Shown here in pieces: positions 1 to 64,000 of a DNA stretch of 64,000 nucleotides; the first letter of the stretch is position 1; each line of letters opens with the position of its first letter. Both the position numbers and the translations under genes were made by a program. The notes beneath the pieces are model-generated. The model worked only from the letters and a program-made list of their open reading frames with translations. It was not told the origin of the DNA and searched no databases. The stretch is from Methanosphaera stadtmanae. GTDB lineage: Archaea; Methanobacteriota; Methanobacteria; Methanobacteriales; Methanobacteriaceae. The stretch lies in the NCBI GenBank assembly GCA_015062805.1, contig SUTQ01000002.1:1-64000 (forward strand). Direction: 5' to 3'.

Positions 1-12
1 ATGGTGAAAGTT

Positions 13-1773
13 TTAGAAGGTTCCACCTCCACCCCCACCAAATCCTCCACCTCCAACGCTTCCAATTCCACCGGAACTAGAATCAGATGATGGTGTTAAT
101 GCTGTGAATGTATTATCTAAATGAATAAATCCACCGTAATATCCAAACATTACCGCATCAGAACTGTTGAAATATTCTTCCGATACGCCTGCAACATCAA
201 AGTATTTTTTCATGTTTTCTGATACTTCATCAGCACAACCCAATGCTGCAGCATATACCAAATATTTTCCCCAAACCTGTATTGAAGCTGGAGGTCTTTC
301 TTTGATTAAACTGAAATCAGTTATATAATTTTTGAAATTTTCCCATTTATCATGATATTCTTTACCTTCAGGTGTCCATCTACCAGGAACATAATTCGGT
401 ATAAAAAACATAATCATTGATTCAGCAAACATTGATAATGATAATATAAGCAGTATCCAGTAATAATTACCAAATTCAATGAATATAATTCCAAAGAATA
501 CTAGTATACTTAAAAACAATAATATAAAAGCCAATATACTAAATAAAGTTGATCCTTTGTCTATAAAGTATCTGTTAATTAATGAGTCCGGTACTTCTTT
601 TGAAGTTTCATCAATCCATGAATTTTTAAAATCCTTGAACTCATATGGATCTCCATTATCTGCTATTGACTTTAAGGAGATGTCACCATTTATTTCAAAT
701 TTGGATACGAAATTTATTAATAATCTCTCAAATGTTTTAAGGTTACTTGTATCTGAATTAACTAATCGAAGTACTGTATCGTCATCACTGCTTGAAATTA
801 CCTTGAAGAATTTTCTATCAATTAAATCAAGGAGTGTGGCATACATGGCATCATCAGTTATACTACCTACATCACCGTTAACTATGGAATTTACTTCAAT
901 GGGTGATGAATCAGTGGGTAAATCGTATTCATAATCTGCTTGATAATCAATTTTTGGTTCTCTACCGAACAATCCATATATTCCTGCCGGAATAATCATC
1001 AGAATTCCCAATAATCCGGAAACAATTCCTATTATTGTATTTTTAAATTCTCTGTCTTCTTTATATTTCTGTTGATCAGCTTCTATTTTTGCCTTTGCAT
1101 CCATATTAATTACTTTTGCATTTTCGTAACTTTTGAAATATGATTTAGGCATTAGTATACGCTGTTCAAATGTTGTACGTGAACCAATACCTTCTATCTG
1201 TGTAGAAAGTGTATTGTCATCTGTCCAGTTACTTGAAACCACGTAATCATCAGGGTTGTTCCAATATTCTGTTCCTTCATGACTTCCGGGTATGTGAATG
1301 CTTGTAACCAAGTTACCTACTCCACTGTCCCATTCGTTACCCCAGGACATATACTGAAGTTCAGCAATGTCATTATAAATTTTTACTCCTTTATTGAAAG
1401 TGTATTTATAAATAACTTTAACGTTTGCATCATATGTTTTATGTTGCTTATTTTTATCAGTGTAGAGCCATACTTTTAATCTGGTTCTCCCCTTTTCTTC
1501 AATAACTTCCAATGTATTATAATAACCTGGTGTTTCAACCGAAACGTTAGTTATTGACTGGTCACTAGCATGTGGAATGTCCCTATAAACACCGTTTACA
1601 CTCCCTTCTATTTCATAATCTATTATTTCCGTTATTTGCGTAGATCCGTCATCATTTACTAAAATATCTTTATCTGCAGTTGGAATATAATAATCTCCAT
1701 CATCCGCTAATGAAATAGGTGCTAAGAATAACGTTAATAACAAAGAGAGAATAATTATCTTCTTTATGTTCAT
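13..1773 (-). CDS. DUF2207-family membrane protein
   Basis: Predicted surface-exposed membrane protein of 586 residues with no established biochemical role. An N-terminal hydrophobic signal segment (about residues 5-23) is followed by an extracytoplasmic beta-rich region. A membrane segment lies near residue 250, a soluble part follows, and a pair of membrane segments lies near residues 404-455. The protein ends in a Gly-rich tail (GGGGFGGGGGGTF), which is the hallmark of DUF2207 proteins. It lies directly downstream of lemA on the same strand with a gap of about 95 nt. LemA and DUF2207 proteins are commonly neighbours in prokaryotes, so an operon is likely. The stop lies 12 bases from the window edge, so the gene is complete. 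The family call is confident; the function is unknown. Confidence 0.82.
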   Translation of the reverse strand: MNIKKIIILSLLLTLFLAPISLADDGDYYIPTADKDILVNDDGSTQITEIIDYEIEGSVNGVYRDIPHASDQSITNVSVETPGYYNTLEVIEEKGRTRLKVWLYTDKNKQHKTYDANVKVIYKYTFNKGVKIYNDIAELQYMSWGNEWDSGVGNLVTSIHIPGSHEGTEYWNNPDDYVVSSNWTDDNTLSTQIEGIGSRTTFEQRILMPKSYFKSYENAKVINMDAKAKIEADQQKYKEDREFKNTIIGIVSGLLGILMIIPAGIYGLFGREPKIDYQADYEYDLPTDSSPIEVNSIVNGDVGSITDDAMYATLLDLIDRKFFKVISSSDDDTVLRLVNSDTSNLKTFERLLINFVSKFEINGDISLKSIADNGDPYEFKDFKNSWIDETSKEVPDSLINRYFIDKGSTLFSILAFILLFLSILVFFGIIFIEFGNYYWILLILSLSMFAESMIMFFIPNYVPGRWTPEGKEYHDKWENFKNYITDFSLIKERPPASIQVWGKYLVYAAALGCADEVSENMKKYFDVAGVSEEYFNSSDAVMFGYYGGFIHLDNTFTALTPSSDSSSGGIGSVGGGGFGGGGGGTF

Positions 1774-1867
1774 AATTATACCTCCTCATTCTAAAATAAA
1801 ATTTAAAAATATTTTAGAATTAGAGTATTTAATGATTTATTTAAAAAAAAATAAAAAATAAAAATAA

Positions 1868-2422
1868 TTAAAATTGTACTTTAGGTGCTGCTCTTGTTCC
1901 TTCTTGTGCTTCAAAGAATTCTGCTTTGTCAAAGTGGAATAAGCTTGCTACAATACTGCTAGGGAATTGTTGACATAAATTATTATATTTAAGAACTGAA
2001 TCGTTGTAGAATTGTCTTGCATAAGATATTTTATCTTCTGTTTCTGATAATTCTTGTTGTAATTCAATGAAGTTTTGATTAGCTTTTAATTCAGGGTATG
2101 CTTCACTGACAGCAAATAATGATTTTAATGCGCTAGTAAGCATTGTATCGGCTTCTGCTACTTCCTGTACTGTAGTTGCATTTGCCATGTTAGCTCTTGC
2201 CTGTGTTACTTGATTAAATGTATCTTTTTCATGACTTGCATATCCTTTAACTGTTTCCACTATATTTGGAATTAAATCGTTACGTCTTTGTAATTGTACA
2301 TCAATTTGACTCCAGGCATTTTCAACATGATTTCTACCATTTACTAAATCATTATAATATTTGACTAATAAAAATGCTATTACAATGATGATTATTAGTA
2401 TTATAATTAACAGTATACTCAT
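1868..2422 (-). CDS. lemA: LemA family membrane protein
   Basis: A 184-residue protein with one N-terminal membrane helix (about residues 2-20) followed by a long helical domain. The stretch with [20 protein letters not shown] and the following RNDLIPN are typical of LemA, as are the length and the Phe-rich C-terminal half. LemA proteins have an outside-facing N-terminus and a helical cytoplasmic body; their role is not defined. An RBS-like AGGAGG precedes the start. It is the upstream partner of the DUF2207 gene, and the pair is probably co-transcribed as a membrane-associated module. Confidence 0.9.
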
Positions 2423-2533
2423 AAGTTTACCTCCTGTTATTTCAATTTTACCAATTAATTTATATTATTAAATTAAAAAATATATATACTTATTTAGATT
2501 ATAATTAGTTATTGAATAATTGGAGCTAAAACA

Positions 2534-3667
2534 ATGAGTACATTTAAAGATTTACAGTTATTGTCAGATGCTGCTTATTATGACAGATGTAATTATGTTA
2601 ATTACAATGTTGATAATGTTTTAGAGGAAACTGATAAAATAAAAGATGGAATCTATCATGCAAAAGCTGGAAGTAGGGATGTACCATTATTTAAAATCTT
2701 AATGACCAACCAATGTAACAATGACTGTGCCTATTGTACAAACTGTATAGAACACAAATACCAGAGAGCCAGACTAAGTCCTGAAGCACTTGCAAGAATA
2801 TATATGAAATACTATGAAAGCAATATGGTGGAAGGTTTATTTCTCAGTTCAGGTATAATAAAAGATGCTGATACGACAATGGAAGAAATGATAGAAGCAG
2901 CACATATTTTAAGAAACAAATATTCTTATAAGGGTTATATTCATCTTAAAATTATTCCTGGAAGCAGTAAAGATTATATTAAACACGCAATGCAACTGGC
3001 TGACAGGGTAAGCATTAACATTGAAGCTGCTACCAAGGATGGGCTTAGTGATTTATCAAGTACAAAAAATTATGACAAGGATATTCTTAAACGATTGGAT
3101 TGGATTGATAACTTACATAGAAAAGACCATAGTCTGGCAAGTAGCGGACACACCACTCAAATAATTGTCGGTGCAAATGAGGAAAATGATGAGGATATAC
3201 TGAAACAGGTTTATAATCTGACTAAGAAATATGATGTGCTATATAATTACTTCAGTAGTTTTACTCCCGTAAAGGGTACTCCATTAGAAACTCACGAAGC
3301 CAATAATCCAAAAAGAACAGGAAGACTATACCAAGCAGAATACTTATTCAATCAGTATAACTACACCTTAGATGATATTATCTTAGATGACAATGGCTTT
3401 TTAGATACTGCTAATGATCCAAAATACACCATTGCATTAGAAAATATGGATAAGTATCCACTTGACGTTAACACTGCCAAATATAAAGAATTAATAAGAG
3501 TACCTGGTATTGGATTAAAATCTGCCAGAAGAATAAGACATATGCAAAGTCAAGGGAAAAAAATAACAAACCTTAAACAGTTGCAACAATTGGGTGCTAA
3601 CATTAAGAAATGTAAGATATTTGTAAAAGTAGGTGGATCGTATCAGAGTACGTTAGAATCTTTTTAA
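2534..3667 (+). CDS. Radical SAM protein with C-terminal helix-hairpin-helix (putative DNA modification/repair)
   Basis: A 377-residue radical SAM protein. The cluster motif CNNDCAYC (about C61, C65, C68) has the CX3CX2C pattern that binds the SAM-ligating [4Fe-4S] cluster. The C-terminus carries a helix-hairpin-helix (VPGIGLKSARRI, about residues 320-345), a DNA-binding element. This arrangement matches the family annotated as putative DNA modification/repair radical SAM protein. In bacteria that family is usually paired with a small DUF4130 protein, which is not adjacent here. The gene stands alone, divergent from lemA and convergent with the adhesin-like gene, with only 24 nt between the two stop codons. 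The substrate is unknown. Confidence 0.85.
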   Translation: MSTFKDLQLLSDAAYYDRCNYVNYNVDNVLEETDKIKDGIYHAKAGSRDVPLFKILMTNQCNNDCAYCTNCIEHKYQRARLSPEALARIYMKYYESNMVEGLFLSSGIIKDADTTMEEMIEAAHILRNKYSYKGYIHLKIIPGSSKDYIKHAMQLADRVSINIEAATKDGLSDLSSTKNYDKDILKRLDWIDNLHRKDHSLASSGHTTQIIVGANEENDEDILKQVYNLTKKYDVLYNYFSSFTPVKGTPLETHEANNPKRTGRLYQAEYLFNQYNYTLDDIILDDNGFLDTANDPKYTIALENMDKYPLDVNTAKYKELIRVPGIGLKSARRIRHMQSQGKKITNLKQLQQLGANIKKCKIFVKVGGSYQSTLESF

Positions 3668-3691
3668 AAATAAAAAAAAATGAATGGAATT

Positions 3692-5593
3692 TTAAACTAT
3701 AGTAATAGTATAATCGCTTCTTAAACTTAAGGTTTCACGAAGTTCTGGTATAACTATAGATAAAGTATGATTTCCCAGCGATAATTTACCAGGCAACGTA
3801 AATTTAAAATTAATTATTCCGTTTGTAATATTAAATAATCTGGTACTATCATTTTCCTTTAATGTTTTTCCATTTACTTTTATACATGCATAAGATTTAT
3901 AATTAATGATTTGATTATTATTATCAACTAATTTTCCTGTAAATGTTACAAAATCCTTTTGTATACTTACTTTAGGAGTAATGATATCTATAGGAATTTT
4001 ATTAACTGTAAAAGATGTGTTTATTTCTTTTCTATAATTTCCATTTACATAGATTGTTGTTAGATTATATTCTTTTGCTGTGAATCTGGAGTCAAAATTA
4101 CAGTTAAATATTACTTGACCATCATATACATTGATAATTATACTGTTATTAAGTGAATTCCTAATAGTTCTTCCATTAATCTTATAAAATACTTTTCCTC
4201 CAGTGACTAATGAGCCATTCTGATTATATTTTACTTTGGTTGAAATAGTTAAATTACCTTTATAAAGCATTGTAGCTGAATGTGAAGTGTTTAAATTAAA
4301 TAAATCTCCTACAATTATTGTTGCTTTATTTCCGAAACTTTGTTCATATTTAGAATTGACATAGTACCTGACATAATATGTATAATTTAATTTATTCCAA
4401 ATAGTTGGAATTGAATATTTAAATGAAACTTTTCCATTAGTAACATTAACATAAATATCTTTACCATTTTTATCTTTAATTGTTTTATCATTTAATATAA
4501 AGGAAACAAAACCTTTATCAACATTTTTACCAAATTCATCCGTAATTGATGCATTTAATTCAACATTTCCACCATTAACCAAGATATTTGGTGAGGTGAC
4601 TATTGTTTTAGCTTTTCTTATAAAGAAATTAATAAAATCAATATCTATTGCATTATCTAGAATAGGTATTATCTTTGATGAAAAAGATTTATCATTTGTC
4701 TTTATACTATCAATTAATTTAGCTGTTTTACTATTCACATACTTACCATTATCATTTGTTGCCATGACTTTAACTGTAGAATTTATATTATTGTTTTTAT
4801 AATAGTAAGTAACTATTTCACGTCTTGATATTCCATATTTATCACGTGCAGCTAACATTCTGGAAGATGTAATTATACTATTAGAATCACCAGATATTTT
4901 TAAAGAACCTTTTGAAAAATATTTAGAGTTATTTGGAACTACCAAATATTGTCCTGCCTTTAGTAATCCTGAATCTTTAAAAGTTCCTTTTTGATTTTTT
5001 ATAATTAAACTATAAGTACCGTTAGGTGCTTTTATGACAAAATGTCCAACTGAAAGTTTTGATTCCAGATTATAAACTTTATTCATCGTAGTTTTCGAAA
5101 TTTGGTTATTGTTAATCATGGACATGGCATTAGATTCTATGGCTTTATTAACATTAACATTGTCTGCTCCACCATTCCCAACCAACCAACCGTTTTTATT
5201 GATAATAACGTGAAAAAAATATGAACCATTTTCTTTATATTGTTTCACAAAAGAAGAATTATGCTTTACATTTAGTGTAACTGTATTTTTAGCATCTCTT
5301 CTAAAAGAAATTGCACTATCATTATTATAACCTTGAATAATAGTACTGCAACAACCTTCTCCTTTATCACTAATATCCTCTATTTCATTAGTTTGCTTCT
5401 TATTATTTGATATCTTATCCTTTTTAAGTATATTATTAGTACTTGAAGAATATTCTGATTCTTTATTAATTGTTGTGGAAATATTTGATTCGTCTGATTC
5501 AATAATCTCATGTGAAGAAGCTACATTTAAAAATAATAATATTAAAAATAAAACTATTATAAAAAATTTTGATTTTTTTAACATGTTTTTCAT
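3692..5593 (-). CDS. Adhesin-like secreted surface protein with three Ig-like repeats
   Basis: A 633-residue Asn/Ser/Lys-rich protein with a signal sequence (about residues 8-27). A domain around residues 80-310 starts with a Cys-Cys pair and contains many N-glycosylation-type NxS/T sites. Three related beta-sandwich repeats of about 95 residues each follow (roughly 330-425, 430-530 and 533-630). Each repeat carries a similar strand: VNVTNGKVSF, INVYDGQVIF and FNITNGIINF. Such repeats are typical of the adhesin-like proteins abundant in Methanosphaera and Methanobrevibacter. No C-terminal anchor is visible, so it is either secreted or held by the N-terminal helix. It lies immediately downstream of the ParA/ParB-stub pair (9 nt), yet has no evident functional link to it. 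The ligand is unknown. Confidence 0.75.
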   Translation of the reverse strand: MKNMLKKSKFFIIVLFLILLFLNVASSHEIIESDESNISTTINKESEYSSSTNNILKKDKISNNKKQTNEIEDISDKGEGCCSTIIQGYNNDSAISFRRDAKNTVTLNVKHNSSFVKQYKENGSYFFHVIINKNGWLVGNGGADNVNVNKAIESNAMSMINNNQISKTTMNKVYNLESKLSVGHFVIKAPNGTYSLIIKNQKGTFKDSGLLKAGQYLVVPNNSKYFSKGSLKISGDSNSIITSSRMLAARDKYGISRREIVTYYYKNNNINSTVKVMATNDNGKYVNSKTAKLIDSIKTNDKSFSSKIIPILDNAIDIDFINFFIRKAKTIVTSPNILVNGGNVELNASITDEFGKNVDKGFVSFILNDKTIKDKNGKDIYVNVTNGKVSFKYSIPTIWNKLNYTYYVRYYVNSKYEQSFGNKATIIVGDLFNLNTSHSATMLYKGNLTISTKVKYNQNGSLVTGGKVFYKINGRTIRNSLNNSIIINVYDGQVIFNCNFDSRFTAKEYNLTTIYVNGNYRKEINTSFTVNKIPIDIITPKVSIQKDFVTFTGKLVDNNNQIINYKSYACIKVNGKTLKENDSTRLFNITNGIINFKFTLPGKLSLGNHTLSIVIPELRETLSLRSDYTITIV

Positions 5594-5602
5594 CTTCTAT
5601 TA

Positions 5603-5941
5603 TTATAAATCTTCAAATAATTTCCATATTTCAGGATATTTATTTTTTATAGCTTCTTCAAGAATATCTGAAGCTTCATTACTAATACTAAATTCTGGTG
5701 TCGTTTTTTTGAGATAACGTAAACATGCTGCACTTTTTGCAGACCATAAACTTATTCTAGGATTTTTTCCAACTTCTTCCTTAATTTGTTCTACTTTATC
5801 ATCCGACAAAGCAAAAGAATTATTAAAATCAGCCTTTTTTTCTTTTACTTCTTTAACTGTATTTTCCTTCTTAGTTTTTTTAGATTTTGATGGCTTCTTG
5901 ATAAGTGCATCTAATCCTCGACCTAATGCATTATCTGACAT
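5603..5941 (-). CDS. Small ParA partner carrying only a ParB-like N-terminal motif
   Basis: A 112-residue basic protein. Residues 5-14 read ALGRGLDALI, matching the N-terminal GRGLxALI peptide by which bacterial ParB proteins contact and stimulate ParA. A Lys-rich linker follows (about 16-45). A 50-60 residue helical end has WSAKSAACLRYL and EIWKLFEDL but no recognisable ParB CTPase or HTH region. Full ParB proteins are near 280 residues, so this is either a stripped-down adaptor or an unrelated DNA-binding tail fused to a ParA-contact peptide. It starts 2 nt after the parA stop, indicating co-translation. A ParA-activating role is an inference from the motif and position. Confidence 0.7.
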   Translation of the reverse strand: MSDNALGRGLDALIKKPSKSKKTKKENTVKEVKEKKADFNNSFALSDDKVEQIKEEVGKNPRISLWSAKSAACLRYLKKTTPEFSISNEASDILEEAIKNKYPEIWKLFEDL

Positions 5942-5943
5942 GA

Positions 5944-6717
5944 TTATTCACCTTCTAAACTGATTATTTCTTTTGCTAATTTTATATATGCTTTTGTTCC
6001 AGAACAGTCAGTATCATAAGTTATACAAGGTTTTCCATAGCTTGGTGCTTCAGCTAATTTAACATTTCTAGGAATTTTTTCTTTGAATATGTATTCGGTA
6101 TCCTTAAAGTATTCTTTAACGTTTTTAGACACATCTTTTGATAATCTTGTCCTTCCATCATATAATGTTATTAAAATACCTTTAATAGGACATGGACTTT
6201 TTAATCTTGTTTCCACTAAGTTGATTGTTTCTAATAAATCCAACATTCCTTCTAAAGCATAAAATTCTGATTGTATTGGAATTATTACAGAATCTGTTGC
6301 AACTAATGCATTTAATGTTAATATTCCTAAGGAAGGTGGTGCATCTATAATTATATAATCAAATCCCAATTCATATTCGTGTAATTTTTCACTTAAAATA
6401 TAAGGATAACCAATTTCTTTACTTAATTCTATTTCTGCCCCACTTAATGAAATATTACTTGCAACTGCATATAAATTAGGTATTTCTGTTTCTAAAACTG
6501 CTTCTTGGAAAGAACATTTTCCGGTTAATAATGAATAGATTGTGTTTTCAAGTTCACTCTTTTGAATACCTAAACTTGTTGTTGCGTTTCCTTGTGGATC
6601 CATATCAATTATTAATACTGTTTTATCTAAAACAGCTAAAGCTGCACTTAGATTTACGGCTGTGGTTGTTTTTCCACAACCTCCTTTTTGATTCAAAATT
6701 GTTATTATTTCCGTCAT
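5944..6717 (-). CDS. parA: ParA/Soj family ATPase
   Basis: A 257-residue P-loop ATPase of the ParA/MinD superfamily. The deviant Walker A, KGGCGKTT (K11 to T18), carries the signature lysine. A DPQGN motif and a Walker B-like IIIDAPPSLG near residue 120 follow. Length and motifs match chromosomal or plasmid partition ATPases, which form ATP-dependent dimers on DNA and move cargo or origins. It is the first gene of a pair with the ParB-like stub and lies about 17 kb from the replication origin, as bacterial chromosomal par loci often do. The upstream leader holds repeated AAGTTATA elements. MinD-like roles cannot be excluded, but the partner motif favours ParA. Confidence 0.9.
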   Translation of the reverse strand: MTEIITILNQKGGCGKTTTAVNLSAALAVLDKTVLIIDMDPQGNATTSLGIQKSELENTIYSLLTGKCSFQEAVLETEIPNLYAVASNISLSGAEIELSKEIGYPYILSEKLHEYELGFDYIIIDAPPSLGILTLNALVATDSVIIPIQSEFYALEGMLDLLETINLVETRLKSPCPIKGILITLYDGRTRLSKDVSKNVKEYFKDTEYIFKEKIPRNVKLAEAPSYGKPCITYDTDCSGTKAYIKLAKEIISLEGE

Positions 6718-6779
6718 TTAATCTCCTTTCTAAACTAAATATCAAATCTTATATTAAATAATTTATAATAAGTAATATT

Positions 6780-6820
6780 TATAAGTTATAATAGTAAAAG
6801 TAATAAGTTATAAGTTATAA
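6780..6820. repeat. AAGTTATA repeats upstream of parA
   Basis: Three copies of AAGTTATA start at 6783, 6805 and 6812, the last two overlapping by one base, in the leader between thrS and parA. The same octamer forms overlapping palindromes at 37758-37782. It could be an operator or a partition-type site. The element is AT-only apart from one G, so background copies are expected in this genome. Confidence 0.4.
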
Positions 6821-6870
6821 TTAAAGAAGTTTAAGATAATTTAAAAATACAAATATTTAAATAAAAATCT

Positions 6871-6907
6871 AAAAAAAAGAGGAATAATTAATGAATTAAC
6901 ATTAATT
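6871..6907 (-). terminator. Stem-loop plus poly-U terminator of thrS
   Basis: An 8-bp perfect inverted repeat (6886-6893 with 6900-6907, loop of 6) overlaps the thrS stop codon. On the minus strand it is followed by CCTC and eight T residues. It has the shape of an intrinsic terminator. Confidence 0.6.
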
Positions 6908-8750
6908 AAAATTTAACACGTTTAGATACTTTGTATGGTAAAGGTAATTGTCTGAATGGTAATCCTTTGGTTAATTCATGGATTTCATCAGCTAATTGTT
7001 CAATTGAAACTTCTTCTTTAGTATCATCCATACGTCTATTGATTGTAATAGAATCATTTTCTACTTCATTGTCACCTACAACAATTGTGTATGGTATCCA
7101 TTCTTTACCTGCATTTCTGATTTTTTTACCTACACGTTCAGGAGTATCATCAATATCTACTCTTACATCTAAATCTTTGATTTGTTGATATACTTTTTCA
7201 GCATATTCAAGGTGATTATCTGTAACAGGTATAATCCTTACTTGTGTTGGTGCTAACCATAAAGGTAATGATGGTTTAGAACCTTTATCTGTTGAAGTTT
7301 TCTCGAGTAAACTACAAATTACTCTTTCTAAACTTCCAGTTGGACTACAGTGTAAAATTGTTGGATATTGTTGTTCTTCATTTTCATCAAGATATGTAAT
7401 ACCAAATCTTCTAGCACTTTGAATATCCATTTGTACTGTTGGATTTTCAATTGGTCTACCAAGATCATCAATTGCTGCAAAGTCTACTTTAGCATTCCAG
7501 TAATGTTTCATTTTTGGAATTACTTCAAGAACAACTGGTTTTTTAATGTGATCTCTTACAACTTCTTTTACCCAATCTTCATTTTCAGCTAAGAATTCTT
7601 TTGTTACACGGAATGCAACTTCGTAATGTACATCGAGGTCACGTTCAGTTTGAGCACACATGTCCACTTGACTTGCAAATATTTCTTTTGCGTGTTCATC
7701 ATTTAAACAAACACTGTGGAAATCAGGCATTGTGAATGCTCTCAATCTTTTAAGTCCCACAACTTCCCCTTGTCTTTCAAATCTGAAACTTAATTGTGAA
7801 AGTTCATAAATTCCCACAGGCATGTTTTTCCATGTTAAGAAGGAATCTGCCATTATTCTGAATGCACCAAAACAACAGGCAAATCTTAGCATCAATTCTC
7901 TGTGTTTTGTTTTTAATCTGTACTGTCTTTCACCAAATTTAGCTGCATGTTCTCTGATAGCTGGATCAGCTAAATCATACATAACTGGTGTATCTACAGG
8001 CATTGCGCCTCTTTCTGTAACAAGATTATATACGTAATCTCCAAGTAAATCTTTAACTAATTTTCCTTTAGGATACCATCTGATGTGACCTACATCTGCT
8101 GATGGTTCGTTACTTGCTAATTCCTTTTCTTTCATTAATTTTACATGAGGAGGTTGTTTACCTGAATCTTCATGAGATACTCCTTGTTCATGATTTACTA
8201 ATTGTTTTAATGTTTTATTTTCATAATTGTAATCATCAACATCGTATTTTTCACCATCTTCTTCTAATATAAAGAATTGTGATGGTTCAGATTCTTCAAC
8301 TTCCTCTTCACTTTCAACTTCTTCAGCTTCTGTAGTTATGGTTCTGGACAATTCTGATAATGGATGTCCTTTACAAGATAATTCAAATGATTTATACCAT
8401 CCAAATGGCACTCTGAGAACTGCTTCATTATTATCTACTAGTTCAACTTCAATACCTTTTAAGATGTGTGTAGCAACATCCGGATTTGATAATGAAGAAC
8501 TTAAGTGTGCATATGGATATACAACTATATTATCTGCATTAACTTTGTTTTGAACACTTAAAATTTCTTTAACTGCTTTCTTAATTATTAATTCAGGATT
8601 TTCTTCATCTTCCTTTTCAACTGCAATAAAAGCTACTAATGCATTATCTACACCACTAGCTCTTTTTTCATCTTCAATATCTTCAGCTAATTTAGTTTTA
8701 CTTCTAGTTTTATAACGTAAATAATCTGAATGTATCATTAACGTTCGCAT
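6906..8750 (-). CDS. thrS: Threonyl-tRNA synthetase, archaeal type
   Basis: A 614-residue synthetase that charges tRNA-Thr. The N-terminus ([20 protein letters not shown]) and the first 140 or so residues match the archaeal editing domain, which is related to D-aminoacyl-tRNA deacylases and replaces the bacterial TGS/editing module. A class II catalytic core follows, with [10 protein letters not shown] and the motif-2-like [10 protein letters not shown]-terminal anticodon-binding domain has [14 protein letters not shown]. An acidic linker rich in Glu near residues 145-165 separates editing and catalytic domains. It is monocistronic, with a stem-loop terminator overlapping its stop codon. The leader to argS (about 210 nt) is AT-rich and carries no gene. 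Confidence 0.95.
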
Positions 8751-8930
8751 TTAAATTATTCCTCCAAAAATGGTTCTTAATAATCATTCATAAAATGAAA
8801 TCTATTAAAATATAAAATAAATTACTAAATCTTAATTCATTAATATTTATATTATTCATATTATATTAAAATTATTATAAAAATAAATAGAATTAAAATT
8901 AACTTGTTTTAATAAAAAAATGGTATAAAT

Positions 8931-8966
8931 AAAAAAAATAAGGATATGTAATTAGAGAAATTACAT
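8931..8966 (-). terminator. Stem-loop plus poly-U terminator of argS
   Basis: A perfect 8-bp stem (8946-8953 with 8959-8966, loop AGAGA) contains the argS stop codon. On the minus strand it is followed by a short spacer and T8. Confidence 0.6.
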
Positions 8967-10643
8967 GAATTCAGGTGCTTTAATACCTAAAAGTTTTAAT
9001 GAATTTTTAAGAGTAATTCTTGAAGCATCAACTAATTTTAATCTAAACTGTTCATGTTCAGAACCAATAACCTGTTGAGTTTTATAAAATTTGTTAAATG
9101 CTTTTGATAAACTTGAAGTATATTCTGTTAAATGGTGAACTCTTCTTTCTGATGCAGATTGTCTAATGATTTCTGTAAATCTTGATAATTCTTTAATTAA
9201 TATTTTTTCTTCATCTTCTAATTCATAATCACATTTAACATCAATATATTCATCAAATTCAGATTTGGATAATAGTTTACATGCTCTGGCATGAGCATAT
9301 TGAATTGATGCACAACCTCTTTCAAAGTTAAGTGCTTCTTCCCATTTAAATGTAATTGGTTTTTCTGGAGAAATTTGATTAATGAAGAATCTTACAGAAC
9401 CAACACCAATTATTCTTGCAACGTCATCCATTTCTTTATCAGATAATTCTAAATCACGACTAAGCAATTCATCTTTTGCATGTTGTGTTGCTTGTTCAAT
9501 GAATTCATCTACTGATATAAATACACCTTTTCTTGTGGACATGGATCCTTCAGGTAAATTAATAAATTCATAAAATACAACTTCAGGAGCTCTGTTACCT
9601 GACAATTCAAGTGCTAAACTTAATTGTTTTGCAGCCAGTTTATGATCAGCACCTAGAATATCTAATGAAATATCACTATTTTTGGTTTTGTATTGGTGGT
9701 AAGCTAAATCTCTAGTAGCATATAAACTAGTTCCATTTGACCTTCTAAGAACTAATTCTTTATCAACATCATAATTTTCTAATGGTAAGTATAATATATC
9801 TCTTTTTATTGTGAAGGGTTGCAATTTTTCCAATACATCATCTACAGAACCATTTCTTAAGAAAGTACTTTCCCATTTAAACAGATTCATTTTAATGTTT
9901 AAATCTTTTAATGTTCCTTTAATACCATCAAGACAATTTTCTACAACTAGTTCAAAAGAATCTATTAATTTTTGATCATTACCCTCTTCATATCTGTGTA
10001 AAATGTCATCAATTTCTTCATTGTATTCTGGCTTTTTCTCTAATTTTTGGTTACATTGGAAGTAAACCTCTCCAACAGCATGGTCAATTTTTTTATCTTC
10101 ATCAAATTCGAAACCAAACTTATTCATACCCCATACAATAATTGCAATTTGACGACCCATATCATTTACATAGTATTGTGATTCAACTTTATAACCTGCA
10201 TGTTGAAGAACTCTTTTTAAAGAATCTCCCAAAATAGCGTTTCTTAAGTGTCCAACATGTAAAGGACCGTTAGGATTTGCTGATGTATGTTCCAATAGTA
10301 TTGTTTCTTCCTTTTCAGGTAACTCACCATATCTTTTATCAATATAATTTACCATTTTTGTAGAAAATAGCTTATAATTGATAAAGAAATTTATGTATGG
10401 ACCTTTAGTTTCTACTTTTTCAAAGTATAAAGGTAATTTAATATTATTTTTAATATCTTCAGCAATTTCAACAGGTGATTTTTTTAATTTTCCTGCTAAT
10501 GAAAAAGCAATATTACTTGAAATATCACCCATTTCAGGAGTAGGTGGTTCTTCAAGCGTAATTTCTTCATCTATCTTAACTCTTAATTTTGTCAAAGCTT
10601 CTTCTATACATTCTCTGATTTCCTTCTTTAATTTTGAATACAT
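8961..10643 (-). CDS. argS: Arginyl-tRNA synthetase
   Basis: A 560-residue class I synthetase that charges tRNA-Arg. An N-terminal Add-1-type domain is followed by the HIGH signature as HVGHLRN (near residue 131), preceded by ANPNGPL as in ArgRS. The KMSKS region appears as MSTRKG (near 367). The C-terminal anticodon-binding helices contain ARACKLL and the terminal LLGIKAPEFM, typical of the family. The start is preceded by AAGGAGG with good spacing. It follows the signal peptidase gene by 11 nt and ilvD further upstream, so the three are probably co-transcribed. Confidence 0.95.
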   Translation of the reverse strand: MYSKLKKEIRECIEEALTKLRVKIDEEITLEEPPTPEMGDISSNIAFSLAGKLKKSPVEIAEDIKNNIKLPLYFEKVETKGPYINFFINYKLFSTKMVNYIDKRYGELPEKEETILLEHTSANPNGPLHVGHLRNAILGDSLKRVLQHAGYKVESQYYVNDMGRQIAIIVWGMNKFGFEFDEDKKIDHAVGEVYFQCNQKLEKKPEYNEEIDDILHRYEEGNDQKLIDSFELVVENCLDGIKGTLKDLNIKMNLFKWESTFLRNGSVDDVLEKLQPFTIKRDILYLPLENYDVDKELVLRRSNGTSLYATRDLAYHQYKTKNSDISLDILGADHKLAAKQLSLALELSGNRAPEVVFYEFINLPEGSMSTRKGVFISVDEFIEQATQHAKDELLSRDLELSDKEMDDVARIIGVGSVRFFINQISPEKPITFKWEEALNFERGCASIQYAHARACKLLSKSEFDEYIDVKCDYELEDEEKILIKELSRFTEIIRQSASERRVHHLTEYTSSLSKAFNKFYKTQQVIGSEHEQFRLKLVDASRITLKNSLKLLGIKAPEFM

Positions 10644-10654
10644 TATTCTCCTCC

Positions 10655-11152
10655 TTATAATCCTCTAAACAATAAAGTCACATACCCCAACTTAGGAATG
10701 ATAACCAATGAATCACCTATCTTTAAAACTTTAGACTTGACTTGTTCTGGTGATACAGGGTACGGATCTTGTACATCATTATTATCTCCCTTAATAATAT
10801 AATACTGAGAACCATTTATTTGTTGAATATCTATTACTCTATGTATAACAGGTTCTGAATACCACATAGCATCATAAACTACTACATCGCCAACCTTTAC
10901 ATCAGTATATGGGTTAAATTCTTGTATACCATATGTGTTTACATTTTCTGTAGCAACTATATCTCCTCTATAAAATGCTGGTTCCATACTTCCAGAAACT
11001 ACAACATTGAGATGTGCAGATAATATAACTGCAAGTATTAATATAGCCGCATAACTGAGTATTTCCTTGTATAAGTTTGTGTTAGATTTTTGTTTATTCT
11101 CTTGTTCTAGTTGTTTTTTCTTTTTTTGACGATTTTTACGTTTTTTTGACAA
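10655..11152 (-). CDS. Signal peptidase I, archaeal/ER type
   Basis: A 165-residue membrane-bound protease that cleaves signal peptides outside the cytoplasmic membrane. A Lys/Gln-rich N-terminus (residues 1-25) precedes a membrane helix (about 30-50). The catalytic SGSMEP box is near residue 54, and an HRVI box near 103 carries the histidine that replaces lysine in archaeal and eukaryotic Sec11-type enzymes. DNNDVQDPYPV provides the conserved C-terminal Asp region. A last hydrophobic stretch may be a second anchor. It lies between ilvD (37 nt upstream) and argS (11 nt downstream). Confidence 0.9.
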   Translation of the reverse strand: MSKKRKNRQKKKKQLEQENKQKSNTNLYKEILSYAAILILAVILSAHLNVVVSGSMEPAFYRGDIVATENVNTYGIQEFNPYTDVKVGDVVVYDAMWYSEPVIHRVIDIQQINGSQYYIIKGDNNDVQDPYPVSPEQVKSKVLKIGDSLVIIPKLGYVTLLFRGL

Positions 11153-11189
11153 GAATTCACCCCCTCAATTATTAATTGTTAAAAAAAAC

Positions 11190-12839
11190 CTATTTCAATA
11201 CTCCACCTTTATCAGCTGAAGTAGCTAATTGTTGGTACTGTCTTAACCATCCTTTAAGATTTCTTTCAACAGGTTTTACTTTGGATAATCTTTCTTGAAT
11301 TTCTTCATCTGTTAATTCTAATTTAATACTTCTTTCTTTAACATTGATGGATACTATATCACCATTTTCAATAGCTGCTATTGGTCCACCTTCTGCAGCT
11401 TCTGGAGATATATGTCCTATACATGGGCCTCTACTTCCACCAGAGAATCTACCATCAGTAATAAGAGCTACGTGGAATAGTTCTCTTCCCATAATTGCTG
11501 CTGTTGGATTAAGCATTTCACGCATACCAGGTCCACCTTTAGGTCCTTCATATCTAATTACAACTACATCTCCATCAACAATTTCATCATTTTCAATAGC
11601 AGTTACACATTCCTCTTCAGAATTATATACTTTACATGGTCCTGAGTGAATAAGCATATCTTCATTTACTGCTCCTTGTTTAATTACAGAACCATTTGGT
11701 GCAATATTACCATACAATACTGCTATTCCACCTTCATTTCTTACTGGGCTGTCAATAGTATGAATTACATCATAATCAATATCTGTTACTTCTGTTAAGT
11801 TTTCTTCAACAGTTTTTGAAGTACAGGTTACACAATCTGTGTGTAATAATGTTTCTAAGTTTTTCATAACAGCTGGTATTCCACCTGCATTATCAACATC
11901 AATCATTCTGTTGTTCCCACCAGGTCTGATACTACAGATATATGGAACTTCATGACTTAATTTATCAAATAAGTCTATACTAACATCTAATCCACCCACT
12001 TCATGTGCTATAGCGGGTATGTGTAATGTTGTATTTGTTGATCCACCTAATGCTAAATCAACTATAATAGCATTTTCAAATGATTCCTGAGTCATTACAT
12101 CAGATGGTTTAATATCTTTTTCAATGAGATTGAAAATAGCTTTTGCAGATTTTCTAGCCATTTCAACTTTTTTATCACTTACTGCGTGAGCTGTTGCACA
12201 GCCAGGTAAACTCATACCAAGAGTTTCAGTTAAACATGCCATTGTGTTTGCAGTAAATAAACCTGCACAAGAACCAGCACCAGGGCAAGCACATCTTTCA
12301 AGTTCATATAAATCTTCTTCAGACATTTTTCCAGATTGAGCTGCTCCTACTGCTTCTGTTACATTAATAAAATCAACAATTTCACCATGGAATTTTCCAG
12401 GCATCATTGGACCACCAGTAATGAAAATTGTTGGAATATCTAATCTAGCAGCTGCCATTAACATTCCAGGTACTACTTTATCACATGATGGCATACATAT
12501 TAATGCATCAAATTGATGAGCCATTGCCATACTTTCAACAGTATTAGCAATGATTTCTCTTGATGGTAATGAAAAGTACATACCTTCATGGTTCATTGCT
12601 ATTCCATCACAAACAGCCATTGTGTTAAATTCAAATGGAACTCCACCTTCAGCTCTTATTACTTCTTTAACTTCTTGTACTAAGTCTTTTAAGTGTATAT
12701 GTCCAGGTACTATATCAGTATAACTATTTGCTATTCCTATAAAAGGTTTTTCCATATCTTCATCATTTAATCCACATGCACGTAATAGTGAACGATGAGA
12801 TGTCCTATTAATTCCTTTTTTAATATTGTCACTTCTCAT
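11190..12839 (-). CDS. ilvD: Dihydroxy-acid dehydratase
   Basis: A 549-residue Fe-S enzyme that converts 2,3-dihydroxy-isovalerate and -methylvalerate to the 2-oxo acids, the third common step of valine and isoleucine synthesis. Cluster cysteines are visible in CMPSCDK and in [30 protein letters not shown] and [15 protein letters not shown] are family signatures. Length is normal. It starts the ilvD-signal peptidase-argS unit and works with ilvC, the two ilvB-ilvH pairs and ilvE elsewhere in this window. The promoter must lie in the AT-rich region upstream, shared divergently with the tRNA-Arg area. Confidence 0.96.
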
Positions 12840-13154
12840 AAAATCATATCCTTATAATAAAAATAATTAAAATTTGGTTATTGAAACATAAAATAAATTT
12901 ATAATTTTTCAACATTATATAATATATATATTATATTCATTATGACTAATAATGTTTATTAACTTGTGGAAATAACATGATATGATTTTTTTAAAACATA
13001 TCCTAAAAAAAATAATACTAAAAAAAAGTTAAAAAAACATAAATATACTTTGAATTTGCAATAATAAAAATACTAAAATAAATATATAAGTTCAAAGATA
13101 ATATATATTGACTTGAAAAAGTTAATTTTGTTAAATTTATATTCCACATACAAA
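12840..13154. other. AT-rich intergenic region upstream of ilvD and tRNA-Arg
   Basis: About 315 nt with no convincing gene. It must hold the ilvD promoter (minus) and the tRNA-Arg promoter (plus). TATA-like stretches occur at about 13080-13090 and 13098-13108, but neither can be assigned with certainty. Nothing else stands out. Confidence 0.5.
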
Positions 13155-13230
13155 GGGCTCGTAGTCTAGTCAGGATTATGACGTGGGACTTCGGATCCCA
13201 AGATCGGGGGTTCAAATCCCCTCGGGCTCG
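13155..13230 (+). tRNA. tRNA-Arg (anticodon TCG)
   Basis: A 76-nt cloverleaf. The acceptor GGGCTCG pairs with CGGGCTC, with two G-U pairs, and the discriminator is G. The anticodon stem TGGGA/TCCCA encloses the loop CTTCGGA with anticodon TCG. The T arm is GGGGG-TTCAAAT-CCCCT. The D stem is a weak three pairs. CCA is not encoded. A T6 run follows immediately and probably terminates the transcript. It reads CGA-type arginine codons. Confidence 0.93.
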
Positions 13231-13409
13231 TTTTTTAAAAATTTTAATCTATTTTTTCTAATATATTATAAATATTTTCAATTATTAATACAAAAAATAA
13301 GATAAATATATTAATTATAAAAATCATATTATTAAAAAAGAACTTTTTTTGAGTATATATTGTTAAGATATAACTTTTTTTTAGATAAATTATAATAGGA
13401 ATCAATAAT

Positions 13410-14699
13410 ATGCCATATGATTTTAATTTAAAAATAGAAAATGATCATCTATTTATTGGTGATGTTGACGCTAATGATTTAGCAGAAGAATTTAAAACTC
13501 CATTATATGTGATTGATGAAGAAAAAGTTAGAAGTAATTATAATAAATTATACAATGCATTCAGTAGTAAATATGAAGACCTTCACATGTGCTATGCAGC
13601 AAAAGCAAACACAAGTTTAGCTGTGATGAAAATATTGGAAGATGAAGGAAGTTATATTGATGCAGTATCACCTGGTGAAATATATACTGCTTTACTTGCA
13701 GGATTTACACCAGATAGAATAGTTTTCACTGGAAACAATGTTACAACAGAAGAATTAGAATATGCTCATAAAACAGGAGTTACTTTAAACCTTGATAGTA
13801 TTTCTGCATTAGAAAGATTAAGTACTATTGAAGGAACTGAAGGGAAAGAAATATCTATAAGAGTAAATCCAATGGTTGAAGCAGGTCATCATGAACACTG
13901 TATTACTGGTGGTCCAAAAAGTAAATTTGGAATAAGAGAAGATGAAGCTGTTGAAGTTTACCAAAAAGCAATTGACTTAGGATTCAAACCTATTGGTATG
14001 CACTCACATATAGGTTCTGAAATTTTAGAATCTGAACCATTTATGTTAGCAGTTGAAACAATGATGGATATAGCAGGTAAAGTTCATCAAGAAGTAGGTG
14101 TCGACTTTAAATTCTTAGATTTTGGTGGAGGATTTGGTATTCCTTACGAACCGGAAGAAGAAGAATTGGATCTTGAAACATTCACAACTGATATTATAAA
14201 TTTATTCAAATCAAAACTTGAAGAATATGATATGGAAAGTCCATCATTCTACATAGAACCTGGAAGATTCCTAGTAGGAAACTCTGAAGTATTATTAACA
14301 AGAGTTAACACTATTAAAGAAAGTTACCGTAAATTTGCAGGTGTGGATTGTGGATTTGGAACATTACAAAGACCAACAATGTATGGATCATACCACCATA
14401 TTGTCGTAGCAAACAAAATGAACGAAGAAAATGTTGAAGAAATCGACATTGCAGGAAACTTATGTGAAAGTGGAGACTTATTCGCTAGAGATAGACCAAT
14501 GCCTAAACTTGAAGAAGGAGACCTTCTTGCAATATTGAATGCTGGAGCTTATGCATTCAGTATGGCTTCACAATACAATTCAAGACCTAGACCTGCTGAA
14601 ATATTGGTTAATAAAAGTGAAGTTGATGTCATAAGAAGAAGAGAAGAGTTCAGTGACTTATTCAACGGTCAAAAAATTCCAACAAGGTTATTAAAATGA
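13410..14699 (+). CDS. lysA: Diaminopimelate decarboxylase
   Basis: A 429-residue PLP enzyme of the alanine racemase fold that makes L-lysine from meso-diaminopimelate. The PLP lysine lies in CYAAKAN (about residue 62). [19 protein letters not shown] and EPGRFLVG bind phosphate and substrate, and [11 protein letters not shown] supplies the active-site cysteine at the dimer interface. Its stop overlaps the dapF start by 4 nt (ATGA), so the two steps are co-translated. In this order of methanogens lysine is also needed for pseudomurein peptides. The 180-nt leader after tRNA-Arg is AT-rich. Confidence 0.96.
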
Positions 14700-15574
14700 G
14701 TATTGAAATAAAATTTACTAAAATGCATGCTCTTGGTAATGATTATATTGTTATCAATGAAACAAGTGAAGAAGTTATACCTGAAGAATACAAAAATAAA
14801 ATTAGTGAAGAAATTTCAACAAGAAGATTTAATGTTGGAGCTGATGGTGTAATTTTTGCATGTAAATCAGATAAAGCTGATGTACGATTCCGTATTTTCA
14901 ACAGTGACGGTAGTGAAGCTGAAATGTGTGGAAATGGTATCCGTTGCTTGGCCAAATACGTTTTTGACAAGAATATTGTTAAAAAGGAAACCATGCAAAT
15001 TGAAACCATGGAAGATGTTAAAGAAGCAAGACTTACAGTTGAAGACAATGTTGTTACAAGCATTGAAATAGATATGGGTAAAGGATACTTCAAACCTGAA
15101 GAAATTCCGGCAATAACTCCTAGTGGTAATACTGAAGAATTCATTGATGAAGACATCGATATTGAAGGTGAAAAAATCAAAATGAGTTCAGTCAGCGTTG
15201 GAAATCCACATGCTGTATGTTTTACTGATACCAATATTGAGGATATCGATTTAGATTATTATGGTCCTCGTATTGAAACACATGAAGCATTCCCTGAAAA
15301 GGTGAATGTTCACTTTGTAAATATTGAAACTCCTGAAGAAATAAATATTTTGACATGGGAACGTGGTGCCGGGTTTACATTTGCCTGTGGAACCGGTACG
15401 ACAAGCTGTGTATTATTGGGTTATAAAATGGGTTTACTCAATGAAAAAGTACATGCTCATTTATCCGGTGGTGACCTGGATATAACCATTACAGATCACA
15501 CAGAATATTTGACAGCAACCATGAAAGGAGCTGCAGTTACTGTATATGAAGCAAACATGAATGTTGAATTTTAA
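14696..15574 (+). CDS. dapF: Diaminopimelate epimerase
   Basis: A 292-residue epimerase that converts LL- to meso-diaminopimelate by a two-cysteine mechanism. The cysteines sit in EMCGNGIRC (about 77) and [10 protein letters not shown] (about 229). The N-terminal [11 protein letters not shown] and the internal VGNPHAVCF are signatures. It overlaps lysA by 4 nt. The gene ends in an inverted repeat, GTTGAATT/AATTCAAC (15563-15580), that contains the stop codon and is followed by a T-rich run. Confidence 0.96.
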
Positions 15575-15595
15575 TTCAACTTCAATTTTTTATTA
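15563..15595 (+). terminator. Stem-loop terminator overlapping the dapF stop
   Basis: GTTGAATT (15563-15570) pairs with AATTCAAC (15573-15580) across the dapF stop codon. The following sequence, TTCAATTTTTTATT, is U-rich in RNA. Confidence 0.55.
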
Positions 15596-15609
15596 AAAAG
15601 TGCATTAAT

Positions 15610-16464
15610 ATGAGAAGAATACAATATATTGATTTTAGTATTGCTTTAGTTAAGAGAATATTCCATCTTAGATTTATGGTAGCAGGTTGGACCAGAAAAT
15701 CTAAAAAAGTTGATAAAATAGTTAAAAAGACATTGTTTGAACATGATGGAACATATTTTATACCTAGCAATCAAAGTGTCAAGAATATTTCTTCTCAAAC
15801 AATTATAATGGATTATGATATATCCAAACCAGATATGATTGTAATGCCTAGTGATATCATTAAAAGTGTCATTAATGAAGCTGATGATATTGTAATTATG
15901 AACAAATGTTTATGTAGGAATTCTACCGAATGTACTAACTATCCAAGAGACTTAGGTTGCATATTCATGGGAAAAACTACAAGAAAGATATCTAGAAGAC
16001 ATTGCAGAGAAGTTACAAGACAAGAGGCTATTGAACATATTGATAAGTGTGCAGAAGCTGGTCTTATTCATATTATGGGCAGAAATAAAATGGATTCTGT
16101 TTGGATGGGTGTCGGACCTAACGAAGAACTGTTGACTGTATGCAACTGCTGTCCATGTTGTTGTCTTTGGAGGGTATATCCTGACTTAAGTGATACCATA
16201 CAGAATGATTTCTACAAACTTCCAGGTGTATCTATACAACTGGATGTTGACGATTGTGTAGGCTGTGGAAAATGTCAGGAAGTGTGCTTTGCAAAATGTA
16301 TTAAAATAGAAAACAGTAAGGCAGTGATTGATGAAGATATTTGTATAGGTTGTGGTCAATGTAGCAATAACTGTCCAACTAATGCAATAAAATTAATCTA
16401 TGATAAAAAAGATGTAGAAAGTGTATTTGACAAGATTAACTCTTTAGTAAAAATTAAATCATGA
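15610..16464 (+). CDS. 4Fe-4S ferredoxin-domain protein with extra Cys-rich centre
   Basis: A 284-residue predicted redox protein. The C-terminal third (about 210-265) holds two classical [4Fe-4S] motifs, [15 protein letters not shown] and [12 protein letters not shown]. The middle has further cysteines in [18 protein letters not shown] and a CNCCPCCC cluster near residue 180, suggesting one or more additional metal sites. The N-terminus is hydrophobic and basic but shows no clear signal peptide. Similar proteins are widespread in anaerobes and methanogens; the electron partner is unknown. It follows dapF by 35 nt and may share its transcript despite the hairpin. It converges on cobJ. Confidence 0.8.
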
Positions 16465-16471
16465 AAAAAGT

Positions 16472-16492
16472 AGACGTATATTGCAAGTGTAA
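16472..16492 (+). repeat. Solitary ORB-like element identical to an origin repeat
   Basis: The 21-bp sequence AGACGTATATTGCAAGTGTAA is identical to the first origin repeat at 23120-23140. It lies in the 68-nt gap between the convergent ferredoxin and cobJ genes, about 6.6 kb from the origin. It is probably a binding site for the Orc1/Cdc6 protein encoded at 23797. Confidence 0.8.
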
Positions 16493-16502
16493 AAAAATTA
16501 AT

Positions 16503-16537
16503 AAAAAAAAATGGAATAATTAGTTAAAATAATTATT
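16503..16537 (-). terminator. Stem-loop plus poly-U terminator of cobJ
   Basis: AATAATTA (16515-16522) pairs with TAATTATT (16530-16537) around the cobJ stop codon. On the minus strand this is followed by CCA and T9. Confidence 0.6.
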
Positions 16538-17633
16538 CTTCACCTAAATCATAATTACGATTATAATTTAAATCTCTTGTTTTGTAAATTGTTGCCCTTC
16601 TTAATTTAAGTAATTCTTTCTTTTTAGTATCAAAATCTTCCATGGACTTGATATTTTCTTTTATATAATCAAGGATTTCATCAACAACTGCATTTTTGTG
16701 AACCCAGTTACAGTCCTTACAGTTCCATATGTTTTTGTTTTCTATCCATTTCCCACCTGTTGATCCGTCGGCACATGGATAAAATGGACAGTAACAGAAT
16801 GTACAACTTTCTTCATCATTATGACATGGGAAATATTCACAATCTGTGTTTTGTCCTAGTTGTATATCTCCGTTAAAGAATCTTTCATAGAACTCTTCTG
16901 TTTGTTCAGGTAATTTTGCAGACATTTTATATCCACGTGGAGTAATCATTTTACCTTTTTTGACATAGGTCATTGAGTTACCTACTATGATTGTAGTAGA
17001 CATGTGAATGTCCTGATTCCTTAATTCTTTAAGTTTGCAGATTTGAGTAATTGTATCAGTACCTTCTGTTTTTACGATACCTACTGGTGTTTCAGGATTT
17101 CTGTTTTCAACTAATATATCACATGCAGTTTCAAATGGTATTGTTCTGGTTTTACTTTTTGGATTGTAGAATGCTATTACTAAATCAGCTATTGCAGCAT
17201 GTTTAATTTTTCTTTGAATTTCTTCTAAAGGAGTCAATAAATCACTTAGACTGATTATTGCAAGGTCATGTAAAGGTGCTCCTAATGCACTTGCTGAATA
17301 GGTTGCTGCTGTTACTCCAGGTATTACTTCAAACTCCAAATCACTGTATTTATCAATAATTTGGAAATATACATTAGCCATACCATATATTCCAGGATCT
17401 CCTGAACTAATTATTGCAACTTTTTTTCCTTCTTTTTCAAGTTCTATTGCAAGTTCTACTCTTTCCATTTCATCTCCCATACCTCTACTCATAACTTCTT
17501 TACCTTCCAATAAATCTTGTATATGTTCAAGATAAGGGTGATATGCGATTATTACATCAGCTTCTTTAATTTTATCTGCTGCTTTGAGAGTCATATGTTC
17601 TCTCTTAGATCCGATTCCTATTAAACTTATCAT
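16533..17633 (-). CDS. cobJ: Precorrin-3B/cobalt-factor III C17-methyltransferase fused to a Cys-rich domain
   Basis: A 366-residue SAM-dependent methyltransferase of corrin-ring synthesis (cobamide pathway). Residues 1-240 form the tetrapyrrole methylase fold: LIGIGSKREHMTLKAAD, the SSGDPGIYGMA loop and ATYSASALGAPLHDLA are typical of CobJ/CbiH. Residues about 255-320 form a cysteine-rich extension (CEYFPCHN, CTFCYCPFYPCAD, CKDCNWVHK), likely a metal-binding small domain found separately or fused in methanogens. CobJ alone is usually near 240-250 residues, so the fusion explains the length. cbiG and cbiB lie 4-6 kb away. The terminator stem overlaps the stop codon. Confidence 0.9.
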   Translation of the reverse strand: MISLIGIGSKREHMTLKAADKIKEADVIIAYHPYLEHIQDLLEGKEVMSRGMGDEMERVELAIELEKEGKKVAIISSGDPGIYGMANVYFQIIDKYSDLEFEVIPGVTAATYSASALGAPLHDLAIISLSDLLTPLEEIQRKIKHAAIADLVIAFYNPKSKTRTIPFETACDILVENRNPETPVGIVKTEGTDTITQICKLKELRNQDIHMSTTIIVGNSMTYVKKGKMITPRGYKMSAKLPEQTEEFYERFFNGDIQLGQNTDCEYFPCHNDEESCTFCYCPFYPCADGSTGGKWIENKNIWNCKDCNWVHKNAVVDEILDYIKENIKSMEDFDTKKKELLKLRRATIYKTRDLNYNRNYDLGEE

Positions 17634-17820
17634 TAATTAGTCCCCTAATAAAATTATAACTTATTAATAATACTCAATAAAACATTAATTAATAAAATAA
17701 GATTTGTTTAGTATTATTATCTATGAATTATAATGTATTATTTATTATATTTATATATTGATTTTAAAAATCCAAAATAAAAATAAAGTAAAATTTAAAA
17801 AAAAGAGGGAATGAGTGAAA

Positions 17821-18426
17821 TTATGCTCTTGTTTTTTGTTGATTGGTTGAATTAGGTGTTACATTATCATTTGTTGTATTGTTATCTGCATAATTCATTA
17901 AATTTTCAAATGATTGACCTGAATTGCTATTTTGATTATACAACACTATTCTTTCTTTAAGTGCGATTGAAGTTGTATTAACCTTTACTTTCCCAGATGA
18001 ATATACTTCACCAACTGCTGTAGCCGTAACACTATAAGTTTGTTCAGGTAAAATTTGTATATATCCTCCAGAAGTAATTTGAGTATCTTTTGTCGCTAAT
18101 GCAGTGATTGTGATTGTTTGATTTCCTGTATCATCATTAGATATTTTCGCCGATACCGAATTCAGGTTAACGCTTAAGTTAGTTAAATTATTTAATACTA
18201 AAGCTACACTTTCATCATTGGTTATATTTAACGTATCTTGATCATTTAACTTTTTTTCACCAGTAACTGAAGAAACTAAATCAGAACCTTCATCTAATTG
18301 AATTGATAATAAATCTAAAGGATTTATTGGTTCAGATGATATGAGAGTATAAGATGCAAATAATCCTATTTCAAAAAATAGAACAATACCTATTATAAAC
18401 AATAGTATTTTTAATATTCTTGACAT
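17821..18426 (-). CDS. Membrane-anchored protein of unknown function
   Basis: A 201-residue protein with an N-terminal hydrophobic anchor or signal (about residues 5-30). An extracytoplasmic beta-rich, Thr/Ser/Asn-rich region follows (about 35-165), with a disordered Asn/Thr-rich tail ending in QQKTRA. I recognise no family. Pairs of short strands such as LNSVSAKISND and QTITITALATKD suggest a small beta-sandwich, perhaps LEA- or Ig-like. It is monocistronic and divergent from the PolD small subunit gene. An AT-rich leader with TATA-like sequence lies upstream. A cell-surface role is an inference. Confidence 0.6.
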   Translation of the reverse strand: MSRILKILLFIIGIVLFFEIGLFASYTLISSEPINPLDLLSIQLDEGSDLVSSVTGEKKLNDQDTLNITNDESVALVLNNLTNLSVNLNSVSAKISNDDTGNQTITITALATKDTQITSGGYIQILPEQTYSVTATAVGEVYSSGKVKVNTTSIALKERIVLYNQNSNSGQSFENLMNYADNNTTNDNVTPNSTNQQKTRA

Positions 18427-18559
18427 AATTCACCTTCTAATTTTTCCTAATTATTAAAATATATATTCTATATATTTTTAAGTAGATTATAATATATACA
18501 TATTTTTAAACCTTATCAAAAATAAATAAATTAATATAAAAAAAGTAAAGTTGATTTTT

Positions 18560-20029
18560 ATGTCCAGTGATATTATTAAAAAATTCCAAGAGGTTAATCT
18601 ATTATTAAATAATAATGCATATGCTGAAATTAAAGCAAATAATGATACTGATTATTTAATAAATGAATTGATAGAATATATTGAACAAAATAATAATGAT
18701 CAATATATAATTACCACCAAAACTATAAGAGAATATCAAAAACATGAAAGACAACGTATACATGAATCCATTATAGAAAATCCTAAAACAAGAGAAATAC
18801 GTAAAAATCAAGAAACACCTTACGAAATAACAATGGATGTCACTAATAAATCATATACTGATGGTGATATCAAAGATTTAAACAAATATTTCAATAGCAG
18901 ATTTGAAAAGCTTAAAAAAATTATCCAGGAAAATCCGGAATTTAATAAAGTGGAAGATTTAAAAAACACAAAGACAAATATTGATAATCTTCACGTGATT
19001 GGCATAGTAAACAGTATAAATAATACAAAAAATGGGCATAAAATCATAGAAATAGAAGATCAGACAGGAACTGGAAGCGTAATAGTACTAAAAGACAATG
19101 AAGATCTATTAGAAAGCAGCCAAACAATCGTAAAAGATGAAGTTATTGGAATTACTGGAAGTACAAATGGAAACCTGATTCGTGCAGATGAAATTGCACA
19201 TCCAAGCATTCAAAGAAGGATTGTTGATAAACCTATGGACTTTTCTGTAGTATTCATTTCAGATGTACATATAGGTAGTAAACAGTTTGATGAAGAAGCA
19301 TTCAATAAGTTTATCAAATGGTTAAACGGTAATTATGGAACAGAAGAACAACAGGATTTAGCTAATGACGTTAAATATTTAATAATTGGTGGAGATCTTG
19401 TAGATGGTATTGGAGTATATCCTAATCAGGAAAAAGAATTAAAAATCAAGGATATATACGAACAGTATGATGAAGCTGCTAGACTTTTGGGAGATGTTAC
19501 TGATATTCCTATAATTATATCTCCCGGAAACCACGATGCAACAAGATTAGCTGAGCCACAACCTGCATTGACTGAAAAATATGCGAAAGAATTATGTCAT
19601 CAAAAAAATGTTGAAATGGTAAGTAATCCATCCATGATAAAATTAGATAACATAAACGTTCAAGTTTACCATGGAAGAAGCTTTGATGATATTGTTATGG
19701 CTTTGAATGGTTATACTCATGCAGATACTGATAAAATAATGAAATTATTACTGGAAAAAAGACATTTAGCACCTATTTATGGTGAAAGAACTCCATTAGC
19801 AAGTGAATTTGAAGATTATATGGTTATGGATGAAGTTCCTGACATACTCCATACGGGGCATGTTCATATTAATTCACATGTAAAATATAAGGGAATACAC
19901 ATGTTAAACTCAGGAACATTCCAGAAACAGACAGAATTCCAGAAAATATATAATATTGTTCCAACTTATGGTCAGGTACCTGTAATTAAAAGAGGAACTA
20001 TGCAGTTATTAGACTTTACGAATGATTAA
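18560..20029 (+). CDS. polB: DNA polymerase D small subunit (DP1)
   Basis: A protein of 489 residues from this ATG, the exonuclease subunit of the archaeal replicative polymerase PolD. A variable helical N-terminus is followed by an OB fold (about 145-210). A calcineurin-like phosphoesterase core carries the metal-binding motifs SDVHIG (near 235), GGDLVDG, PGNHD, YHGRSFDD and GHVHIN, all intact, so 3'-5' exonuclease activity is expected. An in-frame TTG 9 nt upstream is less likely as a start. It lies 3.8 kb from the replication origin. The aldolase gene follows 13 nt after its stop. Confidence 0.95.
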   Translation: MSSDIIKKFQEVNLLLNNNAYAEIKANNDTDYLINELIEYIEQNNNDQYIITTKTIREYQKHERQRIHESIIENPKTREIRKNQETPYEITMDVTNKSYTDGDIKDLNKYFNSRFEKLKKIIQENPEFNKVEDLKNTKTNIDNLHVIGIVNSINNTKNGHKIIEIEDQTGTGSVIVLKDNEDLLESSQTIVKDEVIGITGSTNGNLIRADEIAHPSIQRRIVDKPMDFSVVFISDVHIGSKQFDEEAFNKFIKWLNGNYGTEEQQDLANDVKYLIIGGDLVDGIGVYPNQEKELKIKDIYEQYDEAARLLGDVTDIPIIISPGNHDATRLAEPQPALTEKYAKELCHQKNVEMVSNPSMIKLDNINVQVYHGRSFDDIVMALNGYTHADTDKIMKLLLEKRHLAPIYGERTPLASEFEDYMVMDEVPDILHTGHVHINSHVKYKGIHMLNSGTFQKQTEFQKIYNIVPTYGQVPVIKRGTMQLLDFTND

Positions 20030-20042
20030 AAATGGTGATAAA

Positions 20043-20621
20043 ATGGATAATGACATTATTGAAAAAATAATAAAAACAGCTCATCATATTTATGATAAGG
20101 AAATGATTCTAGGTAAAGCTGGAAATATAAGTATACTTGATGAAAGTAAGAATTTTATGTATATAACCGCTTCAGGTACAGATTTTAAAACTCTGAAATA
20201 TGAAGATATTCTAAAAGTAAACATTAATGACTTGAGTTACGTTTCTTCAAGTGATAAAATTCCATCTATGGAAACAAATTTACATATTTATGTATATCAA
20301 AAGAGACCTGATGTAAATAGTGTTGTCCATGTACATTCACCATATGCAACAGCTTTTGCATTCAGTGATAAAAAATTACGACAATTGGAAGGCTTTGGTG
20401 AAATTACTGGTGAATATATTGCTGAAGTTGATTATTATCCGCCAGGAAGTAAAAAATTAGCTAAATATGCAAGTGATGCATTGAAAAATGAGGATAAAGT
20501 CTTATTGAAAGACCATGGGTTAATTACTATTGGTAAAAATATTGATGAAGCTACACTTCTTTGTGAATATGTAGAAGGTATAGCTAAAACTCAATATATT
20601 ACACATGTACTTAATCTTTAA
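20043..20621 (+). CDS. fucA: Class II aldolase, L-fuculose-phosphate aldolase type
   Basis: A zinc-dependent class II aldolase of about 192 residues. [14 protein letters not shown] supplies two zinc histidines and KDHGLITIG a third; GNISI near the N-terminus binds phosphate. In methanogens the homologue splits fuculose-1-phosphate to dihydroxyacetone phosphate and lactaldehyde, which may feed coenzyme F420 synthesis. That role is known for the family and inferred here. I chose the ATG preceded by GGTGATAAA; an ATG at 20022 would overlap the polymerase gene. Its 3' end overlaps the convergent UPF0147 gene by 11 nt. Confidence 0.85.
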
Positions 20622-20880
20622 CTGCTTCTAATTCACTTAAAATGTTCCAAATTAAAATTCTTGCGTGAATTGGAATGTTAGGATCATTACTGATATCATC
20701 TAAAATTGATATTACTGTACTTGCCTTAATTGTTGGTTCATCATCTTCTTTTGCTAAAAGAACTGTTGAATCTTCAGCAGCTTTTCTTATGTTTCTTGGT
20801 ACGCTATTATCATTTATTATTTGTGATAATATTTCAGTACAATTTGCAAAAATTTCTTCATTATTCATAATGTCTGACAT
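20611..20880 (-). CDS. UPF0147 family protein
   Basis: A small acidic helical protein of about 89 residues. The core [20 protein letters not shown], the AAEDSTVLL segment and the ending [13 protein letters not shown]-like stretch (here [18 protein letters not shown]) are typical of the archaeal UPF0147 family, whose role is unknown. The ATG at 20880 is preceded by GGGAGTG, so I prefer it to the GTG three codons upstream. It overlaps the convergent aldolase gene by 11 nt at the 3' ends, meaning each transcript is antisense to the other there. Confidence 0.88.
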
Positions 20881-21056
20881 AATATACACTCCCTTTTTTT
20901 AAAAATTAATAGTTAATAGTTAAAGTTGTAAATTAAAAAAATTATTATTTCAAATTAGTATATAATATTATAATATTTATGTAAAACATATTATAAAAAA
21001 TTGATGACATAAAAATCGTTGAAAATAAAAATAATAAAAAATACTTTAATAAAAAT

Positions 21057-21092
21057 AAAAAAAAGACATAGATTTCTAGTGTAAAATTCTAT
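21057..21092 (-). terminator. Imperfect stem-loop plus poly-U terminator of cbiG
   Basis: ATAGATTT (21068-21075) pairs with AAATTCTAT (21084-21092) with one mismatch. The stem contains the cbiG TAG stop and is followed on the minus strand by GTC and T8. Confidence 0.5.
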
Positions 21093-22078
21093 TTTTTGAG
21101 ACTTACAGCTATTGTTACACCATCGTATGCAGTCTTTTTAAAAATCAAATGTGAATTATCACCATTGGCAATAAGTGCAGTGGGTTCACAAACACCTCTG
21201 ACACCAAATTGTTTCATTACAAAATCTGATTTTGAACATTCATCATTTTGATAAGATTTAATTTGAGTCATTGGAATAATTTTCAATTTCTTATTTAGTC
21301 TATTGACATTTTCAACAATACCCTTTTCATTTTCCTTAACATCAGCAGTTGCAAAAAAGTCAATTCTTGAAACAGGAATTTCAAGAATATTACAAGCCTG
21401 ATTAATGGCATTTTCCACTTTACTGGTTAAAATATCTTTTCTGGCACCAATTCCCATAACCATCTGTTTAGGTCTTAAAATTACTTCATGATTGTCTATA
21501 ACTGATTTAATTGAGTCAAGATTATCATCAAAATAAATTTCATATGACTTTTCCACATTTTCATCTAAGATAAATGAATATTTGGAAGGTAAATATAAAT
21601 CAACTTTCTGATTATTAATCAATGCCCTATTTATATATTTGATATTTTTAGGATTTTCCAAAGAACAATAATATCGCTTTGCAATAGAATCTATACCTGT
21701 TTTATTATTAACATCTGTTGAAGTTGTGATAACGGGTGTGGAATTAAGAATATCGGCAATTTTAATTGTTAAATCATTTGCACCACCAAAATGTCCACTT
21801 AATAAACTAATAACAAAATTTGCATTATCATCAATAAGTAAAACTGCTGGATCTGATAATTTAGAATTAACATGAGGTGCTATTGATCTAATCATAATTC
21901 CTGAAGCCATTATTCCAATGATACAATCATATTTATCAAAAATGTCATTTATAGTACTAATAATATTTTTATGAAACTGAGTGACATTTAAAATTAAAGG
22001 ATTATCCTTTAAATTATCATATAAAATATTAGATATTTCTTTTCCCTGATTAGTAACTGATAATATTGCAATATTCAT
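21089..22078 (-). CDS. cbiG: Cobalamin biosynthesis protein CbiG
   Basis: A 329-residue enzyme of anaerobic corrin synthesis that opens the delta-lactone of cobalt-precorrin-5A and releases acetaldehyde. The N-terminal domain has IIGIMASGIMIRSIAPH and LLSGHFGGANDLT, both CbiG signatures. A variable middle is followed by the C-terminal domain with MGIGARKD and FATADVKENEKGI. It lies 14 nt downstream of cbiB, forming a two-gene cobamide operon next to the replication origin. Methanogens need cobamides for the methyltransferase Mtr and, in Methanosphaera, for methanol:CoM methyltransferase. Confidence 0.93.
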   Translation of the reverse strand: MNIAILSVTNQGKEISNILYDNLKDNPLILNVTQFHKNIISTINDIFDKYDCIIGIMASGIMIRSIAPHVNSKLSDPAVLLIDDNANFVISLLSGHFGGANDLTIKIADILNSTPVITTSTDVNNKTGIDSIAKRYYCSLENPKNIKYINRALINNQKVDLYLPSKYSFILDENVEKSYEIYFDDNLDSIKSVIDNHEVILRPKQMVMGIGARKDILTSKVENAINQACNILEIPVSRIDFFATADVKENEKGIVENVNRLNKKLKIIPMTQIKSYQNDECSKSDFVMKQFGVRGVCEPTALIANGDNSHLIFKKTAYDGVTIAVSLKK

Positions 22079-22092
22079 TTTAAAAACCTTTA

Positions 22093-23052
22093 TTATAATA
22101 TTAAAAACATGACAATAAAATAAATCACAACTATTGTTAAAATAAATAGTAATGAAGTTACTTTTGTTATGTTAATTGCTTCGGATATCTTTTCCTTATT
22201 TAATTCATCTTTTCCGTAGCCCAATTCATAAACACCTTCCTTGATTAGAGTGATATTTAATGCACCTGCTGTAGCAGCCATAGGATAACCACTGTTGGGG
22301 CTAGGTGTTTTCAAAGCGAATTTTTTCATTACATCATAGGATTGTTTGTAATCATATTGTAATATAAATGATGCTAATACAACATAATAACCAGTTATAC
22401 GTGCAGGAATATAATTTAATAAGTCATCTAATTTTGCAGGATAACACCCTATATTAATCAATTCCTTTGTTTTATATCCCAACATTGCATCCATAGTATT
22501 TGAAACTCTATATATGACTGCTGCAATAATTCCTGCGATAATACCAAACAACAAAGAAAAAATTGTTGTATAAAATAAAGGAGAAAATATACTGTCAGTA
22601 ATGTTTTCAGTTAAAGTTTCTATTGCAGCTGAAGTTATTCTGGATTCCGTTAATTCAGAAGTATTTCTACTTACTAAATATGACATTGATTTTCTTGCTT
22701 TTTCAATGTCTTCTTCAAGATCATATTGGATATTACGAACAGAATCAATAAGGAAATTTATTGAAAACGTCGTAGACAATAAAATTGAAGAAAAAATTAC
22801 AAACAGCCAAATGTTAAGATATGCAAATATTATCAATAAAATTAAACTTATTGTTGCAAAAACAAATATTGTAGTCAAAATTATTAATAAACCTGAAAAT
22901 TTAGTGTTAGGCAAATAATTTTTTAATTTATCAATTAAATTTCCCATAAAAATAACTGGATGAAATTTATTAGGAACTTCACCAATTATCATATCGATTA
23001 TTACTGAAATAACAATAATTGAAATGCTGTATATCATAGTTTCATATGTCAT
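22093..23052 (-). CDS. cbiB: Adenosylcobinamide-phosphate synthase CbiB
   Basis: A 319-residue integral membrane enzyme that attaches aminopropanol phosphate or a related linker to adenosylcobyric acid. IIDMIIGEVPNKFHPVIFMG is close to the conserved N-terminal GEPP..HPV..MG. RNTSELTESRITSAAIETLTENITDS is the characteristic cytosolic loop, and SPNSGYPMAATAGAL is the C-terminal signature. Several membrane helices are visible. It is followed by cbiG. Its promoter must lie inside the origin region, so transcription starts among or beside the ORB repeats. Confidence 0.94.
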   Translation of the reverse strand: MTYETMIYSISIIVISVIIDMIIGEVPNKFHPVIFMGNLIDKLKNYLPNTKFSGLLIILTTIFVFATISLILLIIFAYLNIWLFVIFSSILLSTTFSINFLIDSVRNIQYDLEEDIEKARKSMSYLVSRNTSELTESRITSAAIETLTENITDSIFSPLFYTTIFSLLFGIIAGIIAAVIYRVSNTMDAMLGYKTKELINIGCYPAKLDDLLNYIPARITGYYVVLASFILQYDYKQSYDVMKKFALKTPSPNSGYPMAATAGALNITLIKEGVYELGYGKDELNKEKISEAINITKVTSLLFILTIVVIYFIVMFLIL

Positions 23053-23118
23053 TATGTTAAATTATATTTTTTAAAGTATATAATAGAGTGCATAATATAT
23101 AAATGTTAGTTAAATAGT

Positions 23119-23140
23119 GAGACGTATATTGCAAGTGTAA
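23119..23140 (+). repeat. ORB-like origin repeat 1
   Basis: GAGACGTATATTGCAAGTGTAA. The inner 21 bp are identical to the solitary element at 16472-16492. Confidence 0.85.
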
Positions 23141-23173
23141 CATGTTTTTTTCAATTTTTGAAATTAAAGTAAC

Positions 23174-23196
23174 AGAGGTATATTTCAAGTGTAAAA
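23174..23196 (+). repeat. ORB-like origin repeat 2
   Basis: AGAGGTATATTTCAAGTGTA and following A residues. It is the same orientation as repeat 1, with TTTC in place of TTGC. Confidence 0.8.
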
Positions 23197-23223
23197 TTTT
23201 TTAGTTGAAAAATAAATATAAAT

Positions 23224-23243
23224 AGACATATATTTCAAGTGTA
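23224..23243 (+). repeat. ORB-like origin repeat 3
   Basis: AGACATATATTTCAAGTGTA, direct orientation. Confidence 0.8.
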
Positions 23244-23275
23244 TTTAAAAAAAGTCTTAATAAAATAAAAAATAT

Positions 23276-23298
23276 AAAGGTAAATTTCAAGTGTAAAA
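23276..23298 (+). repeat. ORB-like origin repeat 4
   Basis: AAAGGTAAATTTCAAGTGTA and following A residues, direct orientation. It abuts the AT-rich stretch. Confidence 0.78.
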
Positions 23299-23640
23299 TA
23301 TTATTATTTAAAATATATAGTAATAAAAAAATAATTAAAATTATTATTGTATTACTTTATAAAATATTTTTATAGAATAAAAATTTAAAGAAGAAGAATA
23401 TGTAAAAATTATAATAATAATATAATATGCATTTATTTTTTTTATTATTATATTTTATTTCTTTATTTTAAATAATATTTATTATATATTTTTATTATTT
23501 TATTTATTTATTATTTTATTATTATTTTATTATCATATTTTATATTTTTTATTTATTTTTAATTTAAAAATTAATTAAATCTTTTTATTATATTTAATGT
23601 TATTATAAAACTTTATTATATTATGTTTTAACAAAATTGT
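23299..23640. other. AT-rich candidate DNA unwinding element
   Basis: About 340 nt made almost entirely of A and T, with long TTATTATTTTATT-type runs and only scattered G or C. It lies between the direct and inverted ORB repeats and is the likely melting site of the origin. Confidence 0.75.
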
Positions 23641-23660
23641 TAGGGGTATCATTATTTATT

Positions 23661-23690
23661 TTACACTTGCAATATACGTCCCTCTCTCTA
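23661..23690 (-). repeat. ORB-like origin repeat 5 (inverted)
   Basis: The reverse complement reads GGGACGTATATTGCAAGTGT with AA following. It shares 20 bp with repeat 1 and the 16.47-kb copy, and its G-rich flank (GAGAGAGGG) resembles the G-string of archaeal ORBs. Confidence 0.85.
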
Positions 23691-23730
23691 AAGGTTTTTA
23701 TATTATTATAACTAAAATAATATTATTTAT

Positions 23731-23750
23731 TTTTCACTTGAAATATTATT
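23731..23750 (-). repeat. ORB-like origin repeat 6 (inverted, degenerate)
   Basis: The reverse complement AATAATATTTCAAGTGAAAA keeps the ATTTCAAGTG core. It lies 47 nt upstream of cdc6 and may overlap its promoter, allowing autoregulation. Confidence 0.65.
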
Positions 23751-23796
23751 ATTACAATTATATTTTTAATTGAAATATAACTAAAGAGAGATTTTT

Positions 23797-24948
23797 ATGA
23801 ATATATTTAATGTAATGAAAGAAAAACCGACAATTTTTAAATCTAAAGAGTACTTAGATCATCGTTTCATTCCAGAAACTTTACCACACAGGGACGAAAA
23901 AATAACATCAATTGCTAAATATTGGGTTGAAGCATTAAGTAACATTACACCTCAAGATATAACAATTTATGGTAAAACAGGAACTGGAAAAACAGCTGTT
24001 ACTTTATATGCTAAAAATCAACTTGAAGAAGTAGCAGAACAAAACAATTTAAACATTAGAATTGAATATATTCGTTGTACTGATTACAATACGGAATATC
24101 AAATTTTAGCTAAATTGTGTCAATTATTAGGTAAACCTGTACCTTTTAGAGGATGGACTAAAGCTGAAGTTGTTAACACCTTCAGAAATTTATTTAAAAG
24201 TAATTCATTAGGTGAAAATTTAATTCTTATTGTTATTTTAGATGAAATTGATGTAATACTTAAAAATGATGGGGATAACATTTTATACACATTAACTAGA
24301 ACAGATAATGTTTCAATAACATCAATCAGTAATTATGTTGATTTTAAGCGTTTTATAAAACCTAAAGTAAAAAGTAGTTTAAGAGATAGAGAAATTGTTT
24401 TTCCACCATATAATGCTCAACAATTGGTTGATATTTTACAAGAACGTTCTAAATTATCATTTAATGAAGGTGCTATATCTGATGGTGTTATAAGTTTATG
24501 TTCAGCATTAGCAGCTAAAGAAGAAGGTGATGCACGTTATGCATTGGATTTATTAAAAACTTCTGGTGAAATTGCTGATGAAAAAGAGTCTGATATTATT
24601 TTAGAAGAATATGTTAAAGAAGCAAAAGATCGTATAGAACATAATAAAATAATCGATATCGTAATGACATTACCATTACAACAACAAAAAGTTCTAGAAG
24701 CAATAACTATTTTAACTCAAAAGAAAAAAGAAATAACTTCAGGATTATTATATGAAGTATATCAAGATCTTGCTAAAAATGACAAAGTATCATATAGACG
24801 ATTATTTGATTTCATAAACGAATTAGAAATGTTAGGATTAATCTCTGCTAATACTATTTCAAGGGGAAGAGGAAGAGGAAGAACAAATATTATTACTCTT
24901 CAATGTGATACTGATTTAATTGATAAAGCTTTATTATATAAAAATTAA
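23797..24948 (+). CDS. cdc6: Orc1/Cdc6 replication initiator
   Basis: A 383-residue AAA+ ATPase that binds ORB repeats and loads the MCM helicase. Walker A GKTGTGKT lies near residue 58 and Walker B VILDEID near 147. A sensor-2 type stretch with [12 protein letters not shown] follows, then a C-terminal winged helix (about 285-380) with [19 protein letters not shown]. Length and order match archaeal Orc1/Cdc6. It is transcribed away from the origin, with the inverted ORBs directly upstream, so autoregulation by its own product is plausible. It is followed closely by the convergent pyrB gene with a T-rich spacer. Confidence 0.97.
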
Positions 24949-24962
24949 TTCTCTTTTTTTTA

Positions 24963-25880
24963 TTATTTTTTTATTACTGAATCTAATATAGCCATTCTAA
25001 CAGGTACTCCATAAAATGCCTGTTTGAAGTACATTGCATTATCCAATATATCGACATCAAAATCTATTTCATCAACTCTTGGTAAAGGATGCATTAAAAT
25101 TATATCTGTTCCTTCAATGTTTGATTTTTTAAGAGTGTATTGACCTTTAACTTTTAAGTATTCTTTAGGATCTGGGAATCTTTCCTTTTGAATTCTTGTC
25201 ATATACAATACATCAATATCATCAAGATTATCTAATAATGTAGATTTTGTTGTGAATTTACAGTTCATTTTTATTAAGTCATCTATTATTTCTGAAGGCA
25301 TTTGTAATTCTTCTGGTGCAATAAATATCATTTCAACATTAAACATGGCAAGTGCGTATACTAAACTATGAACAGTACGTCCATATTTCAAATCACCAAC
25401 TAATGCTATTTTTAAATTATTTAAATTACTTCTAGTCCTTTTTATAGTGTATAAATCCAATAACGTCTGACTAGGATGTTGACCTGCACCATCACCAGCA
25501 TTAATTACAGGTATATCCACTTTATCTGCTATAAATCTAGCAGCACCTTCCATATCATGTCTAATAACTAGTGCATCAGCATATTGTCCTAAAACTTGAG
25601 CTGTATCATATAATACTTCACCTTTTTGTACACTGGTTCCCTGTTTTTGACTAAAACCTATCACGTCTCCACCTAATCTTTTCATAGCAGTTTCAAAAGA
25701 TAATCTAGTACGAGTTGATGGTTCATAAAACATAACACCTAAAAGTTTACCATCCTTATCATGACAGATTTTTTCACTTTTAGCAATAGGTTCCATTTTT
25801 TCTGCTTTTTTTAATATGTACTCTACATCATTTTTAGTAAAATCTCTAATTGAAATAATATCTTTTAAATTAAAACTCAT
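24963..25880 (-). CDS. pyrB: Aspartate carbamoyltransferase catalytic subunit
   Basis: A protein of about 305 residues that condenses carbamoyl phosphate with aspartate in pyrimidine synthesis. [15 protein letters not shown] binds carbamoyl phosphate. [11 protein letters not shown] and [10 protein letters not shown] are aspartate-binding signatures that distinguish it from ornithine carbamoyltransferase (argF, at 62 kb in this window). The ATG at 25880 (MSFNLKD) is preferred over an upstream in-frame codon. The regulatory subunit pyrI is not adjacent. It lies directly downstream of trmI and hef on the same strand. Confidence 0.95.
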
Positions 25881-25894
25881 CACAATCATCTCAC

Positions 25895-26629
25895 TTACAT
25901 TTTTCTAGCAAAGGTAATATATCCAGTATGACCTGCCATCCTACTATTAGGTCTTGTTTTGTTATTTTTTATTTCTATTTCTCTAACATTACCTTCCCTA
26001 ATTGTAATATGTTTAAAACCAGTTTTGCCAAGAACTTTGTTGACTATTTGAAATTGTTCCACATATGGTGTATAAACTGCTATAAAACCACCCGTTTTGA
26101 GAATTCTATATGCATCTTCTATAGCTTCAGAAGGTTTCGGCAAATCTAAAAACACTAAATCAATACTATTATCTTCTTCTTTAAAACCTTCCGTTACATC
26201 CTGATTATATAATGTAATATTATTAAAATCAGTTCCATTAATGTTATTTTTTATAATTTCTACAAAATCTTCTCTTATTTCATAACTGGAAACATGACCT
26301 TCAGGACCTATTATGTTTGCAAAAAATAGTAGACTACTTCCAGCACCAGTTCCTGATTCAACAATTTTACTTCCATAACCAATACCTGTAAAACCAGTTA
26401 TTAATCCTAAATCTTGTGGTAATATTATAGAACAATTTCTTTTCATCAATTCTATATAATCATTAATGTTTGGTTCAATAACGGTATATTTTTTTCCCAA
26501 ATGTGTTTCAAGAACATCTCCAACCTTTGCATTTATAATATCTTCCTCAGGAATCACACCCTTTTCAGTATGAAATTCCTTGTCATGTACCACATATTTT
26601 CTATTTTTACGGTCTACTATTATTTTCAT
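25895..26629 (-). CDS. trmI: tRNA (adenine-N1)-methyltransferase, TrmI family
   Basis: A 244-residue SAM-dependent methyltransferase. The N-terminal small beta domain with a GVIPEEDI stretch and the motif [10 protein letters not shown] precede the Rossmann core with [15 protein letters not shown], the SAM loop. [10 protein letters not shown] is the catalytic D-P-P-like motif. In archaea this enzyme methylates A57 and A58 of tRNA. It lies between hef (38 nt upstream) and pyrB (gap of about 14 nt), probably in one transcript. Confidence 0.9.
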
Positions 26630-26667
26630 ATTATCCCTATTACTATATTGAATTTTTTTCTAAATAT

Positions 26668-28914
26668 TTATTCTTTAAATTCTCTATTCGTTACATCAAT
26701 AATATTGGTTGCAGTCTTTTCACCTATACCTTCAACATCTTTCAATTCCTTTTTTGATGCATTGACAATATTTTTTACTGTTTTGAAGTGTGTCAATAAT
26801 TTTTTTGCAGATACAGGACCAATTCCTGGCAAACTTTCAGTAATAAATAATTGTTGTTCAGGCAATGTAACAGGTTTTGTCTGTGTTCTAACACTAACTG
26901 GTTTTTTATTATCTTTTTCCTGTTCCCTAATTGCAATTCTTTTAATCATAAATGCCGTATCTGTTTCGTTTTGAGTTTGAATTATTGGAATTCTGAAATC
27001 AATAGCAATAGCTGTTAATGCACCTCTAATCGCATTTGGATGAAGGAATGAATGATATATATTTTCTCCCTCAATAATCATCAATGGTTTTCTACAATTA
27101 TTTACCAATTCTTTTGCTTGTTGATATAATCTTTTATCTGTTATGGATTTACTGAAATCCTCCACAGTTTTTCTTTCTATAATTATATCATCTGTAATTT
27201 GATAGTCACCAACAGTCATGGATTTAACATTTATTTTGCAGTTGATTTTATCGAGTTCTCTCATCATATTTGAATTTTTTTCTCGATAATCAACATATAT
27301 TTCAACTTCAGCATTGTCTTCTGTTGTTATTGAATTTGGATTATATGATGTTACATCTTCATTATTTGCAACGTGATTGTCTAAAGTAATATTTTCTTTT
27401 CTATATGAATTATAAACATTACTTCTCATAGCCCTTTCTTTTCTCTGACTAGACCAATAATAAGATTCATCAAGAGTACCTTTTGTCATTAAAATAAACA
27501 TTTCACCTTCATGTTTTCGTCCAGTCCTACCTTTTCTTTGTATCATCCTAATTTCTGAAGGTACTGGTTCGTAAAGAATCACGTAATCAACAGCAGGTAT
27601 ATCAATACCCTCTTCAGCAACACTAGTTGATATTAAAACATTATAATCTTCATTTTTAAAAGAATTTATTGTTTCAATTTGTTTTTTCTGACTTAATCCC
27701 TTATCGTTGTCTCTTGATGCTTGTCCATAAAATCTTAAAGCTTTTATTTTATGTTTTTCACAATTTTCATAAATTGTTTTAGTAGTATCTCTAAACTGAC
27801 TGAAAACTATAATCTTATTATTTTTTTCCTGTTTGATTAATTCCTGAATTAATTCCATTAATCGAATCATCTTTGGATGATCTACACCTTTATCTAAATA
27901 TTTTCTAGTTAAAAGTACTGCTTTATTGAATTTATAATCATTTTTTAAAGATTTTGAAGCCTTTGTTTTCTTTTTTTCCAGTTTGTTGAAATAATTGTTT
28001 AATGTGCGGATACTTTGAGTTTCTAGTAATTCCTGTGAATGCATTATGTTAATTACTTCAGTTAATATTGAAATACCTGTAAAATATTCTTTTTTAGGCA
28101 TACTTGAAGAAGCTATTTTCTGTTGTAATCTTGATTGTTCTACAAGAATCTCTTTCTTAGAAGGTTTAGCTATGGAATCAATAATACCTAATTTTTTTAG
28201 AGTTTTCAATCTAATTTTAAGAGTTTCAGCTATTAAATCTTTAATTTCTTGTAATTCTGGAGTTAATTTAACCTTTATCCATTTGGTTTGCACTTGATTA
28301 AAGTAAGGTGCTACATCTGGATCATCTTCGCTTTTAATAATAATTTCGTTAACATAAATATTTTTAGAAACTTCCTTAATCTTGCTTTTTTCCCATCCTG
28401 GACTAGCTGTTAATCCTAAAATAAGCTGATTTGTTGCTTGTTGAACGTATTTTTGTGCTAAGTACACATAAGAGTAAGATCCAACAGCATGGTGACATTC
28501 ATCAAATATTATTAGAGAAACATCCTTAAAATCATATTCTCTTGATATAATATCTGATTCAACAGTTTGTGGAGTAGCACATATAACCTGATTTTCGTTC
28601 CAAAGTTTTTTTCTGTCACTAGGTTTATCATTTCCAGTTAAACTAGCAACAGTAGTGTTTAAAAATGTCGTAAAACTTTTTTCATGTTGTAAAGTCAAAG
28701 GTTTGCTTGGTGCTAGAATAAGAATTTTACTATTTTTATAGTTTTTCAATCTTTCAGCAGATATCAATGCAGCAATAACAGTTTTTCCCATAGCTGTAGG
28801 AGCAATAATCATAGTGTTTCCTTTTTTTAAAACACTCATAGCTAAATTTTGCTGATAAAGTCTACCTTCTATAGTGTCTTTGTTTAAATATTCATGTTCT
28901 ATAAAATTATTCAT
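26668..28914 (-). CDS. hef: Hef helicase-nuclease (XPF/FANCM-type)
   Basis: A 748-residue archaeal fork-processing enzyme. The N-terminal SF2 helicase has Walker A APTAMGKT (37-44), DECHH (near 133) and motif VI with QRKGRTGRKHEG near 460. An ERCC4 nuclease domain starts near residue 535, with YVDYREKNS and the catalytic IIERKTVEDF. The C-terminal (HhH)2 domain (about 695-745) has LPGIGPVSAKKLL and VEGIGEKTATNI. All catalytic residues appear intact. The enzyme resolves stalled or branched replication forks. It is the first gene of the hef-trmI-pyrB cluster. Confidence 0.96.
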   Translation of the reverse strand: MNNFIEHEYLNKDTIEGRLYQQNLAMSVLKKGNTMIIAPTAMGKTVIAALISAERLKNYKNSKILILAPSKPLTLQHEKSFTTFLNTTVASLTGNDKPSDRKKLWNENQVICATPQTVESDIISREYDFKDVSLIIFDECHHAVGSYSYVYLAQKYVQQATNQLILGLTASPGWEKSKIKEVSKNIYVNEIIIKSEDDPDVAPYFNQVQTKWIKVKLTPELQEIKDLIAETLKIRLKTLKKLGIIDSIAKPSKKEILVEQSRLQQKIASSSMPKKEYFTGISILTEVINIMHSQELLETQSIRTLNNYFNKLEKKKTKASKSLKNDYKFNKAVLLTRKYLDKGVDHPKMIRLMELIQELIKQEKNNKIIVFSQFRDTTKTIYENCEKHKIKALRFYGQASRDNDKGLSQKKQIETINSFKNEDYNVLISTSVAEEGIDIPAVDYVILYEPVPSEIRMIQRKGRTGRKHEGEMFILMTKGTLDESYYWSSQRKERAMRSNVYNSYRKENITLDNHVANNEDVTSYNPNSITTEDNAEVEIYVDYREKNSNMMRELDKINCKINVKSMTVGDYQITDDIIIERKTVEDFSKSITDKRLYQQAKELVNNCRKPLMIIEGENIYHSFLHPNAIRGALTAIAIDFRIPIIQTQNETDTAFMIKRIAIREQEKDNKKPVSVRTQTKPVTLPEQQLFITESLPGIGPVSAKKLLTHFKTVKNIVNASKKELKDVEGIGEKTATNIIDVTNREFKE

Positions 28915-28973
28915 ACTAATATAATGTATGTTAAATCATTGTATTAAGTATTAATCAAAAAATAGTTTTAAAT

Positions 28974-29010
28974 AAAAAAAAGATATTATAATTACAAAAT
29001 TGTAATTATA
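28974..29010 (-). terminator. Stem-loop plus poly-U terminator of the aconitase X gene
   Basis: An 11-bp perfect inverted repeat, TATAATTACAA (28987-28997) with TTGTAATTATA (29000-29010), begins 9 nt after the stop codon. On the minus strand it is followed by TCT and T7. Confidence 0.65.
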
Positions 29011-29018
29011 TTTGGTTA

Positions 29019-30215
29019 TTAACAAATTAAGTTAATTAAATTTTCAATTGTGTCATAGACAACATCTAATTTACACATATTTGGAACATAATTTGCTGCT
29101 TTTGCTGAATTAACTCCTATAACTTCATAATCTAACTCTTCAACAGGTGCTACTACCATACAAGTGTCAGATACTATTTTTCCACCTGCAGCTTCTATAA
29201 TATCTAAATATCCACATTGTTTACTTATAGCTTTAATAGCTTTGGATGTACAAATCCATAAATCTTTTTTAAGAGTTTTTCCTTTTAGAAGTTGTGCTAC
29301 TTTTTGTATTTCACTGATTGAAGCATGTGGACAACCAAGACATACCAAGTCAGGTATTTTATCTGTAGTGCTTAAGCTTTCCAATGATTCTTTGATAATT
29401 TTTTCATCAACATTAATGACTTCTATTTCGTTAAAAGTATCATGATTTTTTGCAAAGTCTGATTCAGGAGTAACGTTCTCAACGTGATAAATACTTACAG
29501 CACCACTTGAAGCTAGTGCAGCACCCAATGTTTTTAAATTATTACGACCAGGATTATTATTTAATCTGAAATATGGATTTTTATCGTTAACAATCTGTCC
29601 AACATGATAACCTAATGCACCAATTTCTGCTTCTGTAGAAAATTCATAATCAACATTGAATATCATATCGGCTTTTCTATTATCAGTCACATGATTTCCA
29701 TAATAAGGTGTTCTACCAACAATAGCTGCAAGTAATGCACTAGGTCCACCTTCTCTGTTACTTTTTGCACCAATTACACTATTAACATAACATACTGCTG
29801 ATGATTCACTCCATGCGACATGTTCATGTAATAAAGGAGTATTACCTATTAAATAAGGTGTACAAGTACATGTACTCATTACTCCTATACTTTCATAACC
29901 CTTAATAATATCTATTTGTTTTTTGGTAAACTCTTCGCTAAATCCAAGTTCTTTCCAATTTTCTATGTCAACTCCAGCAGGGTTAAGCATTGTTTCGAGT
30001 TCTACATCTGCTTTTTTACCTAAATCAACTACAAAATCTAGTCCAGCATCACCAATTGTTTTATATGAAACTCCAGATACTTGTGCAGATGTAATAGGAA
30101 CCATTTTTTCAGCATTATATATTTTACCTAAACTAACAAGGATTTCCATACATTCTGCTTTACCTTCACCATATTCACCATTATACATATCTTCTTCATA
30201 TTTTGTTAGTTGCAT
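29019..30215 (-). CDS. Aconitase X catalytic protein, probable phosphomevalonate dehydratase large subunit
   Basis: A protein of about 398 residues of the aconitase X (former DUF521) family. STCTCTPYLIGN and CLGCPHASISEI supply the cysteines expected to hold an Fe-S cluster; SSAVCYVNSVIGAKSNREGG is a family signature. In archaea this protein with a small DUF126 subunit dehydrates 5-phosphomevalonate in the archaeal mevalonate pathway for isoprenoid lipids. The small subunit gene is not in this neighbourhood. The ATG at 30215 follows a GTGAT element. It is the last gene of the rps15-recJ-aconitase X cluster, 10 nt after the recJ-like stop. Confidence 0.85.
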   Translation of the reverse strand: MQLTKYEEDMYNGEYGEGKAECMEILVSLGKIYNAEKMVPITSAQVSGVSYKTIGDAGLDFVVDLGKKADVELETMLNPAGVDIENWKELGFSEEFTKKQIDIIKGYESIGVMSTCTCTPYLIGNTPLLHEHVAWSESSAVCYVNSVIGAKSNREGGPSALLAAIVGRTPYYGNHVTDNRKADMIFNVDYEFSTEAEIGALGYHVGQIVNDKNPYFRLNNNPGRNNLKTLGAALASSGAVSIYHVENVTPESDFAKNHDTFNEIEVINVDEKIIKESLESLSTTDKIPDLVCLGCPHASISEIQKVAQLLKGKTLKKDLWICTSKAIKAISKQCGYLDIIEAAGGKIVSDTCMVVAPVEELDYEVIGVNSAKAANYVPNMCKLDVVYDTIENLINLIC

Positions 30216-30225
30216 AATTATCACT

Positions 30226-31593
30226 TCAATTGTTTATTTGGTATTCAACCATTTCATTAACTAAATGAATAAAATTATCTTTTTGATCAAAAGGTATAGT
30301 TGCCCCAGCAGCAATATTATGTCCACCACCAGAACCATTAAAGTTATTTGATGCCTGATTCATAATAACTCCTAAGTTAACTCCTTTTTCAACCATATTG
30401 TCTGTAGTTCTTGAAGATACTTTTATTAGATTATCCATTTTCATTAGACTTAAAATTGGTTTGTCAGGTAATATGCCTAATTCAATACCTATACTGCTTA
30501 CAGCTGCAGCAATTTGTTTTTGTTCCTTATCTTCTGTATAAATGTATTGAATATTATCTTCTTGAATACTACCTTCTCTTTTTATCCATTCAATTCCATT
30601 TTGCATATTAGTACTATATTTAGATAATAATGATTCTGCAAAGTCCATCTGATTATATTTACCTAATTCAATACTAATGGCAGCAGTATACTCTTTATTT
30701 TTACCACATGCATTTAATAAGTTAGCATATTCTTCTACATTAGTTAATTCTCTTCTTATATTAGGAATTGTGTATGTTTCACCATAGATATCTTTGTTGA
30801 TTGATATCAATTCATTTTTAAGTGTTTCATACTCTTCATTAGTTAGTTGATGTAATAATTTGTCTTTAGGAATGTTATGTTTATCTAAAAATTCATTTGT
30901 TTCATCAACAAAACCAGATAATCCTTTAATAACCGGTGTATATGTGTATGCTATGGATTTATGTAATGGTTGTGTGTTTGAATAAGCTAATTTCAATTCA
31001 TTTTTAACTTCCATTGTTTTATGTTCTAAAGCTTCATCTAAAATTAGTTTATTAATTCCTTGTGGACCATTTTTTAGCTGCATATCTCCACATGCACCTG
31101 TTAATGCAAGACCTGCTAATTCATAGTATCCATAACCATGTACGGACAAATATGATAATCCTGAACCACTAACTTCTTTGGTTCCATCAACATTAAATAT
31201 ATGAGGATTTACATGAACAATCTTTTTATAATCAACCTGCATTTCTGGGTCAACATCTTCAGGAAACTGATGATGATCGGCAATTATTACGTCACCACTT
31301 AATTTTGAAATGCTTTCAAGATTTCCACTTCCCATATCTGAGAAAATAAATAGTTTATAACGAGATTTAGTAAGTTCTTTTACATTACTATCTCTAAGTC
31401 TTGGTAATATAGTAATATGGAATTTACCCCCTGCCTTGGATATTGCGTTAGCAAATATTCCGGCAGAGGTTAATCCATCAGCATCATTGTGAGAGACTAT
31501 TCTCACAACATGCTGGTTATCGATATGTGACCTTAATAGATCACAAGCTTCATCAGCTCTATTTAACAAGGAGAGCTGCTGTTTTTGGATCAT
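30226..31593 (-). CDS. RecJ-like DHH-family exonuclease
   Basis: A protein of about 455 residues of the DHH phosphoesterase superfamily, probably a single-strand exonuclease of the GAN/RecJ type associated with the archaeal replisome. [12 protein letters not shown] and [11 protein letters not shown] are the DHH metal-binding motifs; [12 protein letters not shown] is the C-terminal DHHA1 motif. I chose the ATG at 31593 (MIQKQQ), preceded by GGATGGAG. This start lies within the 3' end of rps15, an overlap of about 35 nt in another frame, suggesting translational coupling. A longer in-frame extension upstream is less likely. Confidence 0.88.
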
Positions 31594-31960
31594 ATCTCCA
31601 TCCTTCAGGAAGAACATTGTTTCTAGTGTAGTATTTTACTAATCTTCTGATTTTGGATTCAATAATCATTAATCCTCTTTTAGAGTGTAAATCTTTAGGA
31701 TTTTCTTCTAAATGTTCTCTGATGTTTACTGCTCTTTTAATTAAGTTTAATAAGTCTTCTGGGTATTCAAATTCTGTTCCGTTGTCTTTTAAAATTTCTG
31801 TAATTTTTGCTCCGAGAACTGTTTTTGTACTAGGAATTCCGTATTGGTCTCTTAAGATGATACCAATTTGGCTTGTACTTTGTCCTTCTCTGTGTAATTT
31901 TACGATTAATTCTACAATTTCTTCTTCGGTCATTTCTAACCATTCAGGTTTTTCTGCCAT
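31559..31960 (-). CDS. rps15: 30S ribosomal protein S15
   Basis: A 133-residue archaeal/eukaryotic-type S15 (uS15). The N-terminal extension with [20 protein letters not shown] and the core [17 protein letters not shown], followed by RRLVKYYTR, are clear. The family is about 130-150 residues in archaea. The 3' end overlaps the start of the recJ-like gene. rdgB lies 77 nt upstream on the same strand; this rdgB-S15-RecJ association is known from other archaea. Confidence 0.96.
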
Positions 31961-32037
31961 ATTAAAATCTCCTACTTATTATTTAGTAATTTATATTATA
32001 TTCTCAAAAAATTATTATTTACATATAATATAACAAA

Positions 32038-32595
32038 TTATGATTCACTTTCAGAATACCATTTAGCAAATTTTTCCATAGATATTCTTCTATGTGAACA
32101 TTCGTTTTTTTCATCAGTAGTAAGTTCTCCAAATGTTTTATTATATTTTTCAACATAAAAAAGTGGATCATAAGCAAATCCGTTAGAACCTTTTTCTTCT
32201 GATAAAATTTCACCAGCAACAGTGCCTAAAAAAGTCTTGGGTTCACATTTGGGTTTACAATAACCAATACATGACCTGAATTCGGCGTATCTGTCCTGTT
32301 CATCTTCTAATAATTTAATAATTCCCTTATTAGTTATAGTATCCTGTACATAAGATGAATAAGTTCCAGGAAAATCATTAAGGGATCGTATAAATAGGCC
32401 TGTATCATCTACTATAACTGGTTTTTGAAGTAATTCTGCAACATATTTTGCTCCATAAGCTGCTACTTCTTCAATTGAACCTTGAATTTCAGGATAACCT
32501 GGATTTTCATGGTCAACTTCTATACCAAATTTTTCGAAAATACCTCTTGCCTCTTTAACTTTATGTTCGTTACCAGTAATAAATGTTACTCTCAT
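32038..32595 (-). CDS. rdgB: XTP/dITP diphosphatase (RdgB/HAM1)
   Basis: A protein of about 185 residues that hydrolyses non-canonical purine nucleoside triphosphates (dITP, XTP) to monophosphates, cleansing nucleotide pools. [16 protein letters not shown] is the family N-terminus, VDDTGLFI the metal-binding region and [14 protein letters not shown] the substrate loop; [10 protein letters not shown] closes the domain. The ATG for MRVTF is chosen over one three codons upstream. It precedes rps15. Confidence 0.94.
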
Positions 32596-32683
32596 TTTAA
32601 TCATTAATATATATATGAAAAACTAATACAAAAAAATTATGTAAAAAAAAAGTATAAATTTGGAGGTTATTTTTTATATTTAG

Positions 32684-33760
32684 TTATCCGAATACTGCAG
32701 CTGTGAGTTCTTCGAGTTTTGCAAGGTATTCTTCAGGTGTAATTCCTTTAAGGTAAGCGTATAATACACTTCCACCTGCACCTACTCCTTCTTTTACAGA
32801 ACCTTGTGCAAATGCTGCTAGTCCAGGATTGCTTGAATTTTCCATTTTAGGGTCGGCTGCATATACTGCTACGTCTGCTATTTGGTTTACAATATCTAAA
32901 ATATTGGAAGTTTCATCATTTGCTACATATACTGTTGTTGCAATAGCAATGTTTGAGAAGTCAAAGTCTGGTTTGATAGCTTTAATAGTAGCTAATACTG
33001 CTGTCATTTGTGTTCCACCTGCAAGTGTAACAGGTACTGTACTACCAATTGCTACTCCGGCAGCTGCTATGATTGTTGGATCTCCTGCAATTTCAACTGC
33101 TTTAAATGGATCATCTTTTAAATCTCCAGGTTTAACATTATTTTTTTCTAATGCTGCATTTACAACACTTGTTTTTAGTTCGTGAGGGTTGTGCATCATA
33201 CATCCACTTACTTTACCTTCCACATCGTAACCTAAAGCTGTAAGTACACCTTGAGCTGTTGTTGTACCTGCTGGTGTTGATTCTCCAATCATTAAATGAT
33301 CTGCAAGTTGTGATAATAATTTACCAGTTTCTACTGCATTATCAAAAATTTCTTTAGGATTTGGTACTCCTTTACCTTCTCTTAAGTCTCCACCTGGTTG
33401 ACCGTTTAAGCTTATGAATGATGTTTTAGGGTCTACTTCTAGACCTGCACTAATTGCTACAAATGGCATGTTTAAAAGTTCATAAGTTGTTTTTGTTAAA
33501 AGTCCTGGTGTAGGTGCTGGTACTTCATCTGATTCTGTTACTGCAATTTCTGGAAGACTTAATGCTTCGTTTCTTAACATTAACTCTACATCGAGTGCTG
33601 GTGTATATGGTGTCATTTCTGGTGATCCACCTGCTCCACTAATACCTTCTATTTTAGAAACTGCTGTGTTTCCTAATACACATGCGAATACCATGTTTTC
33701 TGATTTTTCTAGTTCTTTAAGTACTTTGTCTGATCCGAATATTTTTACGTTGTCGACCAT
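32684..33760 (-). CDS. CobT-like (UPF0284) nicotinate-nucleotide phosphoribosyltransferase-type protein
   Basis: A 358-residue member of the archaeal family related to CobT, which forms alpha-ribazole phosphate for the lower ligand of cobamides. ISGAGGSPEMTPYTPALD, ESTPAGTTTAQGVLTALG and the Gly-rich end resemble CobT but in the divergent UPF0284 form. Archaea lacking a standard CobT often carry it, so a role in cobamide assembly is plausible and would match cobJ, cbiG and cbiB nearby. It is divergent from kae1-bud32 and monocistronic. Confidence 0.85.
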   Translation of the reverse strand: MVDNVKIFGSDKVLKELEKSENMVFACVLGNTAVSKIEGISGAGGSPEMTPYTPALDVELMLRNEALSLPEIAVTESDEVPAPTPGLLTKTTYELLNMPFVAISAGLEVDPKTSFISLNGQPGGDLREGKGVPNPKEIFDNAVETGKLLSQLADHLMIGESTPAGTTTAQGVLTALGYDVEGKVSGCMMHNPHELKTSVVNAALEKNNVKPGDLKDDPFKAVEIAGDPTIIAAAGVAIGSTVPVTLAGGTQMTAVLATIKAIKPDFDFSNIAIATTVYVANDETSNILDIVNQIADVAVYAADPKMENSSNPGLAAFAQGSVKEGVGAGGSVLYAYLKGITPEEYLAKLEELTAAVFG

Positions 33761-33898
33761 GTTTTTTTCCTCGATTTTTATTTAACAAATATAATATTAA
33801 TTATTTCATTCAAATATATTAATAATTGTGAATAAAAATTAAAAAATACTTGATTTAACGGTCTTATAATTAAGAAAATTTGATAAAGGGGATTTTTC

Positions 33899-35509
33899 GT
33901 GATTTGTTTAGGAATAGAAGGAACTGCAGAAAAAACTGGAATAGGAATAGTTGATTCAGATGGTAATATATTAGCTACATGTGGTGACCAATTATATCCT
34001 GAAGTGGGAGGTATTCATCCCAGAGAAGCAGCTAATTTTCATGCAGAACATATTGTTCCATTAATTAAAGATGCATTAAATGAATCTAATTTATCATTGA
34101 ATGATATTGATTTGGTTTCATTTTCTAAAGGTCCTGGTTTAGGTCCGGCATTGAGAACAGTTGCCACAGCTGCACGTAGTTTATCTCAAAACATTAATGT
34201 TCCATTGATTGGTGTAAATCATTGTATTGGTCATGTTGAAATAGGAAAACTTACAACAGGTGCTAAAGATCCTGTTACATTATATACTAGTGGTGGTAAT
34301 ACTCAGATTATAAGTTATGAAACTGGAAGATATAGAATTATTGGAGAAACATTGGATATTGCTATAGGAAATTGTTTGGATCAATTTTCAAGAGATGTTG
34401 GATTAGGTCATCCTGGTGGACCAATCGTTGAGAAACATGCAGAAAACACTGATGAAACTGTTGAACTTCCATATATTGTTAAAGGAATGGATTTGTCCTT
34501 TTCAGGAATACTTACAAGTGCAATTAATAAACATAAACAAGGAATTAATTTAGATATTATTTGTAACAGTTTTCAAGAAACTTGTTTTGCAATGTTATGT
34601 GAGGTAACAGAAAGAGCTATTAGTTACACAGGAAAAGATGAAGTATTATTATGTGGTGGTGTAGCAGCAAACAAAAAGCTTAGAGAAATGCTAAAACAAA
34701 TGTGTGATGAACACTACGTTGATTTTTATATGCCTCCTATGAAGTACTGTGGAGATAATGGTTCAATGATAGCTAGATTAGGATTGTTATCATACAATGA
34801 AAAAGTGACTGGAATTGAAAATAGCTATATTAATCCTAAATATCGAACAGATCAAGTAGAAGTTACTTGGATAAATGATAAACCAGAACATAACATAGAG
34901 TTACCGAATAATATTAAGCATAAGGGAGCAGAAGCAGATATTATCGAAACTCAATGGGATAATAAAAAAGCCATAATTAAAAACAGGGTATCTAAGAGTT
35001 ACAGAACAAAAGAATTAGATAATAAACTAAGATTAGAAAGAACTAAAGAAGAAGCTAAATTAATACATGAATCTAAAAACTATAACGTAAACACTCCTTA
35101 CATTTACTCAGTTGATTTAGAAAATTACAGTATTATTATGGAAAAAGTTAATGCTATACAATTACAGGAAAAAATAGAAAAATCAAATGTTACTGAATTA
35201 GAAAAATTGGTTAATGAAATAGGATTCATGATTAGGAATATGCATGATGGTGAGATAATTCATGGTGATCTTACTCCTGCAAATATTTTAATTAAAGATG
35301 AAATTCCAGTATTAATTGATTTTGGATTAGGAAAATATAGTAATCTTCTTGAAGATAAAGGAACAGATTTATTAGTGTTTAAAAAATCATTGAAAACCAT
35401 AATTCCGGATGTATCAGAAAAAATTTTTGGATGGTTCTTGGAAGGATATGATAATAAGGACATAGTTAAAAAAATAGATGAAATTGAAAAAAGAGGAAGA
35501 TACCTCTAA
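33899..35509 (+). CDS. Kae1-Bud32 fusion: tRNA t6A synthesis protein and kinase
   Basis: A 536-residue bifunctional protein of the KEOPS complex, which places threonylcarbamoyl on A37 of ANN-decoding tRNAs. Residues 1-325 are Kae1 (TsaD family), with the metal-binding HCIGHVE (about 107) and TSGGNTQ and GDNGSM loops. Residues about 340-536 are the Bud32 atypical kinase with IIHGDLTPANILI (near 454) and VLIDFGLGKYS. Fusion of the two is known in several archaea. The start is GTG, preceded by GGGGAT with good spacing. A compact hairpin (AGAGG/CCTCT) overlaps the stop codon and is followed by a run of T residues. Confidence 0.95.
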   Translation: MICLGIEGTAEKTGIGIVDSDGNILATCGDQLYPEVGGIHPREAANFHAEHIVPLIKDALNESNLSLNDIDLVSFSKGPGLGPALRTVATAARSLSQNINVPLIGVNHCIGHVEIGKLTTGAKDPVTLYTSGGNTQIISYETGRYRIIGETLDIAIGNCLDQFSRDVGLGHPGGPIVEKHAENTDETVELPYIVKGMDLSFSGILTSAINKHKQGINLDIICNSFQETCFAMLCEVTERAISYTGKDEVLLCGGVAANKKLREMLKQMCDEHYVDFYMPPMKYCGDNGSMIARLGLLSYNEKVTGIENSYINPKYRTDQVEVTWINDKPEHNIELPNNIKHKGAEADIIETQWDNKKAIIKNRVSKSYRTKELDNKLRLERTKEEAKLIHESKNYNVNTPYIYSVDLENYSIIMEKVNAIQLQEKIEKSNVTELEKLVNEIGFMIRNMHDGEIIHGDLTPANILIKDEIPVLIDFGLGKYSNLLEDKGTDLLVFKKSLKTIIPDVSEKIFGWFLEGYDNKDIVKKIDEIEKRGRYL

Positions 35510-35521
35510 TTATTTTTTTTT
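35492..35521. terminator. Bidirectional stem-loop terminator between kae1-bud32 and uppP
   Basis: AGAGG (35492-35496) pairs with CCTCT (35503-35507). On the plus strand it is followed by AATTA and a long T run; on the minus strand by six T residues. It sits between the stop codons of convergent genes and may terminate both. Confidence 0.6.
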
Positions 35522-36350
35522 AAAAAATTATGGATAATATTAATGTAATTGCTCCCACAATCCAACAGTAATACGCAAATATATCTAAACTCCAACCTTT
35601 AATCATTTTCATAAGTAATTTTATTGCCAGGTATCCAAATACAACTGATGATATAAATCCTGCTAATATTACTCCAAATGAAATGTCAATTGTAGCAATA
35701 TCTTTAATTTGGATTAATCCAGCACCGATTACTGCAGGTACAGATAATAAGAAACTATAACGAGCAGCATATTCTCTTTCAAGACCTAAACATAGACCTG
35801 ATGCAATTGTTGAACCTGATCTACTTATTCCAGGTAATACAGCTAATCCCTGACAGATACCAACAATAATTGATTGCTTAAACGACATATCTTTAGCCGT
35901 GATATTTCCAGATGAATGTCTTTCAGAGTAGTAAAGTATTAATCCTGTAATTATTAAGAAGAATCCAACGAATATAGTTCCTCTAAAAATATTTTCAATT
36001 GCATCTTTAAGTAATAATCCTATAATAGCTGTTGGTATAGAACCTACTATTATTAACCAAGCAAAACGTTTTTCTGGTACTATTTTTAATTCTCTTTTGA
36101 ATACATCGAAACCTTCAGTCAGGTCTATTAAACTTAATAAAAATCCTTTTATCAAGTTTATGATATCTTGCCAGAAAAATGAGAATATTGCTACTAATGT
36201 TCCAATATGAAGTACTGTGTCAAATGCTAAACCTGTTTCTACTCCCAATAAGTTGGGAATAAGAGCAAGATGTCCCGAACTACTGATAGGTAAAAATTCA
36301 CTTAATCCTTGAACAGCACCTAAAATAATAGCACTAATAATATCTAACAA
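35520..36350 (-). CDS. uppP: Undecaprenyl-diphosphatase UppP/BacA
   Basis: A 276-residue polytopic membrane phosphatase that recycles polyprenyl pyrophosphate. GLSEFLPISSSGHLALIP (about residues 15-32) and the second half-motif GISRSGSTIASGL are the conserved catalytic elements, and about eight membrane helices are evident. In pseudomurein-walled methanogens such an enzyme would recycle the lipid carrier of cell-wall and glycan synthesis; this use is an inference. It follows ilvE by 48 nt on the same strand and converges with kae1-bud32. Confidence 0.94.
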   Translation of the reverse strand: MLDIISAIILGAVQGLSEFLPISSSGHLALIPNLLGVETGLAFDTVLHIGTLVAIFSFFWQDIINLIKGFLLSLIDLTEGFDVFKRELKIVPEKRFAWLIIVGSIPTAIIGLLLKDAIENIFRGTIFVGFFLIITGLILYYSERHSSGNITAKDMSFKQSIIVGICQGLAVLPGISRSGSTIASGLCLGLEREYAARYSFLLSVPAVIGAGLIQIKDIATIDISFGVILAGFISSVVFGYLAIKLLMKMIKGWSLDIFAYYCWIVGAITLILSIIF

Positions 36351-36398
36351 ATAATCCCCTCTGATTATATATTAAATTTAAAAAAATAGTAAAGATGG

Positions 36399-37319
36399 TT
36401 ATATGAAGTCTAACCAACCGTATTTGTCTTCTACTTTATTGTTGATAATATCAAATAAATTATCTTGTAATTTTTTGGTTACAGGTCCACGTTTACCTTC
36501 ACCAATAGTAATTTGATCTACTGATCTGATTGGAGATAATTCTGCAGCTGTACCTGTGAAGAATAATTCATCTGCAGTGTAAACTCTTTCTCTAGGTATA
36601 CGTTCTTCTCTTACTTCATATCCTAAATCTTTAGCAACTTGGATAATAGTATTTCTTGTAATTCCATTTAAGACAGAAGATCCAATATCTGGTGTGTAAA
36701 TTATATCATCTTCAATCATGAATAAGTTTTCTCCAGAACCTTCACCTATATCTCCATTATAGTTTAATACAATACTTTCACTATAACCATTAGCAACTGA
36801 TTCCATTTTTGCTAATTGGGAGTTCATATAGTTTGAACCTGCTTTAGCCATGTTTGGCATGGTATCTGGTGCCATTTTTCTCCAAGTAGAAGTACATATG
36901 TCAATTCCTTGTTCTAATGCATCTTCTCCTAAGTATTGTCCCCATTCCCAAACAGCAACAACTGTTTCTACAGGACAGTTTAATGGGTAAACACCAAGTT
37001 CTTTGTAACCTCTAAATGCTATAGGTCTTACATAACATGATTTTAGGTCATTTTCTTTGATTGTTTCTTTTACTGCATCACATAACTCGTCTACAGTGTA
37101 TGGAATATCCATTCTATAAACTTTTGCTGAGTTAAGTAATCTTTTCATATGATCTTTAAGTCTGAATACTGCTGGTCCTTTTTCGGTATCATAGCATCTT
37201 AAACCTTCAAATACACTAGAACCATAATGTACTACGTGTGATAATACGTGAATTTGTGCATCTTTCCAGTCTACTAGTTCTCCGTTAAACCAAATTTTTC
37301 CTGATTCATCGAATGCCAT
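36399..37319 (-). CDS. ilvE: Branched-chain amino acid aminotransferase
   Basis: A 306-residue fold-type IV PLP enzyme that transaminates the 2-oxo acids to valine, leucine and isoleucine. The PLP lysine is K159 in [11 protein letters not shown]. The N-terminal [30 protein letters not shown] and the GEGSGENLF motif are typical. It completes the branched-chain pathway with ilvB, ilvH, ilvC and ilvD in this window. It probably shares a transcript with uppP. Confidence 0.95.
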
Positions 37320-37598
37320 TTTATTAATTCCTATTATTTTATATAATATTATTTCTTTTTTTTATTCTATTTAAGATTTACAATACTTTTATTTATAATA
37401 TTTATATCTGATTATTTTTTCAAGTTTTATTTTAAAAATTAAGTATAAAAACACTTTATTTATTTTTATTTAGGATATATTCCTGTTTTACTTTTAAATA
37501 ATCCTTTTTAATCTTTTTTTGTTTTATATAGAAACCTTTATATACTATAAATAATATAGTATAGTATAGTCTGACATAGACTATTACTATTTTATTTA
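37320..37598. other. AT-rich intergenic region with divergent promoters (ilvE and tRNA-Val)
   Basis: About 280 nt without a gene. It holds the ilvE promoter on the minus strand, the tRNA-Val box A (37537-37544) and a 7-bp hairpin in the tRNA leader, ATAGTCT (37566-37572) with AGACTAT (37578-37584). Confidence 0.55.
37537..37544 (+). promoter_or_regulatory. Box A (TATA) promoter of tRNA-Val
   Basis: TTTATATA inside ACCTTTATATACTA matches the archaeal box A. The expected start site is about 25 nt downstream, near 37565, giving a leader of some 30 nt before the tRNA. The same 14-nt context occurs upstream of the 2TM gene at 60.76 kb. Confidence 0.6.
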
Positions 37599-37670
37599 GG
37601 GCTGGTGGTCTAGGGGTATGATACCTCCCTTACAAGGAGGGGATCAGGAGTTCAAATCTCCTCCGGCCCA
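37599..37670 (+). tRNA. tRNA-Val (anticodon TAC)
   Basis: A 72-nt cloverleaf. The acceptor GGGCTGG pairs with CCGGCCC (one U-G pair) and the discriminator is A. The anticodon stem CCTCC/GGAGG encloses the loop CTTACAA with anticodon TAC. The T arm is AGGAG-TTCAAAT-CTCCT, and the D arm is short at 15 nt. CCA is not encoded. Confidence 0.94.
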
Positions 37671-37757
37671 TTTTATATTAATTAATTTTATTACTGATTT
37701 TTATGTAAATTACTTTTTTGGCTTTTTTTATCTCTTATTTTCTTATAATTTATAAGA

Positions 37758-37782
37758 TATAAGTTATAACTTATAAGTTATA
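37758..37782. repeat. Two overlapping 18-bp palindromes of the AAGTTATA type
   Basis: TATAAGTTATAACTTATA (37758-37775) and TATAACTTATAAGTTATA (37765-37782) are each perfect palindromes, overlapping by 11 bp. The octamer is the one repeated upstream of parA at 6783-6819. The palindromes lie between tRNA-Val and the stop of the Mrr-like gene, outside any coding region. Confidence 0.5.
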
Positions 37783-37865
37783 CTAAAATCTTAACAATTC
37801 TAAGTTAAAAAAAATGTAATATTTAAAAAAATTTAAAAAAAAAGGTTTTAGGGAGAATCGCTTTT

Positions 37866-38750
37866 TTAAACGGTTAAAGTAACAATAGATATAATTATTG
37901 ATAAAAAGAAAATAATACTACCTTTGAATAGTAGTTCTGATAAGTTTCTTTCAACTAATAATAATCCACCATAACAAACAATTGCGCTAGTAACTATCTT
38001 TCCAAGACCAGTGTATCTACCTGTTGTAATTCTATTGAATATTAAAGAGATAATCGTTGAAATAATTACTAACAATACCAAATATGGTATTATATTATTT
38101 TTAAAGAATTCCAATGATTTATCTACATCAATAGCAGGTAATTTATCTCTAACACTAATTGATCTGGTTGATGTATTGCTTAAATAACTTCTAGGTTGAT
38201 TATATGATGGACCTTGATATTGATTTAAACTTCCGTTACTTTTATTGCTTCTGCTAAATCTACCTGAAAAGATTGCATGAGAATTATTTCCCCTGTTTGG
38301 ATTTAAACTTGCAGGCCTTGATGAACTTTCATAATAATAATCATCATAGTCAAAGTCATCTTCGTCTACAGCTGGTTCGGAAACTACTCTTTGTTTTTTG
38401 GAATAATTCTGTGCTATTTTCATTAGTCCTTTTTTATCAACTAATTTAATATTCCTTTTTTGAGCATAAACTGCTGCACCATGTGTAAATCTGCTAGTTG
38501 TAAAAATTATAATTTTTGAAGCATTCACGGCTTTAGCTGCATTTTCCATATCTTTTAATACATCTAATCCAACAGTCCAAGGCTCTTCATAATTTTTACA
38601 TGCGGCAACTACTCCTACTTCACCTACTGAAGTTTCAAGAGTTCCGTATATATCAATGGTTTGATTATCAATTGGATAGTTTGTTGTAGTTTTAAAACCA
38701 CTTTCTTCCATAATAGTGGCGATAAACTTAATTAGTCGTTCTTTTTCCAA
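37866..38750 (-). CDS. Membrane-anchored Mrr-like restriction endonuclease-fold protein
   Basis: A 294-residue protein with an N-terminal restriction endonuclease-like domain (about 1-120). It shows the Mrr pattern: D in TIDIYG, then VGVVAACKNYEEP as the ExK/QxK-like strand, and IIIFTTSRFTHGAAVYAQKRNIKLVD. A disordered Ser/Asn/Tyr-rich linker (about 130-215) leads to two or three membrane helices at the C-terminus (about 220-294). Nuclease activity is plausible but the usual acidic residue before the Lys is not evident. Similar soluble-plus-membrane proteins occur in methanogens. It stands alone between tRNA-Val and surE. A role in defence or DNA turnover at the membrane is speculative. Confidence 0.72.
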   Translation of the reverse strand: MEKERLIKFIATIMEESGFKTTTNYPIDNQTIDIYGTLETSVGEVGVVAACKNYEEPWTVGLDVLKDMENAAKAVNASKIIIFTTSRFTHGAAVYAQKRNIKLVDKKGLMKIAQNYSKKQRVVSEPAVDEDDFDYDDYYYESSSRPASLNPNRGNNSHAIFSGRFSRSNKSNGSLNQYQGPSYNQPRSYLSNTSTRSISVRDKLPAIDVDKSLEFFKNNIIPYLVLLVIISTIISLIFNRITTGRYTGLGKIVTSAIVCYGGLLLVERNLSELLFKGSIIFFLSIIISIVTLTV

Positions 38751-38895
38751 TATTCTCCCTCTGTACAGTGTTTCAAATTAAATATTCATATCAATTATTA
38801 TTTTACTTTTTATAAATATTATTGGTTTATTATATATTTTTCAAAGTATTATAAATTAACTATAAATAAGTAAAACAATTTACATATTTATTATT

Positions 38896-39666
38896 ATGAG
38901 AATATTAATAACAAATGATGATGGTGTAACTTCTAAGGGGATTAAAGCATTAAATGATGCAGTCAAGGACTTAGGAGATACTATGGTTGTTGCACCCTCA
39001 CGGCAGCAAAGTGGAATAGGTCATGCAATTACTTTAATGAAACCATTAAGAGCAATACCTACAAAAATTGATGAAGAAACAGAAGCTTATGCTGTAACAG
39101 GTACACCAACCGATTGTGTAATATTAGGTTCTAAAAATTTGATGGGTGAAGAACCTGATTTAGTTATTTCAGGTATCAATGTTGGTGAAAATTTAGCCAG
39201 ATCAATTACTACTTCCGGAACATTAGGAGCTACTTTTGAAGCAGCATACTTTGGAATACCTGCAATTGCAGTTTCTATACAAGTAAAACATGAAGATATA
39301 AAATTCAAAGATGGTGTTCAGAGTGTTGACTATTCTTTTGCAAAGAAAATAGTTAGAAAGTTAGTTAAAAAAATTATTGATCACGGAATGCCTGAAAATG
39401 TGAATATATTAAATCTTAATATTCCCGCAAATCCTGTTTCCGATGAAATTGTTCAGGTAAAATTAGCTAATAAAATGTATGATACTGATGTTGAAGAAAG
39501 AATAGATCCATTTGGTCATCCTTACTACTGGATAATTGGTGGATTAATCATGGAGGAAGAAGGAGATACAGATGTACATACATTAAGAGTAGAAAATAAA
39601 TCAACATTAACGGCATTATCTACAGATATGACTACAGAAGTTGATTTAAGTAAATGGTTGGAATAA
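38896..39666 (+). CDS. surE: 5'-nucleotidase SurE
   Basis: A 256-residue metal-dependent nucleoside monophosphate phosphatase. MRILITNDDGVTSKGI holds the metal-binding DD pair; VVAPSRQQSGIGHAIT, GTPTDCV and VISGINVGENL are further signatures. Length is normal. Its stop codon is directly adjacent to that of the convergent methanogenesis marker gene, with no base between. Confidence 0.95.
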   Translation: MRILITNDDGVTSKGIKALNDAVKDLGDTMVVAPSRQQSGIGHAITLMKPLRAIPTKIDEETEAYAVTGTPTDCVILGSKNLMGEEPDLVISGINVGENLARSITTSGTLGATFEAAYFGIPAIAVSIQVKHEDIKFKDGVQSVDYSFAKKIVRKLVKKIIDHGMPENVNILNLNIPANPVSDEIVQVKLANKMYDTDVEERIDPFGHPYYWIIGGLIMEEEGDTDVHTLRVENKSTLTALSTDMTTEVDLSKWLE

Positions 39667-40677
39667 TTATTTTAAGACATCAATTCCCATTATTTTATCT
39701 TTTTTATTTTTATAAATGTCATATGCTATGTAACTGCTACCAATAGCGCCACTTTTATCGGTTAAAACTTTAACAGGAGCAATATCTTCGACTTTTTCTT
39801 TAATTTTACCACTAATGTTGATAGGACTTGTCATTGTTCCACCACTACCTGTTAAGATAATACCATCTATTTTGTTTTCAGCAATACCATATAGTCCGTA
39901 AATTTCCATAACAACTCCCATAACCAAAGAATCAATAGCTAAAACTCCTTTTTTATCATTATTCAATGCTTTTTCTATAATTTCCTCTTTAACATTATTA
40001 ATTTTTGTATCAACTTTAGCTATCTTTGATACTCCTGCATGTGAAAAACATTCATTAGCCGTTTTTCTTCCTTCATCTATATCACGAATCATGCCCAAAT
40101 CCAAAGGTCCATGAATAAATCCCATTGCACCTATACAAGCATCAATAGCTCCCTTAATAATGGCATCTTCAACGAGTATAGATACAGTATTTGAACTAAT
40201 GTCAGCTATAATCATATTTTTCCAGCCGGTTACATTATAAGCATAATATGTTAAGCTTACCTTTTCACTACTGGCACAATGGGAGTAACTAGCTCTAAAT
40301 CGTTCATCCATAAATTCACAATTGCTGTGTAAGCCGGGTATTAAAACTGATGGAATTTTAAGTGATATTATTTCATCATAAATCTTGCTTCCTCCACCAG
40401 TAACTTTACCTGCGCCATTTATTGATAATATTCCCTTATTTTTCACTTTTGATAAGGGTGTAATTTTATTGATAGAATCACCCATTGCATATGTCATGGC
40501 TAAAAGATTAATATCTTTAGCATCAACATATTCTGTTACAGTATCTTTAAAATTTACTTCATTATTAGATACTTCGTCACGCTTAAGACTAAAATAAGCA
40601 ACATCCTCTTTATTTTCATCAATTATCTGGAAACTAATTGCAGTTGTTCCATGATCCATACCCATATAATATTTCAT
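39667..40677 (-). CDS. Methanogenesis marker protein 12-like (ASKHA kinase-fold)
   Basis: A 336-residue protein of the actin/sugar-kinase superfamily. MGMDHGTTAISF is the phosphate-1 loop, ADISSNTVSILVE the phosphate-2 loop, and ILTGSGGTMTSPI the adenosine motif. The overall pattern, including GAMGFIHGPLDLGMIRDIDEG, matches the protein annotated as methanogenesis marker 12, found essentially only in methanogens and of unknown function. A kinase of a small acid is possible. It is convergent with surE without a spacer. The family name is from memory; other ASKHA proteins are possible. Confidence 0.72.
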   Translation of the reverse strand: MKYYMGMDHGTTAISFQIIDENKEDVAYFSLKRDEVSNNEVNFKDTVTEYVDAKDINLLAMTYAMGDSINKITPLSKVKNKGILSINGAGKVTGGGSKIYDEIISLKIPSVLIPGLHSNCEFMDERFRASYSHCASSEKVSLTYYAYNVTGWKNMIIADISSNTVSILVEDAIIKGAIDACIGAMGFIHGPLDLGMIRDIDEGRKTANECFSHAGVSKIAKVDTKINNVKEEIIEKALNNDKKGVLAIDSLVMGVVMEIYGLYGIAENKIDGIILTGSGGTMTSPINISGKIKEKVEDIAPVKVLTDKSGAIGSSYIAYDIYKNKKDKIMGIDVLK

Positions 40678-40731
40678 ATACTTATTTTTTTATTAGATTC
40701 AATTTAATTATTTTGAAAATTTTACAAATCA

Positions 40732-41865
40732 TTATCTATGGAAACTTTTGTATAATTTTGTAAATAAATCTGGATTAAAGATATTGTCTTCGTTTTCATA
40801 ATCATTTACAATACATATTTCTGTCGATTTCGACGTTGTTATTTCACACTTCCAGTGACTACCTACTTCTTTTCTGAAAGCATTTTGTAATAAGTTTTTA
40901 TTATTGTATGTGATAGTCCATTTGCTGGAATCCTTTTCAAATTTTATAAGATTTTTATAGTAATGGGTATGATAAACATATTCATCCGAGTATTGAATGC
41001 TATAAACTTTATAATCTTTTCCTGTTTCTTTATGTAATATTTCCGTATACTGATTGTTTTTTCTTAAATCTGCTCTTACAAGACTTGATTTATTTAAGAT
41101 TATATGATTTACTCCATCTTCATTAATATTGAATGGTAATTGTCCATTGTTCCAGTTTAAAGCTAGTTTTAATAATTCTTTAATTAATTTTTTATCAGTA
41201 TTTTCTGTTTTTATTAATTTGTAGCTAAGTTTTCCATATTTGTTTAACTTATAATATTTTAGCTTTAATTTTCCGTTTTCTTCTTGAAGAAGTTCTAATT
41301 CTTCATCAGAGTATTCCTTAGTGTTATCATTGAATAATTGTTTTATGATACTGCTTGTAAATCTTTTTTCTTCTAGTTCTTCAAAGGAATTGTATTTAAT
41401 ACTGTTAACAACCTTTTCTATTTCATCCCATTCAATATAGTAATCTTTGTTTTTATAAGTGGTTATTTTAATGTTATTTTCGCCAATTCCAGATATTAAT
41501 CCTGTTTTATAGTACTGTTTATGATCCAGGATTTCTCTTTTAACTTTTTGGAAGTTTTCATCTAAATTAAATTTTCTGGGTGTATACGAATTGTCACGGA
41601 TTTCTATATCAGTAAATAACCATGAAAGTATGGAGAGTATGATTTCATTTATTATTTTTCCTTCTTTATAATCGTTTAGAGAGTTTTGCACGTCATTCCA
41701 TGAATAAAAGTTGTTCTCTATTTTTAAATATTTTTCACCAATACCCTTAATAATCAATGAATCTGAAAGACTTTTATTTTTATATTCTTCCTTATTTTCT
41801 ATTACATATCTTTTAACATCCTCAAAGTTATCCGTGATATCGAATTGTAAAGATTTTACTTCCAT
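40732..41865 (-). CDS. Hypothetical protein with an internal duplication
   Basis: A Lys/Glu/Asn-rich soluble protein of about 377 residues that I do not recognise. Two repeats of about 70 residues occur near the N-terminus. Each starts NFEDVKRYVIENK or NFQKVKREILDHK and continues with GIGEKYLKI or GIGENNIKI, then a W-D element (YSWNDVQNSLN, IEWDEIEKVVN). A charged linker follows, then a C-terminal domain rich in Tyr and Trp (SSKWTITYNNKNLLQNAF, GSHWKCEI). No signal peptide or membrane helix. The ATG at 41865 follows GGTATGATT; an ATG three codons upstream is an alternative. Neighbours give no functional clue. Confidence 0.6.
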   Translation of the reverse strand: MEVKSLQFDITDNFEDVKRYVIENKEEYKNKSLSDSLIIKGIGEKYLKIENNFYSWNDVQNSLNDYKEGKIINEIILSILSWLFTDIEIRDNSYTPRKFNLDENFQKVKREILDHKQYYKTGLISGIGENNIKITTYKNKDYYIEWDEIEKVVNSIKYNSFEELEEKRFTSSIIKQLFNDNTKEYSDEELELLQEENGKLKLKYYKLNKYGKLSYKLIKTENTDKKLIKELLKLALNWNNGQLPFNINEDGVNHIILNKSSLVRADLRKNNQYTEILHKETGKDYKVYSIQYSDEYVYHTHYYKNLIKFEKDSSKWTITYNNKNLLQNAFRKEVGSHWKCEITTSKSTEICIVNDYENEDNIFNPDLFTKLYKSFHR

Positions 41866-42049
41866 GGTAATCATACCCTATTTGATTATAATAATAGTAT
41901 AGTCATGATAAAATTTATTGTTTTTCCAGTTCATTTTATTCAATCTTAATCCAAGAATAAACCTAAACTGGATTAAATTCAATTTTAGTTTGAATATCTA
42001 TATATAATATTATACATATAATTGATATAGAATATAAGGTAGGATTCAC

Positions 42050-42610
42050 ATGCAATATGATACATTAACACCATTAATAACAAGATTGAATGATTTTTTA
42101 GATTCATTAATTAAGGATTTTAAGGAATATAAGTTAGATGAAGAAACAATAGTATTTTTATCTGAAAAAACAAAAAACTTTATAAATTTTACGGAATTAT
42201 CATTATTTAATGTGGTTTTAAAAGTTTTAGGTAATCTTGGTGATGCTAAATACGTATTTGATGATGAAATTAAAATGATTAATAAGATGGTTGAGAATAT
42301 ATTTGAAAGGTTAAATGAATCATTTAGTACTATTTTAGTTCCTGAAGATGAAGAAGGACATGCTCATGGCCATGATCATGATCATAATCATGTTCATTAT
42401 CATGTAGATGTTGAAAATGTTCAAAAGGACATAGATAAAATCGTAGATTATTTGGTCTTTTTGAAAAAGATATTGGCTGATCTTGGAAATGTAATAATTT
42501 CATTATTAAAATATCAAAACAAAGAGATTTCCGAAGAGGAATTTAACAAGGAATATACAACATTTAAAGAAAATATTAACAATTATAAAAACGAGTTTGC
42601 AGAATTATAA
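42050..42610 (+). CDS. Hypothetical helical protein with His-rich metal-binding loop
   Basis: A 186-residue helical protein without signal peptide or membrane helix. Residues about 104-118 form HAHGHDHDHNHVHYH, eight histidines in fifteen residues, a likely Ni, Zn or Co binding loop. The flanking helices have heptad-like Leu/Ile spacing (LNDFLDSLIKDF, IDKIVDYLVFLKKILADL), suggesting a coiled-coil or helical hairpin. I do not recognise the family. A metal storage or chaperone role is an inference from the loop alone. Upstream, TTAATCCA (41946-41953) and TGGATTAA (41969-41976) form an inverted repeat near a TATA-like sequence. A hairpin terminator follows. Confidence 0.65.
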   Translation: MQYDTLTPLITRLNDFLDSLIKDFKEYKLDEETIVFLSEKTKNFINFTELSLFNVVLKVLGNLGDAKYVFDDEIKMINKMVENIFERLNESFSTILVPEDEEGHAHGHDHDHNHVHYHVDVENVQKDIDKIVDYLVFLKKILADLGNVIISLLKYQNKEISEEEFNKEYTTFKENINNYKNEFAEL

Positions 42611-42618
42611 GTTTTTTT

Positions 42619-42652
42619 ATTCAATATATAATATTGAATCTTCTATTTTTTT
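42619..42652 (+). terminator. Stem-loop plus poly-U terminator after the His-rich protein gene
   Basis: ATTCAATAT (42619-42627), loop ATA, ATATTGAAT (42631-42639), then CTTCTA and T7. Confidence 0.6.
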
Positions 42653-42759
42653 CGTGTCTTTAAAATTTACAGTAATTTTTCATTGATTTTATTCAGAACT
42701 GTGAAAAATGTTAAATAATGATTTTTAAAAATAGTTTTTTAATTTGGAGTTTATATAAA

Positions 42760-42792
42760 AAAAGGATAGAATAGGTTTTATAACCTTATTCT
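42760..42792 (-). terminator. Stem-loop plus poly-U terminator of ilvC
   Basis: AGAATAGGTT (42768-42777) pairs with AACC-TATTCT (42782-42792, one bulged base) around the ilvC stop codon. On the minus strand it is followed by ATCC and T7. Confidence 0.55.
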
Positions 42793-43778
42793 TCTTTTTC
42801 TAATCCACAAGCGGTTCTTAAGTTTTTACCCACTTCTTCTATTAAAAGTTCTCCTTCTAATCTTCTTTGTGCGTAAAGTTTAGGATATGCACTTGCACCT
42901 TCTACAGCGAATTCTGTTGCAAAAGTACCATCTTGGATTTCTCTTAAGATGTCTTTCATGTTAGCTTTTGCTTCATCAGTTATGATTCTGTCTCTTCTGG
43001 TTAATCCACCGAATTCTGCTGTGTTACTTACATCTTGCCACATGTTTTTGAAACCTTTTTCATAGATTAAATCGATGATGAGTTTCATTTCGTGACAGGT
43101 TTCAAAGTATGCCATTTCAGGTTGGTAACCGCCTTCTACTAAAGTTTCAAATCCTGCTTTAATGAGTGCTGTTAATCCACCACAAAGAACTGCTTGTTCA
43201 CCGAATAAGTCGGTTTCAGTTTCTTCTCTGTATGTGGTTTCGATTACACCTGCTCTTGTAAGACCAACTGCTTTAGCCATTTCAATAGCGATGTCAAATG
43301 CTTCACCAGTAGCATCTTGTTCAACTGCAACTAAACCAGGGATACCGAATCCTTCTTCGTATGTTTGTCTTACTTTGGATCCAGGACCTTTAGGTGCAAT
43401 CATTGTAACGTTTACATCTGATGGTACTCTGATTCTTTTAAAGTGTATGTTGTATCCGTGTGAGAAGGATAATGTGTTTCCTGCTTCAAGGTTGTCTTTA
43501 ATTTGGTTTTCGAAAACATCTTTTTGTAATTCATCAGGAATTAATATGTGGATAATGTCAGCTTCTTTTGCAGCTTCTTCAATACTTTTTACTGTAAGAC
43601 CGTCTGCTTCTGCTTGTTTCCAGGATTTACCTCCTTCACGTAAACCCATTACTACGTTTAATCCACTGTCATGCATGTTTAATGATTGACCTCTACCTTG
43701 GCTACCGTAACCGATAACTGCAATAGTTTTTCCTTCTAATACATTTGTTGTTACATCTTCGTCATAAAATACTTTCAT
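42786..43778 (-). CDS. ilvC: Ketol-acid reductoisomerase
   Basis: A 330-residue class I (short) reductoisomerase, the second common step of valine and isoleucine synthesis. [16 protein letters not shown] is the Rossmann NAD(P) loop, followed by [15 protein letters not shown] and [26 protein letters not shown] carries the metal-binding acidic residues. It is monocistronic and distant from ilvB and ilvH, which lie 4 kb away. A TATA-like TTTATATAA (minus strand, around 43845-43853) fits the promoter. Confidence 0.97.
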
Positions 43779-43909
43779 TTTATCGAGTACTCCTATATTT
43801 TATAAAATTTTATATCTAGATATTATATTTATATTTTTGTAAGAAGTTATATAAAATGATTATTTCTAATTTAAATGTAATAAAATATTATTTAAAAACA
43901 GTTAATTCT

Positions 43910-43948
43910 AAAAAAAATAAAGGATATGGTGGAATAACCTGAAATATC
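43910..43948 (-). terminator. Stem-loop plus poly-U element downstream of trkH
   Basis: On the minus strand GATAT...GGT pairs with ACC...ATATC (43923-43948, with a 4-nt bulge and 6-nt loop), followed by CTTTA and T8. Confidence 0.45.
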
Positions 43949-44037
43949 TTATATTATAAGTCTGATGGTCAATTTTTAAAGTACAAAATAATATATATTT
44001 CATATGAAATCTAATGTACAATATTAATCAATTAAAA

Positions 44038-44799
44038 TTACCCATCGTATTTAAAATTTTTATTATATCTGTTCTGTATATTATTATTTAAGTATACTAA
44101 AGGCAATAACGCAGGCCATAAACCTATTCTTCCAGCTAAAAAGTCAAATATTAAAACAATTTTAACTATATCTGGAATTGATGTATTTATGTAACTTGGA
44201 CCAAGTCCAGTATTTCCAATAGATCCTGCAACTATACTATAAGCAATTTGGAAGTCATTACAAAATACTAATAAAATGATTGTACTTACAACAAATAATA
44301 ATATATATGTTATAATAAATATTAGAACTGATTTAACCATCATAAATGTAATGTCTATCTCTTTATTATCATGAAATAATTTTCGTCTAACAACAATGTT
44401 TTTAGGTAAATATATTGACTGAATTTCCCACCATACTGATTTAATCATCAGAACAATATTGTATATTTTAATTCCACTTGCAGTAGAACAAACAGAACCA
44501 CCTATAAACATAAGAATTATCAACACGTGGAAACTTAAAGCAGGCCAAACATTAATGTCTGTTGTTTGAAATCCTGTTGAAGTTAATATGGATATTACTT
44601 GGAATAATGCATGTCTAAATGTAGTTATAATATCATGATTATAGACATTATGTTGAAGTAAATTAAATGCTATGATTATTGTGGCTAATACTATAAATAA
44701 AAACATATATCTTACTTCAATATCTTTTAACATGTTTCTCCATTTTCCTTTCATAATATGATAATGCATAACAAAGTTTGTTCCACCCATTATCATCAC
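44038..44799 (-). pseudogene. trkH: TrkH potassium transporter, 3' part after a frameshift
   Basis: C-terminal half of a TrkH/KtrB-type K+ translocation subunit. GGTNFVMHYH near the start, STGFQTTDINVWP, and the GSVCSTASGIKIYN and GNTGLGPSYINT pore-loop regions correspond to the later repeats of the family. The open frame extends upstream of this ATG: translating backward gives FNNPLIQIV, the expected sequence after the GTGGFSAD pore loop of the 5' part. So this is not a separate gene; the ATG is internal. The two halves are separated by one base of frame. Confidence 0.8.
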
Positions 44800-44819
44800 T
44801 ATGATTGTAACGATTTGAA

Positions 44820-45545
44820 TTAGGGGGTTGTTAAAATTATTAAATTGTTAGAATCTGCAGAGAAGCCTCCAGTACCCAGTCCTGAAAATGAATAACAAAT
44901 AGCATTAAAAAAGTCTAGTCCAACTAACAAATATAATGTTATGGCTATAATTGTTAGAATGGCATATATTTGAACAAATATTTTTGAGGTATGCTTTATG
45001 TTTGGTGTCATCTGCTCGGTTTTTCCTTCAGCAAAGTATAATCTTTTTAAACTAACAGATGATGGAAGAATAACTAATAATAAAAATATTATTCCTAGTC
45101 CTCCAAACCATTGAAGTAAACTTCTCCAAATTCTTATTGAATAAGCAACAGGAGTTTGAGAATACATTGTAAAACCAGTTGAGGTAATACCGGACATTGC
45201 CTCAAAATATGCATCAATAAAGGATAAATCTCCAGAAATCATGAGAGGTAACGCACAAAAAAATGCTGAAAATATCCAAATTGAAAGTACAAAAATCAAA
45301 GAGCCTTTAAGTGATAGTTCTATTAATTTTTTAGAAGTGTATACATAATATAATATTAATCCAATAATCAATGAAATGACTGTGGAAATGATAAATGAAT
45401 ATAGGTATGTTAGATTATCATTGTAGATTAATGATGTTCCTATTGGTATTATCATGAATAATGCGATACATATTATGACAAAACCGATGTAATGGATAAT
45501 TGTCTTGATTTCTTCAATTTTAATTTTTTGTACATCTACTATCAT
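44820..45545 (-). pseudogene. trkH: TrkH potassium transporter, 5' part before a frameshift
   Basis: N-terminal half of TrkH, about 241 residues. Membrane helices, the first selectivity loop (SGITSTGFTMYSQ) and the second (SGLGTGGFSADSNN) are present. The frame then runs into LIILTTP and a stop, where the family has an aromatic-N-N-P-L pattern. A single-base loss in a T run near 44840 would explain the break. Alternatively, the C5 run directly before the stop (44823-44827) could allow -1 slippage. A trkA partner is not adjacent. The protein is non-functional unless the frame is restored or this is a sequence error. Confidence 0.8.
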
Positions 45546-45965
45546 ATGAACCACTCAATATTCATTATATCAAGGATATAAAGTAAAATAATAAAGTTTA
45601 ATTAAATTATTGGAAGAATAAATGGATTTATTTTTACTTTTTTGTTCTATCTATTTCTATATCCTTTAAAATAATATATATTTTTTTTATAAAAATAAGA
45701 TATATCTAAAAAATTAATATTTTTTTGCTATTTTTTTATTCTATTGTTTAATCAATCATTGATAATATAATTAAATGATTATATTATAATTTTTCTAATA
45801 TTGGTTAAATTTTTTTATTATAAAGTAACATTAATTCATATCCATTTAAATAGATATTAATTAGAGTATATGCTATGTTTTGAATGCAAAACATTTTCAA
45901 ATAGAACATTTAATTAAACATAAACTTGTTAAATATTCATAATAACAAAATTTTATAGGGATTTT
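45546..45965. other. AT-rich intergenic region with a leader hairpin
   Basis: About 420 nt between divergent trkH and acyltransferase genes, without an open frame that looks real. TTTAAATAG at about 45845 is a TATA candidate for the plus gene. ATGTTTTG (45875-45882), loop AATG, CAAAACAT (45887-45894) is a perfect 8-bp hairpin in its likely leader. Confidence 0.5.
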
Positions 45966-47009
45966 ATGAATAAAACAAGAATTGAATGGATAGATTTAGT
46001 ACGTGCAATAGCTATACTAACAGTTTTATATATTCATTCTGTTGATGGAATATATATTATATCATCAGATGCTATATTGAACATGACATTATTTTCCCAA
46101 ATATTCCAATTTATATCATTATTCATTGGACGTATAGGTGTACCATTCTTTTTGATGATTACGGGATATTTATTGTTGGATAGGGCATATGATGATCAGA
46201 AGGTAAAAAAGTTTTGGGATAAAAATTGTAAAACACTCATAATAGTAACGATTTTATGGTCAATAGTATATGCTGTTTCTTTGTTTGTAATATCAAACAA
46301 ATATACTCAAGTTAATACTGTGGAAGCAGGTAACTTGTTTTTCAGTCACATGTGGTATATGCCTATGATTATAGGAATGTATTTGTCAATGCCATTTGTT
46401 TCCAATGCTGTAAGAAGTTTTGATAAAAGAACAGTTTTTCAAGCAACAGTAATATTTTCATTATTGGCATTTTGTCTTCCATTTATATCCGTGTTATTTG
46501 ATATGGAAGGTATTCATAACGTTGTAATACAATATTGTCTTGGATTTAGTGGTGGAATATATGGTGTTTACATTATATTAGGATATCTGGTAAAAAAAGG
46601 AATGTTTAAGGAAGTATCTTCTAAATTATTGGGAGGAATATCAATAATATCTTTTATTATTTGTGTATTATTCCAATATTATGCATTCATTAGAGGTTAT
46701 GATTTCTTCTTATGGTACGAATTTCCGTTTATTTTAACCGGTTCCTTTACATTATTTGAATTGGTATCAAGAATGGATAGTGTTAAAGCATATAGTCAGA
46801 TAAAGTTCTTATCAAAATATTCATTTGCAGTCTTCTTAATACATAATCTGTTCCGATTACCATTACTACCATGGATAGTAATGTTACCATTTACTGAACC
46901 GGTAAAAGCAATTATTCTATGGGTTATGTTAATAATATTTAGTTATATTGCAGCAGTAATAATTTATAGAATACCAAAATTTGGAAAATTCATGTTATAT
47001 ATGAGATAA
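45966..47009 (+). CDS. Acyltransferase 3 family membrane protein
   Basis: A 347-residue polytopic protein of the acyltransferase 3 (OafA/NolL-type) family. The N-terminal RIEWIDLVRAIAILTVLYIH carries the family's Arg and active-site His region, FLMITGYLLL follows, and about ten membrane helices are visible. These enzymes O-acylate sugars of surface polymers; the substrate here is unknown. The stop is immediately adjacent to that of the convergent hydrolase. A 7-bp stem spans both stops. Confidence 0.85.
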   Translation: MNKTRIEWIDLVRAIAILTVLYIHSVDGIYIISSDAILNMTLFSQIFQFISLFIGRIGVPFFLMITGYLLLDRAYDDQKVKKFWDKNCKTLIIVTILWSIVYAVSLFVISNKYTQVNTVEAGNLFFSHMWYMPMIIGMYLSMPFVSNAVRSFDKRTVFQATVIFSLLAFCLPFISVLFDMEGIHNVVIQYCLGFSGGIYGVYIILGYLVKKGMFKEVSSKLLGGISIISFIICVLFQYYAFIRGYDFFLWYEFPFILTGSFTLFELVSRMDSVKAYSQIKFLSKYSFAVFLIHNLFRLPLLPWIVMLPFTEPVKAIILWVMLIIFSYIAAVIIYRIPKFGKFMLYMR

Positions 47010-47042
47010 TTAAAGAGTTATCTCTTGTTTTATTTCTTTTAA
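47003..47042 (+). terminator. Stem-loop across the acyltransferase stop with T-rich tail
   Basis: GAGATAA (47003-47009) pairs with TTATCTC (47018-47024). The stem contains the acyltransferase stop codon; TTGTTTTATTTCTTTT follows. Confidence 0.5.
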
Positions 47043-47849
47043 TATATTTATTGCCTCAGGTATTGGAAAGAGGGGATAAATATGGAACAAGTCTTCACCA
47101 ACAATTAATTTGACATCAACATCATCATCAACTAATTTTTCATAATATGTTATGACATCTTGAAAAAATATTTCATTACTACCTACAATTATTAACGTTC
47201 TAGGTAATTTGTGATTATCACCATAAATTGGACTGACTTTATAATTTTTTGTGTCATTGTCAGACCATTTTTTTCCAATTTCCGTTAATCCTATTTTTCC
47301 AAGTATTGGATCATTAGGATTATCCACACAATTATCCATTGAAACATCTACCCATGGAGAAAAAACAATGATGTTTTTGGGCTGTTTTAAGTTCATATGG
47401 TTTAAATGCTGACAAAATCCCAATGTAAAACCGCCTCCAGCAGAATCACCCATTATAATCACATCATCGTACTTTTTAGTTAAATCAATGTAAAGTTCGG
47501 TAATTAATTCGTAACTTTCACGGAATTCATGTTTTGGTGTTAATGGATATGCAGGTAAAATAACATCCATTTTAAGTAGTTTGTTAAGAATCAAGCAATA
47601 TAAACTATGTTGAATATTTAACTGGTTAACATAGGCTCCACCATGGATATATAGAATTACTGAATTCTTCTTACCAGTAAATGACACTAACTTCATATCT
47701 TTAAAGTATTCTGTATGAAAAATTGTTTTGAAGTCATTATCTTCCTTTTTTTCTAAAAAAAGATTTACTTCCTTATTTGAATCCATATATTTTGGTTTTG
47801 TTTTTTTAAGAATTAGTTCTGTAATTTTTGTTATAATTGATTTGGTCAT
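47010..47849 (-). CDS. Alpha/beta hydrolase of the hormone-sensitive lipase type
   Basis: A protein of about 279 residues. YIHGGAY is the oxyanion-hole HGG motif, MGDSAGGGFT the nucleophile elbow (GDSAG), and the C-terminal GEDLFHIYPLF supplies the His; an Asp-containing stretch precedes it. This places it with HSL-family esterases acting on short acyl esters. There is no signal peptide. Convergent placement with an acyltransferase is suggestive of a pair that adds and removes acyl groups, but they share no promoter. Physiological substrate unknown. Confidence 0.82.
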   Translation of the reverse strand: MTKSIITKITELILKKTKPKYMDSNKEVNLFLEKKEDNDFKTIFHTEYFKDMKLVSFTGKKNSVILYIHGGAYVNQLNIQHSLYCLILNKLLKMDVILPAYPLTPKHEFRESYELITELYIDLTKKYDDVIIMGDSAGGGFTLGFCQHLNHMNLKQPKNIIVFSPWVDVSMDNCVDNPNDPILGKIGLTEIGKKWSDNDTKNYKVSPIYGDNHKLPRTLIIVGSNEIFFQDVITYYEKLVDDDVDVKLIVGEDLFHIYPLFPIPEAINILKEIKQEITL

Positions 47850-47894
47850 ATGAATTCTCACTAAAAAAAATTAATTGGGGTAATGAAGAGAAAT

Positions 47895-48395
47895 TTATAA
47901 TGTTTTTTGTCCTCTGGTTATTGCTGTGATTCCTGTTTTTGCGGTTTCTTTTATTCCATATGGTTTTAGTAGGTCCATTAGTGCGTTTATTTTGTCTGGG
48001 TTTCCTGTTATTTCTATTGTTATTGTTTTTGGTGTTACGTCGATTATGTGTCCTCTGAATATGTTTGTGTATTGTATGATTTCTGATTTGTCTTGTTCTG
48101 TTGGTGCGTGGATTTTTAGTAGTGCTAGTTGTCTTCTTATTGTTTGTTCTGGTTTCATTTCTCGTACTTTGATGACTTCTATGAGTTTGTTTAGTTGTTT
48201 TATAATTTGTTCTAGTGTTCTGTTGTCTCCGTAGGTTGTGATTGTTATTCTTGAGAGTCCTGGTTCTGCTGTTTTTCCTACTGTGATGTTGTTTATGTTG
48301 AAGTCTCTTCTTGTGAATAGTCCTGATACTCTTTGTAGTACTCCTGGTTTGTTTTCAACAAGTATGCTTATTGTATGTTGATTATTTTTTGTCAT
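47895..48395 (-). CDS. ilvH: Acetolactate synthase small subunit, copy 1
   Basis: A 166-residue ACT-domain regulatory subunit of acetolactate synthase. [20 protein letters not shown] is the ACT ligand region and the C-terminal half has [12 protein letters not shown]-type sequence ([16 protein letters not shown]). It lies 5 nt downstream of ilvB copy 1. From 48008 to 48346 the DNA is identical, base for base, to copy 2 at 50374-50712, although the flanks differ, so one copy has recently overwritten the other. Confidence 0.95.
48008..48346. repeat. 339-bp identical tract shared by the two ilvH genes (copy A)
   Basis: Identical to 50374-50712 (constant offset 2366). I compared the two stretches by eye and saw no mismatch. 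A second identical block of 59 bp lies at 48504-48562 and 50870-50928 with the same offset. Confidence 0.85.
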
Positions 48396-48400
48396 TTAAA

Positions 48401-50074
48401 TCATTCCTCTACTTTGTATTCTCCAACTATTTTTGTAATTTTTTCTCCAGGAGGAACCATTGGTAATAATTCTTCAGGATCTATTGTTATGTCGATTACT
48501 GTTGCTTCTCTTTGTTTTAGTGCATTTTGTATGGTTTCTTTTAGTTCTCCTGGTTTTTCTACTCTTACTCCAGTTACACCGTAGGATTCTGCAAGTTTTA
48601 CAAAGTCTGGTGTTGGGGCAAGTTTGGTTTGAGAAATTCTGTTTTCATAGTATAGGACTTGCCATTGAGCTACCATTCCAAGATATCTGTTGTTTAAAAT
48701 ACATGTAACTATAGGAAGGTCGTATTCATGTATTGTTGCTAACTCTTGAGATACCATTTGGAATCCGCCGTCTCCACAAATTGCTAAAACGTTTTCTTCT
48801 GGTTTAGCTACTTGTGCTCCTATTGCTGCTGGTAAACCATAGCCCATTGTTCCTAGCCCTCCACTGGATAGGAAGGTTCTTGGATTTTTGGTTTTATAGT
48901 AGTGTGCCATCCACATTTGGTTTTGACCTACATCAGTAGATACGATTGTTGTAGGTGTTATTGCTTCCATTATTTCTTTTATAACTTCTTGTGGTTTAAG
49001 AGGCATTGTATTGAAATTCATTTTTGGAACATAAGCTTTTCTTTTTTCTACAACTTCACTTGTCCAGTTTATATTATCTGTTCTGTATTCTTCGATAAGT
49101 GTTTGTAAAGTTATTTTTGCATCTCCAACTATTGGAACATCTATAGGAACGTTTTTTCCAATTTCTGCAGGGTCAATATCTATGTGAATTTTTGTTGCAT
49201 TAGGTGCAAATTCGGATACTTTACCTGTAGTACGGTCAGAAAATCTGCAACCTATTGCTATAAGACAATCACAATCAGTCACAGTATTGTTAGTTGATTC
49301 TAGACCATGCATACCTAGAAGTCCTAATGATAATTCATGGTCTTCAGGTATTGATCCTTTACCCATGAGACTTGTAGCGACTGCAATGTTTGCAAGTTTA
49401 GCAAATTCAAATAATTCATCACTAGCATCAGATAATATTACTCCACCACCAGCTAATATAACTGGTTTTTTACTTTCTTGTATTATCTTCGCTGCTTTTT
49501 TTATCTGTTTAATATTGGCTTTGGTTGTTGGTTTGTATCCTTCTAATTGAAGAACACGGGTCATGTCATCTTCTGTAATCTCTGCTTCTAATACATCTTT
49601 AGGAAGGTCTACTACAACCACTCCTTTTCTACCGGTACTTGCTATTTTGTATGAAGCATCTATTATTTCAGGTAAATCCTTTGATTGTCTAGGTTGGAAA
49701 TTTGCTTTAGTTATTGGCATTGTTATACTTATTGTATCTACTTCTTGGAATGCATCTGTACCAATGATAGGTGTTCCAACTTGACCAGTTAGGGCAACAA
49801 CCGGGCTGGAATCCATTTGGGCTGTAGCAATACCAGTTACAAGATTAGTAGCTCCTGGACCGCTGGTTGCAATGCATACTCCAGTTTTTCCGGATACTCT
49901 TGCATATCCATCTGCTGCATGTGCTGCTGCCTGCTCGTGTCTTACTAATATGTGTTTTATGTCGCAATCATATAATGAATCGTATAATGGTAATAGTACT
50001 CCTCCAGGGTAACCGAAGACTACGTCAGTACCATTTTCTTTAAGTTTCTTTAGTAATGCGTCACTTCCGTTCAT
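48401..50074 (-). CDS. ilvB: Acetolactate synthase large subunit, copy 1
   Basis: A 557-residue TPP-dependent enzyme forming acetolactate and acetohydroxybutyrate, the first step of valine and isoleucine synthesis. VFGYPGGVLLPLYD and RHEQAAAHAADGYAR contain the catalytic Glu. GDGGFQMVSQELATI with the downstream Asn-Asn (CILNNRYLGMV) is the TPP/Mg motif. It forms an operon with ilvH copy 1. It is a full-length paralogue of copy 2 with many substitutions, so the duplication itself is not recent. Confidence 0.96.
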   Translation of the reverse strand: MNGSDALLKKLKENGTDVVFGYPGGVLLPLYDSLYDCDIKHILVRHEQAAAHAADGYARVSGKTGVCIATSGPGATNLVTGIATAQMDSSPVVALTGQVGTPIIGTDAFQEVDTISITMPITKANFQPRQSKDLPEIIDASYKIASTGRKGVVVVDLPKDVLEAEITEDDMTRVLQLEGYKPTTKANIKQIKKAAKIIQESKKPVILAGGGVILSDASDELFEFAKLANIAVATSLMGKGSIPEDHELSLGLLGMHGLESTNNTVTDCDCLIAIGCRFSDRTTGKVSEFAPNATKIHIDIDPAEIGKNVPIDVPIVGDAKITLQTLIEEYRTDNINWTSEVVEKRKAYVPKMNFNTMPLKPQEVIKEIMEAITPTTIVSTDVGQNQMWMAHYYKTKNPRTFLSSGGLGTMGYGLPAAIGAQVAKPEENVLAICGDGGFQMVSQELATIHEYDLPIVTCILNNRYLGMVAQWQVLYYENRISQTKLAPTPDFVKLAESYGVTGVRVEKPGELKETIQNALKQREATVIDITIDPEELLPMVPPGEKITKIVGEYKVEE

Positions 50075-50260
50075 TTTATTTCCTCATTAGTTTTTTAAAA
50101 TTGTTATTAGATAAAAGTGATATATTAAAATTTTTATTATAAGTATAGTTATGTATTTTAATGTTTATATAGTATTTTTAGTATTTTTAGTTCTATAGTT
50201 GTGAAAAATCATATAAAAAAAGTACTTGTTAAACATAGAAAAAAGGTAAGAAAAAGAAGG

Positions 50261-50761
50261 TTATAATGTTTTTTGTCCACGAGTTATTGCTGTGATTCCT
50301 GTTTTTGCGGTTTCTTTTATTCCGTATGGTCTTAACAGGTCCATCAATGCATTGATATTGTCAGGTTTTCCACTTATTTCTATTGTTATTGTTTTTGGTG
50401 TTACGTCGATTATGTGTCCTCTGAATATGTTTGTGTATTGTATGATTTCTGATTTGTCTTGTTCTGTTGGTGCGTGGATTTTTAGTAGTGCTAGTTGTCT
50501 TCTTATTGTTTGTTCTGGTTTCATTTCTCGTACTTTGATGACTTCTATGAGTTTGTTTAGTTGTTTTATAATTTGTTCTAGTGTTCTGTTGTCTCCGTAG
50601 GTTGTGATTGTTATTCTTGAGAGTCCTGGTTCTGCTGTTTTTCCTACTGTGATGTTGTTTATGTTGAAGTCTCTTCTTGTGAATAGTCCTGATACTCTTT
50701 GTAGTACTCCTGTCTTGTTTTCAACCAGAATACTTATTGTATGTTTGTTTTCTTTATTCAT
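50261..50761 (-). CDS. ilvH: Acetolactate synthase small subunit, copy 2
   Basis: A 166-residue ACT-domain protein almost identical in sequence to copy 1. Differences are confined to the first 15 or so residues and a few C-terminal positions (for example [16 protein letters not shown] versus [16 protein letters not shown]). It overlaps ilvB copy 2 by 4 nt, giving translational coupling. On the minus strand the sequence after its stop is T-rich (around 50215-50250), a likely terminator before ilvB copy 1. Confidence 0.95.
   Translation of the reverse strand: MNKENKHTISILVENKTGVLQRVSGLFTRRDFNINNITVGKTAEPGLSRITITTYGDNRTLEQIIKQLNKLIEVIKVREMKPEQTIRRQLALLKIHAPTEQDKSEIIQYTNIFRGHIIDVTPKTITIEISGKPDNINALMDLLRPYGIKETAKTGITAITRGQKTL
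50374..50712. repeat. 339-bp identical tract shared by the two ilvH genes (copy B)
   Basis: Partner of 48008-48346. The sharp edges (differences begin immediately outside) are typical of a gene conversion tract. Confidence 0.85.
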
Positions 50762-52440
50762 TCTAAATCCTCCACGTCATCAAATTCCTTTTTCATTTGA
50801 TTAAGTGCACTTCCCGGTGGAACTATTGGTAAAAGTTCATTAGCATCAATTCTTATGTCAATAACTGTAGCTTCTCTTTGTTTTAGTGCATTTTGTATGG
50901 TTTCTTTTAGTTCTCCTGGTTTTTCTACAACTTCTCCTTTGATTTTATAAGCCTTTGCTAATTGTACAAAGTCAGGATTATCATAGAATTTTGTCTGGTA
51001 TACATAATCATTAAATAATCTTTGTAGCTGAGCAACCATACCCAGATAATTATTGTTTAATATGCAGGTAACAATAGGTAAATCGTTTTCTTTTATCGTA
51101 GCTAACTCTTGAAGAACCATTTGGAATCCGCCGTCTCCACATATTGCTAGAACATTTTCTTCTGGTTTAGCAAATTGTGCTCCTATTGCTGCAGGAAGTC
51201 CGAATCCCATTGTTCCTAGTCCACCACTTGATATGAATGTTCTAGGTTTTTTGGTTTTATAGTAGTGTGCCATCCACATTTGGTTTTGTCCTACATCAGT
51301 GGTAATAATTGTATCATCAGTCACTGCTTCCATTATTTCTTTTATGCATTGTTGTGGTTTTAGTGGAACAGTATTAAATGAAATTTCAGGTTCAGTTTCT
51401 TTTCTTATATTGGATATATGTTTAGTCCAGTTGATAGTGTCAGGATTTTCTACTTGATTAATAAATTCTTTTAAAGTAACCTTTGCATCACCTACTATAG
51501 GTATATCAATGGATATAGTTTTACCAATTTCTGCAGGATCCACATCTATTTGAATTATTTTAGCATTTGGTGCAAATAATTTGCCATTACTAACACTACG
51601 ATCTGAAAATCTACAACCTATGGCGATGAGACAGTCACATTCTGTTAATGCAATGTTTGTAGTTTCTATTCCATGCATACCAATCATACCAAGTCCTAAT
51701 GGATGTTCTTCGGATATTGCTCCTTTACCCATCAATGTCGTACAAACTGGTATATTTGTTAGTGTAGCAAATTCAAGAAGTTCTTCTGATGCATTTGCTA
51801 AGATTACTCCTCCTCCTACTAGTATCAATGGTTTTTGTGAATTGTTAATTACTTCAATAGCTTTTCTAATTTGTTTCACGTTTCCTTTTGTGGTGGGTTT
51901 GTAACCAGGTATGTCTGTGTTTATTTTGTAATCTTCAATGTTAATTTCCTCTTCTAATGCATTTCTTGGCAAGTCCAATACTACAGGACCTGGTCTTCCT
52001 GTTGAAGCAATATAAAATGCTTTGTCAATTGCTTCCACGATTTTTTCTGGACTTCTTGGTTGGTAGTTGTGTTTACTAATAGGCATGGTTATACCAATAG
52101 TATCCACTTCTTGAAACATGTCTGTACCAATAGCTTGGGTAGGAACTTGGCCTGTTAATACTACGATAGGACTAGAATCCATATGTGCTGTTGCAACACC
52201 TGTTGTCACATTTGTTGCTCCCGGACCTGATGTTGCCAAGCACACTCCTACTTTTCCGGATGCTCTAGCATATCCGTCTGCAGCGTGTGCTGCTGCCTGT
52301 TCATGTCTTACAAGTATATGTTCTATATCTGATTCGTATAAAGCATCATAGAATGGTAATAAAACTCCCCCTGGATAACCGAAGATAGTCTTTACACCAT
52401 TTTCTTTTAGCTTATTTATTAACAGTTGGCTACCTTTCAT
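50758..52440 (-). CDS. ilvB: Acetolactate synthase large subunit, copy 2
   Basis: A 560-residue TPP enzyme, paralogue of copy 1. TIFGYPGGVLLPFYD, RHEQAAAHAADGYAR and GDGGFQMVLQELATI are all present, so it should be active. Compared with copy 1 the late region differs (AQLQRLFNDYVYQTKFYDNP versus AQWQVLYYENRISQTKLAP), which may alter substrate preference. This is the upstream operon of the pair. Its promoter faces the ABC transporter promoter across a 310-nt gap containing GTATTACT dyads. Confidence 0.96.
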   Translation of the reverse strand: MKGSQLLINKLKENGVKTIFGYPGGVLLPFYDALYESDIEHILVRHEQAAAHAADGYARASGKVGVCLATSGPGATNVTTGVATAHMDSSPIVVLTGQVPTQAIGTDMFQEVDTIGITMPISKHNYQPRSPEKIVEAIDKAFYIASTGRPGPVVLDLPRNALEEEINIEDYKINTDIPGYKPTTKGNVKQIRKAIEVINNSQKPLILVGGGVILANASEELLEFATLTNIPVCTTLMGKGAISEEHPLGLGMIGMHGIETTNIALTECDCLIAIGCRFSDRSVSNGKLFAPNAKIIQIDVDPAEIGKTISIDIPIVGDAKVTLKEFINQVENPDTINWTKHISNIRKETEPEISFNTVPLKPQQCIKEIMEAVTDDTIITTDVGQNQMWMAHYYKTKKPRTFISSGGLGTMGFGLPAAIGAQFAKPEENVLAICGDGGFQMVLQELATIKENDLPIVTCILNNNYLGMVAQLQRLFNDYVYQTKFYDNPDFVQLAKAYKIKGEVVEKPGELKETIQNALKQREATVIDIRIDANELLPIVPPGSALNQMKKEFDDVEDLE

Positions 52441-52552
52441 TTTCTTTACACCATTGAAATATTATATATGTATATTATTTGTAAATTCTTTATGTTATAT
52501 TTATTATCATTGTTTTTTGGTTTTCTATCTACTTATGTATTTTCAAACTTTT

Positions 52553-52591
52553 GTATTACTTTTTTATATTTTTTTATTTGTTTAGTAATAC
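52553..52591. promoter_or_regulatory. GTATTACT-N23-AGTAATAC dyad 1
   Basis: Half-sites at 52553-52560 and 52584-52591. The dyad lies between the divergent ilvB2 and transporter promoters, just upstream of the TATA-like ATATTTAAATAG at about 52609. Confidence 0.6.
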
Positions 52592-52665
52592 TTTTTTTAA
52601 TATTCGTAATATTTAAATAGGGTTTTTTACAAACTGGTTATTATGTATTAAGATATTATTAAAAA

Positions 52666-52703
52666 GTATTACCTTTTCCCTTATTTTATCAAAAAAGTAA
52701 TAC
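52666..52703. promoter_or_regulatory. GTATTACC-N22-AGTAATAC dyad 2
   Basis: Half-sites at 52666-52673 and 52696-52703, downstream of the likely transcription start of the transporter operon and about 50 nt before its first codon. A bound protein would block elongation or access. Confidence 0.6.
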
Positions 52704-52750
52704 TTTTTTGAATTTTTATCTTAAAAACATATTTGAGGAGTAGAAAAACT

Positions 52751-54388
52751 ATGGATAACAAGATAAAATATGCTATTATAGCAGTTGCTGTTATTCTCAT
52801 AGCTATTATTGCAGCCTCTTCAATGTTTGGTAATACATCAGACAATGATCCAACTCACATTGTTTTAACAGTACCTGGACATACTGGAGAGCCTGAAACC
52901 GGATTCAACCCATTAACTGGTTGGGGAAATGGACACTTAAATTATAATCCATTAGTACAAAGTACTTTATTCGGTTCAGATGAAAATGGTAGTTTTGTAA
53001 ATGATTTAGCAACAGATTATAGTATAAGTGATGATAGATTAACATGGACTGTACATATTAGGGATGATGTTAAATTCACAAACGGTGAAAAATTAACAGC
53101 AAACGATGTAGCTTTCACATTCAATGAAGCTAAAATAAGTGATGGTGAACTTGATCTTACCAACTTAGAAGAAGCTAAAGCTGTTGATGATAAAACTGTT
53201 GAATTTAAACTTGCAAAACCACAATCAACATTTATTTATGATTTAAGATATGTTGGTATTGTCCCACAAAAAGATTATAACAACGAAACTTACGGTGCAA
53301 ACCCAGTAGGTTCAGGACCATATAAACTCAAACAATGGGATAAAGGACAACAAGCAATCTTTGAATATAATGAAGAATATTATGGTAAAGAACCATACTT
53401 TAAACAAATTACAATGGTTTTCCCTGAAGAAGATAACATTTTACAACTTGTAAAATCAGGACAAATTGATGTTGCAGAAGTACCAATTTCAGCTTATAAT
53501 GAAACAGTAGAAGGATACAAATTAGTAGAATTTGAAAGTCCTAGAGCACAAGGATTCTCATTACCTTACTTGCCTGATACTGGATTAAAAACTGCTGATG
53601 CTGGAAGTCCAATTGGAAACAATGTAACCAGTGATCCAGCTATTAGAAAAGCTTTAAACATCGGTATTAACCGTGAAGAAATCGTCAATTCTGTATACAA
53701 AGGTTTTGGTAAAGTTGAATACACTGGAGTTGACTCATTACCATTTGCAAACGAACAAGCAAAAATAACTGACAACAACCCAGATGAAGCTAAAAAAATA
53801 CTTGAAGAAGCTGGATGGAAAGATACTGACGGTGATGGAATAAGAGAAAAAGATGGCCTCAAAGCATCATTCGAAGTATATTATCCACCAAACAAACAAG
53901 ACAGACAATCATTAGCAACAATCATATCAGAACAAGCAAAAGATTTAGGTATTGAAATAGTATTACAATCTGCAGATTGGGATACAATTTACACAAAAAT
54001 GTACTCACAAGCAGTTGTAATGCAACAATCTTCAGATAACCCATATTCTGCAGTATATCAACAATACCACAGTAAAAGTGCTGAAGAATTGGTAGATTCT
54101 GACTACAGAAACCCTAATGCATATAACAGTTCTGAAGTAGATGCAATTCTTGAACAAGGTATGAATGCTGGAACTCTTGAAGATGCATATCAATACTGGA
54201 GTAAAGCAGCATACACTGGAAGTGGAGCTGGATTTGGTCCTAATGGTGATGCACCATGGTTATGGGCAGCAGATAACCACTTCGGATACTTTGTAAAAGA
54301 TGATATTAACATGGGAACAATATCCAAGTTAGGTCAAGATTATTATTGTAATATTCTTGATTGGACTCGTGAAAGTTCTTCAAAGTAG
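52751..54388 (+). CDS. ABC transporter substrate-binding protein, nickel/peptide (family 5)
   Basis: A 545-residue extracytoplasmic binding protein held by an N-terminal helix (about 8-26). TGFNPLTGWGNGHLNYNP, YSISDDRLTWTVHIRDDVKF and NGEKLTANDVAFTFN are family-5 (DppA/NikA/OppA) signatures. No Cys lipobox is visible. The ATG is preceded by GAGGAG; an in-frame TTG upstream is unlikely. It opens a five-gene operon with two permeases and two ATPases. Nickel or a small peptide is the likely substrate; nickel is attractive in a methanogen but not proved. An inverted repeat with T run follows the stop. Confidence 0.9.
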   Translation: MDNKIKYAIIAVAVILIAIIAASSMFGNTSDNDPTHIVLTVPGHTGEPETGFNPLTGWGNGHLNYNPLVQSTLFGSDENGSFVNDLATDYSISDDRLTWTVHIRDDVKFTNGEKLTANDVAFTFNEAKISDGELDLTNLEEAKAVDDKTVEFKLAKPQSTFIYDLRYVGIVPQKDYNNETYGANPVGSGPYKLKQWDKGQQAIFEYNEEYYGKEPYFKQITMVFPEEDNILQLVKSGQIDVAEVPISAYNETVEGYKLVEFESPRAQGFSLPYLPDTGLKTADAGSPIGNNVTSDPAIRKALNIGINREEIVNSVYKGFGKVEYTGVDSLPFANEQAKITDNNPDEAKKILEEAGWKDTDGDGIREKDGLKASFEVYYPPNKQDRQSLATIISEQAKDLGIEIVLQSADWDTIYTKMYSQAVVMQQSSDNPYSAVYQQYHSKSAEELVDSDYRNPNAYNSSEVDAILEQGMNAGTLEDAYQYWSKAAYTGSGAGFGPNGDAPWLWAADNHFGYFVKDDINMGTISKLGQDYYCNILDWTRESSSK

Positions 54389-54392
54389 TTAT

Positions 54393-54430
54393 ATTAAAAG
54401 TTTTAAACTTTTAATTTTATTTTTTTTTAT
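54393..54430 (+). terminator. Stem-loop plus poly-U between binding protein and permease genes
   Basis: ATTAAAAGTTT (54393-54403) pairs with AAACTTTTAAT (54405-54415), then TTTA and T9. It lies inside the operon and probably reduces read-through, favouring excess binding protein. Confidence 0.6.
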
Positions 54431-54445
54431 AGGAGGGTTTTATTT

Positions 54446-55438
54446 TTGAATAACAGAACAAAAAAATTTATTAGAAATAAAGCAATTCATTTCATCGTTT
54501 TAATGTTAGCAGTAGCTATTTTTAGTTTTATTTTACTTGAATTATCTCCTATTGATCCAGTCAACGCTTATCTTAAACAAGCAGTTGTTAGCCCAGAACA
54601 AAGAATGATTTTAGAACAATATTGGGGTGTAAATCAACCGTTAACAACTAAGATATGGGGTTGGTTAGTTAACTTACTACAAGGTAATTTGGGAAATTCT
54701 TTAATATATCGTATACCCGTTACTGAAGTTATTATGGAAAGATTTATGGCATCATTTGTATTGATGGCAATTTCATGGGTGATTAGTGGACTGATAGGAT
54801 TTGGACTAGGAATAGTCGCTGGAAAAAATAAGGGTGGCTGGATTGATAAGGCAGTTAAGCTTTATTGTTATGTTTTACAATCAGCTCCATCTTTCTGGAT
54901 AGGATTACTCATTTTGATAATATTTTCGGTGGAGTTGGGCTGGTTCCCAATTGGTATGAGTGTAGCTATTGGAACAGTCAGTACTGATGCTACTATATGG
55001 CAATGGCTAGCTAGACTTGTATTACCAACATTAACATTAAGTTTGGTTGGTGTTGCACCTATTGCTATGTATACTCGAAATGAATTGGTAAATGTTTTAT
55101 CATCAGATTATATTCTTTTTGCTCGTGCAAGAGGGGAATCTGGATGGCCATTAATTGAAAGACAGGCATTAAGAAATACGTTATTACCTGCTTTAACTCT
55201 TCAATTCCAAAATTTTGCAGAATTGTTTGGTGGAGCAGTTTTGGTTGAACAAGTATTTTCTTATCCTGGAATAGGACAAACAGCTGTAGCTGCAGGACTT
55301 AGAAGTGATGTCACATTATTGTTGGGTATTGTATTAGTTAGTGCAGTATTTGTATTTGCAGGAAATACTTTGGCCGATATAATGTATTACTTTGTTGATC
55401 CAAGAATTAGGGAGAATGAGAACTTTGACAAAAACTGA
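54446..55438 (+). CDS. ABC transporter permease, DppB/NikB type
   Basis: A 330-residue inner permease. An N-terminal helix and VSPEQRMILEQYWGVNQPL region precede about six membrane helices. The EAA loop region is RARGESGWPLIERQALRNTL, which contacts an ATPase; EQVFSYPGIGQTA follows, as in DppB and NikB. Translation starts at TTG, preceded by AGGAGGG with suitable spacing. The 3' end overlaps the second permease gene by about 20 nt. Confidence 0.92.
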   Translation: MNNRTKKFIRNKAIHFIVLMLAVAIFSFILLELSPIDPVNAYLKQAVVSPEQRMILEQYWGVNQPLTTKIWGWLVNLLQGNLGNSLIYRIPVTEVIMERFMASFVLMAISWVISGLIGFGLGIVAGKNKGGWIDKAVKLYCYVLQSAPSFWIGLLILIIFSVELGWFPIGMSVAIGTVSTDATIWQWLARLVLPTLTLSLVGVAPIAMYTRNELVNVLSSDYILFARARGESGWPLIERQALRNTLLPALTLQFQNFAELFGGAVLVEQVFSYPGIGQTAVAAGLRSDVTLLLGIVLVSAVFVFAGNTLADIMYYFVDPRIRENENFDKN

Positions 55439-56279
55439 AGAAAAACATAAAAGCTTTTTAAATCTTAATTTGAGGACTAAAACCCTTTTGGTTATAGGTA
55501 TAGCATTTTTAATACTATTTTCAGTATTTGTGAGTAATTACTTTATTGACCATACGGCTGTTTTAACAAGTAATTTTTATAACATTAACCAGCCTCCATC
55601 CTTTGAGCATTTGTTTGGTACCGATTGGATGGGTAGGGACATGTTTATGCGTACATTACTTGGTCTCGGTATCAGTATTGGTGTTGGGGCTTTTGCTTCC
55701 GTTATCAGTACTATTGTTGCAATTATACTTGGTGTATTTTCTAGTGTCAATACTGTGGTTGATGAATTCGTAACAGCTGTAATTGATTTGTTTGGTTCAA
55801 TACCTCATATTTTGTTAATTATATTGGTTTCCTTGGCATTTGGTGGGGGATATTATGGTGTTGTTATGGCTGTTGGTTTAACTCACTGGACTCCATTGGC
55901 TAGGGTTTTAAGAGCTGAAATTAAGAAGATTAATACTAGTGAATATATTAAGTTGTCAGAAGAATTTGGAAAATCTAAATTATGGATTGCAAAAAAACAC
56001 ATATTGCCATTAATATTTTCTCAAATTATTGTTGGTGTAATTCTAATGTTCCCTCACGCAATCATGCACGAAGCAAGTATTTCTTTCCTTGGTTTTGGTT
56101 TACCGGCCCACGAACCGGCAATTGGGATTATATTATCTGAATCAATGAAATACTTGAGTATGGGATATTGGTGGTTGGCATTCTATCCTGGTTTGGCATT
56201 ATTGTTCTTAGTATTATTATTTGATTTAATAGGTGAAAATGTGCATAAATTATTAGATCCACAAAGTGCACAAGAGTAG
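55416..56279 (+). CDS. ABC transporter permease, DppC/NikC type
   Basis: A permease of about 287 residues. A cytosolic N-terminus is followed by membrane helices, GTDWMGRDMFMRTL (the DppC/NikC signature) and an EAA loop with SEEFGKSKLWIAKKHILP. The C-terminus has MHEASISFLGFGLPAHEPAIG. I chose the ATG at 55416, preceded by AGGGAGA, within the end of the first permease gene; an upstream in-frame codon would give a longer overlap. It pairs with the first permease to form the channel. Confidence 0.92.
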   Translation: MRTLTKTEEKHKSFLNLNLRTKTLLVIGIAFLILFSVFVSNYFIDHTAVLTSNFYNINQPPSFEHLFGTDWMGRDMFMRTLLGLGISIGVGAFASVISTIVAIILGVFSSVNTVVDEFVTAVIDLFGSIPHILLIILVSLAFGGGYYGVVMAVGLTHWTPLARVLRAEIKKINTSEYIKLSEEFGKSKLWIAKKHILPLIFSQIIVGVILMFPHAIMHEASISFLGFGLPAHEPAIGIILSESMKYLSMGYWWLAFYPGLALLFLVLLFDLIGENVHKLLDPQSAQE

Positions 56280-56288
56280 GTGTTAAGA

Positions 56289-57239
56289 ATGAGTAAATTA
56301 TTAGAAATAGAAAAATTATCAATTTCTTTCACACAATATTTCAAAGGTCTTGAACAAAGAGAACTTAAAGTGTTGTCAGATTTAACTATGGATGTTAATG
56401 ATCATGAAATATTGGCAGTTCTTGGAAGTAGTGGTTCTGGAAAAAGTCTACTGGCACATGCGATTCTAGGTATATTGCCATCTAACGCTAATGTGGGAGG
56501 TAGTATACGGTATAAGGGTAAGGAAATGGATGATGAGTTAAAAGAGGAGCTTCGTGGTGATAAAATAAGTTTTATTCCCCAATCCGTTAACAATTTAAAT
56601 CCTTTGATGAAAGTTAAAGATCAGGCTATCGGCCTTGTTAAGGATGAAGCTGATAAGGAGAAGTTGAGTAAGAAACAAAGGGAAATATTTAACCAATATA
56701 ATCTATCTGAAAAAGTGGATGATATGTATCCATTCCAATTATCGGGTGGAATGGCACGAAAAGTACTTATTTCAACGGCTTTACTTAATGATCCTGAAAT
56801 AATTATTGCTGATGAACCTACCCCCGGTCTTGATGAAGCTGCAGTTGAAGAAACTATCAATAACCTCATTGAACTTAAGGAAAATGGTATCGGTATGATA
56901 TTAATTACACACGATATCTACACGGCAATCAATACCAGTGACAGAATAGCAATATTGTATCTGGGTTATGTTATTGAAATTACTGACACTAAAAATTTCA
57001 GTGGAACAGGTGAAAAACTTTTACATCCTTATACAAGGTCTTTATATAAGGCGCTTCCAGAAACAGATTTCGAACTTACAGAAGGTCATCAACCTTCATA
57101 TCTGCATATTCCTAAGGGATGTCCATATCATGAAAACTGTCCACGACAAGTTAGAGAATGTCATTATGAAATACCGGAACTCCGTGAATTAAATGGAACA
57201 GTAATACGGTGTTTTAATCCTTTGGTGGATGGTGAATAA
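56289..57239 (+). CDS. ABC transporter ATPase, DppD/NikD type
   Basis: A nucleotide-binding subunit of about 316 residues. Walker A is GSSGSGKS (near 46), the signature LSGGMARK (near 151), Walker B IIIADEPTPGLD and the switch His in LITHD. The C-terminal extension with CPYHENCPRQVREC carries four cysteines typical of OppD/DppD proteins, which in some homologues hold a [4Fe-4S] cluster. GTG at 56280 is an alternative start. It couples ATP hydrolysis to the two permeases with its DppF-like partner. Confidence 0.92.
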   Translation: MSKLLEIEKLSISFTQYFKGLEQRELKVLSDLTMDVNDHEILAVLGSSGSGKSLLAHAILGILPSNANVGGSIRYKGKEMDDELKEELRGDKISFIPQSVNNLNPLMKVKDQAIGLVKDEADKEKLSKKQREIFNQYNLSEKVDDMYPFQLSGGMARKVLISTALLNDPEIIIADEPTPGLDEAAVEETINNLIELKENGIGMILITHDIYTAINTSDRIAILYLGYVIEITDTKNFSGTGEKLLHPYTRSLYKALPETDFELTEGHQPSYLHIPKGCPYHENCPRQVRECHYEIPELRELNGTVIRCFNPLVDGE

Positions 57240-57240
57240 T

Positions 57241-57846
57241 ATGGATGTTTTGAAAGCGGAAAACATTAATTTTGGTTACGGTTCACAGAAAATTCTCAAA
57301 AATGTAAACTTTGAGATGAATAATGAACAGGTAATCGGATTATTTGGTTACAGTGGTTCCGGAAAAAGTACACTTTGTAAAATATTAACCGGATTTATTA
57401 AGGATTTTGATGGTAATGTAACTGTTAACGGTCAAAAACATGAAAAAGGTTTTAATCCTATTCAATTGATTTATCAGCATCCTGAAAAGGTTATGAATCC
57501 TCGCTGGAAAATGAGGGATGTAATGGAAGAATCTTGGATGCCTGGTGATGATATATTGGATGAGTTTGGTATTAAAAAAGAATGGTTTAAACGTTATCCT
57601 TCAGAATTATCCGGTGGAGAATTACAACGTTTCAGTATACTGCGTGCATTAAACCCTAAAACTAAATTCATTATTGCAGATGAGATCAGTACCATGCTTG
57701 ATGCAGTTACACAAGTACAAATCTGGGATAGCTTATTAACAGTAGCTCGTAAAAATAATGTCGGTGTACTTGTAGTAAGTCACGATAAAAACTTATTAAA
57801 CAGAATCTGTGATAAAATAGTGTATTTAGCAGATATTACGGATTAA
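57241..57846 (+). CDS. ABC transporter ATPase, DppF/NikE type
   Basis: A short ATPase subunit of about 201 residues. Walker A is GYSGSGKST (near 35), the signature LSGGELQR (near 124) and the Walker B region IIADEISTMLDA. It lacks the C-terminal oligopeptide-transporter extension, so it is shorter than typical DppF/OppF (over 300), as in NikE-like subunits. That shortness weakly supports a metal substrate. The ATG immediately follows the stop of the partner ATPase. A short inverted repeat (AGATTT/AAATCT, 57846-57858) and T7 follow. Confidence 0.88.
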   Translation: MDVLKAENINFGYGSQKILKNVNFEMNNEQVIGLFGYSGSGKSTLCKILTGFIKDFDGNVTVNGQKHEKGFNPIQLIYQHPEKVMNPRWKMRDVMEESWMPGDDILDEFGIKKEWFKRYPSELSGGELQRFSILRALNPKTKFIIADEISTMLDAVTQVQIWDSLLTVARKNNVGVLVVSHDKNLLNRICDKIVYLADITD

Positions 57847-57913
57847 GATTTTAAATCTCATCCTATTTTTTTACTTTTTTTACTATCTCTAAATGTTTTT
57901 TGGAGGTGATTTC

Positions 57914-58420
57914 TTAAAGAATTTTTTCTAAATGAATAGTTCCATATTCGTCATTAGTTTCTTCTACAATTTGGTAGTCTCTACTTGACCAAAAGGCTAA
58001 TGCTCCGTAACTATCCTTTTGTGTGTGGAGATATATTTCATTGTATTTATCTTTACAAAAGTTTTCTGTCTGATTAATTAATTTTGTTGCTATTCCATTA
58101 TGTCTGTAATCACTTGCTACGAGTAATCTCCATATGCTGGCAGTGTTAATTGAATTGTATTCTCTGTCTTTAATGTCATAATTTTTATCATATCCTCGTA
58201 TTCCACAAGTTCCTACAATTTTATCATTGTCAGAATCTACTGCAAAGAAAAAAGTATTTTTTTCTGGTTTAATATAATAATCCCTTAAATTTTTTATATC
58301 GGAATGATATTCAGGTACATAATCAAGGTTATAACACTCTTTAATCATTTTAAATAGAAATTCTTCTATATCATACTTTTCAAAGTTATCTTCTGTTAAT
58401 TCCATAATTACTATATTCAA
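57914..58420 (-). CDS. GNAT-family N-acetyltransferase, paralogue 1
   Basis: A GNAT-fold acetyltransferase of about 169 residues. SDYRHNGIATKLI is the acetyl-CoA pyrophosphate loop (R/Q-x-x-G-x-G/A), followed by EIYLHTQKDSYGALAFWSSRDYQIV. It is a clear paralogue of the gene just upstream (58508-59074). The likely start is TTG at 58420, aligning with the MNIKIREL start of the paralogue; an ATG 15 nt further in is an alternative. The substrate is unknown; small-molecule or N-terminal acetylation are both possible. Confidence 0.82.
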   Translation of the reverse strand: MNIVIMELTEDNFEKYDIEEFLFKMIKECYNLDYVPEYHSDIKNLRDYYIKPEKNTFFFAVDSDNDKIVGTCGIRGYDKNYDIKDREYNSINTASIWRLLVASDYRHNGIATKLINQTENFCKDKYNEIYLHTQKDSYGALAFWSSRDYQIVEETNDEYGTIHLEKIL

Positions 58421-58507
58421 AAAAATCACTTTTTAGGTATTTTTAAAAATAAACTATAATGGTGGTCAAATAATTTAAAATATGTGTGAAAGACGATTAA
58501 GTTATAT

Positions 58508-59074
58508 TTATGTTTCAATACTTTCTTCTATTTCACTTATGGACGTAATTTGCAGTAAATCTCTTTTTAGTACTTTTTCCATATGTATAGTTCCCATTTC
58601 ATCTTTGGTGTCATCAACTATCTTAAATTCTTGACTTAACCAGAATGGAAGGGCACCATAACTTGGTCGTTGTGTGTGAAGATATATTTCTGAATAATTG
58701 TTTTTTTTACAGAATTCTTCTACCTCTTGTATTAAGGATGTAGCAATTTTCTGATGTCTATATTCTTTTTGGACAAAAACTCTGTAAATGCTGGCAGTAG
58801 TATCTTTAGAATAGTTCCTGTTTTTTATAGGAATTTTCCTATCATAACTTCTTATCCCTGATGTTCCTATAATTTTGTCGGTATCCGTGTCAATTGCTAT
58901 GAAAAAATTATTTTTTTGAGGTTTTAAATAATATTTAAATAAATCCTTTATGTCGTAATGATATTCGGGAATGTAATCTAAATCATAGCTTTCTTTAACC
59001 ATTTTAAATAGGAATTTTTCTAGTTTGTATTGATTAATATCTTCTTTTTTTAGTTCTCTAATTTTAATGTTCAT
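58508..59074 (-). CDS. GNAT-family N-acetyltransferase, paralogue 2
   Basis: A GNAT protein of about 188 residues. KEYRHQKIATSLI is the acetyl-CoA loop, but the usual Gly is replaced by Lys (Q-K-I-A), which may weaken cofactor binding. SEIYLHTQRPSYGALPFWLSQ is shared with paralogue 1, and a C-terminal extension ends in an acidic tail. The ATG at 59074 is preceded by GGTGAATCTA. The two genes are a tandem duplication on the minus strand, with a 90-nt gap between the stop of this gene and the start of paralogue 1. Confidence 0.82.
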   Translation of the reverse strand: MNIKIRELKKEDINQYKLEKFLFKMVKESYDLDYIPEYHYDIKDLFKYYLKPQKNNFFIAIDTDTDKIIGTSGIRSYDRKIPIKNRNYSKDTTASIYRVFVQKEYRHQKIATSLIQEVEEFCKKNNYSEIYLHTQRPSYGALPFWLSQEFKIVDDTKDEMGTIHMEKVLKRDLLQITSISEIEESIET

Positions 59075-59116
59075 TAGATTCACCGGTATTACATATTTTA
59101 AATATATTTGAAAAAA

Positions 59117-59137
59117 GTATTACTATTCTAATAATAC
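59117..59137. promoter_or_regulatory. Close-spaced GTATTACT/AATAATAC half-sites
   Basis: GTATTACT (59117-59124) and AATAATAC (59130-59137) face each other with a 5-nt spacer, upstream of the acetyltransferase pair. It belongs to the same half-site family as the dyads at 52.5-52.7 kb. Confidence 0.45.
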
Positions 59138-59182
59138 TTATTAATAATTATTCTATATTCGGTAATATAAATATTTAATCTT

Positions 59183-59221
59183 GTATTACTTTATTCATTA
59201 AAAATCTAAAAAAAGTAATAC
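59183..59221. promoter_or_regulatory. GTATTACT-N23-AGTAATAC dyad 3
   Basis: Half-sites at 59183-59190 and 59214-59221, with the same spacer length as dyad 1. It lies between divergent acetyltransferase and purD genes, directly after a TATA-like ATAAATATTTAA stretch. Confidence 0.6.
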
Positions 59222-59313
59222 TCTTTAGTAAAAATAAAATCTAAATAGGATATTTAACATAAATAGTATTATAATAAAAATTTTTTCATTTATAGAATAG
59301 GACGTGTTGAAAT

Positions 59314-60630
59314 ATGAAAATTTTAGTAGTAGGTAGCGGTGCACGTGAACATGCAATTGCAAAGGCATTAGATAAAACGGCAGATGTATACACATATATG
59401 GGTAGAAAAAATCCTGGATTAGCAGGTATATCTAAAAAATATCATGTGGGTGATGAATCTGATTTTTCCTGTATTATAAAGTTTGCTAAGGATAATGGTA
59501 TTGAAATGGCATTTATTGGTCCAGAAGCACCTCTTGAAAAAGGAATAGTTGATGAATTAGCTAAAGAAGGAATATGCTCTGTAGGTCCTACTAAAGCTGC
59601 TGCTCAAATAGAAACAAACAAAGCATTCATGAGAAAATTATTTGAAGACTATGATATAGCCGGTTCTATAAAATATGGTACTTTTTATGATATGGATGAA
59701 GCATTTGAATTTATCGATTCATTCGATGAACCAGTAGTGGTAAAACCTATAGGATTAACTGGAGGAAAAGGAGTTAAAATTGTAGGTGACCAACTAGTAG
59801 ATAATGAAGAAGCAAAAGAATATGTCAAAGAAATCTTCGAACAAAAAATGGGTGGATTTGAAGGAGTAGTAATAGAGGAATTGCTTATAGGAGAAGAATA
59901 CACCATACAGGCCTTTGTTGATGGTGAACATTTAGTTGCAATGCCGGCAGCACAAGACCATCCTCATGCATTTGAAGGAAATAAAGGACCAATAACTGGA
60001 GGAATGGGATCATATTCTGATACTAATCACTTATTACCATTCTTATCTCAAGAAGAATATGATGCATCAGTTGAAATCATGAAAGAAACAATAGATGCTA
60101 TAGCAAAAGAAGCAGAACCATACAAAGGAATATTATACGGTCAATTCATGATAACAAAAGATGGACCAAAAGTAATAGAATACAATGCAAGATTCGGTGA
60201 TCCAGAATCAATGAATGTTTTAGCAGTAATAGATGATGATTTTGCAAAAATATCCAAACAGATAGTTTGTGGAAACCTAGAAGATGCAAAATTCGAGAAT
60301 AAAGCATCAGTATGTAAATATGTAGTACCAAACAACTACCCAAATACGGAAGCAGCAGATACTATTCTAAAAGTTGATGAAGATAAAATCAAAGATTTGG
60401 ATGCACAGGTATATTATGCGGCAGTATATCAGGATGAAAATGATGATGTAAGATTAACTTCATCAAGGGCACTAGGAGTACTTGCTGTAAGAGACACTAT
60501 TGAAGAAGCTGAAAGAGCCTGTGAAGATGCAATTAAATACATAGAAGGGGATATATATCACAGAAGTGATGTAGCAACCAAAGAATTGTTAAATGAAAAA
60601 ATAAAACATATGGAAGAAGTTAGATCATAA
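59314..60630 (+). CDS. purD: Phosphoribosylamine-glycine ligase
   Basis: A 438-residue ATP-grasp enzyme (GAR synthetase), the second step of purine synthesis. MKILVVGSGAREHAI is the family N-terminus. FIGPEAPLEKGIVD, KPIGLTGGKGVKIV and HPHAFEGNKGPITGGMGS are ATP- and substrate-binding signatures, and VIEYNARFGDPE closes the grasp. Length is normal. A T-rich tail follows the stop. The promoter region carries GTATTACT half-sites shared with the ABC transporter promoter. Confidence 0.97.
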   Translation: MKILVVGSGAREHAIAKALDKTADVYTYMGRKNPGLAGISKKYHVGDESDFSCIIKFAKDNGIEMAFIGPEAPLEKGIVDELAKEGICSVGPTKAAAQIETNKAFMRKLFEDYDIAGSIKYGTFYDMDEAFEFIDSFDEPVVVKPIGLTGGKGVKIVGDQLVDNEEAKEYVKEIFEQKMGGFEGVVIEELLIGEEYTIQAFVDGEHLVAMPAAQDHPHAFEGNKGPITGGMGSYSDTNHLLPFLSQEEYDASVEIMKETIDAIAKEAEPYKGILYGQFMITKDGPKVIEYNARFGDPESMNVLAVIDDDFAKISKQIVCGNLEDAKFENKASVCKYVVPNNYPNTEAADTILKVDEDKIKDLDAQVYYAAVYQDENDDVRLTSSRALGVLAVRDTIEEAERACEDAIKYIEGDIYHRSDVATKELLNEKIKHMEEVRS

Positions 60631-60762
60631 TTTAACTTGACTTATTACTTTTTTTTATTATTTTTAATTTTTTTTTATAGATATTTTTGAATACATTTTA
60701 GTAACTATTTTTTGCATCTTGCTTTATTATTATTGCATCTTGTTGACATCGATAATCAGACC

Positions 60763-60770
60763 TTTATATA
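60763..60770 (+). promoter_or_regulatory. Box A (TATA) promoter of the 2TM-LytTR-DUF3021 genes
   Basis: TTTATATA inside ACCTTTATATACTA, the same 14 nt as in the tRNA-Val promoter. The expected start lies near 60795, about 40 nt before the first gene. Confidence 0.6.
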
Positions 60771-60832
60771 CTAAATTATGTAGTATTATATAGAAGAATG
60801 ATATCATTTTTTAAAAGATAATTGGTGATTTG

Positions 60833-61108
60833 ATGTTTGAAGAAAATTTATATAATAGAGCAGAAAAGAAAGTTGATGAAAAAATTAAATTTTATCGTCA
60901 CTTATTTAGTTATGTCTTTGTAATTTCAATATTATTTGTAGTAAATTATCTATTTACCCCTAATGAATGGTGGTTTTTATGGATAGCATTATTTTGGGGT
61001 ATTGGCGTATTGTTCAATTATATAGGTGTTTTTATATTAGATGATAAATTTGATGAATTATATAAAGATAATATGATTAAAAAAGAAATGGAAAAAATGA
61101 AACGATAA
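60833..61108 (+). CDS. 2TM-domain small membrane protein
   Basis: A 91-residue protein with a short charged N-terminus (AEKKVDEKIKFYRHLFSYV), two membrane helices (about 25-45 and 52-70) and a charged C-terminal tail. This is the 2TM domain found alone or attached to LytTR-type kinases and regulators, mostly in bacteria. It is followed by a LytTR regulator (35 nt) and a DUF3021-like membrane protein, so it may be the membrane part of a small regulatory module. The ATG at 60833 is preceded by GGTGATTTG. Confidence 0.75.
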   Translation: MFEENLYNRAEKKVDEKIKFYRHLFSYVFVISILFVVNYLFTPNEWWFLWIALFWGIGVLFNYIGVFILDDKFDELYKDNMIKKEMEKMKR

Positions 61109-61142
61109 GTATTTTTTACTTATTTTTTCTAGGATTGATACT

Positions 61143-61598
61143 ATGAGGGTTCAGTTATTTGTTTCAAAGGATTATAATGAGCCATATGCTGAGATATACA
61201 CGGATGTTTTAACAGACAATATTCAAAAGGCTATGCACTTACTTGAGGAAGATGAATTAGAGGATGAAATGGAGAATAATATACTAGCAGTTAAAAATGG
61301 ACAGGATATAATTCTGTTGGATTTTGAAGATATTTTCATGGTAAGAGTTGAAGAAAAGCAAACCAAAGTTTATAATGACAAAAATGAATTTTTAATCAAA
61401 AAACCATTGTACAAAATTGAAAATTCTTTAGATTCCAATTTTGTTAGGATTTCAAAGTCTACAATAGTAAATTTAAGAAAAATAGAAAGGGTTGCTCCCT
61501 CATTTAGTGGAATGATGTTTATAGAGTTGAAAAATGGTTTGAAGGATAATATTTCAAGAAAATATTTATCCGATTTTAAACAAGCATTAGATTTATAA
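61143..61598 (+). CDS. LytTR-domain DNA-binding regulator
   Basis: A 151-residue protein. The C-terminal 100 residues form a LytTR domain: LDFEDIFMVRVEEKQTKVYN, then KPLYKIENSLDSNFVRISKS and IVNLRKIERVAPSFSG are the standard pattern. There is no receiver domain; the first 45 residues are an acidic alpha/beta stretch. This short LytTR type followed by DUF3021 is common in Firmicutes, where the DUF3021 protein modulates the regulator. LytTR is rare in archaea, so acquisition from a gut bacterium is likely. Its own promoter would be a likely target. Confidence 0.88.
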   Translation: MRVQLFVSKDYNEPYAEIYTDVLTDNIQKAMHLLEEDELEDEMENNILAVKNGQDIILLDFEDIFMVRVEEKQTKVYNDKNEFLIKKPLYKIENSLDSNFVRISKSTIVNLRKIERVAPSFSGMMFIELKNGLKDNISRKYLSDFKQALDL

Positions 61599-61634
61599 TT
61601 CGAATTTATTTAAATTTTTACGGTAGTGAGTTAT

Positions 61635-62078
61635 ATGGAATCAAATGTAATAATCAAAAGATTAGCATTAGGTGCTTTTGTAGGTTGTTTTATTGTTTTA
61701 TTTATCATGGCGGTAGGTTCATATATTAATGGTCCAGAAAATGTTATTTTTTCAGGAGTTGAAGTAATAAACGCATTTCTTGGTTCAATTGTTGTAGGTT
61801 GGGCATTTTCTTTAGCAGGTTTGATTTATGATAAGGAAGATATTGCTTTTCCTATTCAAGTAGTTTTTCAGATGGTTATAGGTATGGGAGTTTTATTTGC
61901 GGTTGCAGTTTTCTTAGGTTGGATGCCAGTAGGTTTGGGAATTGGTCCAATCATCACATGGATTGTAATAGCATTAGTATTCGGTGTAATTTTCTGGTTT
62001 GGATTTTATATGTATTATAGGTTGTTAGCTAGAGAATTAAATAAAAAACTTCAGAGTTCTAATGGTATTTCTAATTGA
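61635..62078 (+). CDS. DUF3021-like four-helix membrane protein
   Basis: A membrane protein of about 147 residues with four helices: IIKRLALGAFVGCFIVLFIM near the start, AFLGSIVVGWAFSLAGLIYD, VVFQMVIGMGVLFAVAVFLGW and the last near residue 115-135. The pattern with VFQMVIG and WAFSLAGLIYD matches DUF3021, the usual neighbour of small LytTR regulators in Firmicutes. It is 36 nt downstream of the LytTR gene. A role in sequestering or sensing for the regulator is inferred from this context. The start at ATG 61635 is preferred over an upstream GTG. Confidence 0.65.
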   Translation: MESNVIIKRLALGAFVGCFIVLFIMAVGSYINGPENVIFSGVEVINAFLGSIVVGWAFSLAGLIYDKEDIAFPIQVVFQMVIGMGVLFAVAVFLGWMPVGLGIGPIITWIVIALVFGVIFWFGFYMYYRLLARELNKKLQSSNGISN

Positions 62079-62250
62079 TTTTTTTTATTATGAGATTTTT
62101 TTTCTTTATAATCTTCAATTCTTTTTTTTATTATTATCTGTATAAGATAGTCAAAATTTTACTATTTACCTAATACTTTTTTAATTATAAAATACATACT
62201 AATATATTATTTATTATTTAAATTATCATCAATATTTAGGGAAGGATAAC

Positions 62251-63153
62251 ATGGAAAATTTATTATCAATGACTGATGCAAAAGATGAAGTCCAAAACAT
62301 ATTGGATATAGCATCAAAACTTAAATCAGGGGAAATAAACGATAAAGCATTAACGGATAAATATTTGGGGATGGTTTTTGAAAAATCTTCTACAAGAACC
62401 AGAGTCTCATTTGAAGTAGGGATGCAACAGCTTGGTGGAAAAGCATTATATTTATCCAGTAATGATTTGCAGATTGGTAGGGGAGAACCTATACCTGATA
62501 CTGCAAGAGTATTGTCAAGATTTTTGGACTGTATCATGATTCGTGCTAAAAGTCATAAAACAGTGGAAGAATTAATAAAATACTCAGATATTCCAATAAT
62601 CAACGGGTTAACAGATAAAGAACATCCATGTCAAACTTTTGCCGATCTTTTAACAATAAAAGAACACTTAGGTGATTTTAATAAAAAATTAGTCTTTGTT
62701 GGAGATGGAAATAATGTATGTAACTCCTTACTTTTAGGAGCAGCATATACTGGTATGGATATGACCGTAGCTTGTCCAAAAGGATATGAACCGGATGAAG
62801 AAATATTCGCATTAGCACAGGAAGAGGCTAAAAAAACAGGTTCAAAAATCAACATTGAATCAGATGTTCATAAGGCAGTAGAAGATGCAGATGTATTGTA
62901 TACTGATGTATGGGTGAGTATGGGTGATGAAGAAGAAGCTGAAGAAAGAAAAAGAATATTAAAAGAATATCAAATCAATTCACAATTATTATCAGAAGCT
63001 AATGAAAATGCTATTGTTATGCATTGTTTACCTGCTATTCGCGATGAAGAAATAACAGATGAAGTAATGACCTCTTCCCAGTCAGCCATATGGGATCAGG
63101 CAGAAAACAGGTTACATGCACAAAAAGCTATATTATACTTATTGTTAAAATAA
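62251..63153 (+). CDS. argF: Ornithine carbamoyltransferase
   Basis: A 300-residue transcarbamylase that makes citrulline for arginine synthesis. [16 protein letters not shown] binds carbamoyl phosphate, [12 protein letters not shown] and the C-terminal MHCLPA with the Cys define the ornithine type and separate it from pyrB at 25 kb. [14 protein letters not shown] is the SMG ornithine loop. It starts with GGAAGG upstream. hisF follows after a 45-nt T-rich spacer. Confidence 0.96.
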
Positions 63154-63198
63154 TAGAATAAACACCTTCCCTTACTAATTTTTTTTAGAGTGATTATC

Positions 63199-64000
63199 AT
63201 GTTATCAAAAAGAATAATTCCATGTTTAGACTGTGATTTACAAGTTCCTGAAGGACGTGTTGTTAAAGGAGTAGAATTTAAACAAATACGCTATGCGGGT
63301 AATCCTGTGGAACTTGCAACTAAATATTATGAACAGGGTGCTGATGAAATAGTATTCCTGGATATAACTGCTTCCCATGAAAGACGTTCAACAATGGCTG
63401 ATGTAATTAAAAAAACAACAGAAAATGTTTTCTGCCCTATATGTGTTGGTGGAGGAATTCGTGAAGTAGAAGATTATGTTAACATGCTTAAAGCTGGTGC
63501 CGATAAATGTTCTACAAACACTGCAGCAATTAAAGATCCTTCCTTGATTAACAGAGCATCAGAACATGTCGGTAGTCAAGCATGTGTCATTGGTATTGAT
63601 GCAAAAAGAAGATATGTTGAAAATCCTGATGAATCAGATGAGCACTTTATTGTTGAAACCAGTGAAGGTTACTGTTGGTTTGACTGCAGTATTTATGGAG
63701 GACGTGAATTCACAGGAATAGATGCAATCAAATGGGCAATTGAATGTGAAGAAAGAGGAGCTGGAGAAATTCTTTTAACAAGTATGGATAGGGATGGAAC
63801 TAAAATAGGATACGATCATGATCTTACAAAAGCAATAAGTCGTAATCTATCAATACCTGTTATAGCATCTGGTGGGGTAGGAAATCCAGAACATGTATTT
63901 GATGCTTTTACTAAGGGTGAAGCAGATGCAGCATTGGCTGCCAGTATATTCCACTTTGATGAATATCCAATACCTGAAGTTAAAAAATATCTCAAGGAAA
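63199..64000 (+). CDS. hisF: Imidazole glycerol phosphate synthase subunit HisF (cut by window end)
   Basis: The open frame runs off the window after 267 codons, close to the usual length of about 270. [11 protein letters not shown] holds the catalytic Asp11. [39 protein letters not shown] and [17 protein letters not shown] are the barrel phosphate loops of HisF. With HisH it cyclises PRFAR to imidazole glycerol phosphate, linking histidine and purine synthesis. Only the last few residues and the stop are outside the window. Confidence 0.96.

Follow-up and report, generated by a model that had tools for sequence, protein, structure and literature searches.

A segAB operon near the probable replication origin of Methanosphaera stadtmanae, with a ParB-type motif on SegB and candidate heptad sites

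The window, i.e. the whole 64,000-nt stretch of Methanosphaera stadtmanae DNA that we analysed, encodes on its minus strand two consecutive open reading frames separated by 2 nt, segA and then segB. The features of this operon are the following:

5603..5941, minus strand: segB, a 112-aa SegB orthologue with a ParB-type N-terminal motif, a Lys-rich linker and a C-terminal RHH domain
5606..5797, minus strand: C-terminal SegB-type RHH DNA-binding domain (SegB residues 49-112)
5900..5926, minus strand: LGRGLDALI, predicted ParA-contact motif (SegB residues 6-14), spaced as L11/R13/L15/L18/I19 of M. xanthus ParB
5944..6717, minus strand: segA, a ParA-family ATPase of 257 aa with a conserved ParB-peptide pocket

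SegA matched the Pfam families AAA_31 (E=1.1e-61) and CbiA (E=4.7e-24), and has a deviant Walker A, a motif 2 and a Walker B, with KGGCGKTT and DMDPQGN in its sequence. It scored 227 bits against M. xanthus ParA (PDB 8ray) versus 74 bits against Sulfolobus SegA. By this comparison, it is nearer to bacterial ParA/Soj than to the SegA of Sulfolobus. The N-terminus of SegB, translated from its open reading frame, is MSDNALGRGLDALI. The initial annotation had pointed to a 112-residue gene directly after parA with a ParB-like N-terminal motif, and both are real. Immediately 3' of segB, on the same strand (3692-5593), lies a gene for a 633-aa protein with a signal-like N-terminus and repeats, which has no Pfam match above the cut-off and has the appearance of an adhesin-like surface protein.

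We aligned SegB with its orthologues (26 sequences) and found that the protein falls into three parts: LGxGLxxLI, invariant and close to the N-terminus, a poorly conserved linker of very variable length (the total open frames range from about 100 to 325 residues) and a conserved C-terminal domain. The latter, of ~60 residues, is the best-conserved part of the protein, with a mean column identity of 75% versus 30% for the whole protein, and includes 13 invariant residues. The profile of the 26 orthologues matched SegB of S. solfataricus (PDB 7duv, E=4.5e-14; 7dv2, E=6.1e-11), and BLASTP aligned the SegB of the window with Sulfolobales-type SegB (6e-12, 34% identity over 62 residues). Searches in Pfam and NCBIfam retrieved nothing for SegB, and the family was hence identified only via the profile against the PDB. 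RHH domains fold as intertwined dimers, which makes a single-chain model a poor test of the fold. The predicted monomers were of low to moderate confidence (mean pLDDT of 66 for the full protein and of 81.5 for the C-terminal domain), and the best Foldseek matches of both models were SegB structures with weak E-values. Given these E-values and the modest confidence in the fold, the identity of SegB rests on sequence homology. The low pLDDT of residues 1-60, together with the variable linker, corresponds to a predicted disordered N-terminus ahead of the RHH domain.

Because of the profile match to S. solfataricus SegB and the BLASTP match to Sulfolobales-type SegB, we identify the partner of ParA as SegB and the operon as segAB, a family known from Sulfolobales and reported to be widespread among Euryarchaeota (PMC5120986, PMC12284271). 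This changes several points of the initial annotation, which knew of no described archaeal system with this layout. It had seen in the sequence following the motif a Lys-rich linker with a short helical end, and in the protein a minimal partner with nothing beyond the contact motif. The last ~60 residues are in fact conserved and homologous to the DNA-binding domain of SegB, such that the partner has an RHH domain of its own. It was right that the CTPase and HTH parts of ParB are missing: a domain search found no ParB/Srx CTPase domain (PF02195) in SegB or anywhere in the host genome. We found SegB in 123 of 139 family genomes and, in the phylum sample, in 120 of 132. The expected linkage to parA was also recovered, since a ParA-type gene lies upstream of segB in 29 of the 30 loci inspected and the remaining locus ends at a contig edge.

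Judging from the alignment, the conservation of LGxGLxxLI in SegB is not due to chance. Residues L6, G7, G9, L10, L13 and I14 are invariant in the 26 orthologues, whose linkers share almost nothing. The pattern LGxGLxxL[IL] is found in 50 of the 57 distinct SegB-like proteins that we collected, and LGxGLxxLI in every complete main-locus SegB examined in Methanobacteria; conservation of the motif in orthologues, an early expectation, is thus borne out. The basic residue of the motif varies among the 50 proteins (R in 25, K in 17, M in 5, L in 2 and N in 1). The seven proteins lacking the motif are one fragment at a contig end, two Sulfolobales-type proteins (which start with SELDFLLNRKK) and four divergent systems. 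The motif also occurs in three genomes of one family from a different phylum (G157, G584 and G588).

M. xanthus ParB binds ParA through L11, R13, L15, L18 and I19. Each of these was mutated: changes in any hydrophobic residue of the motif impaired ParA binding, and R13 is required for the stimulation of the ATPase (PMC12462528). The residues of SegB, L6-G-R8-G-L10-x-x-L13-I14, are identical to these, in the same spacing. SegB was previously said to have no sequence similarity to ParB (PMC9178275) and to be evolutionarily unrelated to it (PMC12284271). This is true for the DNA-binding domain, but the N-terminus differs. We found no mention of a ParB motif on SegB in the accessible literature.

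We then mapped the M. xanthus ParA residues relevant to ParB binding onto 64 archaeal SegA sequences. Y81, E117, L150, L187 and L192 (M. xanthus numbering) are identical in every main-locus SegA of Methanobacteria. Positions 152 and 155 are hydrophobic in all of these proteins, position 116 is so in all except one, and E82 and D110 are mostly lost. The SegA of Sulfolobales has G at positions 81, 82 and 110, T at position 152 and a gap at position 187, and its SegB lacks the motif. The identity to M. xanthus ParA is 43-52% for the SegA studied here versus about 29% for that of Sulfolobales. A second, divergent parA-segB-like pair is encoded in G135 (1165-2251 of its locus). The ParA of this pair has R at position 81 and Y in the region of positions 116/117, and has lost the pocket; its partner lacks LGxGL. 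The ParB-type peptide on SegB and the pocket in SegA occur together, as a correlation over few independent lineages. In another genome (G225, 923-2466 of its locus), the gene of a SegB-type RHH protein follows one for an AAA ATPase without resemblance to ParA.

The segAB locus is about 17 kb from the probable replication origin, as the initial annotation had stated. Two features define the latter:

23128..23744, no strand: mini-ORB-like repeats (TTTACACTTGAAAT) clustered in inverted orientation upstream of orc1; probable replication origin
23797..24948, plus strand: orc1/cdc6, which encodes the replication initiator and serves as reference for the position of the origin

These repeats, which resemble Orc1 boxes, probably mark the origin of the window at ~23.1-23.8 kb; the GC skew of the window and of G139 did not cleanly locate an origin. 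In other genomes, segB is also close to orc1 as a rule: the distance between the two does not exceed 3% of the genome in 13 of the 15 complete ones. In G139 (1,243,342 bp), orc1 and segB are 202 kb apart.

The ChIP-derived consensus of the Sulfolobus SegB site is TCTAGA-S-TCTAGA (PMC12284271). This site, TCTAGASTCTAGA (TCTAGAS), is absent from the 64-kb window. We found upstream of segA, and elsewhere in the window, palindromic hexamers repeated every 7 bp with a G or C between them, i.e. TTATAA-S-TTATAA:

6779..6791, no strand: heptad palindrome TTATAAGTTATAA, candidate SegB site 1, upstream of segA
6801..6820, no strand: heptad array TAATAAGTTATAAGTTATAA, candidate SegB site 2, upstream of segA
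37743..37783, no strand: candidate SegB site 3, six degenerate TTATAA hexamers with a 7-bp period, intergenic
17654..17666, no strand: weak candidate in an intergenic region, one heptad pair with a single mismatch
34308..34320, no strand: weak candidate within ORF 33899-35509, one heptad pair with a single mismatch

With at most one mismatch, TTATAASTTATAA occurs 10 times in the window, versus 1.2 expected and a maximum of four in 100 shuffles. Five of these 10 sites make up the single array at 37743-37783, which lies between tRNA-Val and ORF 37866-38750, on the opposite side of the origin from segAB. The origin is flanked by the segA heptads, 17 kb to the left, and by this array, 14 kb to the right. 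Window sites with two mismatches were at chance level and were not used. Matches to a bacterial parS-like palindrome in the window were not above chance either. Across the phylum, TTATAASTTATAA is found upstream of segA in 31 of 54 loci as an exact match and in 44 of the 54 with at most one mismatch. None of the remaining 63 palindromic hexamers, arranged likewise, gave an exact match upstream of segA, the best having three with at most one mismatch, and shuffled upstream regions gave a mean of 0.07 exact matches to TTATAASTTATAA. The spacings between hexamers upstream of segA are 7, 14, 21 and 28. In G157, from the other phylum, the heptads upstream of segA have the form TTATAAC-TTATCAC-TTATCAG, and the SegB, with RLGRGLEALL, is encoded beside an Orc1-like gene with an internal stop.

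To control the counts of heptads in whole genomes, we used the reversed pattern, which has the same composition. In G144, G145, G149 and G151, four genomes of ~1.63-1.75 Mb that are complete or nearly so, no exact site is more than 90 kb from the main orc1/cdc6, and the reversed control gave none. Among the arrays located away from segAB in the 15 complete genomes, 18 of 51 are within 100 kb of orc1, versus 5.3 expected under a uniform model, although the simulated probability of this clustering is not to be taken literally because related genomes are not independent. The total number of heptad sites in AT-rich genomes, including G124 and G013, is no higher than in the control (the host genome has, with one mismatch, 40 sites versus 94 for the reversed pattern), and the claim hence rests on where the sites are located and on genomes of lower AT content. 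No exact site of G115 is nearer to orc1 than 270 kb. Distant exact sites are present in several genomes of the Methanosphaera type and of the Methanobrevibacter type, for example beside gdhA. A second small group of heptad pairs surrounds this gene in the host genome (C15:135684-138476) and in G115. Several genomes of the genus have such pairs, which could be regulatory; in the complete genomes, they are 170-290 kb away from orc1.

Two genomes deserve separate description. The 18 sites of G139 are all located between 1.0736 and 1.1365 Mb, in six arrays of four units each that are identical to one another (~1.3% of this assembly is N). Five of the six arrays are 38-56 bp from an exact mini-ORB (Orc1 box), and five of the six exact mini-ORBs of the genome are those paired with arrays. 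The six arrays look like copies of one element. This composite element (1,073,573-1,136,474), an exact mini-ORB with a four-unit TTATAAS array, is present in five copies within 25 kb, in addition to one lone array, and its orientation flips between 1,080,680 and 1,092,045. It ties the initiator box to the candidate centromere. In G149, four arrays are predicted as SegB sites, at 1286883, 1317982, 1337242 and 1362087, and no mini-ORB was found within 300 bp of the heptad arrays of this genome. In G120, 13 of the 15 heptad sites are within 90 kb of orc1. At least seven arrays lie within this distance, one of them right beside orc1 (C4:1-20000). We found no segAB in this assembly, likely as the result of an assembly gap, because the contig stops 3.5 kb from orc1, in an adhesin-like gene.

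The SegAB system of Saccharolobus solfataricus and other Sulfolobales (PMC5120986, PMC11381335, PMC12284271; PDB 7duv, 7dv2, 7dut) has, like the one described here, a ParA-family gene directly followed by that of a small RHH protein, a SegB with a homologous C-terminal domain and sites made of two hexamer palindromes separated by S upstream of segA. However, SegA is here close to bacterial ParA and keeps the ParB-peptide pocket, while SegB carries LGxGLxxLI. The candidate site is TTATAAS instead of TCTAGAS, and is gathered near the origin, whereas the SegB sites of Sulfolobales are spread across much of the chromosome (PMC12284271). The features in common with bacterial ParABS, for example that of M. 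xanthus (PMC12462528), are the peptide pocket of ParA and the N-terminal LGRGLxxLI; both operons are near the origin, as are the centromere sites, which here are candidates. In contrast to ParB, SegB has an RHH domain in the place of the ParB/Srx CTPase domain and the HTH, and the parS-like palindrome of the bacterial system has no counterpart above chance. Among the plasmid RHH centromere-binding proteins, omega of pSM19035 places RHH dimers on tandem 7-bp heptads. We predict for SegB a similar arrangement of RHH dimers on 7-bp units and a similarly flexible N-terminal contact with ParA, but omega has no detectable sequence homology to this SegB, and the system described here is chromosomal and archaeal. 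Omega-like wrapping of DNA by SegB was noted previously (PMC9178275).

Our preferred reading, to which we give a probability of about 0.72, is that the locus is a euryarchaeal segAB partition operon, with a two-part SegB that would combine a heptad-binding RHH domain and a SegA-docking peptide. The C-terminal RHH domain probably binds the TTATAAS arrays upstream of its own operon and around the origin. Homology and the architecture of the sites suggest that SegB dimers would coat the arrays at both the origin and their own promoter. The LGRGLDALI peptide, carried by the flexible Lys-rich linker, probably fits into the pocket of SegA when the latter is an ATP-bound dimer. A SegB dimer would insert both of its N-terminal peptides into the two pockets of such a SegA dimer on the nucleoid, leading to ATP hydrolysis. 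The covariation between motif and pocket points to this step, for which bacterial ParB uses the same peptide. By analogy with ParABS, and given the linkage to the origin, SegA may move SegB-coated sister origins apart. The initial annotation had read the locus as an origin-linked partition system in which a protein lacking the ParB CTPase and HTH domains bears a ParB-type motif for contact with ParA, and this is supported.

The RHH domain is clearly that of SegB, and the operon might act as in Sulfolobus, organising the chromosome via many dispersed sites, with an LGxGL peptide that is neutral or makes an unrelated contact with SegA, devoid of ParB-like activity. The wide distribution of SegB sites in Sulfolobales (PMC12284271) and the distant exact sites in several Methanosphaera-type and Methanobrevibacter-type genomes are in line with this. 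Yet, every exact site is close to orc1 (at most 90 kb) in G144, G145, G149 and G151, and the motif outranks everything else outside the RHH domain in conservation while covarying with the SegA pocket. We therefore regard a system of the Sulfolobus kind as unlikely.

One may also question that the heptads belong to SegB. They are located in the promoter region of segA, flank gdhA in several genomes, are paired with mini-ORBs in G139 and are numerous in G120, where segAB was not detected; they might serve another regulator as operators or promoter elements, or belong to the origin and be read by Orc1/Cdc6. This seems quite improbable to us, since their 13-bp hexamer-S-hexamer arrangement is the architecture of the ChIP-derived Sulfolobus SegB consensus (PMC12284271), they are found upstream of segA in most lineages, and the arrays of G149 have no neighbouring mini-ORB. 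The adaptor envisaged in the initial annotation, which would only contact ParA and link it to another DNA-bound or membrane protein, would explain a motif that is real and a linker that is long (up to ~200 residues in some relatives), but it is already contradicted by the conserved C-terminal DNA-binding domain homologous to SegB, and we give it hardly any credence.

If our preferred reading of a segAB partition operon is extended to the group, we lean slightly towards the view that the SegAB of euryarchaea works as an archaeal ParABS: a protein with the RHH fold, unrelated to that of ParB, would carry the ParA-activating peptide of ParB, the pocket would covary with it, and TTATAAS arrays would be the origin-proximal centromere in Methanobacteria. 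The segAB family is already known. Two features are new to the accessible literature: an archaeal RHH protein that bears a ParB-type handle for ParA, matched by a pocket in SegA, and origin-proximal heptad arrays, which may be a centromere. Should this view be correct, the presence of the same peptide on two unrelated DNA-binding folds would imply module exchange between domains or strong convergence. How archaea beyond Sulfolobus segregate their chromosomes, and what serves as their centromeres, was counted among the open questions of the field (PMC5120986). Should motif and heptads act as suggested, euryarchaea would combine the ParA mechanism with another DNA-binding head and with a defined centromere close to the origin.
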